The notes under the pieces are model-generated. The model saw nothing but the letters and a program-made list of their open reading frames with translations. It searched no databases and was not told where the DNA came from. This document shows positions 1 through 45,842 of a stretch of 45,842 nt of DNA, piece after piece. Both the position numbers and the translations under genes were made by a program. The DNA is taken from contig NZ_JAGQBW010000021.1 in the NCBI RefSeq assembly GCF_024345835.1, positions 1 to 45,842 of the forward strand, given 5' to 3'. Every line of letters begins with the position of its first letter. Position 1 is the first letter of the stretch. The stretch comes from Synechococcus sp. HJ21-Hayes (GTDB lineage: Bacteria; Cyanobacteriota; Cyanobacteriia; PCC-6307; Cyanobiaceae).

Positions 1-1297
1 CCCACTGGATGTTGTTGTCCTCGTCGAAGCGGGCCTTGAGTTCCACCAGGGCCATCACCTGCTTGCCGTTTTCGGCAGCGCGGATCAGGGCCTTGATGAT
101 CGGAGAGTCCTTGGAGACGCGGTAGAGAGTCATCTTGATGGCCAGTACCGAGGCGTCGTCGGCGGCCTGGTTGATGAACTCCTCCACGGAGGTGGCGAAC
201 AGATCGAAGGGGTGATGCAGCAGCACGTCGCCCCTGCGCAGCACCGAGAAGATGCTCTCGAACGTGTTGGGATTCAAAGAGCCGTCCTCCAGCTGGCTCT
301 TTTGCGCTCGTCTGAGTGGCTTAGGCGTCACACCGTGCCATGGTTTGTCTTTCAGATCTGGGACAGGCAGCCGCATCAGTTCCAGTAAATCTCCCGCCGC
401 TAGCAGGCCCTTCACTGCATACAGGTCTGTTGGTTTCAGGTGCATCTTGTGCATCAGATCCAACGCCATGCCCTGGGGCATGCTCTGATCTATTTCCAGC
501 CGAACCACCTCGCCCCCTGTGCTCCTTTTCCTTAACCCCTCCTTTAGGGCTTCCAGTAGATCATCGCCATCCTGCTCTTCCAATTCCAGGTCGGCATCCC
601 TTGTCACGCGGAACAGGTGACAGGCGTGGATCCTTACCCCTGGAATCAGCCTACCAAGGTTGATCGCGATCAGCTGTTCTTGTGGAATCAGCATTGCGAC
701 AGGTTCTGGTTGGCGTCCCCCGTGTAACTCAGCGGGAATCTGTATGAATCGTGGACAACTTCTCGTTGGCACCTTGACCCGCGCCAGCTGCTGGCAATGG
801 CTTCCCGGTTTGCTGATCAGGGCGACAATATTGAGGCTGAGACTGCTGATAAACGGCCATGGTGTGTTTGGCCCAACCACCCTTGGCCGTAGGGTTGGAC
901 TGATGTGTGTCAGAAAGTAGCTCTGCACCCAGTCTTTTTGTCGGCGCGTCAGATCCTGGTAGTTGAGGAGTAACACCCCCTGCTTCGCGAGCTGAGGCTT
1001 TAGCTGCTCCTGGAGATGGTTCTGTTGTTCCTCTAGTAAGGGCAGGAGCTGTTCGTGGATCGCATTGAGCCGCGCGAGTGCCTTGCGCCCACTTTCACTC
1101 TGGAGCTCCAGCTCAGCCTCGGCTTGAGACTTCAAGGAGGCGACACGCACCATGAAAAACTCATCGAGGTTATTGCTGAAGATGGCGCTGAACTTAGCTT
1201 GCTCCAGCAGTTTGGTTGCGGAGTCGCGCGCCAGTTCCAGAACCCTTTGGTTGAACCTGAGCCAGCTCAGTTCCCGATGGACCGTTGGATTATTCAT
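1..1297 (-). CDS. ppk1: Polyphosphate kinase PPK1, N-terminal 432 residues (runs off window)
   Basis: Catalyses reversible transfer of the ATP gamma-phosphate to long-chain polyphosphate. The reading frame is open from an ATG at 1297 to the window edge. The N-terminus shows the family start (RELSWLRFNQRVLELA, then NNLDEFFMVRVA). The middle shows VKVP and PRFI, and near the edge are LLHHPFDLF, SVEEFI and LIRAAENGKQV followed by LVELKARFDE, the run leading into the catalytic domain. About 40% of the protein, including the autophosphorylated histidine, lies outside the window. It starts 28 bp after the corA stop on the same strand, so co-transcription is likely. GC is about 62% in bases 1-240 and about 56% in 241-480, a mild drop inside the gene. 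Family assignment is secure from motifs. Confidence 0.95.
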   Translation of the reverse strand, partial: MNNPTVHRELSWLRFNQRVLELARDSATKLLEQAKFSAIFSNNLDEFFMVRVASLKSQAEAELELQSESGRKALARLNAIHEQLLPLLEEQQNHLQEQLKPQLAKQGVLLLNYQDLTRRQKDWVQSYFLTHISPTLRPRVVGPNTPWPFISSLSLNIVALISKPGSHCQQLARVKVPTRSCPRFIQIPAELHGGRQPEPVAMLIPQEQLIAINLGRLIPGVRIHACHLFRVTRDADLELEEQDGDDLLEALKEGLRKRSTGGEVVRLEIDQSMPQGMALDLMHKMHLKPTDLYAVKGLLAAGDLLELMRLPVPDLKDKPWHGVTPKPLRRAQKSQLEDGSLNPNTFESIFSVLRRGDVLLHHPFDLFATSVEEFINQAADDASVLAIKMTLYRVSKDSPIIKALIRAAENGKQVMALVELKARFDEDNNIQW

Positions 1298-1325
1298 GGC
1301 TGCTGTCCTCGCCTGCAATGCCGCA

Positions 1326-2429
1326 TCAGCGTCGTGTGGCTGTCCAGTCTTCAAACCAACCACGCTTCCGTAACCAGATGGTTTGGATTGTGGCGATCAT
1401 TCCCATCAATAGAAGGGCTGCCAGGTAGCCATAATGCCAGTCCAGCTCCGGCATGTTTTTGAAGTTCATGCCGTAAATGCCGGCAATGAATGTTAGTGGC
1501 GCAAAAATTGTTGACACGATGGTGAGTGTTTTCATCACCTGATTCATCCGGTTCCCAGTGCTCGCCATGTGGGCCTCTGTTACCGCATCGCACTGATGGC
1601 GCAGAATTTCGCAACTTTCAAAGATCTGCTCCACATTCTGGGCCATTTCCCTAAAGCCCTGCAGACCCTCGGGACCCATCACCGGTTGGTTCTGGCGAAG
1701 GAAGAGCAGGGTTTGATGGCGTAATGGCCACAGTTGCTGGCGTATCCGCCGCAGATTGTTGCGTAGTTGGTAGGCCTTTCCCAGGATTCTTGGTTTTGGA
1801 TCCCGCAGGGCGGCTTCCTCAAGGTCGTCCAAGCGGTTGGCCATCTGCTCCAGCATGGGAAAAATTCCATCCAGCAGGTTGTCCACCATGTAATGCAGGA
1901 GATCATCGAGATCCTCTCCTGCTGCGGCAGGTTTTTTGTTTTGTAGCCACTCCAGCAACGAGTCAAAAGAGGTTTGGCCAGGCGCTTCCTCGATGGAGAT
2001 CAGCAGGTTTCGCATCAGCACCATGCTCACCTGGTCGCTTTCCAGCTCCAGGGGGTCCCGCGAGAATCGAAGCCTGTGGAGCACCACGGCAATCACGTCC
2101 CCCAAGGAATCAACCCGTGTGGCCTGGGGGGTCTCCAGCAACAGGGGTTGAAAGGCTTCAGGAACCTCCAGTGTGTTCAACAGGGCATGGGTCACGTGGG
2201 GTTGGCCCATGCCTGTCAGCCGCACCCAGAGGGGTAGGCCCATGGCTTTGAGTGTTTCCAGTTCCGCCAACGTGCTGACGCGCTTTTCTTCGACCCCACT
2301 GGGTGATAACAGCACCACCCTGCATTCGCTTGCTGCGCGGCCGCCAGCCAGGTAGAGGGCTGTTGGCATGGTTCCGGGTCGCTCTTCTAGGCGCCTGGAT
2401 TCAAGGGATCCTGGCGTTGGCCTCAGCAT
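1326..2429 (-). CDS. corA: CorA-family magnesium/cobalt transporter
   Basis: Inner-membrane divalent-cation channel of the CorA/ZntB type. The C-terminus has the two expected membrane helices, with the family signature YGMNF ending the first helix and a short basic tail (WLRKRGWFEDW) after the second. Before these come a long acidic/helical cytoplasmic domain and the stalk helix (about residues 200-290). The frame stays open to an ATG at 2705, but the extra 92 residues are low-complexity (Arg/Ser/Thr/Gln-rich). I prefer the ATG at 2429 because GGAAG lies 8 bp upstream and gives 367 residues, normal for the family. An ATG at 2453 is also possible. Same strand as ppk1, which follows 28 bp later. 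The block is less GC-rich than neighbouring genes. Confidence 0.9.
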   Translation of the reverse strand: MLRPTPGSLESRRLEERPGTMPTALYLAGGRAASECRVVLLSPSGVEEKRVSTLAELETLKAMGLPLWVRLTGMGQPHVTHALLNTLEVPEAFQPLLLETPQATRVDSLGDVIAVVLHRLRFSRDPLELESDQVSMVLMRNLLISIEEAPGQTSFDSLLEWLQNKKPAAAGEDLDDLLHYMVDNLLDGIFPMLEQMANRLDDLEEAALRDPKPRILGKAYQLRNNLRRIRQQLWPLRHQTLLFLRQNQPVMGPEGLQGFREMAQNVEQIFESCEILRHQCDAVTEAHMASTGNRMNQVMKTLTIVSTIFAPLTFIAGIYGMNFKNMPELDWHYGYLAALLLMGMIATIQTIWLRKRGWFEDWTATRR

Positions 2430-2749
2430 CGTGAGTTCTTCCACCTGCACCATCCCCCGAGAACCGTAGCCACGGGGTATCCCCAGGCTGCGGTGGGCCA
2501 AACCACCGGTTTGCTGTGTTGTGCCCGACAGCGTTGCTTCACGGACTGGTGTGGACTGCGGTTGTGTTCGCAGCAGATGTGGTGGCCTCGTTTCGCAGCT
2601 GGTTCGCGCCTGTTGCCTCTTGCCTGGCGATTCAGTCGTTGTTGATGGCTTGCCTTCACTGGTTGCCGGTGCCACCCTCGCCAACCCAATCTCCTGGGTT
2701 TGCACCAGCGGCGACCCATTGATCGGCGCCCCTGGAGATTCACTGTTGA

Positions 2750-3007
2750 TCAGTCCTGAAGGCTTGTTGCTTCCAGGTCTGGTGCTGCTACCGCCTGGGC
2801 GAGTGCTGCCATCATTGTATGGTAAAAACTGCTGTATTCGTGCTTGCTCATCAGGCAGGCTTGCATGGGTTCATGTAGCAGACCGGCCTGGAATACGCCA
2901 AACAGCATTAAGGCTTCCCGTTGCGATAGGCAGATCAGATGATCCCCCTTGATCTGGGTGAGCTTCACGCAAACTTCAAGACTTCGCTGCAACCTAGCAG
3001 CACACAT
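2750..3007 (-). CDS. Small protein of unknown function (85 aa)
   Basis: An open frame of 85 codons from an ATG at 3007 (an in-frame ATG at 3118 would add 37 residues). The composition is protein-like: a central helical stretch (residues ~20-50 containing REALMLFGVFQAG) and a second helix with HTMMAALAQAV, ending in an acidic tail. No signal peptide or membrane segment is seen. It lies upstream of corA on the same strand and faces away from the CHAD gene, so it could be the first gene of a unit with corA and ppk1. I do not recognise a family, and function is unknown. Confidence 0.5.
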   Translation of the reverse strand: MCAARLQRSLEVCVKLTQIKGDHLICLSQREALMLFGVFQAGLLHEPMQACLMSKHEYSSFYHTMMAALAQAVAAPDLEATSLQD

Positions 3008-3091
3008 GCTCCCTTGATCCCCATAACCTGCTGTTAACTCTTCGCGACTCTGATCGTTCACAGTGGGTGAAGGGTCCTTCCTCCCTGCGCC

Positions 3092-3991
3092 ATGGCCATG
3101 TTGCCCACCTGCGGACATTTTGCGGCGGAGCAGCTACAGCGGCATGTGCGTTCGCTCGTTGGCCTCCAGGCGGATGTGCTCGCCGATCGGGATCCGGAAC
3201 CCCTGCACCAGATGCGGGTCCGTTTCCGTCGTGTGCGCAGCACCCTTAGCCAATTCGCCCCGGCCCTCGTGCTGCCAGAGCGGCTCGACGATGGCCACAT
3301 TGCCAAGATCGGGCGTCGGCTTGGCATGGCCAGAGACCTGGATGTTCTGCGCTCGCGCCTGCAGGACGTGCTCCTGCCCCTGCTGCCCGCGCGGGAAACC
3401 CTTGTGCTCAAGCCGGTTCTCAAGCAGTTGCGCCGCGAGCGCAAGCTCGCCTTTTCTGATCTGCGGGACACGCTGCAGGGTCGCCGCTATCTCCGCCTGC
3501 TGGCTGATCTACAGGGATGGCTGAGGCAGCCCCAGTTCACCTCCTTGGGGGACGAGTTGCTCCTCGATTGGTGGCCCCATTGGAAGTTGGCGTTGGCTTC
3601 TGATCTCCTGGCCCATCCCGGATGGCGCGTGCTCGATCCCAGCGACCCTCAAGGCCTGCAAGCCGTGCATGACCTGCGCAAACGGCTGAAGAACCTCCGT
3701 TATGGCCTGGCCAACCTGCAACCACTTTCTCCGCACACCCTGGATCCCTGGCTGGTTCGTCTCAAGGCCATGCAGGAGCACCTGGGCGATCTCAACGATC
3801 TGCAGGTGCTGCAGGTTGCCCTTGCCCACCAGCTGGAGGCCGAGGTCGATGCGGTGGTGCCCACCCTCTGCAGCCTGATGGCCGAATCCCAAGCCAAAGC
3901 CTGGGGCCACTGGCTTGAGCTCTCCGCCGATCTGCGAACCCCCCAGGGCCGCAGCCACTGGTATTCCATGTTGGTCAGCGGGTTGGTTTGA
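3092..3991 (+). CDS. CHAD-domain protein (polyphosphate-associated)
   Basis: A 299-residue, all-helical CHAD protein (conserved histidine alpha-helical domain), without the CYTH phosphatase domain that often precedes it. Both halves of the internal repeat are visible: histidines near the start (H9, H18), LHQMRVRFRRVRS around residues 38-50, and VHDLRKRLKNLRY around 190-203, followed by LGDLNDLQVL. These basic faces and histidines are the parts known to bind inorganic polyphosphate in CHAD structures. CHAD proteins localise to polyphosphate granules, which fits the position next to the ppk1 unit (divergent, 84 bp from the small gene at 2750-3007). The ATG at 3092 is followed by a second at 3098; either could be the start. 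Confidence 0.85.
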   Translation: MAMLPTCGHFAAEQLQRHVRSLVGLQADVLADRDPEPLHQMRVRFRRVRSTLSQFAPALVLPERLDDGHIAKIGRRLGMARDLDVLRSRLQDVLLPLLPARETLVLKPVLKQLRRERKLAFSDLRDTLQGRRYLRLLADLQGWLRQPQFTSLGDELLLDWWPHWKLALASDLLAHPGWRVLDPSDPQGLQAVHDLRKRLKNLRYGLANLQPLSPHTLDPWLVRLKAMQEHLGDLNDLQVLQVALAHQLEAEVDAVVPTLCSLMAESQAKAWGHWLELSADLRTPQGRSHWYSMLVSGLV

Positions 3992-4082
3992 AGCCGGGTG
4001 CGGCTGCTGTCAAGTGCCGCCAACACCGTTCGGCCGCGCCAATGGCCCATAGTCTGGTTGCTCCAGTGGCGCAGCAACAGCG

Positions 4083-4577
4083 TTGTCGATTGTCCAGGCC
4101 TGTGGGCCCGTTGCCCTGCCCCTGTTGCTCGTCTCGATTGTTGTGGCCACGGTGCTCTTCGATCGCTGCCTGTTCTGGTGGCAGTGGTGGCGCCAGCCGC
4201 AGCAGCGCCTCCGCGGCACTTGCCAGTCCCTGAGGGACTGCCCTACGAGCTCTGAGCGCCACCTCCAGCTTCGCCGCCTCAAGCGTGCCATGGCCCAGGG
4301 CGAGACGTTCCTTCAAGCCGCCCTGCTGGTGGCGCCCATGTTGGGCCTTTTGGGTACGGTGCTCGGCCTGATGAACGTGCTGCGCGCCCTCGGCCCCCAG
4401 CTGCTGTTGCCCTCCTCCACCCCCCTGGTGGGCTACGGAGATGTGCTGGTGAGCATGGTTCTAGGTCTGCAGCTTGCGCTGGTGGCCCTGGTGGCCGGGC
4501 AGGTGAACCGCGGTCTGCGTCAATGGCAGCTGCAGAACCTTGAGTTCCTTGTGCAGGAGTTGGATCTGCGCCCATGA
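4083..4577 (+). CDS. Short ExbB/TolQ/MotA-family proton channel protein
   Basis: 164 residues with three membrane segments (about 8-30, 76-98 and 116-141). The second contains VAPMLGLLGTVLGL, the family hallmark of ExbB/TolQ, and the third has the GDVLVSMVLGLQLALVAL pattern. Typical ExbB proteins are 220-240 residues, so the cytoplasmic loops are shortened here. The start is a TTG; an in-frame stop at 4050-4052 with no ATG or GTG between leaves no better choice. The stop overlaps the next gene's ATG (ATGA), giving translational coupling. It is the first of four overlapping genes. Function as a proton-driven force generator is inferred from the family and the downstream ExbD-like genes. Confidence 0.8.
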   Translation: MSIVQACGPVALPLLLVSIVVATVLFDRCLFWWQWWRQPQQRLRGTCQSLRDCPTSSERHLQLRRLKRAMAQGETFLQAALLVAPMLGLLGTVLGLMNVLRALGPQLLLPSSTPLVGYGDVLVSMVLGLQLALVALVAGQVNRGLRQWQLQNLEFLVQELDLRP

Positions 4578-4936
4578 CCGACGGCACGCTTGCTCTGGTT
4601 CCCAGCCTTGCAGCGGCGCTTAGCGTGCTCACCGCGGTGGCGGCTCTGCCTGGGCTGCTGGTCGGTGCTCCCGAGCCCACGCTGCGCCTTCCCGTGGCCC
4701 CGGCCACGGCCCTTGTGCTGGTGTTGGCCAAAAGCAACAGCGGTGTCTGGTATGCCAATGGCACCCCGGTGCCCCAGCTTCAGTTGGCCCGCCGTCTGCG
4801 CCAGCAGGGCCCAACCCTTCGCATCCGCTTTCTGCCCTCTCCTGGCCTCACCACGGCCCAGGTGAGTGAGGCTATGGCCTGGCTACGCCGCCACAGCCGC
4901 ACCGCCGTGCAGTTGGAGCTGGCCCATCAGGGATGA
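4574..4936 (+). CDS. ExbD/TolR-like single-span protein, copy 1
   Basis: 120 residues: one N-terminal membrane segment (about 10-32) and then a small periplasmic domain. That domain's GVWYANGTPVPQLQLARRL resembles the ExbD/TolR pattern in which a strand with an Asn-Gly turn is followed by a helix, and it ends in a second helix and strand (VQLELAHQG). Similarity is weak and the usual Asp of the ExbD membrane helix is not evident. The call therefore leans on fold pattern, size and position. It overlaps both neighbours by ATGA. The partner would be the ExbB-like protein just upstream. Confidence 0.6.
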   Translation: MTDGTLALVPSLAAALSVLTAVAALPGLLVGAPEPTLRLPVAPATALVLVLAKSNSGVWYANGTPVPQLQLARRLRQQGPTLRIRFLPSPGLTTAQVSEAMAWLRRHSRTAVQLELAHQG

Positions 4937-5277
4937 GAACGTCATGGTGGTCTTCCTTTGCTTATGGCGGCTGCGGCGTCACGGTTGCTGGCCTGGCGCT
5001 GGCCCTCCTGCTGTTGCCCCAGCAGTTAGCCCTGCGGCCGATGCAGCAGGGCGTGCTCCAGCTGCAGGTTCAGGCCGATGGCAGCCTGCGCCTCTGGAAC
5101 CAGCCCATCAGCGAGAGCCAGCTGCAGGCTCTGGTCCGGAGGGCTTCAGCACGCCCGGGCTGGCAGCGGCTGCGGCTTGTTCCCGACCCCGGGGCCCCCT
5201 GGGGGCAGGTGCTGCGCCTGATCGACCAACTCGACGACCGAGGTCTTTCGCTTGAGCTTCAACTTCCTTCGGCCTGA
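4933..5277 (+). CDS. ExbD/TolR-like single-span protein, copy 2
   Basis: 114 residues with the same layout as the preceding gene: one membrane helix (about 13-31), then a domain with strand-turn-strand (LQLQVQADGSLRLWNQPIS), a helix (ESQLQALVRRASA), and a final helix plus strand ending LELQLPSA. The parallel between ADGSLRLWNQPIS here and SNSGVWYANGTPVP in the first copy suggests a diverged duplicate. The start overlaps the previous stop by ATGA, and the end overlaps the next gene by 26 bp. ExbB complexes need ExbD dimers, so two paralogues may form a heterodimer; that is inference. Confidence 0.6.
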   Translation: MRTSWWSSFAYGGCGVTVAGLALALLLLPQQLALRPMQQGVLQLQVQADGSLRLWNQPISESQLQALVRRASARPGWQRLRLVPDPGAPWGQVLRLIDQLDDRGLSLELQLPSA

Positions 5278-5929
5278 GTTGCTGCTCGCCCTGGCTCTGA
5301 ACGGCGCCTGGTTGGCATTTGTGGGATTGCCTCCCCGTCCCGTGCAGCCTCGCCCCACCATCACCGCTGCCGATGCGCCGCAGTTGTTGAGGTTGAGTCG
5401 CAAGCTCGCGGCCCAGGGCGACGTCCAGCGCTCCGCCCTGCCAACGATCGCGGCACTGGATGCCTTGCCCCCGCCGCCCCCGCCTGAGCTGCTTAGCCCC
5501 TCCCCGCGCACCGATGGTGCCCCTGCCCCTGGCTGGGTCTGGTCGACGGCGGACAACGACCTTCCCACCGAGCCGGCTCAGGCCCTGGAGATGTCCCAGG
5601 CCTGGATTCCCGGCAGTGGCTCGGCAGTGCCTGAGGCGAGTGCCGCTTCCTTGGAAATCCGCCGGCGCCAGCTGTGGCTCACCCCTGGCCAAGCGCAGCA
5701 GCTCCAGGCCCTGTGGCAGCGCAGTTCTTCGCTGCCTGCACCGTTTGAGGGCTTGCCAGCTGGCACCAGTGCCCGGCGCCTGCCTGCCCCTGGCCGAGCC
5801 CCCCTGGGCTTGGCCAGGCCCCACGGTTTTTCCCTGGTGCTGCCCGATGCGGTGGTGCTGTTCTGGCGCCAGGGCCCGCAGGTGTGGCTGTTGCGCAGCC
5901 CCCTCAACCGCCCTGCTGGTACGGCCTAA
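5252..5929 (+). CDS. TonB-like candidate: membrane anchor plus Pro-rich linker, unknown C-terminal domain
   Basis: 225 residues from a TTG start within the 3' end of the second ExbD-like gene. It has an N-terminal membrane anchor (about residues 8-27), a Pro-rich stretch (PPRPVQPRP, then a run of prolines near residue 75) and a C-terminal region ending in strand-like segments (FSLVLPDAVVLFW, QVWLLRS). This anchor-linker-domain plan and fourth place after exbB- and exbD-like genes are what a TonB or TolA partner would look like, but no TonB C-terminal signature is visible. The stop codon lies inside the candidate Pho box that precedes the PtrA-like gene. Confidence 0.55.
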   Translation: MSFNFLRPELLLALALNGAWLAFVGLPPRPVQPRPTITAADAPQLLRLSRKLAAQGDVQRSALPTIAALDALPPPPPPELLSPSPRTDGAPAPGWVWSTADNDLPTEPAQALEMSQAWIPGSGSAVPEASAASLEIRRRQLWLTPGQAQQLQALWQRSSSLPAPFEGLPAGTSARRLPAPGRAPLGLARPHGFSLVLPDAVVLFWRQGPQVWLLRSPLNRPAGTA

Positions 5930-5954
5930 CCGAACCTTAATGAGACGACTACCA
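5925..5954 (+). promoter_or_regulatory. Candidate Pho box (three 8-mers at 11-bp spacing)
   Basis: CCTAACCG, CTTAATGA and GACTACCA occur with 3-bp gaps, the geometry of cyanobacterial PhoB sites (consensus about CTTAACCT-N3 repeated). The first two match 6/8 and 5-6/8; the third is poor. It lies 66-95 bp before the ATG of the CRP-family gene. PhoB binding is an inference supported by phoB being encoded nearby. Confidence 0.35.
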
Positions 5955-6019
5955 GCGCTTTGCCTGGTGTCTAGTCGTGCTCCATACAGTTCCGGGGCAT
6001 CCGCCGCACAGTGGCTTCC

Positions 6020-6640
6020 ATGGTGTTCACGCCCTCCCGTGAAGGGTCTTGTCGGGTTGTTCTCGAGGACACTTACCAGAAGCGCGATCTGGTTCATCTC
6101 GGTGCCGGCAGCGCCGTGCCCCTGCTCCGCAATCACCTGTGGTTGGTGGTGCGCGGCATGGTGAAGCTCACGTGCATCACTGAACACGGCGACGACCTGG
6201 TGCTGGGTCTGGCTGGTGCCAACGAGCCCTTTGGCGAGCCCCTCACCAATGTGGACCTCTATGAGGCCACCACCCTGTGCGACACGGACCTGCTTTGTCT
6301 GTCGATGGATGAGGTGGAGTCCACGCCGCACCTGGCGATGGCGCTGGTGCGGGCCATGGCCAGCCGCATGCGCCAGTCGGAGGCCCTGATTTCCCTGTTG
6401 GGTCTGCGCCGGGTGGAGGAGCGGGTTCGGGGATTTCTGGAGTTGCTGGCTGAGGAGTACGGACAGCCCTGTGACCAGGGGCTGCGCCTGAATCTGCGCT
6501 TCACCCACCAGGAGATTGCCAGTGCCCTGAGCACCACCCGGGTCACCGTGACGCGGGTCCTGGGGGCGCTGCGGGATGAGGGCTGGCTGCAGCTGGACGA
6601 CCAGCGCCAACTGGTGGTGAGCCATCTGCCCCGGGTCTAG
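6020..6640 (+). CDS. ptrA: CRP/FNR-family regulator, PtrA-like (phosphate-linked)
   Basis: About 206 residues. An N-terminal cyclic-nucleotide-binding-like beta-barrel (residues ~10-110, LVVRGMVKL, EPFGEPL) is followed by a long dimer helix and a C-terminal winged helix-turn-helix (about 150-200). The recognition helix STTRVTVTRVLGALR resembles the NtcA one. It is not NtcA itself: the N-terminal domain differs and the protein is short. Picocyanobacteria carry an NtcA-related regulator, PtrA, linked to phosphate starvation and adjacent to phoBR in Prochlorococcus MED4. Here the gene converges on phoR with a 4-bp overlap, which supports that identity. A GTG at 6011 is an alternative start. Confidence 0.75.
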   Translation: MVFTPSREGSCRVVLEDTYQKRDLVHLGAGSAVPLLRNHLWLVVRGMVKLTCITEHGDDLVLGLAGANEPFGEPLTNVDLYEATTLCDTDLLCLSMDEVESTPHLAMALVRAMASRMRQSEALISLLGLRRVEERVRGFLELLAEEYGQPCDQGLRLNLRFTHQEIASALSTTRVTVTRVLGALRDEGWLQLDDQRQLVVSHLPRV

Positions 6641-7788
6641 GCCCGCGGCAGCAGGAGGTCCAGCACCGCCCCGCCTTCGGGATGGTTGCTGGCCCGCACC
6701 ATGCCCCCGTGGCACAAGGCGATCTGCTGCACGATCGAGAGCCCTAGCCCACTGCCGGTGCGGGGTCCTTTTGCCCGGGCTGGATCGCCGCGATAGAAGC
6801 GTTGGAACAGGCGTTCCTGATCGGTAGCACTGAGGCCAGGGCCCTGATCCCGCACACTGATCTGGCACCAGCGGTCGCGGTAGTGGATGCTCACCGCGAT
6901 GTTGGTGCCATCTGGGCTGTAGCGCAGGGCATTGTCGAGCAGGTTGAGCAGTGCCTGGTGCAACCGCGCCGCATCCACCGCCGCAAGGCGAGAAGCCTCG
7001 CGGCCCGGGCTTACCTGTAAGCCCACGCTGCGCACCTTGGCCAGGGGTTCCAGCGTGGTCCACACGTTGCCGATCACGTCGCGGGGGTCGATCGCCCCGT
7101 TGCCACGACCCTCCCCCATCGGTGTGTTCTCCAGCCGCGAGAGATCCAGTAGGTCACTCACGAGCAGCTGCAGTCGCCCCAATTCCTTCTGGAGCCGTCC
7201 CACCAGCACCATTTGCTGTCCCTCGGATCGGTCCGCCAGGCTTTCACTCACCAGCATCAGGGCGGTGATCGGGGTTTTCAATTCGTGGGCCACATCGCTC
7301 ACCCATTGCTCCTGCCGCTCGAGCAGGGTCTGCAGAGGATCGACGCCCTGGAGCAACACCCCCACCCAGCCATCGCCGCCAGCCAGCACCCGCAACTCCA
7401 GGGTGTCGCCACCCACCGGCCAGTAGCCCCGCTGGGGCTTGCCTTTATCCCGGGCCAGATCGATCAGGTGCTCCACCTCATCGCAGGGCTGCAGCAGTGC
7501 GATGGGCTGTCCCTGAAGGGCCAGGCCCTGATTCACCCCAAGCAGTTTCTCGGCCCTGGGGTTGATGCTGGCGATGGTCTGATCCGGTGCGATCACCAGC
7601 CAGCCCTGGGGTGCATCCTCCATCCAGCGGCGTAACTGCTCCGGTGGCAACGTCGCGGGTGCCGCTCTGGCCAGCGCTCGGCGACGTTGCCTCTCGGTTC
7701 GCTGTTGATGCCGGCTGTGCCCCAGCCAGCCCAGCAAGCCACCAGTGGCCATGGCCAGCAGCACGGATAGGGGGGCGCTACCTGCCAT
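6637..7788 (-). CDS. phoR: Phosphate-sensing histidine kinase PhoR
   Basis: 383 residues: one N-terminal hydrophobic segment, a PAS-like domain (about 50-110), and a dimerisation/phosphoacceptor helix with VSDVAHELKTPITAL (His168). These are followed by the ATPase motifs NLLDNALRYSP (N box), DQGPGL (G1) and GSGLGLSI (G2). It phosphorylates PhoB under phosphate limitation in this family. The frame could begin at 7818, overlapping phoB by 26 bp. I prefer the ATG at 7788, 4 bp after the phoB stop, which keeps the hydrophobic segment at the very N-terminus. The single short anchor suggests sensing through partners rather than a large periplasmic domain, as in other PhoR proteins. Confidence 0.88.
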   Translation of the reverse strand: MAGSAPLSVLLAMATGGLLGWLGHSRHQQRTERQRRRALARAAPATLPPEQLRRWMEDAPQGWLVIAPDQTIASINPRAEKLLGVNQGLALQGQPIALLQPCDEVEHLIDLARDKGKPQRGYWPVGGDTLELRVLAGGDGWVGVLLQGVDPLQTLLERQEQWVSDVAHELKTPITALMLVSESLADRSEGQQMVLVGRLQKELGRLQLLVSDLLDLSRLENTPMGEGRGNGAIDPRDVIGNVWTTLEPLAKVRSVGLQVSPGREASRLAAVDAARLHQALLNLLDNALRYSPDGTNIAVSIHYRDRWCQISVRDQGPGLSATDQERLFQRFYRGDPARAKGPRTGSGLGLSIVQQIALCHGGMVRASNHPEGGAVLDLLLPRA

Positions 7789-7792
7789 GGCC

Positions 7793-8512
<720 letters not shown>

Positions 8513-8600
8513 GCGGTGATTCTGGAGGGGCTAACTGGTAGCGCGGGATACGTGGTGCAAGGCCAGCCCGCTTTGGTGCGGAGCTGGCCCCGTCCCGGGT

Positions 8601-9080
8601 TCAGTAGCCGTTGCAGCCCTGCACCGAGATGCGGTAGCTGAAACCCAGGGCATTCGGATCGTTGCTGGCGCCCACCTTGAAGTTCATCTGGCTGGCCTGC
8701 TTGCCGGCCACGGCAGGGAAGGGGCCAAACATCCTGCCGGTGCCGATGGGGGGATTCATCAGCTCGTTCACCACCTGCAGGTTGCTGCCATCGCTGAATT
8801 TCATGTACGCCTGCACCGGGTACTGGGCGTTGGGATCGGAACTGTTGGCGGTGAAGAAAAACTTGTAGGTGCTGTAGGGCTGGTTCACGATGAAGTCCGT
8901 GTTCCAGTTGGTCTTGGAGAATGGCATGACCTTGCCGGCACCCACCGATTTGGCCACGATCGGCGTGCTTCCGTTACCGCCGATGGGCTGCAGGAAGGTG
9001 CACTGCTGGGCGGCCCAGCTCGCTCCAGGGGCCACGATCAGGCCGGCACAGCTGGCGGCTAGGGCAACAACACGACGCAT
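8601..9080 (-). CDS. Secreted or periplasmic protein of unknown function
   Basis: 159 residues with a clear signal peptide (MRRVVALAASCAGLIVAPG, cleavage near SWA-A at residue ~23). The mature part is rich in Asn, Gly and aromatic residues, predicted mostly beta, with two cysteines that could pair (QQCTF near the N-terminus and VQGCNGY at the very end). No family recognised. It lies 88 bp upstream of phoB on the same strand, so it may share regulation with the phosphate genes, but the gap is wide enough for its own unit. Confidence 0.75.
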   Translation of the reverse strand: MRRVVALAASCAGLIVAPGASWAAQQCTFLQPIGGNGSTPIVAKSVGAGKVMPFSKTNWNTDFIVNQPYSTYKFFFTANSSDPNAQYPVQAYMKFSDGSNLQVVNELMNPPIGTGRMFGPFPAVAGKQASQMNFKVGASNDPNALGFSYRISVQGCNGY

Positions 9081-9162
9081 CGCAGGATCGAAGGCAGCAG
9101 AGCTTGCAGGTTAGGCCCGACGGGGTGCTTCGCCCTCCGGAGTTGTGACCTGGGCTGGCGGT

Positions 9163-9336
9163 TCACCCCTCGTTGTCCAGCTGGCATTGGATCAGGCTGG
9201 GGTCCGTGAGGCGCTCCAGCACCCGCTGGAGATCCACGGGCGAGAGCTCGCCGTCGTGGCCCCACTTGAGGCTGGTGCTGGAGGCCCCAGCCTGGTCTGG
9301 GCCTGGATGGAGCGAGAGGTTGGTGTCTGGGCTCAT
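9163..9336 (-). CDS. Small hypothetical protein (57 aa)
   Basis: 57 residues from an ATG at 9336 (an ATG at 9366 would add 10). The N-terminal third is Pro/Gly/Ser-rich and probably disordered. The rest reads like a short helix pair (GELSPVDLQRVLERLTDPSLIQCQL). No signal peptide or membrane helix. It lies between the rubrerythrin gene and the secreted protein on the same strand. Unknown function; a real gene judged by amino-acid composition only. Confidence 0.45.
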   Translation of the reverse strand: MSPDTNLSLHPGPDQAGASSTSLKWGHDGELSPVDLQRVLERLTDPSLIQCQLDNEG

Positions 9337-9409
9337 GCCGATGGCTGCATGTCCTGATTCCAACACTAAAGCAGCGCTGGGTGCCTGCCGGTTGTTAGGG
9401 GATCAGAGG

Positions 9410-10123
9410 TCAGGCCGCCAGCAGTTCTGGCTCCCGGTAGGGAATGAAGTTGGCTTTGCGGGTGCCGCAAATCGGGCAGCTCCAATCGTCCGGAATGGCC
9501 TCAAACGGGGTGCCCGCCGCGATGCCGGAGTCCGGGTCGCCGGCTGCAGGGTCGTAGATCATTGAGCACACCTTGCAGATCCACTGGCCAGGCACGGGCT
9601 CCGGGGCCTCGCCGGCAACGCCGTTGCCATGGAGGGCCTGCAGGGCAACGGTGTAGCGATCGGCGTGATGGTGCTCAATCGGGGTGAGCAGTCCGAAGTT
9701 TTTGGCGGCGGTGCGGAAGATGCCAGCGTGTTCCTTGGATTCCTCGATCTGGCCGTGGAACTCGGCGGCGGCGTCGCTGTCGCGATCGGCCTGGGCCTGG
9801 GCGGCGAACTCTGGGTACATCGTTGTGTACTCGTAGGTTTCGCCCTCGATGGCCAGCTCCAGGCAGCGGGCCAGCACCGCTTGCTTCTCGGCCTCGCTGA
9901 GGCCGGCGGGATCCGCGATCACCAACTCAGGGTGCAGGAGGCGGAAGTGGGCAAAGGCGTGCTCGGTTTCCTGGTTGGCGGTGTCGCGGAACAGCCGCGC
10001 CAGCTCGGGGTTGCCGAGCTGCTTGGCCACATCCGCAAAGAAGAGGTATTTGCGATTGGCCATGCTCTCGCCGCCGAAGGCGGCCTCGAGGTTGGCGCTG
10101 GTGCTGGGCTTGGACAGATCCAT
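9410..10123 (-). CDS. rbr: Rubrerythrin
   Basis: 237 residues: an N-terminal ferritin-like diiron domain (about 1-150) with the expected carboxylates and histidine (E19, ANQETEHAF around E52/H55, [25 protein letters not shown]), and a C-terminal rubredoxin domain with C183-x2-C186 and C216-x2-C219 ([12 protein letters not shown]). Acts as a cytoplasmic peroxide reductase using electrons through the rubredoxin iron. Length and domain order are normal. It is divergently transcribed from sulfide:quinone oxidoreductase across a 171-bp gap that holds a perfect inverted repeat. Confidence 0.93.
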
Positions 10124-10150
10124 GGGGCCTGCGGTGGCAATGCAGCCAGA

Positions 10151-10180
10151 CTAACTCAAGTCGGAGTGAGTATGAGTTAG
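10151..10180. promoter_or_regulatory. Perfect 8-bp inverted repeat between divergent rbr and sqr
   Basis: CTAACTCA (10151-10158) and TGAGTTAG (10173-10180) are exact reverse complements separated by 14 bp. The inner sequence repeats the half-site theme (ACTCA, GAGTGAGT). It sits 28 bp from the rubrerythrin start and 115 bp from the sqr start, as an operator for one or both genes would. The regulator is unknown. Confidence 0.5.
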
Positions 10181-10294
10181 ATGGTGGGGTCCGGGCGGCT
10201 GGGTTGCGACCGGTCGGGGCCTGAGTCGCGATGGGGATGTCTTCTCTTGCTCTGGTTGCTAAATCAGGGATGAGGACCGCCGCAGCAGTAGGCC

Positions 10295-11530
10295 ATGGGC
10301 CATCACCAGGTGTTAGTCGTTGGCGGCGGAGCCGCGGGTATCACCGTGGCCGCCCGGCTCAAGCGCTTGCGCCCTGGCCTGGATCTGGCCCTGCTGGAGC
10401 CCTCCACCGATCACTATTACCAACCCGGCTGGACCCTGGTGGGTGCCGGGGTGTTCAGCCTCGAGCAGACCCGCCGCCCTGAGGCCAGCCTGGTTCCCGA
10501 TGGCGTCACCTGGATTCGCGAGGGCGCTGCCGGTTTTGACCCGGCTCAGAACAGGGTCACCACCACGGCTGGCCAGGTGCTCAGCTACGACGCCTTGGTG
10601 GTGGCCACCGGCATGAAGCTCTGCTGGGACGCCATTAAGGGTTTGCCTGAAGCCCTGGGTCAGGGTGGCGTGTGCAGCAACTACTCCAAGGATCACGCGG
10701 CCTACACCTGGGAGGCGATCCAGAATTTTCAGGGCGGCAATGCGGTGTTCACCTGCCCGCCCATGCCCATCAAATGCCCGGGTGCCCCCCAGAAGATCGC
10801 CTATCTGGCCGATGACGCCATCAAGCGGGACCCTGCTCTGGCCACCCGCAGCACGGTGATCTATGCCACGGCGACCCCTGGCATTTTTGGGGTGCCCACC
10901 TATGCCGCGCCCCTGCGGGAGGTGGTGGCTCGCAAGGGCATCGATGCCCGCTACAGCCATGTGCTCACCGAGGTGCGCGCCGCCAGTAAGGAGGCGGTGT
11001 TCAGCGTGAAGAAGGAAGGGGAGGGGCCCCGCGAGGAGGTGATCCCCTATGCGTTGCTGCACGTGACGCCGCCCATGGCCGCTCCCGAGGTGGTGGCCCA
11101 GAGCCCCCTGGCGGCTGCCTCAGGCTTTGTGGAGGTGGATCAGTATTCGTTGCAGCACGCGCGCTTCCCCAACGTGTTCGCCATTGGCGATGTGAGTGGC
11201 ATGCCCAACTCGAAGACGGCCGCCGCCGTGCGCGGCCAGGCGCCGGTGCTGGTGAGCAACCTGCTGGCTCAGCTCGATGGCGGCAAGGGGAGTGGCTCCT
11301 ACGACGGCTACAGCTGCTGCCCGCTGATCACCGGCTACGGCAAAACGATCATGGCCGAGTTCAACTACAAGCAGGAACCCACCCCCTCCTTCCCGCTCGA
11401 TCCCACGGTGGAGCGCTGGAGCATGTGGTGGGTGAAGGTGAATCTGCTGCCCTGGCTCTACTGGAACCGCATGCTCAAGGGCGCTGACCATGAGCGCCGC
11501 TTTATCCCCGGCTTGCCGGCGGCCCGCTAG
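10295..11530 (+). CDS. sqr: Sulfide:quinone oxidoreductase (SQR)
   Basis: 411-residue FAD-dependent disulfide oxidoreductase. The Rossmann FAD site VLVVGGGAAGITVAARL is at residues 6-22, the second FAD motif FPNVFAIGDVSG is near 295, and there are cysteines at 127, 154, 161 and 341-342 (TCPPMPIKCPG, YSCCPL). The DHYYQPGWTLVG segment after the first domain and the C-terminal amphipathic/aromatic segment (WVKVNLLPWLYWNRML) are typical of SQR proteins that sit on the membrane and pass electrons from sulfide to quinone. Likely oxidises sulfide for detoxification. It appears to lead an operon with the flavin reductase and pirin genes. Confidence 0.9.
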   Translation: MGHHQVLVVGGGAAGITVAARLKRLRPGLDLALLEPSTDHYYQPGWTLVGAGVFSLEQTRRPEASLVPDGVTWIREGAAGFDPAQNRVTTTAGQVLSYDALVVATGMKLCWDAIKGLPEALGQGGVCSNYSKDHAAYTWEAIQNFQGGNAVFTCPPMPIKCPGAPQKIAYLADDAIKRDPALATRSTVIYATATPGIFGVPTYAAPLREVVARKGIDARYSHVLTEVRAASKEAVFSVKKEGEGPREEVIPYALLHVTPPMAAPEVVAQSPLAAASGFVEVDQYSLQHARFPNVFAIGDVSGMPNSKTAAAVRGQAPVLVSNLLAQLDGGKGSGSYDGYSCCPLITGYGKTIMAEFNYKQEPTPSFPLDPTVERWSMWWVKVNLLPWLYWNRMLKGADHERRFIPGLPAAR

Positions 11531-11654
11531 GGCCCCAGCACCTGCAGCTGTTCTGCCCCCGACCGGTGAGGCTGTCATCCACCCGGGGCGGGATCTGGGG
11601 ATCACCCTTGCGCTGCCGGGCTACACCGGATTACCCCAGCTTGAATCCACGGCC

Positions 11655-12182
11655 ATGAGTGCTTCCCCCTCCACCGATGTGCTGGTGATCGCCGCCAGCA
11701 ACGGCCAGAACCTGCAGCTGGCGGAGCGCTTCGCCGCCGCTGCCCGCCAGCAGGGCCAGAGCGCTGCGGTGTTGGATCTCACCGCCATCCCGCTGCCGCT
11801 GTTCACGCCGCTGGCCCAGGCCGCTGGCATACCGCCGGCGCTGGCGGGGTTGCAGACCCGGCTGGCCGCTGCCCCCCGCTGGGTGATCTGCGCGCCGGAA
11901 TACAACGGCTCGATTCCACCGGTACTCACCAGTGCCATCGCCTGGCTGTCGGTTCAGGGGGATGACTTCCGTGCCCTGTTCAACGGCCGACCCGTAGCGA
12001 TTGCCACCCACTCCGGCGGCGGCGGCCACCTTTTGATGGCTTCTCTGCGGCTGCAGCTGGCCCATCTCGGTGCCCACGTGGTGGGCCGCCAGCTGGTGAG
12101 CAACGGCACCCATCCTGCCAAGGACGACTCCATCGCCGATCTGATCACCCGGCTGCACCAGCTCCTAACCCCGCAACCATGA
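11655..12182 (+). CDS. NADPH-dependent FMN reductase family protein
   Basis: 175 residues with a flavodoxin-like fold: an N-terminal strand and phosphate loop (VLVIAASNGQNLQL), the family motif CAPEYNGSIPPVLTSAIAWL around residues 80-100, and a later strand RPVAIATHSGGGGH. Such enzymes reduce FMN or quinones with NAD(P)H. The frame is open from 11490, but the upstream extension overlaps sqr and is Pro/Ala-rich; the ATG at 11655 starts directly before the fold. It overlaps the pirin start by ATGA. The SQR-flavin reductase-pirin order suggests a redox or sulfide stress operon. Confidence 0.85.
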   Translation: MSASPSTDVLVIAASNGQNLQLAERFAAAARQQGQSAAVLDLTAIPLPLFTPLAQAAGIPPALAGLQTRLAAAPRWVICAPEYNGSIPPVLTSAIAWLSVQGDDFRALFNGRPVAIATHSGGGGHLLMASLRLQLAHLGAHVVGRQLVSNGTHPAKDDSIADLITRLHQLLTPQP

Positions 12183-12922
12183 GCACCGCCACCCCCGCAT
12201 CCGCCACCGCCTCTGGCCTGGTGTTCCGCCCAGCTGCCGATCGCTTCCATAGCCAGCTGGACTGGCTCGACAGCTGGCACAGCTTTTCCTTTTCCAGCCA
12301 CTTCGACCCGGCCTGGATGGGCTTTGGCCCCCTGCGGGTGATCAACGACGACACCATTGCGCCAGGCCGCGGTTTCGGGATGCACCCCCACCGCGACATG
12401 GAGATCATCACGGTGATGGTGGAGGGCCAGCTCAACCACCGCGATTCGCTGGGCCATGCCGAGGTGTTGCGCGCCGGCGAGGTGCAGCGCATGAGCGCCG
12501 GCACCGGCGTGGTGCATAGCGAGATCAACGAGGGCGACCAGGCCTGCCGCCTCCTGCAGATCTGGATCGAGCCCAGCAGCACCGGCATTCCCCCGGCCTA
12601 CGGGCAGAAACCCTTCACCATCGGCCCCGGCTGGACACCCCTGCTGGATCCCGATCAGGCTGGCGGCGCCATGGCGATCCACCGGCCGGTGCGCCTTTGG
12701 CGGGCCCGGCCCCAGCCCGGTGAACGGCTGGAGTTGCCGATTGCACCAGGTTGTCAGACCTGGATGCAGCTGATCGATGGGGGCGGGGCGTTGCGGGGCG
12801 AGGGTCTGCCTGCCCAGCTGCAGCGGGGCGATGGCCTTGGTTGGACTGCCGCTACAGCCAGTCCCGTTGCGTTCACCGCTGCTGGCAGTGGGGCCGATCT
12901 TCTCGTGTTTGCGTTCGGCTGA
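12179..12922 (+). CDS. Pirin-family cupin protein
   Basis: 247 residues. The N-terminal cupin carries the metal-binding pattern of pirins: HPHRDMEIITVMVEG and later MSAGTGVVHSEIN. The characteristic lead-in WHSFSFSSHFDPAWMGFGPL and the linker QIWIEP are also present. The second, degenerate cupin occupies residues ~150-247. Pirins are non-haem iron proteins; some have quercetinase activity, others act as redox-sensitive regulators, so substrate is unknown. Start overlaps the flavin reductase stop (ATGA), indicating coupling. Confidence 0.92.
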   Translation: MSTATPASATASGLVFRPAADRFHSQLDWLDSWHSFSFSSHFDPAWMGFGPLRVINDDTIAPGRGFGMHPHRDMEIITVMVEGQLNHRDSLGHAEVLRAGEVQRMSAGTGVVHSEINEGDQACRLLQIWIEPSSTGIPPAYGQKPFTIGPGWTPLLDPDQAGGAMAIHRPVRLWRARPQPGERLELPIAPGCQTWMQLIDGGGALRGEGLPAQLQRGDGLGWTAATASPVAFTAAGSGADLLVFAFG

Positions 12923-12993
12923 GGCGCTCCAGCCCACCTGCAGATGTTGTGAAGGCGACGCCCCTACGCCTTCGCCTGCATCAGCCTTGACCC

Positions 12994-13275
12994 ATGGCTC
13001 ACTGCTCTTCCCGCGTCTATCGGTTGCTGGATGGCCAGGGCTTGCCCCACCCTGAGCTCGATGACCTGTTCGAGTCGTTGGAAGCGGCCCAGGAGGCCGC
13101 CCATCGTTGGTGTGAGGCAAAGGGTCTGATTCCCCAGCTGGCCGATGCCCGCGTCATCCAAACCGTGGTGGCCCAGCAGTTCGGCGTGGAGGTGAGCACC
13201 CTGAAGGGTGATTGGCGCACCCTGCGCCACGCCGGCCCGGCAGGGCAGGTGATGCCGCGGTTGCAACAGGCCTGA
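12994..13275 (+). CDS. Small protein, paralogue A of a tandem pair
   Basis: 93 residues. Its pattern YRLLDGQGLPHPELDDLFES, EAAQEAAHRW and GVEVSTLKGDWRTLR recurs in the gene at 13441-13653, so the two are diverged duplicates. No signal peptide or membrane segment; mixed alpha/beta. A 7-bp perfect hairpin (12951-12973, arms GAAGGCG/CGCCTTC) precedes it. The family seems to be a small cyanobacterial one that I cannot name. Function unknown. Confidence 0.65.
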   Translation: MAHCSSRVYRLLDGQGLPHPELDDLFESLEAAQEAAHRWCEAKGLIPQLADARVIQTVVAQQFGVEVSTLKGDWRTLRHAGPAGQVMPRLQQA

Positions 13276-13440
13276 TTCGTCCCCTCGCCCTGGCCACCCC
13301 GGCGGTGACAGGGCTACGGCGTGCTCTGGCTGGTGCAGGCCCTGATCGATTGGTCTATGCCGAAACGGCAGCCGCTGTGACAGCGCCTGGCCCTGGCTTC
13401 GATCAGGTTCAACCCCTTGTTCTGTTCGTAGGTGTTGGCG

Positions 13441-13653
13441 ATGGTGATGGCCTCATCACCCCGGTGGTACCGGCTGGTGGATCAGCAGGGGGTGCCCCAC
13501 CCCGTGCTGGACGATCTCTATGACTCTCTTGACGCAGCCTGGGCCGAGGCCCAGAGCTGGTGGCTGACCAACGTGAGCGCTGAACCCGTGGGCATCGGGG
13601 TGGAGGTGAGCACCGCTAGCGGCTGCTGGCGCACCCTGCGGCCCCCAGGCTGA
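13441..13653 (+). CDS. Small protein, paralogue B of a tandem pair
   Basis: 70 residues from an ATG at 13441 (an in-frame start at 13432 adds three). Matches the preceding gene at YRLVDQQGVPHPVLDDLYDS, DAAWAEAQSWW and GVEVSTASGCWRTLR, but lacks about 20 residues in the middle and the C-terminal tail. The 165 bp between the two genes shows no other coding signal. It ends just before the glnN regulatory region. Function unknown. Confidence 0.6.
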   Translation: MVMASSPRWYRLVDQQGVPHPVLDDLYDSLDAAWAEAQSWWLTNVSAEPVGIGVEVSTASGCWRTLRPPG

Positions 13654-13666
13654 GTCAGCCTCTAAA

Positions 13667-13686
13667 TTGGTATCCGCTGATACCAA
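13667..13686 (+). promoter_or_regulatory. NtcA-type site (GTA-N8-TAC) upstream of glnN
   Basis: GTATCCGCTGATAC (13670-13683) is an exact GTA-N8-TAC and sits in a perfect 8-bp inverted repeat, TTGGTATC/GATACCAA. NtcA activates nitrogen genes, including glnN in other cyanobacteria, from such sites placed about 22 bp before a -10 box. Here TTCCAT (13706-13711) or CATAGT (13709-13714) lie at roughly that distance. Site seen; NtcA control inferred. Confidence 0.65.
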
Positions 13687-13687
13687 A

Positions 13688-13707
13688 AAGGGCGCCATGG
13701 CGCCCTT
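13688..13707. repeat. 20-bp perfect palindrome between NtcA site and glnN
   Basis: AAGGGCGCC followed by its mirror arm forms an uninterrupted 20-bp palindrome centred on the CATG at 13696-13699. It occupies the spacer between the NtcA-type site and the presumed -10. Its central ATG opens a 10-codon frame (13697-13729) that stops 5 bp before glnN. On the minus strand the hairpin is followed by five T, so it could also terminate antisense transcription. Confidence 0.55.
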
Positions 13708-13734
13708 CCATAGTTCCATTGGATCCTGATCACA

Positions 13735-15903
13735 ATGCCCAGCCCTGAGCGCTTCGCTGCCCTTCAGACCATTCAGCGTCGCAAGCCTGCGGCCGTCCAG
13801 CCGGCCCCGGCCCTCAGTGAGATCTGGGCCAGTGATGTCTTCACCCTCGACAAGATGAAGGAGGCGCTGCCCCGCAGCGTGTTCAAGTCGATCCAGAAGA
13901 CGATCCGCGAGGGCGGCAAGCTCGATCCCTCGGTGGCCGACTCCGTGGCCATGGCGATGAAGGAGTGGGCCACCAGCCGTGGTGCCCTCTATTACGCCCA
14001 CGTTTTCTACCCGCTCACCAACCTCACGGCCGAGAAGCACGACGGCTTCATCGTGCCCAAGGGCGATGGTCGGGCCATCACCGAGTTCACCGGCAAGTTG
14101 CTGGTGCAGGGCGAGCCCGATGGCTCCTCCTTCCCCAACGGTGGCTTGCGCTCCACCTTTGAGGCCCGTGGTTATACGGCCTGGGATGTCACCAGCCCTG
14201 CCTGGCTGATGCGCACCCCGAATGGGGTGACCCTCTGCATCCCCACCGTGTTCGTGTCCTGGACCGGTGAGGCCCTCGACAAGAAGACACCGCTGCTGCG
14301 CTCCAACGCGGCGGTGAATGCCCAGGCCCAGCGCCTGCTCAAGCTCCTGGGCAACCAGGAGGTGGCACCCATCAACTCCAGTTGCGGTGCCGAGCAGGAA
14401 TACTTCCTGGTGGACAACGCCTTCATGTCCCTCCGGCCCGACCTTCAGCTCGCCGGTCGCAGCCTCTTTGGTGCCCCTCCGGCCAAGGGCCAGCAGTTCG
14501 ATGACCACTACTTCGGCGCCATCCCCGAGCGCGTCCAGGTGTTCATGCAGGACGTGGAGGATCAGCTCTACCGCCTGGGGGTGCCGGCCAAGACCCGCCA
14601 CAACGAGGTGGCTCCAGGCCAGTTCGAGATTGCGCCGGTGTACGAGGCCGCCAATGTGGCCACCGATCACCAGCAATTGATCATGACGGTGCTGAAGAGC
14701 ACCGCCAAGCGCCACGGCTTCACCTGCCTGCTGCACGAGAAGCCCTTCGCCGGCGTGAACGGCAGCGGTAAGCATGTGAACTGGTCGATCGGCAACAGCA
14801 CCCAGGGCAACCTGCTGGATCCCGGCAATACTCCCCACGAGAACATGCAGTTCCTGCTGTTCTGCGGCGGTGTGATCCGGGGTGTGCATCAATACGGCCC
14901 CCTGCTGCGGGCTGTGATCGCCACCGCCAGCAACGACCATCGCTTGGGTGCCAACGAGGCCCCTCCGGCGATTATTTCCATGTACCTCGGCAGCCAGCTC
15001 GAGGACGTGTTCAACCAGATCAAGGCCGGTGAGCTGAAGAGCTCCGCCAGCGGCGGCGTGATGCGCCTTGGCGTAGACAGCCTGCCGGAATTCCCCAAGG
15101 ACGCCGGCGATCGCAACCGCACCTCCCCCTTCGCCTTCACCGGCAATCGTTTTGAGTTCCGTGCCGTGGGCTCTGGTCAGTCGGTGGCTGGTCCGCTGGT
15201 GGCTCTGAACACGATCCTGGCGGACTCTCTGGGCTGGATGGCTGATCAGCTGGAGGGCCGTCTGGCGGCCGGTGAAAGCGTGGAATCGGCGGCCTTCGCC
15301 GTGTTGCAGAAGATCACCCAAGACCACGGCAACGTGATCTTCGGCGGTGATGGCTATTCCAGCGAGTGGCACCACAAGGCTGTGCACGAGCGTGGCCTTG
15401 AGAACCTGCGCACCAGTGCTGACGCCCTGCCCGTGCTCCAGCGCCCGGAGGTGCGGGATCTGTTCGCCCGCCACAGCGTGCTGAGCCCGGTGGAGCTGGA
15501 AAGCCGCTTCGAGGTGTACGCCGAGCAGTACTGCCTGGCGATTGAAGTGGAGGCCAAGTTAGCCCTGCGCATGGCCCGCACTCAGGTGTATCCCGCTGTC
15601 ACCACCTACCTCGGCGAGCTGGCCGGATCCCTGCAGGAGCAGGAGTCGATTGGCCTGTCGCCCTCCCGCGACGTGGCCCAGCAGATTGCCGCCCTCAACC
15701 GGCAAGTTCTGGATCGCGCCACTGCCCTGGAAACCGCCCTTGGTTCAGCTCCCCACGGTGCCAGCGCCCACATGCGCCACTGCGCCGACCAGCTGATGCC
15801 GTTGATGGGTGAGCTGCGCGCCGCCGTGGATGGCCTCGAGGTGCTGGTGGATGACACCGCCTGGCCCTTCCCCACCTACCAGGAGATGCTCTTCGTGCGC
15901 TGA
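13735..15903 (+). CDS. glnN: Glutamine synthetase type III
   Basis: 722 residues, the usual length of GSIII (types I and II are 350-470). N-terminal GSIII domain ([14 protein letters not shown], then [11 protein letters not shown] and [19 protein letters not shown]), then the catalytic core with [44 protein letters not shown] and [20 protein letters not shown]; the C-terminus is helical. It makes glutamine from glutamate, ammonia and ATP, and in cyanobacteria it is induced by nitrogen shortage. The NtcA-type site 52 bp upstream agrees. No strong Shine-Dalgarno is seen before the ATG. A strong terminator follows 40 bp downstream, so it is probably monocistronic. Confidence 0.97.
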
Positions 15904-15942
15904 TCGCCCTTCAGGAGAAAGGCTGCGCTGCAGCTGCATAGG

Positions 15943-15968
15943 GCACCAGCTTTGGCTGGTGCTTTTTT
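15943..15968 (+). terminator. Rho-independent terminator of glnN
   Basis: GCACCAGC, loop TTTG, GCTGGTGC, then six T: a perfect 8-bp stem with U-tract, 40 bp after the glnN stop. Confidence 0.92.
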
Positions 15969-16127
15969 ATTGCCTGCATTCCAATGCCTTTGCCATTGAA
16001 AGCCCCGCAGGTCATGATGAGTTGACGAGATAGAAATGCTGCTTTTATGCATTAGTGCAAATGCAGTGCATTCTTTCAGTGTTTGGCGATGAAGGGATAT
16101 CATGGCAATACGAGTTATTGCCCCTCA

Positions 16128-16292
16128 ATGCCCCGCATTACCATTGCGGTGCCCGATGAAGATCATCGGGCGCTGAAGCTCTTGGGCATCCTCGAGGGCA
16201 AGAGTCTTGGTTCCATTCTTGCCGAAGCTGTTCGTTTTTACCTGAGGCATAAAGGTGCTTACGACCTAGATGTCACCTCGAAAAAGAGCTGA
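16128..16292 (+). CDS. Ribbon-helix-helix (CopG-like) small DNA-binding protein
   Basis: 54 residues from the ATG at 16128 (earlier in-frame ATGs from 16083 would add a non-conserved lead). The order is strand RITIAVP, helix DEDHRALKLLGILEG, and helix SLGSILAEAVRFYLRHKG, the ribbon-helix-helix plan of CopG/MetJ proteins. A 160-bp AT-rich gap after glnN precedes it. Members are transcription factors or antitoxins; no toxin gene is recognisable next door. A second RHH-like gene follows 45 bp downstream. Confidence 0.65.
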   Translation: MPRITIAVPDEDHRALKLLGILEGKSLGSILAEAVRFYLRHKGAYDLDVTSKKS

Positions 16293-16337
16293 TCTTGATC
16301 GCTGCCTGAAGGTCTTGCTTGGTGGTTGTTCCAGCTC

Positions 16338-16514
16338 ATGATGGAGTTTGATTCCAGCCTGTTCCCTCGGCGGCTCGAGCTGGAGTTGCCGGTTGAGATG
16401 ATCGAGCAGTTGGAGCAGCGGGCTGATCGTTCGGGTCGTTGTCTGGCAGAAGTGCTGGTGGAGCTGCTCTCGGCCCAGCTTGATCCCCCTGAGGGATCAG
16501 CGGAGCACCGCTGA
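16338..16514 (+). CDS. Second ribbon-helix-helix-like small protein
   Basis: 58 residues: strand RLELELP, helix VEMIEQLEQRADRSG, helix RCLAEVLVELLSAQL, then a short polar tail. This matches an RHH domain even though sequence identity to the upstream gene is low. Starts possible at ATG 16338 or 16341, or TTG 16326. Its last 18 bp overlap the 3' end of the convergent FAD monooxygenase gene. Function as regulator or antitoxin is inference from fold only. Confidence 0.55.
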   Translation: MMEFDSSLFPRRLELELPVEMIEQLEQRADRSGRCLAEVLVELLSAQLDPPEGSAEHR

Positions 16515-17726
16515 AGGCAGGCTTCCGCTCAGGCCCAGGCGCAGGGGCTGTTGGCGGCGTATCCAGCTCCAGCAGGCCAGCGGCCCGGCCGCAAAAGCCA
16601 TGGAGGCCAGGGCGTGGCGCAGCAGGGGCTGGCTGGCAATCAGGTGGCCCTGGCGTGCTTCCGCCCGTTGGAGCCGTTGCATCGCCCTGATCTCCGGTTG
16701 GCGCAGGGCCTGAATCCGCTCCAAGGTGCGATCCAGGGCCGCAGCTCCGGGTGCGGCATGAGCGCCTGCTGCGGTGTTCGCCCGCCACAGGCTGATCAAC
16801 TCACGGGCGGCTACGCAGCTGTCGCGTAGGGCCATGTTGATCCCCTGGGCCCGTATCGGGCTCATCGGATGGGCCGCATCGCCCAACAGCAACAGGCCCG
16901 GCCGGTGCCACCGGGGGGCCAATCCCACCTGGACACCCAGGCGGATGGGGCCCTGCAGCGCGGGTGCCTGGGCGCGGAGGTGCTCCGCCAGCCAGGCGGG
17001 CGCGAGGGCGGCGAAGGCCTCCACCCAGGATTCACCCGGTGCCAGCGGCTCACCGGGGTGTTGCTGCACCCAGCCCAGTTGCAGCTCACCGTTGGGGGCC
17101 ACAAACGCGCTGGCGATGTGGCCGCCGGCCACCAGGGTCAGGAAACAGTTGTGGAGCAGCAGGCGGGGTGGGGCAGGCATCCGAAACCACAGCACATCGA
17201 TTTCGGGGCTCGAGGTTTGCAGGTGCAGTCCGGCCCGTTGGCGCACCAACGACTGGCGCCCATCGGCCCCCACCACTAGGGACCCCGCCAAGGTCTGGCC
17301 GTTGGCCAGGGTCACGCCGCTGATGCGATCGCCGCTGTGCAGCAGATCGCGCACGGCCTGGCCGGGGTACCAGCGGAGATTCGGCAACGCCACGGCCCGC
17401 TGCAGCATGGCCTCCAGCAGGGCCGCCTGGGAGACCAGGCGGCAGGGCTGCAGAGCCCCCATGGGCTCCTCAGCCTGGAACAGTTCCCGGCCCTCCAGCC
17501 AGATGCTCCAGCTCTCCAGGGGGCGTTGGGGCAACTCCTGCAGCAGAGTCCACAGCCCCATCTGGGCCAGGGCTTCGAGGCCTGAGGGCATCAGGCCGTC
17601 GCCCCGGAATTGACGGCTGAAGGAGGTGCTGGCTTCCACCAGACTCACCGGTAGGCCCGCTTCTGCCAGTTGCAGGGCCAGGCTCAGGCCTGCCGGGCCG
17701 GCTCCCACCACGATCAGCCGGTTCAT
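16497..17726 (-). CDS. FAD-dependent monooxygenase (aromatic-ring hydroxylase type)
   Basis: 409 residues of the PHBH/UbiH superfamily. The FAD site LIVVGAGPAGLSLALQLAEAG is at residues 4-24, the internal DG motif GADGRQSLVRQRAGL is near 155, and the second FAD motif LLLLGDAAHPMSPIRAQGIN is near 280. A tail of about 100 residues follows, with a hydrophobic segment near the C-terminus (LASMAFAAGPLACWSW). Substrate unknown; homologous enzymes hydroxylate quinone precursors, carotenoids or aromatic compounds. Convergent overlap with the small RHH gene; divergent from the gene at 17813. Confidence 0.85.
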   Translation of the reverse strand: MNRLIVVGAGPAGLSLALQLAEAGLPVSLVEASTSFSRQFRGDGLMPSGLEALAQMGLWTLLQELPQRPLESWSIWLEGRELFQAEEPMGALQPCRLVSQAALLEAMLQRAVALPNLRWYPGQAVRDLLHSGDRISGVTLANGQTLAGSLVVGADGRQSLVRQRAGLHLQTSSPEIDVLWFRMPAPPRLLLHNCFLTLVAGGHIASAFVAPNGELQLGWVQQHPGEPLAPGESWVEAFAALAPAWLAEHLRAQAPALQGPIRLGVQVGLAPRWHRPGLLLLGDAAHPMSPIRAQGINMALRDSCVAARELISLWRANTAAGAHAAPGAAALDRTLERIQALRQPEIRAMQRLQRAEARQGHLIASQPLLRHALASMAFAAGPLACWSWIRRQQPLRLGLSGSLPSAVLR

Positions 17727-17812
17727 GAAGTTGCCTGTGGTGCTGGAAGGTTTCGTTCCCGCAGCGCCCTTTTCGTCGCTACTCCATGGGAACGACCCGT
17801 GAACGGTTGGCC

Positions 17813-18064
17813 ATGACGATGAACCTCTGGCGTCCCTGGATCGACGCCCACCACGGTGGCGGGGGTGCCCAGCCCGAGCGCTATGCCCTGTGTTCTCCGG
17901 GTGACCGGGTGTTCCTGGGCGTGGCCGGAGGCGATGAGCACATCGAACAGGTGGCCGATGCCCAGCAGGCCTGGACTTTTCGCACCCACGAGCGGGCCGT
18001 GGCGGCCGCTAGGCAGATCACAGCGGTGTATGGCCAGCCCGTGGATGTGGTGAAGCTGCTCTGA
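17813..18064 (+). CDS. Small hypothetical protein (83 aa)
   Basis: 83 residues (alternative ATGs at 17786 and 17819). A Gly/His-rich beginning (WRPWIDAHHGGGGAQ) is followed by alternating strands and a final helix (RTHERAVAAARQITAVYG). No membrane segment. Stops 2 bp before the end of the convergent HdeD-like gene. No family recognised. Confidence 0.5.
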   Translation: MTMNLWRPWIDAHHGGGGAQPERYALCSPGDRVFLGVAGGDEHIEQVADAQQAWTFRTHERAVAAARQITAVYGQPVDVVKLL

Positions 18065-18066
18065 GC

Positions 18067-18570
18067 TCAAGCTTCGGGGGTTGGGGTGCTCACCAGCCGC
18101 ACGCCGGAGAAGAACAGGGAGATCCCGAACAAGGTGCCCACGGCCCAGAGGCTGTCGCTGGGCCACTCGGCCACGAGCAAGCCACCCAACACCGCGGTGA
18201 CCACGCCATCGGCCAGCACCAAGCCCCGGGCTTCTGCCTGGCTGGCTGCTGCTGCGGCCAGTTCCATCACCCCTTCGAAGATCAGCAGCAGACCCACGAA
18301 CAGGGTGAGGCTTACTTCACTCTCCACCGGGTAGGCCACCACCCAGATGCCGGCCACCAGATAGAAGAGGCCGGAGAGGGCACGGAACACCTTGCCCTTG
18401 CTGCCCTCTGCCTGGCCGATGCGCAGCAGTTGGCTCACACCAGCCACGGCAGCGATCACGCCGATGCTGAGGGTGAGGGCTGTGGCGGAGAGGAACGGCA
18501 GGGCGATGGAGGTGGCCGCCGCCAGGAACAGCAGAACGGCAGTGATCCAGCGCAGCGTGTTGGGGTTCAT
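18067..18570 (-). CDS. HdeD/DUF308-family membrane protein
   Basis: 167 residues with about six membrane helices in three pairs, consistent with HdeD-like proteins: residues ~8-28, 31-50, 62-80, 86-108, 117-134 and 141-160. Typical short loops are present (GQAEGSKGKVFRALSG, QAEARG). HdeD itself is an acid-stress membrane protein in enterobacteria; the cyanobacterial role is unknown. It is divergent from cysK across 100 bp. Confidence 0.8.
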   Translation of the reverse strand: MNPNTLRWITAVLLFLAAATSIALPFLSATALTLSIGVIAAVAGVSQLLRIGQAEGSKGKVFRALSGLFYLVAGIWVVAYPVESEVSLTLFVGLLLIFEGVMELAAAAASQAEARGLVLADGVVTAVLGGLLVAEWPSDSLWAVGTLFGISLFFSGVRLVSTPTPEA

Positions 18571-18670
18571 GCCGAGAACACAATTGGCCCACAGATTAGG
18601 GGGGTTGTTGGCTCCTGGGCTGTGCCCTCCCTAGGGTGCCTGCAGTTCTGATTCCGTTGCCCCCAGCTCG

Positions 18671-19651
18671 ATGGCCGCGATCTTCAGCGACAACAGCCTC
18701 ACGATTGGCCGCACTCCGCTGGTGGAACTCCATCGGGTCACCGAGGGAGCCAAAGCGCGGGTGCTGGCCAAGATCGAGGGTCGTAACCCGGCCTATTCGG
18801 TGAAGTGCCGCATTGGTGCAGCCATGATCGCGGCCGCCGAACGGGATGGCCTGCTGGGCCCTGGCAAGGAAATCATCGAGCCCACCAGCGGCAACACCGG
18901 CATTGCGCTGGCCTTTGTGGCTGCCGCCAAGGGCATCCCCCTCACGCTCACCATGCCGGAAACCATGAGCCTGGAGCGGCGCAAGTTGCTCACGGCCTAC
19001 GGCGCCAGGCTTGAGCTCACCGAGGGCCGGCTGGGGATGACCGGTGCCGTGAACCGGGCCAAGGAGATTGCGGCCAGTGATCGCGATCGTTATGTGCTGC
19101 TGCAGCAATTCGTGAATCCTGCCAATCCCCAGATTCACCACGACACCACCGGCCCGGAAATCTGGAATGACACCGATGGCCAGGTGGATGTGCTGGTGGC
19201 GGGTGTGGGCACCGGCGGCACCATCACCGGGGTGAGCCGTTACATCAAGACCACCCTGGGCAAGCCGCTGCTGTCCGTGGCAGTAGAGCCCAACAACAGC
19301 CCCGTGATCAGCCAGACCAAGGGCGGGCAGGCGATTCAGCCAGGGCCCCACAAGATCCAGGGCATCGGCGCTGGTTTCGTGCCGGGCAACCTCGATCTTG
19401 GTCTGCTGGATCGGGTGGAGCAGGTGAGTGATGAGGAGGCCGTGGCCATGGCCCGCCGGCTGATGAAGGAGGAGGGAATCTTGGCCGGCATCAGCTGCGG
19501 TGCAGCCACGGTGGCGGCCCTGCGCCTGGCCCAGGAAGAGGCCATGGCCGGCAAGACCATCGTGGTGGTGCTGCCGGATTCCGGCGAGCGCTATCTCAGC
19601 TCGGTGCTGTTTGAGGGCATGTTCAACGAGCGGGGCCTGCCCATGGGCTGA
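18671..19651 (+). CDS. cysK: Cysteine synthase A (O-acetylserine sulfhydrylase)
   Basis: 326-residue PLP enzyme of the fold-type II family. The Schiff-base lysine is K45 in [15 protein letters not shown], the acetylserine loop is [10 protein letters not shown] (71-80), and the phosphate cup is GTGGTITGV near 180. Converts O-acetylserine and sulfide to cysteine. Length and motifs are standard. The same window encodes SQR, another sulfide-consuming enzyme, but 7 kb away. A perfect stem overlaps its stop codon and the convergent gene's end. Confidence 0.95.
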
Positions 19652-19666
19652 GCCGCAGGGGCTCAG
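19648..19666. terminator. Candidate bidirectional stem between convergent genes
   Basis: CTGAGCC / GGCTCAG with a 5-base loop spans the cysK stop and the stop of the convergent gene at 19663. There is no U-tract on either strand, so intrinsic termination is uncertain. Confidence 0.35.
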
Positions 19667-19890
19667 TCCGGCAGAGGGGTGATGCTCTGGAGCCGATCAT
19701 TGAGTTGCATGGCCATGGACTGGCGGCCGACGGCCAGCACTTTCAGGGTGTCTTCGTGCATGCGCAGTTGGGCATCGGCCACCTGCATGCCACGAACCAG
19801 TTCTTTGAGCTCGTCGGGCAGGGTGTTGAGGTCGTAGCGCTTGCCTTCGAAGGTGAGCACGGGGGGTTGCTGGGCTGCGGAGTCGGTCAC
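19663..19890 (-). CDS. Small cyanobacterial protein (DUF6447-like)
   Basis: 75 residues: a beta hairpin start (PVLTFEGKRYDLNTLPDELKEL) followed by one long helix (VADAQLRMHEDTLKVLAVGRQSMAMQLNDRL), likely coiled-coil. This resembles the small picocyanobacterial DUF6447 family, recalled from pattern rather than searched. No catalytic residues evident. Same strand and 26 bp downstream of the gene at 19917-20258, so possibly an operon. Confidence 0.6.
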   Translation of the reverse strand: MTDSAAQQPPVLTFEGKRYDLNTLPDELKELVRGMQVADAQLRMHEDTLKVLAVGRQSMAMQLNDRLQSITPLPD

Positions 19891-19916
19891 GACGACAAAC
19901 GTGTTTCAGCTTCAGG

Positions 19917-20258
19917 TTAAGGCGCCTTGGTGGCCTCGTCTCCGGCGGCGATCAACTTGGGCAGAGGCCGTAGCGGCCGTTTGAAGAAGAACATCAGCAG
20001 CCGCCCCACCTGGGAAGACTCCGTCATCTCCCAGCCCTCCTTGCCCAGCAGGTTGAGAAAGTATTGAAGCTGTTCGGCAGGATGCGTGAACGTCCGCTGA
20101 GCTTGGCCGGAGCCATAGAGCTCCGGAAATTCTCTGGCAATGAACTCCGGGCTAAGGGCACCGCCGAGATGTTCACTGGCCACTTGGGCATCCGGGGGCT
20201 GTGGCGGGTTCTTGCTCTCCACGTTGATGTGGATCACTCGGTATTCCCACTGGGTCAT
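19917..20258 (-). CDS. Small protein with DUF4177-like ends
   Basis: 113 residues. The N-terminal strand TQWEYRVIHINVE and C-terminal LNLLGKEGWEMTES plus LLMFFFKRP match the DUF4177 pattern (WEY at the start, a Gly-Trp-Glu turn before the last strand). Here they are separated by an insertion of about 40 residues. No signal peptide. Function unknown. Probably co-transcribed with the gene at 19663-19890 and possibly with the ABC exporter 37 bp upstream. Confidence 0.6.
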   Translation of the reverse strand: MTQWEYRVIHINVESKNPPQPPDAQVASEHLGGALSPEFIAREFPELYGSGQAQRTFTHPAEQLQYFLNLLGKEGWEMTESSQVGRLLMFFFKRPLRPLPKLIAAGDEATKAP

Positions 20259-20295
20259 GGGCTCAACCGCTCCCTGCCTATCACATTGGTCAATG

Positions 20296-22032
20296 CTAGG
20301 CGCCGCGGATCAGTTGCCGCTCGCACAGATCGCGGTAGCGGCCGGGTCTGCCGATCAGGAGGTCGTGGTTGCCCTGGTCCACCACCATGCCGTTCTCGAG
20401 CACAACAATCGAATCGGCCTCCTGAACGGTGGCCAGGCGGTGGGCGATCACCAGCACCGTGCGGCCAGCCATGGCCTGATCCAGGCCCCGTTGCACCGCA
20501 GCTTCGGCCTCCGCATCCAGGGCGCTGGTGGCTTCATCCAGCAGCATCACCGCTGGATCGCCCAGCACGGCCCGGGCGATGGCCAGGCGCTGGAGCTGGC
20601 CGCCGGAGAAGTTGCTGCCCCGCTCTTCCACCCGTGCGTGGTATCCACCCGGCAGGGCCTCGATGAAACCATCGGCATTGGCCAGCCGTGCCGCCTCCTT
20701 GATCTGCTCGAGGCTGGCGGGCCGGCCAAAGGCGATCGCCTCGGCCACCGTGCCGGAAAACACATTGCTCTGCTGGGGAACCAGGGCCACGGCCTTGCGC
20801 AATTCCGCGGCCTTGAGGTCGGCCAGATCCTGGCCGTCCAACAAGACCCGGCCGCTCTGGGCACTGTTGAAGCGCAGCAGCAGGGAGAACAGGGTGCTTT
20901 TGCCAGCTCCGGATGGCCCCACGAGGGCCACCACCTGGCCCGGCGCCACCCGCAGTCTGAGCTGCTTCAACACCGGCTGGGCGGGGTCGTAGCCGAAGCT
21001 CACATCCTCCAGCACCAGCTCACCCTGCACCTGGCCGAGGGAATGGGCTCCGGCGCGGTCCGGTGGTTCGACGGCCTCCTGTTCGATCTCCCGCAAGCGC
21101 CGCAGCGAGGCCTGGCCCTGCTGGAACTCATTGAAGTTGGTCGTGAGGTGGCTGATGGGGTCAATCAGCATCAGCAGAGCGGCCACATAGCTGCTGAAGC
21201 CCTGGCCGTTGAGGTCGCCGCTCTGGATGCGGGCGGCGCCCATGAGCAGCACCGCCAGGATGCCTGCCGCTTCCAGGAATCCCACCACCGGATACTGCAG
21301 GGCCAGCAGGCGCTGGGTGCGATAGCGGGCCCTGCGGTGCAGGTCGATCTCGGTTTCAAAGCGCTGCTGCAGCCAGGGTTCCGCCGCAAAGGCGCGCACC
21401 AGGGGCAGGCCGCCAATGGCTTCCCCCAGCAGCGAGGCCAACTCACTCACCTGCTTCTGGCTGCGTTCAGCCGCGCCCATCACCTTGGCGCCGAACACAC
21501 TCACCAACACCGCCACCAAGGGGGCCAGTAGCAGCGTCCCCAGCGACAGCTTCCAGTCCAGCCACACCATGTAGCCGAACACCACCACCAGCTGCAGGGC
21601 GGAGGGTGTGGTGTCCTGAATGGTCTTGTAGATCACCTCGCCCACGCGGTCGGCGTCCTCGGTGAGGCGGTAGGTGAGATCGCCGGCGGAGAGTTTCTCG
21701 AGGGCCCCGAACTCCAGGCGCTGCAGCCGGGCAAACAGCCGGCGTCGCAGTTCCTGGCTCACCTGCAGGGCGGGATCCGCCAGCAGCGTGTCCTGGCCGA
21801 ATTGGGCCAGTTTTTGCAGCATGAACACCGCGAGGGCCAGGCCGATCACCCGCAGCACCTGGCCGAAATCACCGGCCCCGATGGCGGGGATCAGCTGACC
21901 CGCTAGCCAGGCCAGCAACGGCCAGCAGACCACAAACACGAGCATGCACAGGCCGCCCGCCAGCAGTGTGCGGCGGTGGGGCTGCAGCAGTGGCAGCAAA
22001 CGCCGGAAGCCGGCCGAGGGGGGTGCGAGCAT
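20296..22032 (-). CDS. ABC-type multidrug/lipid exporter, half-transporter (MsbA-like)
   Basis: 578 residues. N-terminal six-helix membrane domain (about 15-300), then an ATPase domain with Walker A GPSGAGKSTLF, Q-loop VALVPQQSNVFSG, signature SGGQLQRLAIARAV, Walker B VMLLDEATSALD and the H-loop histidine in VLVIAHRLATV. Works as a homodimer exporting lipid or hydrophobic substrates; the substrate cannot be told from sequence. Only 23 bp separate its start from the divergent S4-domain gene, so promoters must overlap the coding ends. Confidence 0.92.
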   Translation of the reverse strand: MLAPPSAGFRRLLPLLQPHRRTLLAGGLCMLVFVVCWPLLAWLAGQLIPAIGAGDFGQVLRVIGLALAVFMLQKLAQFGQDTLLADPALQVSQELRRRLFARLQRLEFGALEKLSAGDLTYRLTEDADRVGEVIYKTIQDTTPSALQLVVVFGYMVWLDWKLSLGTLLLAPLVAVLVSVFGAKVMGAAERSQKQVSELASLLGEAIGGLPLVRAFAAEPWLQQRFETEIDLHRRARYRTQRLLALQYPVVGFLEAAGILAVLLMGAARIQSGDLNGQGFSSYVAALLMLIDPISHLTTNFNEFQQGQASLRRLREIEQEAVEPPDRAGAHSLGQVQGELVLEDVSFGYDPAQPVLKQLRLRVAPGQVVALVGPSGAGKSTLFSLLLRFNSAQSGRVLLDGQDLADLKAAELRKAVALVPQQSNVFSGTVAEAIAFGRPASLEQIKEAARLANADGFIEALPGGYHARVEERGSNFSGGQLQRLAIARAVLGDPAVMLLDEATSALDAEAEAAVQRGLDQAMAGRTVLVIAHRLATVQEADSIVVLENGMVVDQGNHDLLIGRPGRYRDLCERQLIRGA

Positions 22033-22055
22033 CGGGGCAAGCTATCAGCGCTTTT

Positions 22056-22271
22056 TTGGCCGACGCTCCTGAGCCCATCCGCCTCGATCAATTCCTCAAA
22101 TGGCAGGGCCTTGTGGGCACTGGCGGCGAGGCCAAGCAACGCATCCAGATCGGTGAGGTGCGGGTGAACGGCTTCCAGGAAACCCGCCGGGGCCGCAAGC
22201 TCAAGCCAGGTGATCGGGTGGAGCTCTTCGGCGGCACCTTTGTCGTGCCGGAGCGCCTCGATCAGCCCTGA
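22056..22271 (+). CDS. S4-domain RNA-binding protein (YbcJ type)
   Basis: 71 residues with a TTG start (no ATG or GTG available before the domain). The S4 fold is visible: IRLDQFLKWQGLV, GGEAKQRIQIGEVRVNG and the basic loop RRGRKLKPGDRVELFG. Stand-alone S4 proteins of this size bind structured RNA, and YbcJ-like members are linked to ribosomes. It ends 47 bp before tpiA in the same direction. Confidence 0.8.
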   Translation: MADAPEPIRLDQFLKWQGLVGTGGEAKQRIQIGEVRVNGFQETRRGRKLKPGDRVELFGGTFVVPERLDQP

Positions 22272-22318
22272 TCGGGTCAGCCTCTAGGTTGGGGGGCTCT
22301 TAGACCCCCTTGGACGCT

Positions 22319-23059
22319 GTGGGCAAGGCCGTCATCGCAGGCAACTGGAAGATGCACATGACCTGTGCCGAAGCGCAGGCCTTTGCCGACGCCTTCAAGC
22401 CTCTGGTGGCTGCCCTGCCTCCTGATCGCGAAGTGGTGCTGGCGCCCCCCTTCACGGCCATCGCCACCCTGGGGGCTGCCTTGGCCGGCACCGGTATCCA
22501 TGTGAGTGCCCAGAACATTCACTGGGAGGGCAAAGGCGCCTTCACTGGCATGATCTCGGCGCCGATGTTGCTCGAGCATGGGGTGAGCCACGCGATCGTG
22601 GGTCACAGCGAGCCCCGCAAGTACTACAGCGAATCCGACGAGCAGATCAACCTGAGGGCCCGGGCGGCCCAGAAGGCGGGGATGATTCCGATCCTCTGCG
22701 TTGGCGAGAGTGATTCCCAGCGGGAGGCCGGCGAGGCGGAGCGGGTGATCCGTCGCCAGGTGGAGCAGGGTATTGATGGCCTCGATGCCGCCCGCCTGAT
22801 CGTGGCCTACGAGCCCATCTGGGCCATCGGCACGGGTAAAACCTGCGAGGCCGCTGAGGCCAACCGCATCTGCGGCCTGGTGCGGCAGTGGGTGGGCTAC
22901 CCCGAGGTGGTGATCCAGTACGGGGGTTCGGTGAACCCCGGCAACATCGATCAACTGATGGCCCAGAGCGACATCGACGGCGTGCTGGTGGGCGGTGCTT
23001 CCCTCGATCCTGAGGGCTTTGCGCGCATCGCCAATTACCAGGTGCCCGTGGCGGCCTGA
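22319..23059 (+). CDS. tpiA: Triosephosphate isomerase
   Basis: 246 residues, TIM barrel. The family start [12 protein letters not shown] with catalytic Lys11, the His-bearing [20 protein letters not shown], the catalytic-Glu loop [15 protein letters not shown], and the phosphate loops YGGSVNPGN and [14 protein letters not shown] are all present. Interconverts dihydroxyacetone phosphate and glyceraldehyde 3-phosphate in the Calvin cycle and glycolysis. I take the GTG at 22319, which gives the usual short lead before GNWKMH; a TTG at 22310 is the alternative. The stop overlaps the folP ATG by one base. Confidence 0.96.
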
Positions 23060-23937
23060 TGGCCTTGCCCTGGGGCCGGCGCACCTACGTGATGGGGGTG
23101 ATCAATCTCACCCCCGATTCCTTCAGCGACGGCGGCCAGTTCGATCAACCCCAGCGGGCCCTAGCCCAGGCGCGGCGGCTGGTGGCCGAAGGGGTAGACA
23201 TCCTGGACCTGGGGGGGCAGAGCACCCGGCCTGGGGCCGAGGATGTGGGCGCCGAGCAGGAACTAGGGCGGGTATTACCGGCACTCAGGCTGATCCGGGA
23301 GGCCATCGCCGCCGGTGCGCTGTGCTGCCCTGCCCGCGGCGACGACCCCGCCGCCCGCCGCCCGCCGCTGATCTCCGTGGACACCTTTCGCGCCCCTGTG
23401 GCGGCGGCTGCCCTGGAAGCCGGGGCCGACTGGATCAACGATGTGAGCGGTGGCCAGCGGGATCACGCCATGCTCGCCCTCGTGGCGGCTGCGGCTTGCC
23501 CCTACGTGCTGATGCACTCCCGCGGCGACAGTTCCAGCATGGATGGCCTCACCGACTACGGCCGCGCTGGGGTGGTGGCTGGTGTGCGCGAGGCGCTGCT
23601 GGCCGCCAGCGACCGGGCTGTGGCAGCCGGCGTGAGCCCTGGCCAACTGATCTGGGATCCCGGCCTCGGCTTCGCCAAGACCAACGAGCAGAATCTGGAG
23701 CTCCTGGATGGCTTGCCGCTTCTGCGGGCTGAAGGGGTCCCGCTATTGGTGGGCCCCTCCCGCAAGCGCTTCATCGGCGCGGTGCTTGAGCAGCCCAAGG
23801 CCAAGGCACGCATTTGGGGCACGGCGGCTGTGGTGGCCAAGTGCGTGGCAGGAGGGGCTGATGTGGTGCGGGTCCACGACGGCAAGCCGATGGTGGACAC
23901 CGCACGGATGGCTGACGCCCTGTGGCGCCGGCCTTAG
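23059..23937 (+). CDS. folP: Dihydropteroate synthase
   Basis: 292 residues. Signature blocks [16 protein letters not shown] (pterin loop), [61 protein letters not shown] and VRVHD appear in order. Condenses p-aminobenzoate with the hydroxymethyl-dihydropterin pyrophosphate in folate synthesis. It is translationally coupled to tpiA (TGATG overlap) and converges on chlH with a 4-bp overlap. An insertion near residues 90-115 (AARRPP region) is slightly longer than in many homologues. Confidence 0.95.
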
Positions 23938-26900
23938 GTGGTGACGCCCTCGATCCTGTCTTCGATCTCCTGGTAGATCTCCTGCAGTTGTTGGATGTTC
24001 TCGTCGGAGGTTTCCCAGTAACCGCGGCCGTTCACCTCCAGCAGGGTGCCCACGATGCGGCGGAAGCTGTGGGGGTTGAGATCCATCAGCCGCTGGCGCA
24101 TCTCCGGGTCGTTGATGAAGGTGTCGTTGGCCTCTTCGTACACGAAGTTGTCCACGGCACCGCTGGTGGCACTCCAACCCAGGGTGAAGTTGAGCCGCTT
24201 AGCCACTTCCCGCACGCCCTCGTAGCCGGAGTTGAGCATGCCCTCGTACCACTTGGGGTTGAGCAGCTTGGTGCGCGAATCCAGGCGGATGGTCTCGCTC
24301 AGGGAGCGCACCTGGGCATTGGCGGTGGTGGTGTCCGCGATGTAGCTGGATGGCGCCTTGCCGTCGTCCCGCAGGCCCTGGATGAGTTTGGTGGGGTCGG
24401 AATCGAAGTAGTGGCTCACATCGGTGAGCGAAATCTCCGCTGAATCCAGGTTCTGGAAGGTCACGTCGGCGGTTTTCATCGCCGATTCGAACACTTCGCG
24501 GTTCTGGTTCATCTCACCGGGGTTGTCGGCGTTGAAGGCGAAGGTTTTGCGGGAGAGATACATCTCCTGCAGTTCGTTCTCCTCCTCCCAGGTGCTGTTC
24601 TCCACCGCCAGGTTCACGTTGGAGCTGTAGCTGCCGCTGGCGTTGGAGAACACCCGGGTGGCGGCATCCCGCAGGGAAACCCCCTGTGCCTCCGCCTGTT
24701 CCTGGGCGTGACGACGCACGAAGTTCATCTCCAGGGGCTCGTCCGCCTCGGCGGCCATCTTCACGCCCTGGTCGATTAGGGCCATCTGGTTGATGAACAG
24801 ATCGCGGAACACGCCGCTGCAATTCACCACCACATCGATGCGGGGGCGGCCCAGCTCCTCCAGCGGGATCAGTTCGAGCTTGTTCACCCTGCCCAGGGAG
24901 TCGGGCACGGGCCGCACGCCGATGAACCAGAGGATCTGGGCCAGGGATTCGCCGTAGGTCTTGATGTTGTCAGTGCCCCAGAGAACGCAGGCGATGGTTT
25001 CAGGCCAGGTGCCCTGTTCGGCCTTCTGGCGTTCGATTAGCCGGTCCACCACCACCTTGGCCGCTGCAATCGCGGCGCGGGTGGGGATCGATTGGGGATC
25101 CAGGGCGTGGATGTTCTTGCCGCTGGGCAGCACGCCCGGGTTGCGGATTGGGTCGCCGCCGGGGCCGGGCAGCACGTATTCGCCATCGAGGGCCTTGAGC
25201 AGGCTCTCCATTTCCATGTCGGCGCAGATCTGCTCCAGGCAGAAGCGCAGGTAGCCGAACAGTTTGTCGAGCTCGACCTGGTCCACCTCGCCGAACCCTG
25301 CGGAGCGGCAGGCGCTCAGCCAGGGGCTGGGAAGTTTGAAGCCGAAGCGCTCCAGGAGGTTGAAGAACCAGCCGAAGTTGTCCCGCAGGGTCACCCGGCC
25401 ATCGGCTCCGGTGACGGCCTTCACCATGGAACCCACGGCGGCGCGGCACACCTCGGTGATGGTGCGGTTGAGCTCCACGTCGGCGAGCACGCCGTCGTCG
25501 TTGCCCTTGTACACATCGGCAATCGTGCGCCCACGGCTCTCGGCCAGCAGGGCAGGCAGGGAGCGCAGGCCATCTTCATCGCGCTCTAGGGCGGCGATGT
25601 TCACCAGGGTGGCGATCGCCTCCTCAGCGGTTGGGGGCTTGCCGATGGTGTGCAGGCCGCAGGGCAGCAGCCGGCTCTCGATCTCCATGAGCTGGCGGTA
25701 CACCGCACCCACCACGCCGTCGCGGGCATCGAGATCGATCTCAGAGGCGTCAACCTCAGGCAGCACCACGTCCTTGTCGAGGTTGCACTGGCGCGCTGTT
25801 TCCACGATCGCGTTCACGATTTGCACGCCTCTGGAGCCCTCACGCAGCTGCTGGTAGGAGCCCACCAGTTCGCCCAGCTCTTTGAGGCCGCGATAGAGCC
25901 CGGCGTTCTCGGCCGGCGGGGTGAGGTAGCTGATGGTGGAGGCGTAGCCACGCCGCTTGGCGATGGTGGCTTCGCTGGGATTGTTGGCGGCGTAGTAATA
26001 GAGGTTGGGCAGGGCACCGATCAGTGAATCGGGGTAGCAGGTTTCGCTCATACCCATCTGCTTGCCCGGCATGAACTCCAGCGAGCCGTGGGTGCCGAAG
26101 TGCAGCACCGCATCGGCCTGCCACACTTTCTCCAGATAGGTGTAGTAGGCCGCAAAGCCGTGGTGGGGGCTGGCGCTGCGGGAGTAGAGCAGGCGCATGG
26201 GGTCACCCTCGTAGCCGAAGGTGGGCTGCACGCCAACGAACACGTTGCCGAAGTGGCGGCCGTAGATCAGGAGGTTGGTGCCGTCGCTGTTCAGGTTGCC
26301 GGGGGGCTTGCCCCAGTTCTCCTCGAGGCGCTCGGAATAGGGGGTGAGGCGCTCGTATTCCTCCACGCTCATGCGATGGGCGATCGACAGCTCCGGTGCA
26401 CCCTGAAGGGCTTCCGGGTCGTTGATCACCGCCTCCATTAGGGCCTTGGAATCGCGGGGCAGATCGCGCACGTCATAGCCCTTGGCCTTCATCTCCTCGA
26501 GTACCCGGTAGATCGAGCCGAACACATCGAGGTAGGCGGCGGTGCCCACGTTGCCCTTGTCGGGCGGGAAGCTGAACACGGTGATCGCCAGCTTCTTGTC
26601 GGCCCGGGGCTTCACCCGCAGGGAGGCCCAGCGGATGGCCCGTTCAGCGATGGCATCCACCCGGTCCTGCAGGGTGTGAGCTTTGCCCGTGGCATCGTCA
26701 CGGCCGGAGAGCACGATCGGTTCAATGGCCCCATCCAGTTCCGGGATGGCGATCTGCAGGGCCACCTGCACGGGGTGCAGCCCCAGATCACTGTCTTCCC
26801 ATTCCTGGGTGGTCTGGAACACCAGGGGCAGGGCCACCATGTAGGGCCGGTTGAGCTTCTTCAGTACCTCAATGGCCTTGGGGTGGTCCTGGCGGGCCGG

Positions 26901-27935
26901 GCCCCCCACCAGGGCGAAACCGGTGAGCGACACCACCCCATCCACCAGGGGAACGTCGGGATTGATCGGGTCATAGAAGAAGGCATTCACCGGCTTGGTG
27001 AAGTCGAGCCCGCCGCAGAACACCGGAATCACGGTGGCGCCGCGGTATTCGAGTTCCTGAATCACCGCCACGTAGTGGGCTTCATCGCCGGTCACGATGT
27101 GGCTGCGCTGCAGCACCAGGCCGATCACTGGGCCCTTGCGCGCGGCATCGGAGAGATCGCTGCGGCTGGCGGTCCAGTTGAGGTATTCCTTGAGGTCTTC
27201 GAACATCCCTGGCGCCAAGGGATGCCAGATGCCCAGATCGGGGAACACTTCGGGGTCGGCCACCTGCAGCTCGGGGCGGTCGCTGTCTCCCCTGGGGAAC
27301 ACGTACTTATCTGCCAGCATCAGCAGGAAGTTCCGCAGGTTGTCCGGGGTCCCGCCCAGCCAGTACTGGAACGACACCATGAAGGAGCGGGCGTCCTGGG
27401 CCTTCTCCACTGGCAGGTACTTCAACACCGTGGGCAGGGTGTTGAGCAGCTTGAGCATCGCGTCTTGGAAACCGGCGCCGCCGGCTTCCTTCCGCTTCTT
27501 CATGAAGCCGGCGATGGCACTCTTGCTCTGGCCTAGCTGGGCCATGGAGAAGGTGCCGAGCTTGTTGAGGCGCATCACCTCCGGCATGGAGGGGAACACC
27601 ACGGCAGCCTTGAGCCGGTCGCGGTGGGGGGCCACAGCCTCCACTACCTTCTGGGCTAGGTCCTCGATGAAGATCAGCGAGGCGATGAATACATCGGCTT
27701 CGGCCACATCGGCGCAGAAGTCGGCGTAGTTCTGGGGGTCCCGCAGCTCCTCGATCAGATAGCCGCTGAGGTCAACTGCCAGGGGGCCGTTCTGGTCGTT
27801 GAGGGAGGTGGCGGCCTGGGTGAGGGCGTTCTGGTACTGGGGCTCCAGCACCACATACACCGCCCTCATCACGGCCCGTCCGTTCACCTCCGCGGGGCTG
27901 ATGCGGCGGGAGGAGGAGCGGACCTGCGTGAACAT
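23934..27935 (-). CDS. chlH: Magnesium chelatase subunit H
   Basis: 1333 residues, the normal length for cyanobacterial ChlH. The N-terminal domain reads [16 protein letters not shown]. Further on come [20 protein letters not shown] and the CobN/ChlH core, then [40 protein letters not shown] and the C-terminal [17 protein letters not shown]. It binds protoporphyrin IX and, with ChlI and ChlD, inserts magnesium at the first committed step of chlorophyll synthesis. The frame is open to 28034, but the ATG at 27935 removes 33 unrelated residues. Divergent from dapB, convergent with folP. Confidence 0.97.
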
Positions 27936-28061
27936 GCGCGCTGATTGAGCAATGTGAAGGAGCCTACGAAGCCCGGGGCGCCTGTGCGAGGGGAAACGGC
28001 AAGGATTTACAAGGGATCGCCTGGGCCGGCCCATAGGCTCAGCTCCTCTGCGTGCCGCCCC

Positions 28062-28922
28062 ATGACCACTGCTTCAGCCCCCAGTTCAGCCCCCATTGCT
28101 GTGGTGGTGGCTGGCGCCCTTGGTCGGATGGGCGCCGAGGTGGTGAAGGCGGTCACCGCCGCTGGCGACTGCCGCCTGATCGGGGCCATCGACACCACGT
28201 TGGGCAAAGAGGGTGCGGATCTGGGCCTGGAGCTTGGCCTCGGTGAGCTGGATGTAGCGATCACCAGCGATTTCGAGGGGTGTCTGTGCCAGGCGAGTCA
28301 GGCCGTGCGCAACGACGGACCCGGCGCCGGGGCGGTTCTGGTGGATTTCACCCACCCCTCGGTGGTGTACGAGCACACCCGTGCCGCCATCGCCTATGGC
28401 GTGCACCCGGTGATCGGCACCACGGGGCTGAGTCCCCAGCAGTTGCAGGAGCTGGCCAGCTTCTCGGAGAAGGCCTCCGTGGGAGGGGCCGTGATCCCCA
28501 ATTTCTCGGTGGGCATGGTGTTGCTGCAGCAGGCCGCCGCCGCCGCCGCTCGCTTCTACGACTTCGCCGAACTCACGGAACTGCACCACAACCGCAAGGC
28601 CGATGCCCCCAGCGGCACCTGCATCAAGACCGCCGAACTCATGGAGGAGCTGGGCAAGAGCTTCAACCCCCTCCAGGTGGAGGAGCACGAAACCCTGGCC
28701 GGCTGCCGTGGTGGGCAGCGGGAGAGCGGCCTGCGGCTCCATTCGATCCGCCTGCCGGGCCTGGTGGCCCACCAGGAGGTGATGTTCGGTGCCCCGGGTG
28801 AGACCTACACCCTGCGCCACGACACCATCGATCGTTCCGCCTACATGCCGGGCGTCTTGCTCACGGTGCGCAAGGTGCGCCAGCTGGCCGGACTCGTGTA
28901 CGGCCTGGAGCGGTTGCTCTGA
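28062..28922 (+). CDS. dapB: 4-hydroxy-tetrahydrodipicolinate reductase
   Basis: 286 residues. Nucleotide site [18 protein letters not shown] at the N-terminus, [34 protein letters not shown], the active-site [14 protein letters not shown], and the C-terminal VHSIRLPG-like and HQEVMFG strands. Catalyses the NAD(P)H-dependent step to tetrahydrodipicolinate in lysine/diaminopimelate synthesis. The ATG at 28062 fits the family start; the open frame upstream is a Pro/Ser-rich extension overlapping the chlH promoter region. Confidence 0.96.
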
Positions 28923-28986
28923 GCCAGCCCCGGCTGCCGTTCACGGCCATGGTTCGTATTGTCCCGTGGTTGCCAGGCATGGCGCC

Positions 28987-29634
28987 ATGCTGATCCCCCT
29001 CAAGCCAGGCGAGCTGCTGCGGCTGATCCCGGCGGTGGCCACCGGGCCCCAGTTCAACGCCTGCAGCGGCAGCCCCCAGAAGCTGCTGCAGCGCATCTTC
29101 ATCTCGGTGATCGGGGGGGTGATCACCCTGTTGATCAGCCAGGGGGTGGCCATGTCCAGCCAGGCGGCGCCGATCGCCCTGGTGGCGGGCTTTGTGTTTC
29201 TGCTCTACGTGCTGTGGGGCCCGATCGTCGAGGCCGGTCGTAAGAACGCCACCCTGCGGCGCTATCCCGCGGCCGCCATTTTTGAAGGTGAGGTGGCGGA
29301 CTTCTACACCCGGGAGCTGGTGGAGGGTCGCCAGGAAACCACCGACAAGCAGGGGCACTTGGAGCTGGTAGAGAACCGCCGCACCTGGTTGTGCCTCGAG
29401 CTGGAAGACGAGGAGGGTTACCTGGGCAGCATTCGGTTTCCCTACGACAAAAAGCACAAGACGATTCGCCGCGGCATGGTGGTGCGCTGCCTGGTGCTGA
29501 GCGAGCGCAAGGACTTTTCGCGCATCGGAGCGCTCAGTGATGCCTGGCTGCCGCAGCTGAAGCTCTGGGTGGGGGAGTATCCGTTTCTGCTGCGACCTGC
29601 CTTTGAGGAGCTCTGCCTGAAGCGCCTGCGCTGA
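28987..29634 (+). CDS. Conserved cyanobacterial membrane protein of unknown function
   Basis: 215 residues. A short polar N-terminus ([20 protein letters not shown]) precedes two adjacent membrane helices (about 38-58 and 62-80), followed by a soluble C-terminal domain of about 130 residues, rich in strands and charged residues ([40 protein letters not shown]). No enzymatic motif recognised. The ATG at 28987 directly precedes the conserved-looking start. Function unknown; topology suggests a membrane-anchored cytoplasmic or lumen-facing domain. Confidence 0.75.
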
Positions 29635-29660
29635 CGGGTGCCGGAATGCCGCAGTCATGC

Positions 29661-29689
29661 TGCGTTACACCGCGCAATATTGCGTTACA
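29661..29689 (+). promoter_or_regulatory. Direct repeat TGCGTTACA x2 around a 12-bp palindrome, upstream of hli
   Basis: TGCGTTACA occurs at 29661-29669 and 29681-29689, exactly 20 bp apart; between them lies the perfect palindrome CGCAATATTGCG (29672-29683). GTTACA is the half-site of the HLR1 element bound by RpaB at high-light genes, where half-sites are normally 10 bp apart. The doubled spacing keeps the same helix face. It is 28 bp from the hli start. Confidence 0.45.
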
Positions 29690-29716
29690 ATTCAGGTATT
29701 CCTCTGTATCCCTCCC

Positions 29717-29971
29717 ATGGTCCAAGCCAATCCTTCTTCCCCTGCCGTGATCCGCGGCGCCACCGTGACTGAAGAAGATGGTGGCCGTCTGAATGCCTTC
29801 GCCACCGAGCCCCGCATGCAGGTGGTGGACGTGGAAAGCGGCTGGGGCTTCCACGAGCGGGCCGAAAAGCTGAATGGCCGCATGGCCATGCTGGGCTTCA
29901 TTGCCCTGATCGCCACGGAACTCGCCCTCGGCGGCGAAGCCTTCACCCGTGGCCTGCTCGGCATCGGCTGA
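29717..29971 (+). CDS. hli: High-light-inducible protein (Hlip/SCP)
   Basis: 84 residues with one chlorophyll-binding membrane helix. The Hlip motif [19 protein letters not shown] has the Glu and Asn/Arg ligands ([10 protein letters not shown]). The N-terminal 55 residues are polar. Such proteins protect photosystem assembly and dissipate excess light energy in the thylakoid membrane. The ATG at 29717 fits; an open frame reaches 29657 through the promoter-like repeats. A strong terminator follows 40 bp later, so it is a single-gene unit, probably light-stress regulated through the upstream GTTACA repeats. Confidence 0.93.
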
Positions 29972-30011
29972 TCTTCCAGCTCCCTTCTGATCCCAGCGGG
30001 ATCATCCACGG

Positions 30012-30041
30012 CCGCAGCACACTTCCGTGCTGCGGTTTTTT
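30012..30041 (+). terminator. Rho-independent terminator of hli
   Basis: CCGCAGCAC, six-base loop, GTGCTGCGG, then six T: a perfect 9-bp stem with U-tract. Confidence 0.93.
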
Positions 30042-30068
30042 ATGGACTGCACCGTGTTGGCATTGGCC

Positions 30069-31223
30069 ATGAACCAGCAGAGTTTGCGGGCACGGGTGCA
30101 TGGGGCTGGCCCCACGGGCTTGTTGGCGGCCCTGGCCCTGGCCCAGGCCGGTTGGCGGGTGCAGCTGCTGGATCCCCTCTCGCCCGCGGTCCTGCGCCAG
30201 CGCAGCCGGGCCTATGCCCTCACCCATTCCAGCCGGGAGTTGCTGGAGCGCCTGGATCTCTGGCAGCCGCTGCTGCCCCATCTGGCGCCATTTCGACGCC
30301 TGGAACTGTGTGATCAGGCCACACACCTGCAGGTGCCCTTCACCCTGGAGGATCTGGGCCCTCGGGACGATCATCCCTCGGCCCAGGCGGTGGGCTGGAT
30401 CCTGCAGCACACCCCGCTGATGACCCTGCTGCTGGATCGGGCGGCTGGGGAGCCTGCTATCGCCCTGGCCCTGGGCGCTCCGTTGCCTGAGGTCGGGCCC
30501 GTAGAGCTGGTGGTGGCGGCCGATGGCAGTGCTTCGCCCACCCGCCGCAGCGCTGGGCTGTACTTGTTGGCGCGGCCCTACCGGCAAGGCTGCCTCACGG
30601 TGCAGGTTCGGCTGCGCGGCTCGGCTGAGGATCAGGCCTGGGAGCTGTTCCGTCCAGAGGGTCCGTTTGCGGTGCTGCCCCTGGGGGGGGATGCCTTCCA
30701 GCTGGTCTGGAGTGCGCCTGCCGACAGGCTGCGGCGCCTGGAGGCCCTAGATCCGGTGGCGTTTCTCGAGGCCCTCAGCGCGGCCCTGCCCGCCGCGCTG
30801 CAGCCCGAGGTGTTGCTGGATCAGCCCCGCGTCTTCCCCGTGGGCCTGGAACTGGCCTGGCCCCTGCGTCGCGGATCCCTGGTGCTCGTGGGCGAGGCGG
30901 CCCACCGTTGCCATCCGGTCGGCGGGCAGGGGCTCAATCTTTGCTGGCGTGACGTGGCGGTGCTGCACAGCCTGGCTGGACGTGCCGCCGCAGGGCGCCT
31001 CAGGCCATCGCGGCTGCCGGCGGCCTACGCCTGGCGCCGCTGGCCCGATTTGCTGCTGATCCTGCTGGCCACCGACGCGTTGGTGCGCCTGTTCTCCAAC
31101 CGCAATCGGTGGCTGCTGCCAGTGCGGCGGTTGGCGCTGACGCTGTTGGGCCGGCTGCCCTGGTTGCGGCGCCTCAGCCTGGCGGCCATGACCGATGGCC
31201 CCGGTGGCTCCTTGCGGGCCTGA
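30069..31223 (+). CDS. UbiH/Coq6-family FAD-dependent hydroxylase
   Basis: 384 residues. The FAD-binding start is ARVHGAGPTGLLAALALAQAG (the usual GxG is H-G-A-G). The central region has a partial DG motif (VAADGSASPTRRSAG), and the second FAD motif is LVLVGEAAHRCHPVGGQGLNL near residue 275, with GEAAH in place of GDAAH. The C-terminal stretch is hydrophobic and basic. Family members hydroxylate quinone head groups; in cyanobacteria one such enzyme has been linked to plastoquinone or related quinones, but the role here is inferred. The start at 30069 avoids the hli terminator, which lies within the longer open frame. Confidence 0.8.
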   Translation: MNQQSLRARVHGAGPTGLLAALALAQAGWRVQLLDPLSPAVLRQRSRAYALTHSSRELLERLDLWQPLLPHLAPFRRLELCDQATHLQVPFTLEDLGPRDDHPSAQAVGWILQHTPLMTLLLDRAAGEPAIALALGAPLPEVGPVELVVAADGSASPTRRSAGLYLLARPYRQGCLTVQVRLRGSAEDQAWELFRPEGPFAVLPLGGDAFQLVWSAPADRLRRLEALDPVAFLEALSAALPAALQPEVLLDQPRVFPVGLELAWPLRRGSLVLVGEAAHRCHPVGGQGLNLCWRDVAVLHSLAGRAAAGRLRPSRLPAAYAWRRWPDLLLILLATDALVRLFSNRNRWLLPVRRLALTLLGRLPWLRRLSLAAMTDGPGGSLRA

Positions 31224-31246
31224 CCCACCGCGGGCAGCATGCCTCC

Positions 31247-31462
31247 ATGGTGATCAGCACCTCACCCCAGCCACCCCCCAGCCCAGCGCTGCTGCGCTAC
31301 CTACGCCAGGAGTTGGCCATGAGTGATAGTGCCCTCGGCCTGGGCCTCAAGCAGGCCCAGCTGGAGCAGGCCCCCTTGCCCGTGGTGCTGTGGCGTTTCG
31401 GGTTGATCAGCCTGGAGCAGCTGGATCAGGTGCTGGTGTGGCTGACTAGCACCGATCTGTGA
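31247..31462 (+). CDS. DUF2949-family small protein
   Basis: 71 residues, helical: ALLRYLRQELAMSDSALGLGLKQAQ then LPVVLWRFGLISLEQLDQVLVWL, the pattern of the cyanobacterial DUF2949 family. No membrane segment. The ATG at 31247 begins 24 bp after the monooxygenase stop in the same direction, and the stop is 7 bp from the end of the convergent apt gene. Function unknown. Confidence 0.7.
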   Translation: MVISTSPQPPPSPALLRYLRQELAMSDSALGLGLKQAQLEQAPLPVVLWRFGLISLEQLDQVLVWLTSTDL

Positions 31463-31469
31463 TGTGGCC

Positions 31470-31994
31470 TCAGTAGACGATCAGCGAGTCCACCGGCACG
31501 TCGGCCGGGAGTTTGGCTTGGCCGCCCAGGTCGGCCAGCTCCACCACAAAGGCAAAACCGCAAAGGCTTCCTCCCACGCGTGTGACCAGTTCCGCGCAGG
31601 CGCCGGCGGTGCCGCCGGTGGCCAGTAGGTCGTCCACGATCAGCACCCGGGGCTTGTGCTCAAAGCCATCGGGAATGATCTCCAGGCGATCTGTGCCGTA
31701 TTCCAGGCTGTAATCCACGCCGATCACGTTGCCGGGCAGCTTGCCGGGTTTGCGTACCGGGCTGAAGCCGATCTGCTGGGCCGTGGCCAGGGCCGTGCCC
31801 ACGATGAAGCCCCGCGACTCAATCCCCACGATCAGATCGGGCTGCAGCCGATCACACACGTCGCCCAGCTGCCGCATCACTTCCTGCCAGGCTGCGGCGT
31901 GGCGCATCAGCGGCGTGATATCCCGAAAGAGGATGCCAGGTTTGGGGAAGTCGGGGATGTCCCGCACCATCCCGCGCAGATCGATCGCGGCCAT
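31470..31994 (-). CDS. apt: Adenine phosphoribosyltransferase
   Basis: 174 residues. N-terminal [25 protein letters not shown], central [21 protein letters not shown], and the PRPP loop [16 protein letters not shown] at about residues 117-132. Salvages adenine to AMP. The ATG at 31994 matches the normal start. Divergent from the DUF3038 gene with 39 bp between starts. Confidence 0.96.
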
Positions 31995-32033
31995 GGTCGA
32001 CGAAGAGGCGCCACAGCTGGCAGTATCGCAGCC

Positions 32034-32570
32034 ATGACCCAAGCCCCAGAGCAGCGCCCCTCCCCGCTTTCCCGGCGAGGCCTTGAGCGTCTCGACTTAC
32101 TGCTGCTCTGCACCGAAGCCCTCGATCTCAACGGTGGCGAGGCGATGGTGTGGCTGAGCGAAGAGATGGGCTACACCAGCCTGTTCCCCAATCGCGTGGA
32201 GCTGTGGAAGCGGCGCTGCTACAACCCCCTGCGCCGCACCACCCGCCGAGGGGCCCTGGTGGAGCAGGAAACCGATGCCTTGATTCGGATCCTCAACGCC
32301 CTGGCCGATCGCCTCTACCCCATGCTGCGCAGCCTTCTCTCCAGCGCTGAGCCCCCGGAGATTACCGAGCAGCGCTGGGGCTTGTTCCGCAGCCGCCTGG
32401 CGGAATTGATCAAGGAGCGCTTCAACCTGCGGCGTGGCGGCGTCCAGCGCCTGCTTGATCCCGTGGAAGGCCGCGCCCTCAGCCGCCAACTGGTGCAGGC
32501 CCTCGCCTTCAGCGCCGGCCCCGGTGGCTTCGAGCGCCTCAAGGCCAGCCTTCAAGACGCGGCAGCCTGA
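32034..32570 (+). CDS. DUF3038-family cyanobacterial protein
   Basis: 178 residues, mostly helical, with the family core [40 protein letters not shown] and [14 protein letters not shown]. No signal peptide or membrane helix. The ATG at 32034 precedes this core by about 20 residues; the frame is open far upstream, but only as the shadow of apt. The next gene belongs to another cyanobacteria-specific family (DUF4335) and the two are 18 bp apart, a pairing that recurs in cyanobacteria as far as I recall. Function unknown. Confidence 0.75.
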
Positions 32571-32588
32571 TCCCCCGTAGCCACTGCC

Positions 32589-33185
32589 ATGAAACTCACC
32601 ACCCGCTACGAACAAACCAGCTGCCGCCTTGAGCTGGAGGGACTGCCCGACGTGTCTGCCGGCCAGGGAGACCAGAGCCTCGGCATCCTCACCGGCTTCA
32701 CCCTGGCCCTGGCAGGCCACACCGAACTCGAGGGCAAGCGCGAGCACCTTCAGGCCCTGCTGCAGGTGGTGATGCCCTACGCCCGGTATCTGCTCAGTGG
32801 CGTGGCACGCCCGTTTGGGGATGAGGCTTCCCCCGTGCTGATCGCCCCCCATGACCAGGGCCATCAGTTAATGCTGCGCAGCAGCCAGCCCAATACCGAG
32901 CCGCTCACCCTTCAGCTGGATGACGCCGAGCTGGCAGATCTGGTGCGCTGCCTCGACCTCCTGCGCAACGACGCCCGGGTGCTGGTGCCCTTCGACCTAC
33001 CCCAACTCCAGCCTCTGCGCCGGCGCGAGGTGCTCAACCGGGAACCCCTGCGCCGTCGGCTGGCGGCACCGCTGGTGGGTGTAGCCGCGTTGCTGCTCGC
33101 TGGCGTGGCGGCCTGGATGGTGCCGTTGCCCAAGGCGCCGCCTGCTTCGCCCGCCCCTGTGGCCACTCCGGCAAAACCCGGTTGA
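32589..33185 (+). CDS. DUF4335-like protein with C-terminal membrane anchor
   Basis: 198 residues. A soluble N-terminal domain of about 145 residues (LTTRYEQTSCRLELEGLPDV, SLGILTGFTLALAG) ends in a basic patch (RRREVLNREPLRRRLAAPL). It is followed by a single membrane helix (about 160-178) and a Pro/Ala-rich tail. This places a small domain on the cytoplasmic face with a short exported tail, or the reverse. DUF4335 is the suggested family. In a four-gene same-strand run (32034-33859). Function unknown. Confidence 0.65.
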   Translation: MKLTTRYEQTSCRLELEGLPDVSAGQGDQSLGILTGFTLALAGHTELEGKREHLQALLQVVMPYARYLLSGVARPFGDEASPVLIAPHDQGHQLMLRSSQPNTEPLTLQLDDAELADLVRCLDLLRNDARVLVPFDLPQLQPLRRREVLNREPLRRRLAAPLVGVAALLLAGVAAWMVPLPKAPPASPAPVATPAKPG

Positions 33186-33230
33186 CGCGGCTGCCATGCT
33201 CAGCACACTTGTGTTCTGGTGCTGGCGCCG

Positions 33231-33470
33231 ATGACCTGGTCTGAACTGCGACGTCGCGTGACCCGGCTGGGGGCCTCTCTGGATGTACTGGTGCGCAGTG
33301 ATCCCGAGGTGTGCGGCCTCAGCGGCGACACCTTCCATCTCTCGCTGCACCATGGCGGCCAGGGGGATTGCACCGTTGGCGATCTCAGCCTGGTGGACTG
33401 CCCCAATGAACTGGTGCTGATCGAATTCGAGCGCTGGATGCGCTGCGCCGGCTACACGCTGGAACCATGA
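33231..33470 (+). CDS. Small hypothetical protein (79 aa)
   Basis: 79 residues from ATG 33231: an N-terminal helix (WSELRRRVTRLGASLDVLV), then a strand-rich part with two aligned cysteines (CGLSGDTFHLSLHHG, DCTVGDLSLVDCPNEL) and a final helix. Could be a small regulatory or redox protein; no family recognised. It overlaps the following gene by ATGA, so translation is coupled. Confidence 0.6.
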   Translation: MTWSELRRRVTRLGASLDVLVRSDPEVCGLSGDTFHLSLHHGGQGDCTVGDLSLVDCPNELVLIEFERWMRCAGYTLEP

Positions 33471-33859
33471 CCCGCTCCCGGCGCCTGCAGCTGGTGCGAT
33501 CGGGCCGCGCAGCCGGTGCCACGCGCACGGTGTTTCGTAAGCGCCGGGCGCCTTCGCGGCTCCGACAGGTGCTGGGTGGCCTGTTGTTGCTCGCGGCGGG
33601 GACCGGCTTGTTGGTGCTCCTGCTCCAGCTCCCGGAGTTGATTGATCTCGACAGTTTGCTGTTGGTGAGCACCGCCATCGGCAACTTGATTGCGGGGCTC
33701 TCGCGGCTGTTGATGGGGGTGCTGCAGCTGCTGGGGGTGCTCCTGCTGGTGGGGTTGGCGCTGTTGGCTCTCGTGTTGCTGGTGGCCGGCCTGATGCGGC
33801 TGGTGAGGGTCCTGGTGGCTCCTGGGCGCGATCAGACCAGCAAGAAGCAGCGTTCCTAA
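33467..33859 (+). CDS. Small membrane protein (130 aa)
   Basis: 130 residues. A strongly basic N-terminus (TRSRRLQLVRSGRAAGATRT, then FRKRRAPSRLRQV) precedes two or three membrane helices: ~35-54, 62-83 and 90-115. The tail is basic (DQTSKKQRS). Positive ends suggest both termini are cytoplasmic. Leu/Val-rich composition gives no functional hint. Coupled to the preceding gene by ATGA and 30 bp upstream of ppk2. Confidence 0.6.
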   Translation: MTRSRRLQLVRSGRAAGATRTVFRKRRAPSRLRQVLGGLLLLAAGTGLLVLLLQLPELIDLDSLLLVSTAIGNLIAGLSRLLMGVLQLLGVLLLVGLALLALVLLVAGLMRLVRVLVAPGRDQTSKKQRS

Positions 33860-33889
33860 CTTGCCGGTAGCCAGGCGGGGGGTGCGGGC

Positions 33890-34774
33890 ATGGGCAAGAA
33901 GCAGAAGCAGGGGCCGCCTGCGGCGGACAGCACTGATCGCTATGCCCCCTCCGCCCAGCTGGATGACCTGAGCACCGGCGAGTCATTCGCCAAGAGCAAG
34001 TTCGATCGCAAGCGCTACGAACAGGAGCTTTCGCGGCTGCAGGAAGAGCTGGTGAAGATGCAGTACTGGACGAAGGCGGAGGGGTTCCGCCTGATGGTGC
34101 TGTTTGAAGGGCGCGATGCTGCTGGCAAGGGTGGCACGATCAAGCGCATCACCGAGCCGCTTAACCCCCGCGGCTGCCGGGTGGTGGCCCTGGGCACGCC
34201 CTCAGATCAGCAGCGCAGCCAGTGGTATTTCCAGCGCTACGTGGAGCATTTCCCCAGTGCTGGCGAGATCGTGATCTTCGATCGCAGCTGGTACAACCGC
34301 GCCGGCGTGGAGCGGGTGATGGGCTTTTGCACCGCTGCGGAGTTGCGGGAATTTCAGCAGTCGTGTCCGGAGTTTGAGCGCATGCTGGTGCGCTCTGGAA
34401 TTGTGTTGCTCAAATACTGGTTTTCCGTGAGTGATGAGGAACAGGAGGCCCGCTTTCAGGCCCGCATCGACGACCCCACGCGCCGTTGGAAGCTCAGCCC
34501 GATGGACCTGGAATCCCGGGATCGCTGGGTGGACTTCTCCCGTGCCAAGGATGAGATGTTTGCCCACACCAATATCCCCGAGGCCCCCTGGTTTACCGTG
34601 CTGGCGGACGACAAGCGGCGGGCGCGGCTCAACTGCATCCGGCATCTGCTCAGCAAGATCCCCTACCGGGATATGACGCCACCGGCCCTGAAGCTGCCAC
34701 CGCGCAAGAGTGGCAAGGGCTACGAGCGCCCACCGATCAATGAGCAGTTCTTTGTGCCGAACTGTTATCCCTGA
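33890..34774 (+). CDS. ppk2: Polyphosphate kinase 2 (PPK2 family)
   Basis: 294 residues of the PPK2 P-loop kinase family, single-domain form. Walker A GRDAAGKGG at 74-82, EPLNPRGCRVVALGTPSD, Walker B/lid IVIFDRSWYNRAGVERVMGF at ~128-147, and RWKLSPMDLESRDRW near 210. Transfers phosphate from polyphosphate to nucleotides or the reverse. Second polyphosphate enzyme in the window besides ppk1. A basic N-terminal extension (GKKQKQG) precedes the family start. Which nucleotide it prefers (class I, II or III) cannot be settled by eye; length fits class I. Confidence 0.93.
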   Translation: MGKKQKQGPPAADSTDRYAPSAQLDDLSTGESFAKSKFDRKRYEQELSRLQEELVKMQYWTKAEGFRLMVLFEGRDAAGKGGTIKRITEPLNPRGCRVVALGTPSDQQRSQWYFQRYVEHFPSAGEIVIFDRSWYNRAGVERVMGFCTAAELREFQQSCPEFERMLVRSGIVLLKYWFSVSDEEQEARFQARIDDPTRRWKLSPMDLESRDRWVDFSRAKDEMFAHTNIPEAPWFTVLADDKRRARLNCIRHLLSKIPYRDMTPPALKLPPRKSGKGYERPPINEQFFVPNCYP

Positions 34775-34807
34775 TCAGGCGGCTGATTCATCCACCGGCT
34801 TGCTGGT

Positions 34808-34924
34808 TCAGCCACCGTGCATCTGGGAGAACCACATCCCGGCCAGCTGCCAGGAGCTCCACAGGAAGATGGCCAGGAACAGCCAGTTCAGCCAGGCGGG
34901 GCGGTTGTCGTTGTCAAACAACAT
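34808..34924 (-). CDS. 38-residue single-span membrane microprotein
   Basis: Reads M-LFDNDNRPAWLN, then one membrane helix (WLFLAIFLWSSWQLAGMWF) and a short tail SQMHGG. The acidic, Asn-rich N-terminus and Trp-rich helix edge are what small thylakoid subunits look like, but I cannot match it to a named photosystem or NDH subunit. It lies 33 bp after ppk2 on the opposite strand. Short length makes the call uncertain, but the helix and clean start/stop are convincing. Confidence 0.5.
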   Translation of the reverse strand: MLFDNDNRPAWLNWLFLAIFLWSSWQLAGMWFSQMHGG

Positions 34925-34990
34925 GGCCGATGGTCTCTTGCACTGCCCAGGCTAAGGGCCCTTCCCCAGGCGAGGTGGCGGTCAGGTGCC

Positions 34991-35440
34991 TCAGTTGGGC
35001 GTGGCCGAGCAGGGTAGCAAGGGCGCGAGGGGTGCGATCTGGCAGAGGCCCCAGGGTCCACCGCCAGATCCCAGGCTCCAGCGCACCACCTGGCCGTCGC
35101 CATCGCTGCTGGGAACGGTGATCACCTCCAGCTGGTGATCGCCGCGACGGTAGTCGTAACGGCAGTAGCCCATCCCGGTGCCGGAGCAGGCCCGCAAGCT
35201 GATCAGCCCGTTGCCGGAGAGTTCGCGATCAAAGCTCTCGGCCGGGGGGGTGCTGATCGGACGCCAGCCCTGCTGCTGTAGCCGTTGATCGGCCGCTTCG
35301 ATGGGTTCGCGCACCGTGAGTAGGGTGGCCGGGGCCTGGGCCTGGCCCGAAGAAGCCAGCAGGGCAGGCAGCCCACCTGCGGCGGCGATTCCCACGGCTG
35401 CTGCAGCGATGGCCAGCGGTCGGCACCGGGGCGCTGCCAT
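34991..35440 (-). CDS. Secreted protein of unknown function
   Basis: 149 residues with a signal peptide (residues 1-~35: basic MAAPRCRPL, hydrophobic AIAAAAVGIAAAGGLPALLA, cleavage near AQA-P). The mature domain is strand-rich with four cysteines (RACSGTGMGYCRYDYRRG, GLCQIAPL, LPCSATPN), which may form two disulfides outside the cytoplasm. No family recognised. It stands alone between ppk2 and the small gene at 35509. Confidence 0.7.
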   Translation of the reverse strand: MAAPRCRPLAIAAAAVGIAAAGGLPALLASSGQAQAPATLLTVREPIEAADQRLQQQGWRPISTPPAESFDRELSGNGLISLRACSGTGMGYCRYDYRRGDHQLEVITVPSSDGDGQVVRWSLGSGGGPWGLCQIAPLAPLLPCSATPN

Positions 35441-35508
35441 CGGAGGGTTGAAGGGGGCTCCCCGATTAGAGCAATGTTTGGGCCCGCCGGGTACTGCTGT
35501 GGGCGTGC

Positions 35509-35703
35509 CTACACGGCCATCAGGCCCTGGCGCTTGGCGCGGCGTAGATCGTGGAGCCCCTCGAGCTGGTTGTGAACGGCCACCAGCTGCTGGCGGATAT
35601 GGTCGGTGTTCTCCAGCTTGGCGAGGTTGAGCAGCATCAGCTCAATCTGTGCCTTGCAGTCGATCAGTATGCGGCACTCGCTGGTTCCGGGTTCGTAGGC
35701 CAT
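35509..35703 (-). CDS. Small helical protein (64 aa)
   Basis: 64 residues from ATG 35703 (an in-frame ATG at 35727 adds eight). Starts AYEPGTSECRILIDCKAQIEL and continues as a single long helix (LMLLNLAKLENTDHIRQQLVAVHNQLEGLHDL), coiled-coil-like, with a basic end. No signal or membrane segment. Function unknown. The next feature is tRNA-Ser, 171 bp away. Confidence 0.6.
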   Translation of the reverse strand: MAYEPGTSECRILIDCKAQIELMLLNLAKLENTDHIRQQLVAVHNQLEGLHDLRRAKRQGLMAV

Positions 35704-35874
35704 GCACGGGATTGGTGACCTGCCCATCCAATCGCCAGCATGGCCGGCGGGGTGTGGCGGTTATGGCCGTTTTGGGTTTGTTTTGGCTGGCTTGCTGCTG
35801 CAGCCGCACAAGCGGGCAAATCTGCAGCTTTCCTGATCTCGCCGGCGCGGCTGCAAGAGCTAACGGTTGGAAAA

Positions 35875-35959
35875 CGGAGGGGGTGGGATTCGAACCCACG
35901 GAGGCTTTCACCTCGCTGGTTTTCAAGACCAGAGCCATCAACCACTCGACCACCCCTCC
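35875..35959 (-). tRNA. trnS-UGA: tRNA-Ser (anticodon UGA)
   Basis: On the minus strand: acceptor GGAGGGG pairs with CCCCTCC before discriminator G; anticodon arm CTGGT-CTTGAAA-ACCAG with anticodon TGA; a long variable arm typical of class II tRNA; T-arm GTGGGTTCGAATCCCAC. CCA is not encoded. 85 nt. It marks the core side of the island boundary. Confidence 0.96.
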
Positions 35960-36091
35960 AGGGGTTGACCCCATAGGGGCACACTCATTCTTCCACGGGG
36001 ATTGAAGCCTGGAGAGGCTTGCGACTGAGACTCGTGAGACCTGTGGCCATGCTTCGGGTAGAACGCTGCGGCCTGGTGGGCCGCCGGATCC

Positions 36092-36253
36092 ATGCCCGTC
36101 CTCTCCGCCAACCTGCTGGCCGTTCGCACCCGAGAGTTGGCCGACATGATCGAGACGCTGCCCGTGAGCGTCGCCCCCGACCGCCAGTACGACCGCTGTT
36201 GCGAACTACTGGAGCAGGTGGCGATTGCCCTCGATCTGTTGTCGGCCAGCTGA
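36092..36253 (+). CDS. Small protein (53 aa) between tRNA-Ser and the integrase
   Basis: 53 residues: VLSANLLAVRTRELADMIETL, a short linker with SVAPDRQYDRCCELL, and EQVAIALDLLSAS, i.e. two amphipathic helices. Codon choice is GC-rich like the core genes, not like the island, so it is probably a core gene. A weak terminator follows at 36302-36333. No family recognised. Confidence 0.45.
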   Translation: MPVLSANLLAVRTRELADMIETLPVSVAPDRQYDRCCELLEQVAIALDLLSAS

Positions 36254-36301
36254 AGCTTCAGTTCTCCGGTTTGGCCAGCGGCATCAGGCACTTGTTCATG
36301 C

Positions 36302-36333
36302 AACCCAGAAAGCAAAGCCTGTCTTGGGTTTTT
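36302..36333 (+). terminator. Candidate terminator after the 53-aa gene
   Basis: AACCCA and TGGGTT arms (36302-36307, 36325-36330) with a 17-base loop, followed by T run to 36333. Loop is long, so strength is uncertain. Confidence 0.45.
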
Positions 36334-36395
36334 AGACCCTCCAACATGACTTATGAAGTGACTTATCCTTCTGAGCCCCTTGGTTTGTGCTCAGC

Positions 36396-37661
36396 ATGGG
36401 TCGTCGTTTGGCGGGCCCGGTCCGACTCCAAAACAGTGGTCCGAATTGGTACGCCCGTCTGACCGTCAAGCCGTCGCTGAGGCCTATAGCTGGCTGTACG
36501 CGTCTTCTCCGGAGCCTGGGTACCACCGACCATTCGATCGCCCTCCAACGCTGGCCAGAGGCTTACAAGGCTCTGGAGCAGGAACTGCAGCTACGGATCC
36601 AGCAGACAAACGCCGATACCCAGCGCCGCAGGGCCTCGATACGGGCAATGCTTCCACTCGTATGGGATTGCCCTCAGGGCTTGACCTCCGTCGAATGGAC
36701 CGAAAACCTGACTGGTGAGCGGCTGGACCATCCAGATGACGCCTCTCCGCTCTTCGAGGAGACCTGGGCAGCCCTTGATGCAAAGCGGCCCCTCAGTCTC
36801 AACTGGCCGGAGTTGGTCAACCTTCACGCTGAGGCCATCGCCAGACGGCGAGGAGAATCACTTTCCCAGTCCTGGTTCAAGGCAGCCAGGCAAGCGGTGA
36901 GCCGTGTCATTGAGGTAAATGAATTGCCCGACACCATCACGAAGGAGCAAATTCGGTCATTGATGGAGCAGCTTAGAACCAAAGGTTTAAGTGATAAGAC
37001 TGTCTCTACTCAGTTAGGCATTCTCCAATCGCTCATCCAAACTGGGATTGAGGAAGACAGTCTGACGCTTGCTACCAACCCGTTCCGCAGTGTCCGCTTT
37101 TCCGCCAGCACCAAGGAACAGGACCGCTATCTGCCGTTTGACTTGAAGATTCAGTTGCCATTGCTGCTCACTGAGACGGAACACGCTTGGGTTTTTGAGT
37201 TGCTCTGCACTACTGGACTGCGGATCGGGGAGCTGTTGAACCGACGACAAGGTGATATTCAGGGCCAGATGCTGGTGATTGGCAGAACACCTGATTGGAA
37301 ACCAAAGACCAAATCTAGTTACCGCAGGGTCCCAATCCCCTTGCACCTGCTAGGCCATATGAAGGATCTGATTCCCGTCGCGTCGCCTGGTGCATGGGAG
37401 CAGCGTCTAAGGCCTCAGATCAGAAATTTGTTTGACGACAAGCAGCTTGTGGTCCATAGCTGCCGTCATACCTTCAAAAGTCTCTCCCGCAAGGTGGGGA
37501 TGCCATCTGATGTTTCGGACGAGATTGATGGGCACAAGAAGAAAGATGTTTCTACTATCAGCGATCACTATGGTGACTACCCAGATGAGGTTCTGATCAA
37601 GTGGGTTGATGTCGTGTCCAAGGAAGTTCGGTCACTTGTGTACGGATCAAGGCCCCAATAA
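36396..37661 (+). CDS. Tyrosine recombinase (phage-type integrase)
   Basis: 421 residues. An N-terminal basic region (AT-hook-like arm binding part uncertain), a core-binding helical domain (~155-230, TITKEQIRSLMEQLRTKG), and the catalytic domain with the full set: Arg276 in CTTGLRIGELL, Lys306 near KTKSSYRRVPI, His354-x2-Arg357 in VVHSCRHTF, His380 in IDGHKKKD and the nucleophile Tyr392 in ISDHYGDY. All catalytic residues are present, so it may be active. ATG at 36396 chosen; GTG at 36387 possible. Probably drives integration and excision of the island. Confidence 0.9.
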   Translation: MGRRLAGPVRLQNSGPNWYARLTVKPSLRPIAGCTRLLRSLGTTDHSIALQRWPEAYKALEQELQLRIQQTNADTQRRRASIRAMLPLVWDCPQGLTSVEWTENLTGERLDHPDDASPLFEETWAALDAKRPLSLNWPELVNLHAEAIARRRGESLSQSWFKAARQAVSRVIEVNELPDTITKEQIRSLMEQLRTKGLSDKTVSTQLGILQSLIQTGIEEDSLTLATNPFRSVRFSASTKEQDRYLPFDLKIQLPLLLTETEHAWVFELLCTTGLRIGELLNRRQGDIQGQMLVIGRTPDWKPKTKSSYRRVPIPLHLLGHMKDLIPVASPGAWEQRLRPQIRNLFDDKQLVVHSCRHTFKSLSRKVGMPSDVSDEIDGHKKKDVSTISDHYGDYPDEVLIKWVDVVSKEVRSLVYGSRPQ

Positions 37662-37834
37662 AGTAGTTTCTCGTAATGGCCTATCTTTCATGCAACTATC
37701 CCTCTACCGGCTCATCGCGACCGTTGGCCACGTCCCCTTCCCGTATCTCAATGACTACTCACACCTAACTGACTTCTTGACCCTCTGACCCACAGCTCTG
37801 ACTCCAATTCTAGCTGCCGACAGCCCCTACGTGC

Positions 37835-38029
37835 TTAAGAATTCCCGCGGAGCTGTTCTTGGTCAGATCGGTTGAGACCATAGTTAGAAAGACTCATCAC
37901 CGCAGAATGCCCGAGGAATAGCTCTAGTCCTGCCTGCATTCGAGTTGACAGCGCTAGATCTGTTCTTTGAATAGCGTTACGAGCGGTTATTGCTTTCAGG
38001 GCTCGCCTCAAGCAGCAGATGCTCACCAT
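37835..38029 (-). CDS. Doubtful small frame in the island
   Basis: 64 codons from ATG 38029, with GGAG-type sequence upstream (CCTCC on the plus strand). Contains KAITARNAIQRTDLALSTR and LELFLGHSAVMSLSNYGLN. No family; protein-like composition only. May be a remnant. Confidence 0.22.
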   Translation of the reverse strand: MVSICCLRRALKAITARNAIQRTDLALSTRMQAGLELFLGHSAVMSLSNYGLNRSDQEQLRGNS

Positions 38030-38282
38030 TGCCGCCCAGGAGGCTCTCTAGGGCCCTTAATGCGCCGTCCAGCCCTCTTCTATTCGAAACGTCATTAGAA
38101 CCTCTTGCAGTGGCTCCCTGGGGCCTCTAACAAATAGACGTCAGTGATTGGCAAAGGCTCTCAGAAATTGAACCACTGAGGGACAACTGGCGGCTGCTGA
38201 CGTGAAAGTGTGCGTCTTTTGGATCGGTACGCCACGCGAGGTCTTTGGTGCTGGATGCTGTCAATCAGCCGCTCCATCTCCT

Positions 38283-38461
38283 AGCTCAATACCCTAGTTC
38301 TTGCAGTGGTTCTGATCGATGACGGACTATTACAGGGGGGAAAGCTCAAATCCCTGCTGTGGCAGAGGCTGTGACCGATGGCTCACTATAACGGCGAGAA
38401 CAGCTCCAACCCTTGCTGTGGCAGTGGTTCTGGGTGACAACCGACTATAACGGGGGAATAG
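38283..38461. repeat. Three imperfect tandem repeats of about 60 bp
   Basis: Units at 38283-38342, 38343-38401 and 38402-38461. Each begins AGCTCMA, has a CTGTGGCAGTGGTTCTG-like core (CTTGCAGTGGTTCTG, CTGTGGCAGAGGCTGTG, CTGTGGCAGTGGTTCTG), and ends GACTATAACGGGGGAA or close. The second and third are most alike. Units abut without spacers. Role unknown: iteron-type sites, recombinase arm sites or small-RNA copies are possibilities. Confidence 0.75.
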
Positions 38462-39069
38462 GCCCCCCAAGAGTCTTGTACACACTGGGAACAGTGCTCG
38501 TCGGGTTGACCGGCTCCACTTGGGGCTCTGCTGCTTCGTCAAAGAAAAGACGTTAAAACTCCACGCCTGGAAACGTGGTTAAAGAAAGGTCTGGCTGCGA
38601 ATGCCCATTTGGGAGTAGCTCGTCAGACGGTTTCATTGAACCCAAGCACCAAGGACATCAGGCACCCTTGGCAGCAGCTGAATCAACGCTCGCATTTGAC
38701 GGTTGGAGAACCGGCGAATGACCCACTCCAAAGTTGAAGCCCGAACTGACGCATGACTGCGTTACGACGGGATACTGAAATCAACTTTGATGGTTCAAAG
38801 AGGAATCTACCAACTGTAGTCAGTTCATTTGAACCGGTCACCAGCGATGGTGGCAGTAGCTCTTCGATGCATCCGTCGTCCCCTCGACACGGCTGAGGGT
38901 CGAGAGTTGTGTTTCAAAGGGGCTGAGTTACAGGCGGAGCCACGCTGTGCGTGGAAGTTTCTCTTTGCACCATCCAAGTTGAATAGATATACAGCATCAG
39001 CTGTGTAGGGGGTGAGTAGAAGTGCACTCCAAGACAGGAGCTAGCACTGGTCCTCTGGTCTGCGTTGCT

Positions 39070-39161
39070 TGTGGACAACAACTTACATAAACACTTCACC
39101 ATCTACCAGGACCAGCGACCAGTAGGTGGTGTGGATTTTCCACGTGGAAAACTTATCCCAA
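39070..39161. promoter_or_regulatory. Palindrome and DnaA-box-like cluster (candidate operator or replication origin)
   Basis: TTTTCCACGTGGAAAA (39136-39151) is a perfect 16-bp palindrome, 12/16 identical to the bacterial parS consensus. Around it are 9-mers near the DnaA box TTATCCACA on either strand: TGTGGACAA (39070-39078), TGTGGATTT (39130-39138) and TTATCCCAA (39153-39161). The last touches the ATG at 39162. Sequence facts are direct; function is inference. Confidence 0.4.
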
Positions 39162-39983
39162 ATGAACCTAGTAGAACAACTAAATCCAAGGCGTGAGGAT
39201 GGCGGTCTTGACGGCCGATACACCGAGCTGGCCAAGCAGATCATTGGTGCTATCAGCCGTGAAACCGTCTCCGATCTGAATGAGCTATTTCATCAATCAA
39301 ATGCTATTCAGACTCAGTTTTCAAGGGCAGGACTGAGATTCGTCATCGGTGTCTTCCAGGTTGAGATGGAGGACTGGCAGCGTAAAGCTTTCAAGAAGCA
39401 GCTCCGATATCTGCTGCAGGAATGTGGCTTCAAGCCATCTATGACAACAAAGCTAATAGCTGCAGGTGAGTTTGTGGCTGGTGAGCTTCCTCTTGGAGAT
39501 TACAACCCAGACTTCGATGGACCAAGCGAGGAGTTGTACAAGCAAGAGCATGACTTCTATCTTCGCTATCTAAAGGGATATGGTGTTGGCTCTCTGTACC
39601 TACTATCCCAGATGGACTACCGCGGCAGGATTGAAGCTAGGCAGCACTACAACGAGACGAATGATCGTTACAACACGAGGGAGCTTGAGGTATTGAAGCA
39701 GCAGTACCCCCGATGGTCAGCTGACCATCGAGCTGGGAAAAGGCAACACAACACTGACCAATACCCACTTCAACAGCAACTAGGACAGCTTGAACCAGCT
39801 GTGGACACTTACCAACTCAGTACTGATGAAATGCTCGATCAGTTCGTACTGCTTGCTCAATCGATTAATTGGTCTGCCGTTGGAACTCACACAGAAGCTC
39901 GCCAGCTGCTCGCCTCCATCGGGCCGACTCTGAGCTTCATATCGGACCTCGCTCACGAATCGCCGTATTTTCAAACCATTTGA
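39162..39983 (+). CDS. Island protein of unknown function (possible DNA-binding or replication role)
   Basis: 273 residues from ATG 39162 (a start at 39126 would run through the palindrome). Mostly helical. N-terminal helices DGRYTELAKQIIGAISRETVS, a basic segment DWQRKAFKKQLRYLLQECGF followed by KPSMTTKLIAAGEFVAGELP, which reads like a helix-turn-helix, then an aromatic, charged middle (EEQHDF-like, LRYLKGYGVGSLYLL) and an acidic C-terminus. No family recognised. The palindrome and DnaA-like boxes directly upstream suggest autoregulation or replication initiation, but this is inference. Codon use is island-like. Confidence 0.6.
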   Translation: MNLVEQLNPRREDGGLDGRYTELAKQIIGAISRETVSDLNELFHQSNAIQTQFSRAGLRFVIGVFQVEMEDWQRKAFKKQLRYLLQECGFKPSMTTKLIAAGEFVAGELPLGDYNPDFDGPSEELYKQEHDFYLRYLKGYGVGSLYLLSQMDYRGRIEARQHYNETNDRYNTRELEVLKQQYPRWSADHRAGKRQHNTDQYPLQQQLGQLEPAVDTYQLSTDEMLDQFVLLAQSINWSAVGTHTEARQLLASIGPTLSFISDLAHESPYFQTI

Positions 39984-40012
39984 GGACCAGTCCACCAAGT
40001 CAACAATCAGTT

Positions 40013-40171
40013 ATGAGAAATCACCAAGCTCGTCACGACTATGTTCCTCACATCCGCCATTGGAGTCCAGGCCTGATTGCGATTACTGCAAAGGCGCGTA
40101 TTGAATTCCTGCTTGGATTGTCAAATAGGTCTGATGCTCAAGCGATGATTGACGAATGGGTACTGAGTTGA
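40013..40171 (+). CDS. Small island protein (52 aa), doubtful
   Basis: 52 residues from ATG 40013, starting RNHQARHDYVPHIRHWSPGL and ending in a helix KARIEFLLGLSNRSDAQAMI. It follows the 273-aa gene by 29 bp in the same direction, so may be co-transcribed. No family recognised; evidence is only the open frame and composition. Confidence 0.3.
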   Translation: MRNHQARHDYVPHIRHWSPGLIAITAKARIEFLLGLSNRSDAQAMIDEWVLS

Positions 40172-40350
40172 GACTTTTTCCTCGCTTTGCATCTGCTTCA
40201 TCCAAGTAACCATGGCTGAACCAATCTGGAGTACGTCATTGCTTTCCATTATCCTCATCAGGCAGCCACGCTCTGCCAAAAGGGAAGTCTAATCAGGCTT
40301 CTGACATCTGCTTTGGCGGGCTTGCTGTAGCAAGGGATTGCTCATGTTCT

Positions 40351-40530
40351 CTAGTCCCCTATTCGAAGTGTTCGTGGGGATGAAGAGGCCTCAAGTTGTC
40401 TGGCAAATTGGATCAGGATCTGCTGAATGCTGTTGTCCGCGGCGATTTCCTGGATCGTCTTGCGGTCACTGATCGCGTCCATGGCGACTCTGGCCTTGAA
40501 CTCAGGGCTTTGCGTGTGGCGCTTGCTCAT
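40351..40530 (-). pseudogene. IS3-family transposase OrfA remnant
   Basis: 59 codons from ATG 40530. The first 33 match the IS3 OrfA start closely (SKRHTQSPEFKARVAMDAIS, RKTIQEIAAD), then the normal helix-turn-helix end (…QWKRQLLDG) is garbled to LIQFARQLEASSSP and a stop follows. OrfB is absent. Upstream on the minus strand lies the left-end-like segment TGCCCCTGAAAGGGGC. So only about 250 bp of one end of an insertion sequence remain. Confidence 0.75.
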
Positions 40531-40669
40531 GGGTAGGAGCCCCTTTCAGGGGCAGTACCCCGCCTCAGATGTTAACGATGGGCCCAGTCCATAAGACCAG
40601 ATGCCCCCACCACCAGCCACCAAACCTCACTCGGCGGCCAACAGCTGATCCGCCGTTTATCTAGCGCAC

Positions 40670-40701
40670 TTGACAATGATCTCATGAGACACACTTAGGA
40701 T
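40670..40701 (+). promoter_or_regulatory. Candidate promoter with internal 10-bp palindrome
   Basis: TTGACA (40670-40675), then TCTCATGAGA palindrome (40680-40689), then TAGGAT (40696-40701) with a 20-bp spacer, longer than ideal. A Shine-Dalgarno-like GGGAG lies before the ATG at 40725. The palindrome is placed where a repressor would block the promoter. Confidence 0.35.
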
Positions 40702-40724
40702 GCAAAAGGTGACAGGGAGAAACG

Positions 40725-41333
40725 ATGAAGTACTCACGCTTCTGGCCACTTTTTGGCATACAGGCTATTGCCATGAGAGCTACAGTCGTAGCTGCTTTCA
40801 ATGTCACGTCTCACATTCCATTGCAATCCGTTCTTCCTTTCCCCGGCAGGATTTTCTCCCCTTTGGGTTTATTAAGTCAGAAGCCCCTTAATGGCACAAA
40901 AGCAGAGCGTGTTCTCGAGGATGATGGGATGGACATTGTCAATGTTCGAAAGTGCCTCGAACAGGAAGTCCAAACGCCGCTGCGCAGTGAAGACGATTCG
41001 CTTAAGCAGGTCATCAGGGACTTGATGCTCAAATGCGTTGAAAGAACAGGCTTGCGCAATGCATGGGTAGTGGGGCTTCCATTCACCGTTGCCATCCATG
41101 CGAAAACCAATAAGGAGGTTCAACTTAAATATTTCTGTTCTGATGTCTGCCCGACCATGGGCCGAGTTTTCGCAACTCTTGCTGGCGTTTCAAAGAAGGA
41201 GTGCTGCGCCCTAGGCCAATTGCCTATTACGGATTCTGCATGGGGTGGCTACATAGGATGCCAACCACTCGAACTCGTTTCTGACTTGGACAAGAAGTAC
41301 ACAAGCTGTTCTACTCTTAGTCAGCCGAATTAA
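40725..41333 (+). CDS. Island protein with Cys-rich C-terminal domain, unknown function
   Basis: 202 residues. The N-terminal ~50 residues are hydrophobic and weakly signal-like (WPLFGIQAIAMRATVVAAFN). A charged helical part follows (ERVLEDDGMDIVNVRKCLEQ), then a conserved-looking domain: VGLPFTVAIHAKTNKEVQLKYF strands, CSDVCPTMGRVF, KKECCALGQLPITDS and AWGGYIGCQPLEL. The spacing of six cysteines in this last part suggests disulfides or a metal site, and I recall similar CSDVCP / GGYIGC pairs in uncharacterised bacterial proteins but cannot name a family. Good RBS (GGGAGAAACG). It has its own candidate promoter. Confidence 0.55.
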   Translation: MKYSRFWPLFGIQAIAMRATVVAAFNVTSHIPLQSVLPFPGRIFSPLGLLSQKPLNGTKAERVLEDDGMDIVNVRKCLEQEVQTPLRSEDDSLKQVIRDLMLKCVERTGLRNAWVVGLPFTVAIHAKTNKEVQLKYFCSDVCPTMGRVFATLAGVSKKECCALGQLPITDSAWGGYIGCQPLELVSDLDKKYTSCSTLSQPN

Positions 41334-41775
41334 TCAGTAGGTCATTAGTGCTCCTTGCCTTCTAGTCTGAAGGGCTGCCCAGACCTTCACGGTGATTGGA
41401 TAATCCTGGGCTCTCGGGGTGGCTACTATCAGCCTTCGCGGCATGGCGACGCTGAGGTCTTTGCAAGCTAGACCTCAGCAGCACCGGCTGACGCGACGGC
41501 TGAGGGAGAGCTGGAGGATCACCGTAGCCAGCAGATCAAGTTGGTCAGCAGCTCCTGAGACTTAGGGATAAACCGGCTAGCCAGTGAAGTCAACCAAGAT
41601 CCCCGTATACGAAGCAAGAATACCTCACTTGCAAGCGTCTTTCAGGCAGACATGCAGCCTCAAAACCCAAATCAATAAACTGACATTATTTAGTAGATTA
41701 CAGCCTATTAAGCCAGCCCACTGATGCAGAACTCGATGAATACGTTGGGGATACAGCTCTTCACGGGACACGGTA
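41334..41775. other. 440-bp non-coding stretch with a perfect hairpin
   Basis: No credible frame. The main feature is GCTGAGGTCT (41451-41460) and AGACCTCAGC (41470-41479), a perfect 10-bp stem with a 9-base loop and no U-tract. Could be a relic of a mobile-element end or a structured RNA. Confidence 0.5.
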
Positions 41776-42225
41776 ATGAAGCCTTTAGGCATAGCCTTAG
41801 CATTTGCATCCTTACTCATGGCTTCTGCACCAGCAGCACTTGCTGTCTACACCTGCAGCGACTCTGGATGGTGCGAACTTGAACGCAAACACAATGGAAA
41901 GACGATATTAATCCTGCCCCTTGAGGATTCAGGTCGGTATCGATCATTTAAAATACGAATTGACGAAGAATCAGCGAAAGCATCGGCTGATTGTAAAGAG
42001 TGGATGCTCAGGATTTCCGGTGAGGATGTCTACAAGGAGTATGCCCCTGAATCAGCAGAAAACGAAGCTCTGTCAGTTGTATGTCGCAAGGGAATCTCAA
42101 GTGGTGGGCTTGGCGGAGGCTTTTCAGAACCAGACACTAAGGATAGCAAGGGGGCTGATGACTCGACAAAAGACAGATCTCGTGAGCCATTAATTCACGT
42201 GATTCTGGATTCCATATTCCATTAA
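41776..42225 (+). CDS. Secreted island protein A
   Basis: 149 residues. Signal peptide (KPLGIALAFASLLMASAPAALA, cleavage before VYT at ~24), then a strand-rich domain with four cysteines (YTCSDSGWCEL, ADCKEW, VVCRKG) likely forming disulfides. It ends in a Gly/Ser/Asp/Lys-rich linker (SSGGLGGGFSEPDTKDSKG) and a short hydrophobic tail (LIHVILDSIFH). Periplasmic or exported. No family recognised. It precedes another signal-peptide gene by 19 bp, so the two are probably an operon. Confidence 0.65.
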   Translation: MKPLGIALAFASLLMASAPAALAVYTCSDSGWCELERKHNGKTILILPLEDSGRYRSFKIRIDEESAKASADCKEWMLRISGEDVYKEYAPESAENEALSVVCRKGISSGGLGGGFSEPDTKDSKGADDSTKDRSREPLIHVILDSIFH

Positions 42226-42244
42226 ATACTGTATTCAGAAGTCA

Positions 42245-43063
42245 ATGAAAGTGCTATTGCTGCTGTCGCGAATTGCACTCTTGCCATTTGCCATCCTGCA
42301 TCCAGGAGCAGCAAGTGGTAACGAATACAATGAAGGAGTAAATGCCTACTGCACGGTTGCCCAAAAGCAGATTGCTCAACTTTCAGAGGACATCAGAACA
42401 GCGCCAGAGAAATGTAACCAGATGTACCACAGTCATCCAAGGTGGAAAGCGCAGTGCATTGCAAATATACCTCGATGGTCACAAGAAGCTATTGAGTTAA
42501 TTAGGAGGAATGTGCCCTCTTTAGCCTTGTGTCGATTGGACTACGGCAGTTTAACGCCCTATATGCGGCGGAGTTCCAATCTCACTCCGTTCTCGGCGCC
42601 TGAAGCCATCAGAAACCCTAAGGTTGACGAGCAAACCGAAGAGGGAGAAAAGAAGTCGATCGAAGAAAGGATGAATAACGAGCAGAGAGAGTTTGTAGCG
42701 CTATTCAAAGCAAGTGCTAAAGTCTCAACAGGTTTTGACAGGCTTGAAGCTACTGTCAACGCAACATTAAAGACTCGAGATAGCCTAAAGAATCCGGCAG
42801 CAGTTGTCAGGGGGACTGGCTTTGGGCGAGTCTTGTCAAAGGCAAGTCCTACTTCTATTGCAGAGCAGGTGTACGATGAATACCTGGAGAAAGGATCAGA
42901 AGCTGCGATTGAAAGCGCGAAGGATGTCCAGCTTCAAACACTGAAAATTCGCGTCATAGAGATGTGTGAGCTCAATAGACCTATGCTCAGGAAAGGAGAT
43001 GGAGATGTTGTTGATGCGATCAGGTCATATGCCAGATCGGTAAGAGTCAACAATTGTCCATAG
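42245..43063 (+). CDS. Secreted island protein B
   Basis: 272 residues. Signal peptide (KVLLLLSRIALLPFAILHPGAASG, cleavage ~25), then a helical mature protein with cysteines at CTVAQKQ, CNQMYHSH, KAQCIANIP and LCRLDYG, and a late pair (MCELNRP, NNCP at the very end). The middle is charged and coiled-coil-like (EQTEEGEKKSIEERMNNEQREF). No family recognised. It probably acts outside the cytoplasm together with the upstream secreted protein. Converges on the autotransporter gene across 199 bp. Confidence 0.65.
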   Translation: MKVLLLLSRIALLPFAILHPGAASGNEYNEGVNAYCTVAQKQIAQLSEDIRTAPEKCNQMYHSHPRWKAQCIANIPRWSQEAIELIRRNVPSLALCRLDYGSLTPYMRRSSNLTPFSAPEAIRNPKVDEQTEEGEKKSIEERMNNEQREFVALFKASAKVSTGFDRLEATVNATLKTRDSLKNPAAVVRGTGFGRVLSKASPTSIAEQVYDEYLEKGSEAAIESAKDVQLQTLKIRVIEMCELNRPMLRKGDGDVVDAIRSYARSVRVNNCP

Positions 43064-43262
43064 CTTAGGTTTAATGTCAGAATAAAGTACTGACGGGTCT
43101 GTGCTCCGACCGAAAGGGGCTACGGGTCGGCGTCGAAGACCTGCTAGTGACGATATGGACATAGGATCCTTCGGTGGCCTCAACTCCTCGGGATGAACTG
43201 CTGGCGTTGGGGCGTCAAGTTCTCACACCTACATGTGTGACGTACTAACGACTGCTGGATGC
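43064..43262. other. Intergenic region with two stems between convergent genes
   Basis: CCGACC/GGTCGG (43106-43130) and TCACAC/GTGTGA (43223-43240) are perfect 6-bp stems; neither has a U-tract. Nothing else seen. Confidence 0.35.
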
Positions 43263-45296
43263 TTAAAACTTCACACTAAGCCCAGCCCAGCCACCACCGA
43301 CATAATTAATACCGTTGCCAGCTGCTGCGTCTCCTCTGATTTTCAAGGCAACTGCATTAGACAGGTCAATCGTGACACCTGCTGATACTGCAATGGCATT
43401 ACGGCTTACTGCCTCTGTTGGTACGGACAGTGACTGCCCAATCAACGTGACTCCAACGGTATCGTCACCAACGACTCCTCGATACATGTAGCCAACCTGA
43501 CCCTCGAGAACCATCTTGGTGTTTTTGCCAAGCGTTGTTTTCAGCGTTCTCCGGGTGCCGACACCAACAAAGCTTTGGCCGATGGCAACATTCCGTCCAT
43601 TCACCGTTGCATTGGCAGACCCCCCACCAGATTCTGTATAGGCTCCCATCCATTGTTGGGCGTAACGCAGCCGAGCGGTGGGCAGAACGCTCCAGCCTTG
43701 AATGTCACCTGCGTTGACTGTGATTCCTGCCTCTGGTGCGAACCACCAGCCTTGATAGGTGGAATTGGTGCTGGAGTTTCCGAGATAAGCGAGGTTGTCA
43801 TTGACAAATCTCTGCTGCTGAAAACTCTGAACACCTCCATAGAGAGCAAAATCAACCGATGTATCTCCCCAGCGTTTTTGACCGTACAATCCCAGGAATC
43901 CGCCATCACTGCTGTTGTTGTAAGATTGTATTGTGATGCCGTCAGCAGTCAGATTCGTTTGACTGTATCCACCGAGTAGGCCAAGTGTCAGATCTTTGCT
44001 GCGTTTGGCGTCGTATCCCATCGCAATACCAGAGAGAATATGGTGCCGTTCAAGTGTGTCGGTAGTGCCTGAGTAAGACGACGTCATCCCAAAGCCTCTG
44101 GCCCACAAGGGATGCTTGCCGTCTATACCATTGAAGCGCCCCGGAATCAATGACGAAACGGTGTTCGTTACGTCAGCCAGAGCATCCGATGAGCTCGCGA
44201 AGATAGTGGGATCGTATGTAGCTGCCTGTTGTGCGGCCCTATTGATGAAGACAGGCACAGAACCGGAACTGTTAATGCTGCTCACGCTGCCTTCAAATGT
44301 CAGCAGCTGTGAAAAGTTTGCGCTCGGCGAGATATTGACAGTCCCTCCGGTACCCATATTGATTCTGCCGCCTAAGAAGCCATTGACCACATTCAGCGTA
44401 TTTCCAGAGCCATTGAAGAGCACTGCGTATGACTGCTTGCTAACAATGCTGCCTGAAGTCGTCACGGTATTTGAACTGCCGACGACAGCGACGCCAGCAG
44501 CTAAGTTGCCGGATGAGGAGATCGAACCCGAGTTTGCAACCGTATTCGAAACTCCTGTCACAAAGATGCCTGCCGCGGAGTCTCCCGTGGTTGTGATTGT
44601 TCCAGAGTTATTAATGGTGTTCGCGTTGGACGGTCCAGCAAGTGAGATACCATCTGAGGCGAAGCCGTAGGTGCTTATCGTACCTGTATTTGCAATCGTG
44701 TTTGAGTTGCCTTCGCCGCCTATACCCGCGCTGTTTCTCCCATAGGTGCTGATGACCCCGGAATTGTTGATGATATTGAAACTGCCTAATGAGGAGATCC
44801 CGTAGCTTTGTTCGCCGTTTGTTCTGATCGTTCCCTGGTTGAGGATTGTATTGAAGGAGCCTATAGCATTGATTCCGTCCGACCCTGTTGTGCCTGGGGC
44901 TATAGAGCCGCTTGTGCTAATCAAGCCTGAGTTAATGATGATGTTGGAATTGCCTTGGGCATTTGCCCCAATCGAGTTGTTCCCTGAAGTGTTTATCGAT
45001 CCAATGTTGGTAATTCTGTTGTTGCCATTGGTGGCGTTAATCCCGTTCGCGCTTGTCCCGCTCGTGCTTACCGATCCAGAGCTCGTAATGGTTAATGTGT
45101 CGTCACCGTTCAGTGGAGGGGTCGTCGGCCCCTGAGTCCCGGTGACAGAGTTGTTAATTATTGTTGTATCCGCAAGTGCCAATTTTGGGATTGAAATCAC
45201 AAGGCCGCACAACGCGGCTGATTTGATTGCCTTGCCGAGAACCTGGATTTTGCTTGTCTTGTTTCTGCTTGTGTGGACTTTTTTCCCCTGGTACAC
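43263..45296 (-). CDS. Autotransporter (type Va) with 25-residue passenger repeats
   Basis: 677 residues. A long basic N-region and signal peptide (1-~43: KTSKIQVLGKAIKSAALCGL… ending PKLALA-D) precede a passenger (~44-390), Asn/Ser/Thr/Gly-rich, built of about eight ~25-residue repeats of the type NSGxIxTxGxxxxGIxxxGxSNTI, expected to form a beta-helix. The C-terminal autotransporter barrel (~395-677: HPLWARGFGMTSSYSG, GGYSQTNLTADG, GWAGLSVKF) ends with the Phe typical of outer-membrane proteins. Inserted in the outer membrane, it displays or releases the passenger. All parts are intact. Unusual in picocyanobacteria. Low-GC, island-like codon use. Confidence 0.88.
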   Translation of the reverse strand: MYQGKKVHTSRNKTSKIQVLGKAIKSAALCGLVISIPKLALADTTIINNSVTGTQGPTTPPLNGDDTLTITSSGSVSTSGTSANGINATNGNNRITNIGSINTSGNNSIGANAQGNSNIIINSGLISTSGSIAPGTTGSDGINAIGSFNTILNQGTIRTNGEQSYGISSLGSFNIINNSGVISTYGRNSAGIGGEGNSNTIANTGTISTYGFASDGISLAGPSNANTINNSGTITTTGDSAAGIFVTGVSNTVANSGSISSSGNLAAGVAVVGSSNTVTTSGSIVSKQSYAVLFNGSGNTLNVVNGFLGGRINMGTGGTVNISPSANFSQLLTFEGSVSSINSSGSVPVFINRAAQQAATYDPTIFASSSDALADVTNTVSSLIPGRFNGIDGKHPLWARGFGMTSSYSGTTDTLERHHILSGIAMGYDAKRSKDLTLGLLGGYSQTNLTADGITIQSYNNSSDGGFLGLYGQKRWGDTSVDFALYGGVQSFQQQRFVNDNLAYLGNSSTNSTYQGWWFAPEAGITVNAGDIQGWSVLPTARLRYAQQWMGAYTESGGGSANATVNGRNVAIGQSFVGVGTRRTLKTTLGKNTKMVLEGQVGYMYRGVVGDDTVGVTLIGQSLSVPTEAVSRNAIAVSAGVTIDLSNAVALKIRGDAAAGNGINYVGGGWAGLSVKF

Positions 45297-45480
45297 GAAG
45301 CTTTCTCAATCCCGCTAATTTTGCCGTTCAGAATATGCGTGGTCTACTAAGCCACTCTTCGAACTGACCCTATTGTTGTTTCGTTGGCCTGAGCCAGCAT
45401 CAGTGGTTCAACTGCCCCTAGCGGCCACCCGCTTGACCCCGCAAACATCTATAGGCATTCTGCTGCTTTTGGTTCGAGGA

Positions 45481-45699
45481 TCAGCGGTATCTCGCGGGCG
45501 TATTGATCAGGCAACCCGTTTCGTTAATCGCGATCCACATCTTGATGACGAAGGAGTGGTCTGCAGTTCGCAAGCAATCTAGTTGGTGCCATTCCAGAGC
45601 CAGTGTCCCATCCTTGGCCTTGAGCAGGTCTTTTATGGGGCGTTCATATTCTGTGACCCAAATCTCCGAATACCCATAATCATCGCCGGTTAGCTGCAA
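45481..45699 (-). CDS. Small hypothetical or truncated protein
   Basis: 72 codons from ATG 45699. Reads DDYGYSEIWVTEYERPIKDL, LALEWHQLDCLRTADHSFVI and MWIAINETGCLINTPARY: strand-rich and protein-like, lacking low-complexity runs. No family recognised. It lies at the right edge of the island and could be the remnant of a larger gene. Confidence 0.35.
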   Translation of the reverse strand: MQLTGDDYGYSEIWVTEYERPIKDLLKAKDGTLALEWHQLDCLRTADHSFVIKMWIAINETGCLINTPARYR

Positions 45700-45736
45700 T
45701 TACCCCCATGCCCGCCAGGGCTGATTCAAAGTGTGG

Positions 45737-45842
45737 TCACGGGTTGAGCTCTGGTTGTCGTCGCGCCATCGCCAGCAGTGCCTTGATGTCATGCATCACC
45801 GCTTGCAGGCCCTCGCGGATCGAGTCGAAACCGGCCAGGCGC
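45737..45842 (-). CDS. C-terminal end of a core gene (runs off window)
   Basis: The last 34 codons of a minus-strand gene, starting off the right edge: RLAGFDSIREGLQAVMHDIK then ALLAMARRQPELNP and a stop at 45737-45739. It looks like an amphipathic C-terminal helix. GC-rich codons show that core sequence has resumed. Too short to name. Confidence 0.55.
   Translation of the reverse strand, partial: RLAGFDSIREGLQAVMHDIKALLAMARRQPELNP

What the first reader, a model, noticed from the sequence alone, without database searches (positions are those of the whole stretch)
36396..45700. Integrase-linked island beside tRNA-Ser, with surface and secreted cargo
An apparently complete tyrosine recombinase starts 437 bp from tRNA-Ser(UGA). 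Beyond it about 9 kb differs from the rest in GC, gene density and gene content: three exported proteins (or more), a Cys-rich unknown, a repeat array and a palindrome/DnaA-like cluster. This resembles the tRNA-associated integrative elements (tycheposon-type) reported in Prochlorococcus, but with a different, surface-directed cargo. The tRNA faces the integrase with its 5' side and no att repeat was found by eye, so it may use another target or be decayed.
Basis: partly seen in the sequence, partly recalled or inferred. Interest (0 to 1): 0.6.

Follow-up and report, generated by a model that had tools for sequence, protein, structure and literature searches.

The report
Cyanobacterial island with phage-like promoters
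A 10-kb piece of mobile DNA has inserted itself into the end of a ribonucleotide reductase gene of a cyanobacterium; it and its relatives carry a structured RNA not found in the RNA family library, often behind repeats that look like start signals of viruses that infect such cyanobacteria, so these viruses may switch it on.

Summary
It is a ~10-kb element that its own tyrosine integrase put into the 3' end of nrdJ (class II ribonucleotide reductase), not into a tRNA. attL is window 36258-36295, a perfect 38-bp copy of the nrdJ end on contig C37; a 22-bp direct repeat lies inside each end; G019 has the empty site. tRNA-Ser is a bystander. The contig stops inside an IS whose 10-bp target duplication links C14 to C37. 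A second, interrupted nrdJ element sits in another genus.

Between integrase and ORF 39162 lies a ~500-nt non-coding stretch with strong covariation (40 of 47 pairs of its 5' domain change on both sides), unmatched in Rfam 15. A covariance model finds it in 13 of 160 hand-picked family genomes, five genera. In 8 of 9 such loci without a polymerase gene, T7-type promoter-like repeats lie just upstream, resembling a site inside cyanopodovirus RNA-polymerase genes; five other loci hold T7-like polymerase genes or remains and lack such repeats there. Best reading: a phage-responsive, satellite-like integrative element. Integration and RNA are well supported; activation by phage is inferred, and for this window alone the repeat match is modest.

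The parts
35874..35960 (-). tRNA-Ser(UGA): core gene beside nrdJ, a bystander, not the target
36258..36295 (+). attL core: 38-bp copy of the nrdJ 3' end (stop codon included); partner attR is C37:652-689, outside the window
36344..36365 (+). 22-bp direct repeat inside the left end (candidate arm-type integrase site); partner at C37:562-583
   Evidence: pattern (one base free, up to one mismatch) in 2 of 400 genomes, two copies in each, at the element ends
36387..37661 (+). tyrosine integrase, 424 aa
38321..38458 (+). array of three T7-type promoter-like repeats
   Evidence: two of the three score 13.5 and 12.3 with a matrix made only from cyanophage sites; one chance hit of 13.7 elsewhere on the contig
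38537..39057 (+). structured RNA, ~500 nt; 5' domain (model R1) 38557-38730
39097..39131 (.). palindrome between the RNA and the ORF, kept in G012 and G023
39162..39983 (+). backbone protein p39126 (ORF opens at 39126; ATG at 39162), relatives follow the RNA in other elements
   Evidence: no Pfam or PDB match
40351..40622 (-). IS remnant (HTH_Tnp_1-like ORF, E 0.06)
40725..41333 (+). Cys-containing ORF, 202 aa, no family found
41776..42225 (+). ORF, 149 aa, export signal by eye
42245..43063 (+). ORF, 272 aa, export signal by eye
43263..45296 (-). autotransporter, 677 aa, C-terminal beta-domain PF03797
45706..45715 (.). 10-bp word CCATGCCCGC, target duplication of the IS; second copy at the start of C37 after the IS end
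45716..45842 (.). end of a multi-copy IS that cuts the contig

Best explanation
A site-specific integrative element (9,974 bp, 11,226 bp with its inserted IS) that its own tyrosine integrase put into the 3' end of nrdJ; the 38-bp core restores the gene end, so the host keeps its ribonucleotide reductase. It belongs to a family of elements in picocyanobacteria that exchange integrases, targets and cargo but keep a module: T7-type promoter-like site(s), a structured RNA, and often a mostly helical protein (helix by prediction only). Inferred working: members without a polymerase stay quiet until a T7-like cyanophage infects; its single-subunit RNA polymerase reads the promoter-like array, makes the RNA (and perhaps the protein), and so starts the element's response, most likely satellite-like replication or escape with the helper. 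Members with their own T7-like polymerase would fire themselves from a different promoter. Shown: target, empty site, end repeats, conservation and covariation of the RNA, polymerase genes in relatives, similarity of the repeats to a phage site. Inferred: that the repeats are promoters, which polymerase reads them, what the RNA does, and any mobilisation.
For: nrdJ target and duplicated core; empty site in one 932-nt alignment to G019; end repeats in 2 of 400 genomes, only at element ends; a second nrdJ element in another genus; IS target duplication joins C14 and C37. RNA: covariation, 13 of 160 genomes. T7-like polymerases in relatives. Repeats match a place in 8 of 12 cyanopodovirus polymerase genes, and a matrix of those 8 phage sites finds 29 hits in 9,800 bp upstream of the RNA against 19 in 735,426 other positions of the same loci and 5 in 453,742 control positions. 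Hits upstream of the RNA in 8 of 9 loci without a polymerase, 0 of 5 with one (p 0.003). The Syn5 polymerase gene contains a Syn5 promoter (PMC3950665, passages).
Against: No transcription or infection data. In the window only two repeats score (13.5, 12.3) and an unrelated place on the contig scores 13.7. 4 of 12 phages show no such site, and the 8 positive sites are homologous coding positions, so they are not independent. Three polymerase-bearing loci have hits elsewhere: G339a a seven-hit array 5.5-6 kb upstream of the RNA, G120 two, G341 three. G013b has the RNA but no array. G150, with the same nrdJ integrase, and G001 gave no RNA match. Several backbone proteins are broken (G012, G013b by a stop, G013a cut). 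No packaging or capsid gene was recognised, so a satellite life is not shown.
Confidence: 0.55

Rival explanations
1. Defence reading: the array is a phage sensor, and the RNA or p39126 stops the infection when a T7-like phage polymerase appears; the element is a mobile anti-phage island whose surface cargo may also hinder adsorption.
For: Same array and RNA evidence as above; surface proteins among the cargo; no packaging genes recognised.
Against: No known toxin or defence domain found in the backbone or cargo proteins with Pfam, PHROGs or NCBIfam; PADLOC was not searched.
Confidence: 0.2
2. Replication reading: the polymerase transcript is the primer of a plasmid-like or T7-like origin, the RNA folding as a primer RNA, and the element replicates as a circle. 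It may add to the satellite reading rather than replace it.
For: T7-like transcription into a long conserved RNA; a weak RepB-RCR_reg match (E 0.0015, under its cut-off) in the small protein upstream of the RNA in G091. Primer transcripts at T7 and ColE1 origins are recalled.
Against: No replication initiator recognised; no evidence of a circular form.
Confidence: 0.15
3. The repeats are iterons or operators bound by an element protein, and the likeness to phage sites is convergence on a TATA-plus-G-rich word.
For: Tandem spacing in the window (about 60 bp); only part of the phages match.
Against: A matrix made from phages alone enriches about 114-fold upstream of the RNA on one strand; no hit of 15 or more in 453,742 control positions; absence beside the RNA in loci with a polymerase.
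Confidence: 0.07
4. Tycheposon-type tRNA element, or a decayed T7-like cyanophage provirus.
For: tRNA-Ser is 426 bp away; integrase followed by RNA polymerase is also the gene order in S-SRP01, S-CBP1 and P-SSP7.
Against: The target is nrdJ; T7-like cyanophages are reported to integrate in tRNA-Leu (PMC8776855, passages); the window integrase has no close phage relative in the two collections searched; no phage structural family in the cargo.
Confidence: 0.03

Closest known systems
Tycheposons of Prochlorococcus (original paper recalled, not in the library; description seen in passages of PMC10872708)
   Same: Picocyanobacterial integrative element with a tyrosine recombinase and cargo
   Different: Inserted in the end of a protein gene, not bounded by a tRNA; RNA-plus-promoter backbone
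T7-like cyanophages (S-SRP01, S-CBP1, P-SSP7, S-RIP1 and others)
   Same: Relatives of this element carry a T7-like polymerase 27-28% identical to theirs; the repeats resemble a site in their polymerase genes
   Different: About 10 kb against about 45 kb, no structural family recognised, other target gene
Phage satellites such as P4 or PICI (recalled)
   Same: Would work like them if a helper phage switches the element on
   Different: No packaging or capsid-changing gene recognised; switch would be the helper's polymerase; mobilisation not shown
Large structured RNAs of phages and mobile elements such as GOLLD and ROOL (recalled)
   Same: Long structured RNA of unknown function in a mobile element
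   Different: No match to any Rfam 15 family at E<=1 for window 37600-43300

Membership tests
Integrative element with tyrosine integrase | Intact integrase beside one end | tested here: met
Integrative element with tyrosine integrase | Duplicated target core and an empty site in a relative | tested here: met
   (right end on contig C37, joined through the IS duplication)
Integrative element with tyrosine integrase | Excision or transfer | not testable with these tools
   no reads or experiments; a related nrdJ element in another genus speaks for transfer
Tycheposon | tRNA gene at the border as target | tested here: not met
Tycheposon | Tyrosine recombinase | tested here: met
T7-like cyanophage provirus | Phage structural and replication genes | tested here: not met
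   PHROGs: integrase only, in the six island proteins scanned
T7-like cyanophage provirus | Integration in tRNA-Leu (PMC8776855, passages) | tested here: not met
Phage satellite | Dependence on a helper phage for mobilisation | not testable with these tools
   promoter-like repeats are indirect evidence only
Known Rfam RNA family | Covariance-model match | tested here: not met
   (window); in ten other loci only matches elsewhere or below cut-off
T7-like single-subunit RNA polymerase (relatives' gene) | PF00940 and PF14700 domains | tested here: met
   G301: both above cut-off; G341: PF00940 above, PF14700 below cut-off; G301 to T7 RNAP E about 1e-32

The most novel reading that the evidence does not exclude
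A family of small picocyanobacterial integrative elements uses an array of promoters that match those of several T7-like cyanophages as an antenna: whichever such phage infects, its own RNA polymerase fires the array and makes a new class of structured RNA that runs the element's (satellite or defence) response. Some members have a T7-like polymerase of their own instead.
Probability: 0.45. Interest if true: 0.92.

Novelty: new variant of a known kind. Interest (0 to 1): 0.8.

Why it matters
If right, it gives a testable rule for how a mobile element senses T7-like phages: through the phage's own polymerase. It adds a structured RNA that Rfam 15 does not match, T7-like polymerases carried in bacterial islands together with candidate promoters, and an integrase that targets nrdJ. 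Phages of this kind are important enemies of picocyanobacteria (recalled). I found no description of satellites in these hosts: the search for 'phage satellites', 'cyanobacteria', 'Synechococcus' and 'integrase' gave one paper, on another subject by its listing; most subscription papers are not in the library.

Tried and rejected
Tried and dropped: tRNA-Ser as target. Relatives of the integrase and of both backbone-protein forms in viral contigs: none. Viral-contig pattern scans for an RNA word (7 loci; nhmmer matches of 30 nt or less, E 0.29 or worse) and a promoter word (9 loci, one match each; taken as chance, not followed up). blastn of the RNA against phages and plasmids: none. AlphaFold of p39126 alone: mean pLDDT 38, not used. 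Two forms of the backbone protein profile to profile: probability 32%, kinship not claimed. PDB profiles: no significant match. The G241 RNA match (E 0.008) lies in the fusA operon and is rejected, but its row stayed in the alignment. Weak matches in G020, G185, G006 (E 0.07-0.84) not counted. Nine of 400 genomes have two matches to the nrdJ-end pattern: besides G000, G150 has a real element; G162, G179, G258 have a second nrdJ; G219 and G327 have nrdJ ends on two contigs; G140 and G290 have one nrdJ each, their other match not explained by nrdJ. The 160 genomes were chosen by me from those with handles, mostly larger genomes of likely genera, and include the four that gave the model; the 12 phages came from the top of two searches. 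Neither is a random sample.

Full report
WHAT IS THERE. The window is the whole of contig C14 of a 2.94-Mb genome in 39 contigs. GC is 0.62-0.70 from 3 to 36 kb and 0.47-0.54 from 37 to 45 kb. tRNA-Ser(UGA) lies at 35874-35960, minus strand, and an intact integrase ORF at 36387-37661.

THE TARGET IS nrdJ. A 38-bp stretch at 36258-36295 recurs at C37:652-689, where it is the last 38 bp, stop codon included, of an 801-codon gene that matches TIGR02505, adenosylcobalamin-dependent ribonucleoside-triphosphate reductase, at E 2e-274. In relatives the tRNA-Ser block and nrdJ are neighbours. The window's left flank joined to the C37 right flank gives one 932-nt alignment (82.9%) to G019, while the occupied halves align only up to, or only from, the core. 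So the 38 bp are attL and attR, and the tRNA is a bystander. A direct repeat, ACATGACTTATNAAGTGACTTA, sits inside each end; with up to one mismatch it occurs in 2 of 400 family genomes, two copies in each, at the element ends. The second genome, G150, belongs to another genus and has the same arrangement: tRNA-Ser, nrdJ-end copy, repeat, integrase start (81% identical), then contig end; and on another contig repeat plus nrdJ. Its integrase frame is cut short; similar ORFs near both ends of that contig suggest an IS. G150 and G001 gave no match to the RNA described below.

THE RIGHT END. The window stops inside a multi-copy IS that starts at 45716. The same IS end opens C37, and both flanks carry the 10-bp word CCATGCCCGC; an intact 1,242-bp copy on C4 also has 10-bp duplicated flanks. 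C14 and C37 are therefore best read as the two sides of one IS insertion, and the element as complete: 9,974 bp without the IS, 11,226 bp with it. No polymerase gene was found in it (window and C37:1-12000).

A STRUCTURED RNA. Island DNA 37600-43262 against 109 relatives gave a conserved non-coding stretch, window 38537-39046, in G013 (twice) and G023. Four sequences give a common fold with 26 of 141 pairs changed on both sides; with G091 as fifth, 36 of 151. A covariance model of the 5' domain (R1, 175 positions, five sequences) was run on 160 hand-picked family genomes: 15 matches at E <= 1e-5 in 13 genomes of five genera, ten of the matches not used for the model. On the 16-row alignment, one row of which was later rejected, 40 of 47 pairs have changes on both sides and 92.7% of cells pair, against 61.9% in shuffles and 28-43% when slid; this alignment is fitted to the model. 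A fold made afresh from eight of the ten new copies has 22 of 32 pairs compensated, and its main helices are those of the model. A second conserved word, UACAGGCGGAGCC, follows 189-196 nt on in the five model sequences and 23-73 nt on in five of the ten others; in the remaining five it was not found. So the middle of the RNA varies. Rfam 15 has no match at E <= 1 in window 37600-43300, nor to the RNA in ten loci with other copies.

NEIGHBOURHOOD. The six elements first examined (G000, G013 twice, G023, G012, G091) have a tyrosine integrase upstream and a p39126-type ORF downstream of the RNA; the ORF is cut or broken in G012, G013a and G013b. It comes in two forms whose kinship is unproven. 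Of the ten model-independent copies, six have a type-A relative next to the RNA (G012, G339 twice, G120, G197, G301) and in four none was found; in G306 the contig ends 331 nt after the RNA domain. Direct repeats bound four of five 40-kb regions searched: G012 and G013b share a target at the 5' end of a gene that looks by eye like a cysteine desulfurase, G013a uses the 5' end of another gene, G023 an unassigned site; G174 carries its RNA and an integrase beside a desulfurase-like gene of the same kind; G091 showed no such repeat. Cargo elsewhere includes an RTX-type protein in G013b and a surface-antigen/OmpW-like protein in G012.

PHAGE-TYPE TRANSCRIPTION. The G301 and G341 loci encode T7-like RNA polymerases without internal stops (811 and 831 aa; PF00940 E 4e-41 and 4e-34; G301 to T7 RNA polymerase E about 1e-32). 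G120 has a 74% identical frame with one internal stop, G339a a split one, G306 a fragment. The best-listed phage relatives of the G301 enzyme are cyanopodovirus polymerases, 27-28% identical. Just before the RNA, G339a, G120 and G301 share one promoter-like word, while most loci without a polymerase have one to several repeats with a TATAC-AGGGGGA-like core and a variable left half. A matrix of 23 such repeats (three from the window) has its best hit near +816 of the polymerase gene in 8 of 12 cyanopodoviruses (S-SRP01, S-CBP1, P-SSP7, S-RIP1, S-SBP1, S-CBP3, S-CBP4, and S-TIP37 at +555 of a gene annotated shorter), with 0 or 1 of 200 shuffles as good; P60, S-CBP42, S-TIP28 and P-SSP10 have no such hit. 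In S-CBP1 a further site (score 17.3) lies between two genes, the best minus-strand score being 15.1. The Syn5 promoter is ATTGGGCACCCGTAA, and the Syn5 polymerase gene contains one (PMC3950665, passages).

The reverse test uses a matrix of the 8 phage sites only: 29 hits (score 10 or more) in 9,800 bp upstream of the RNA on its strand, 19 in 735,426 other positions of the same 14 loci, and 5, none reaching 15, in 453,742 control positions. Loci with no polymerase in the stretch held have hits upstream of the RNA in 8 of 9 cases (G013b none; G163, a weak RNA match, one); loci with a polymerase in 0 of 5 (p 0.003; 0.0047 without G163). Against a simple rule, polymerase loci do have hits farther off: seven in an array of G339a at L216:1429-1875, two in G120, three in G341. 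The window has two hits, 13.5 and 12.3, and one hit of 13.7 elsewhere on the contig; with a matrix from other elements its first repeat is the best of all places in the window, 15.0 against 12.1. So the case for promoters rests on the family more than on this member. The 8 phage sites are homologous coding positions and count as one observation of place, though their left halves differ.

HOW IT PROBABLY WORKS. Shown: site-specific insertion that restores nrdJ, an intact integrase, a conserved structured RNA, repeats that look like a cyanophage site, polymerases in some relatives. Inferred: a T7-like phage brings the polymerase that fires the array, and the RNA then acts as primer, regulator or inhibitor. 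I put satellite-like behaviour first because the elements are small and cargo-bearing and some relatives carry the polymerase themselves; defence and primer-RNA readings remain open.

KNOWN OR NEW. It is an integrative element, but not a tycheposon (tRNA criterion not met) and not a T7-like cyanophage provirus (those are reported in tRNA-Leu, PMC8776855, passages). Searches of the held library: nrdJ with attachment site and integrase, 0 papers; single-subunit RNA polymerase with cyanobacteria and integrase, 0; phage satellites with cyanobacteria, Synechococcus and integrase, 1, off the subject by its listing; four wider ones, of whose results I saw only the listed part (15 of 7,812; 12 of 40; 8 of 96; 3 of 3), showed nothing on point. 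The original tycheposon paper was not among the 8 papers that hold the word.

Noticed in passing
L216 (G339:C11) 1429-1875: A second array of seven phage-promoter-like hits (scores up to 32), 5.5-6 kb upstream of the RNA, with several subtypes, one like the window's first repeat.
   Followed up: partly
G000:C23:14122-15957 (L167): A second autotransporter 67% identical to the island's in its main segment; relatives in 4 of 261 family genomes, this one included.
   Followed up: no
L171 10478-10963; L164 5125-5898: Related-looking small proteins directly upstream of the RNA in G091 and G013b; the first has a weak RepB-RCR_reg match (E 0.0015, under cut-off).
   Followed up: no
window 40351-40622: IS remnant inside the island, with copies of the stretch around 40416-40622 in many family genomes.
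   Followed up: no
L222 (G174), L164 (G013b), L166 (G012): The 5' end of a cysteine-desulfurase-like gene borders RNA-bearing elements in two genera.
   Followed up: partly
L202 (G120) 2069-2128; L214 (G163) 2709-2766: Glutamine-II riboswitch matches near two of the other RNA copies.
   Followed up: no
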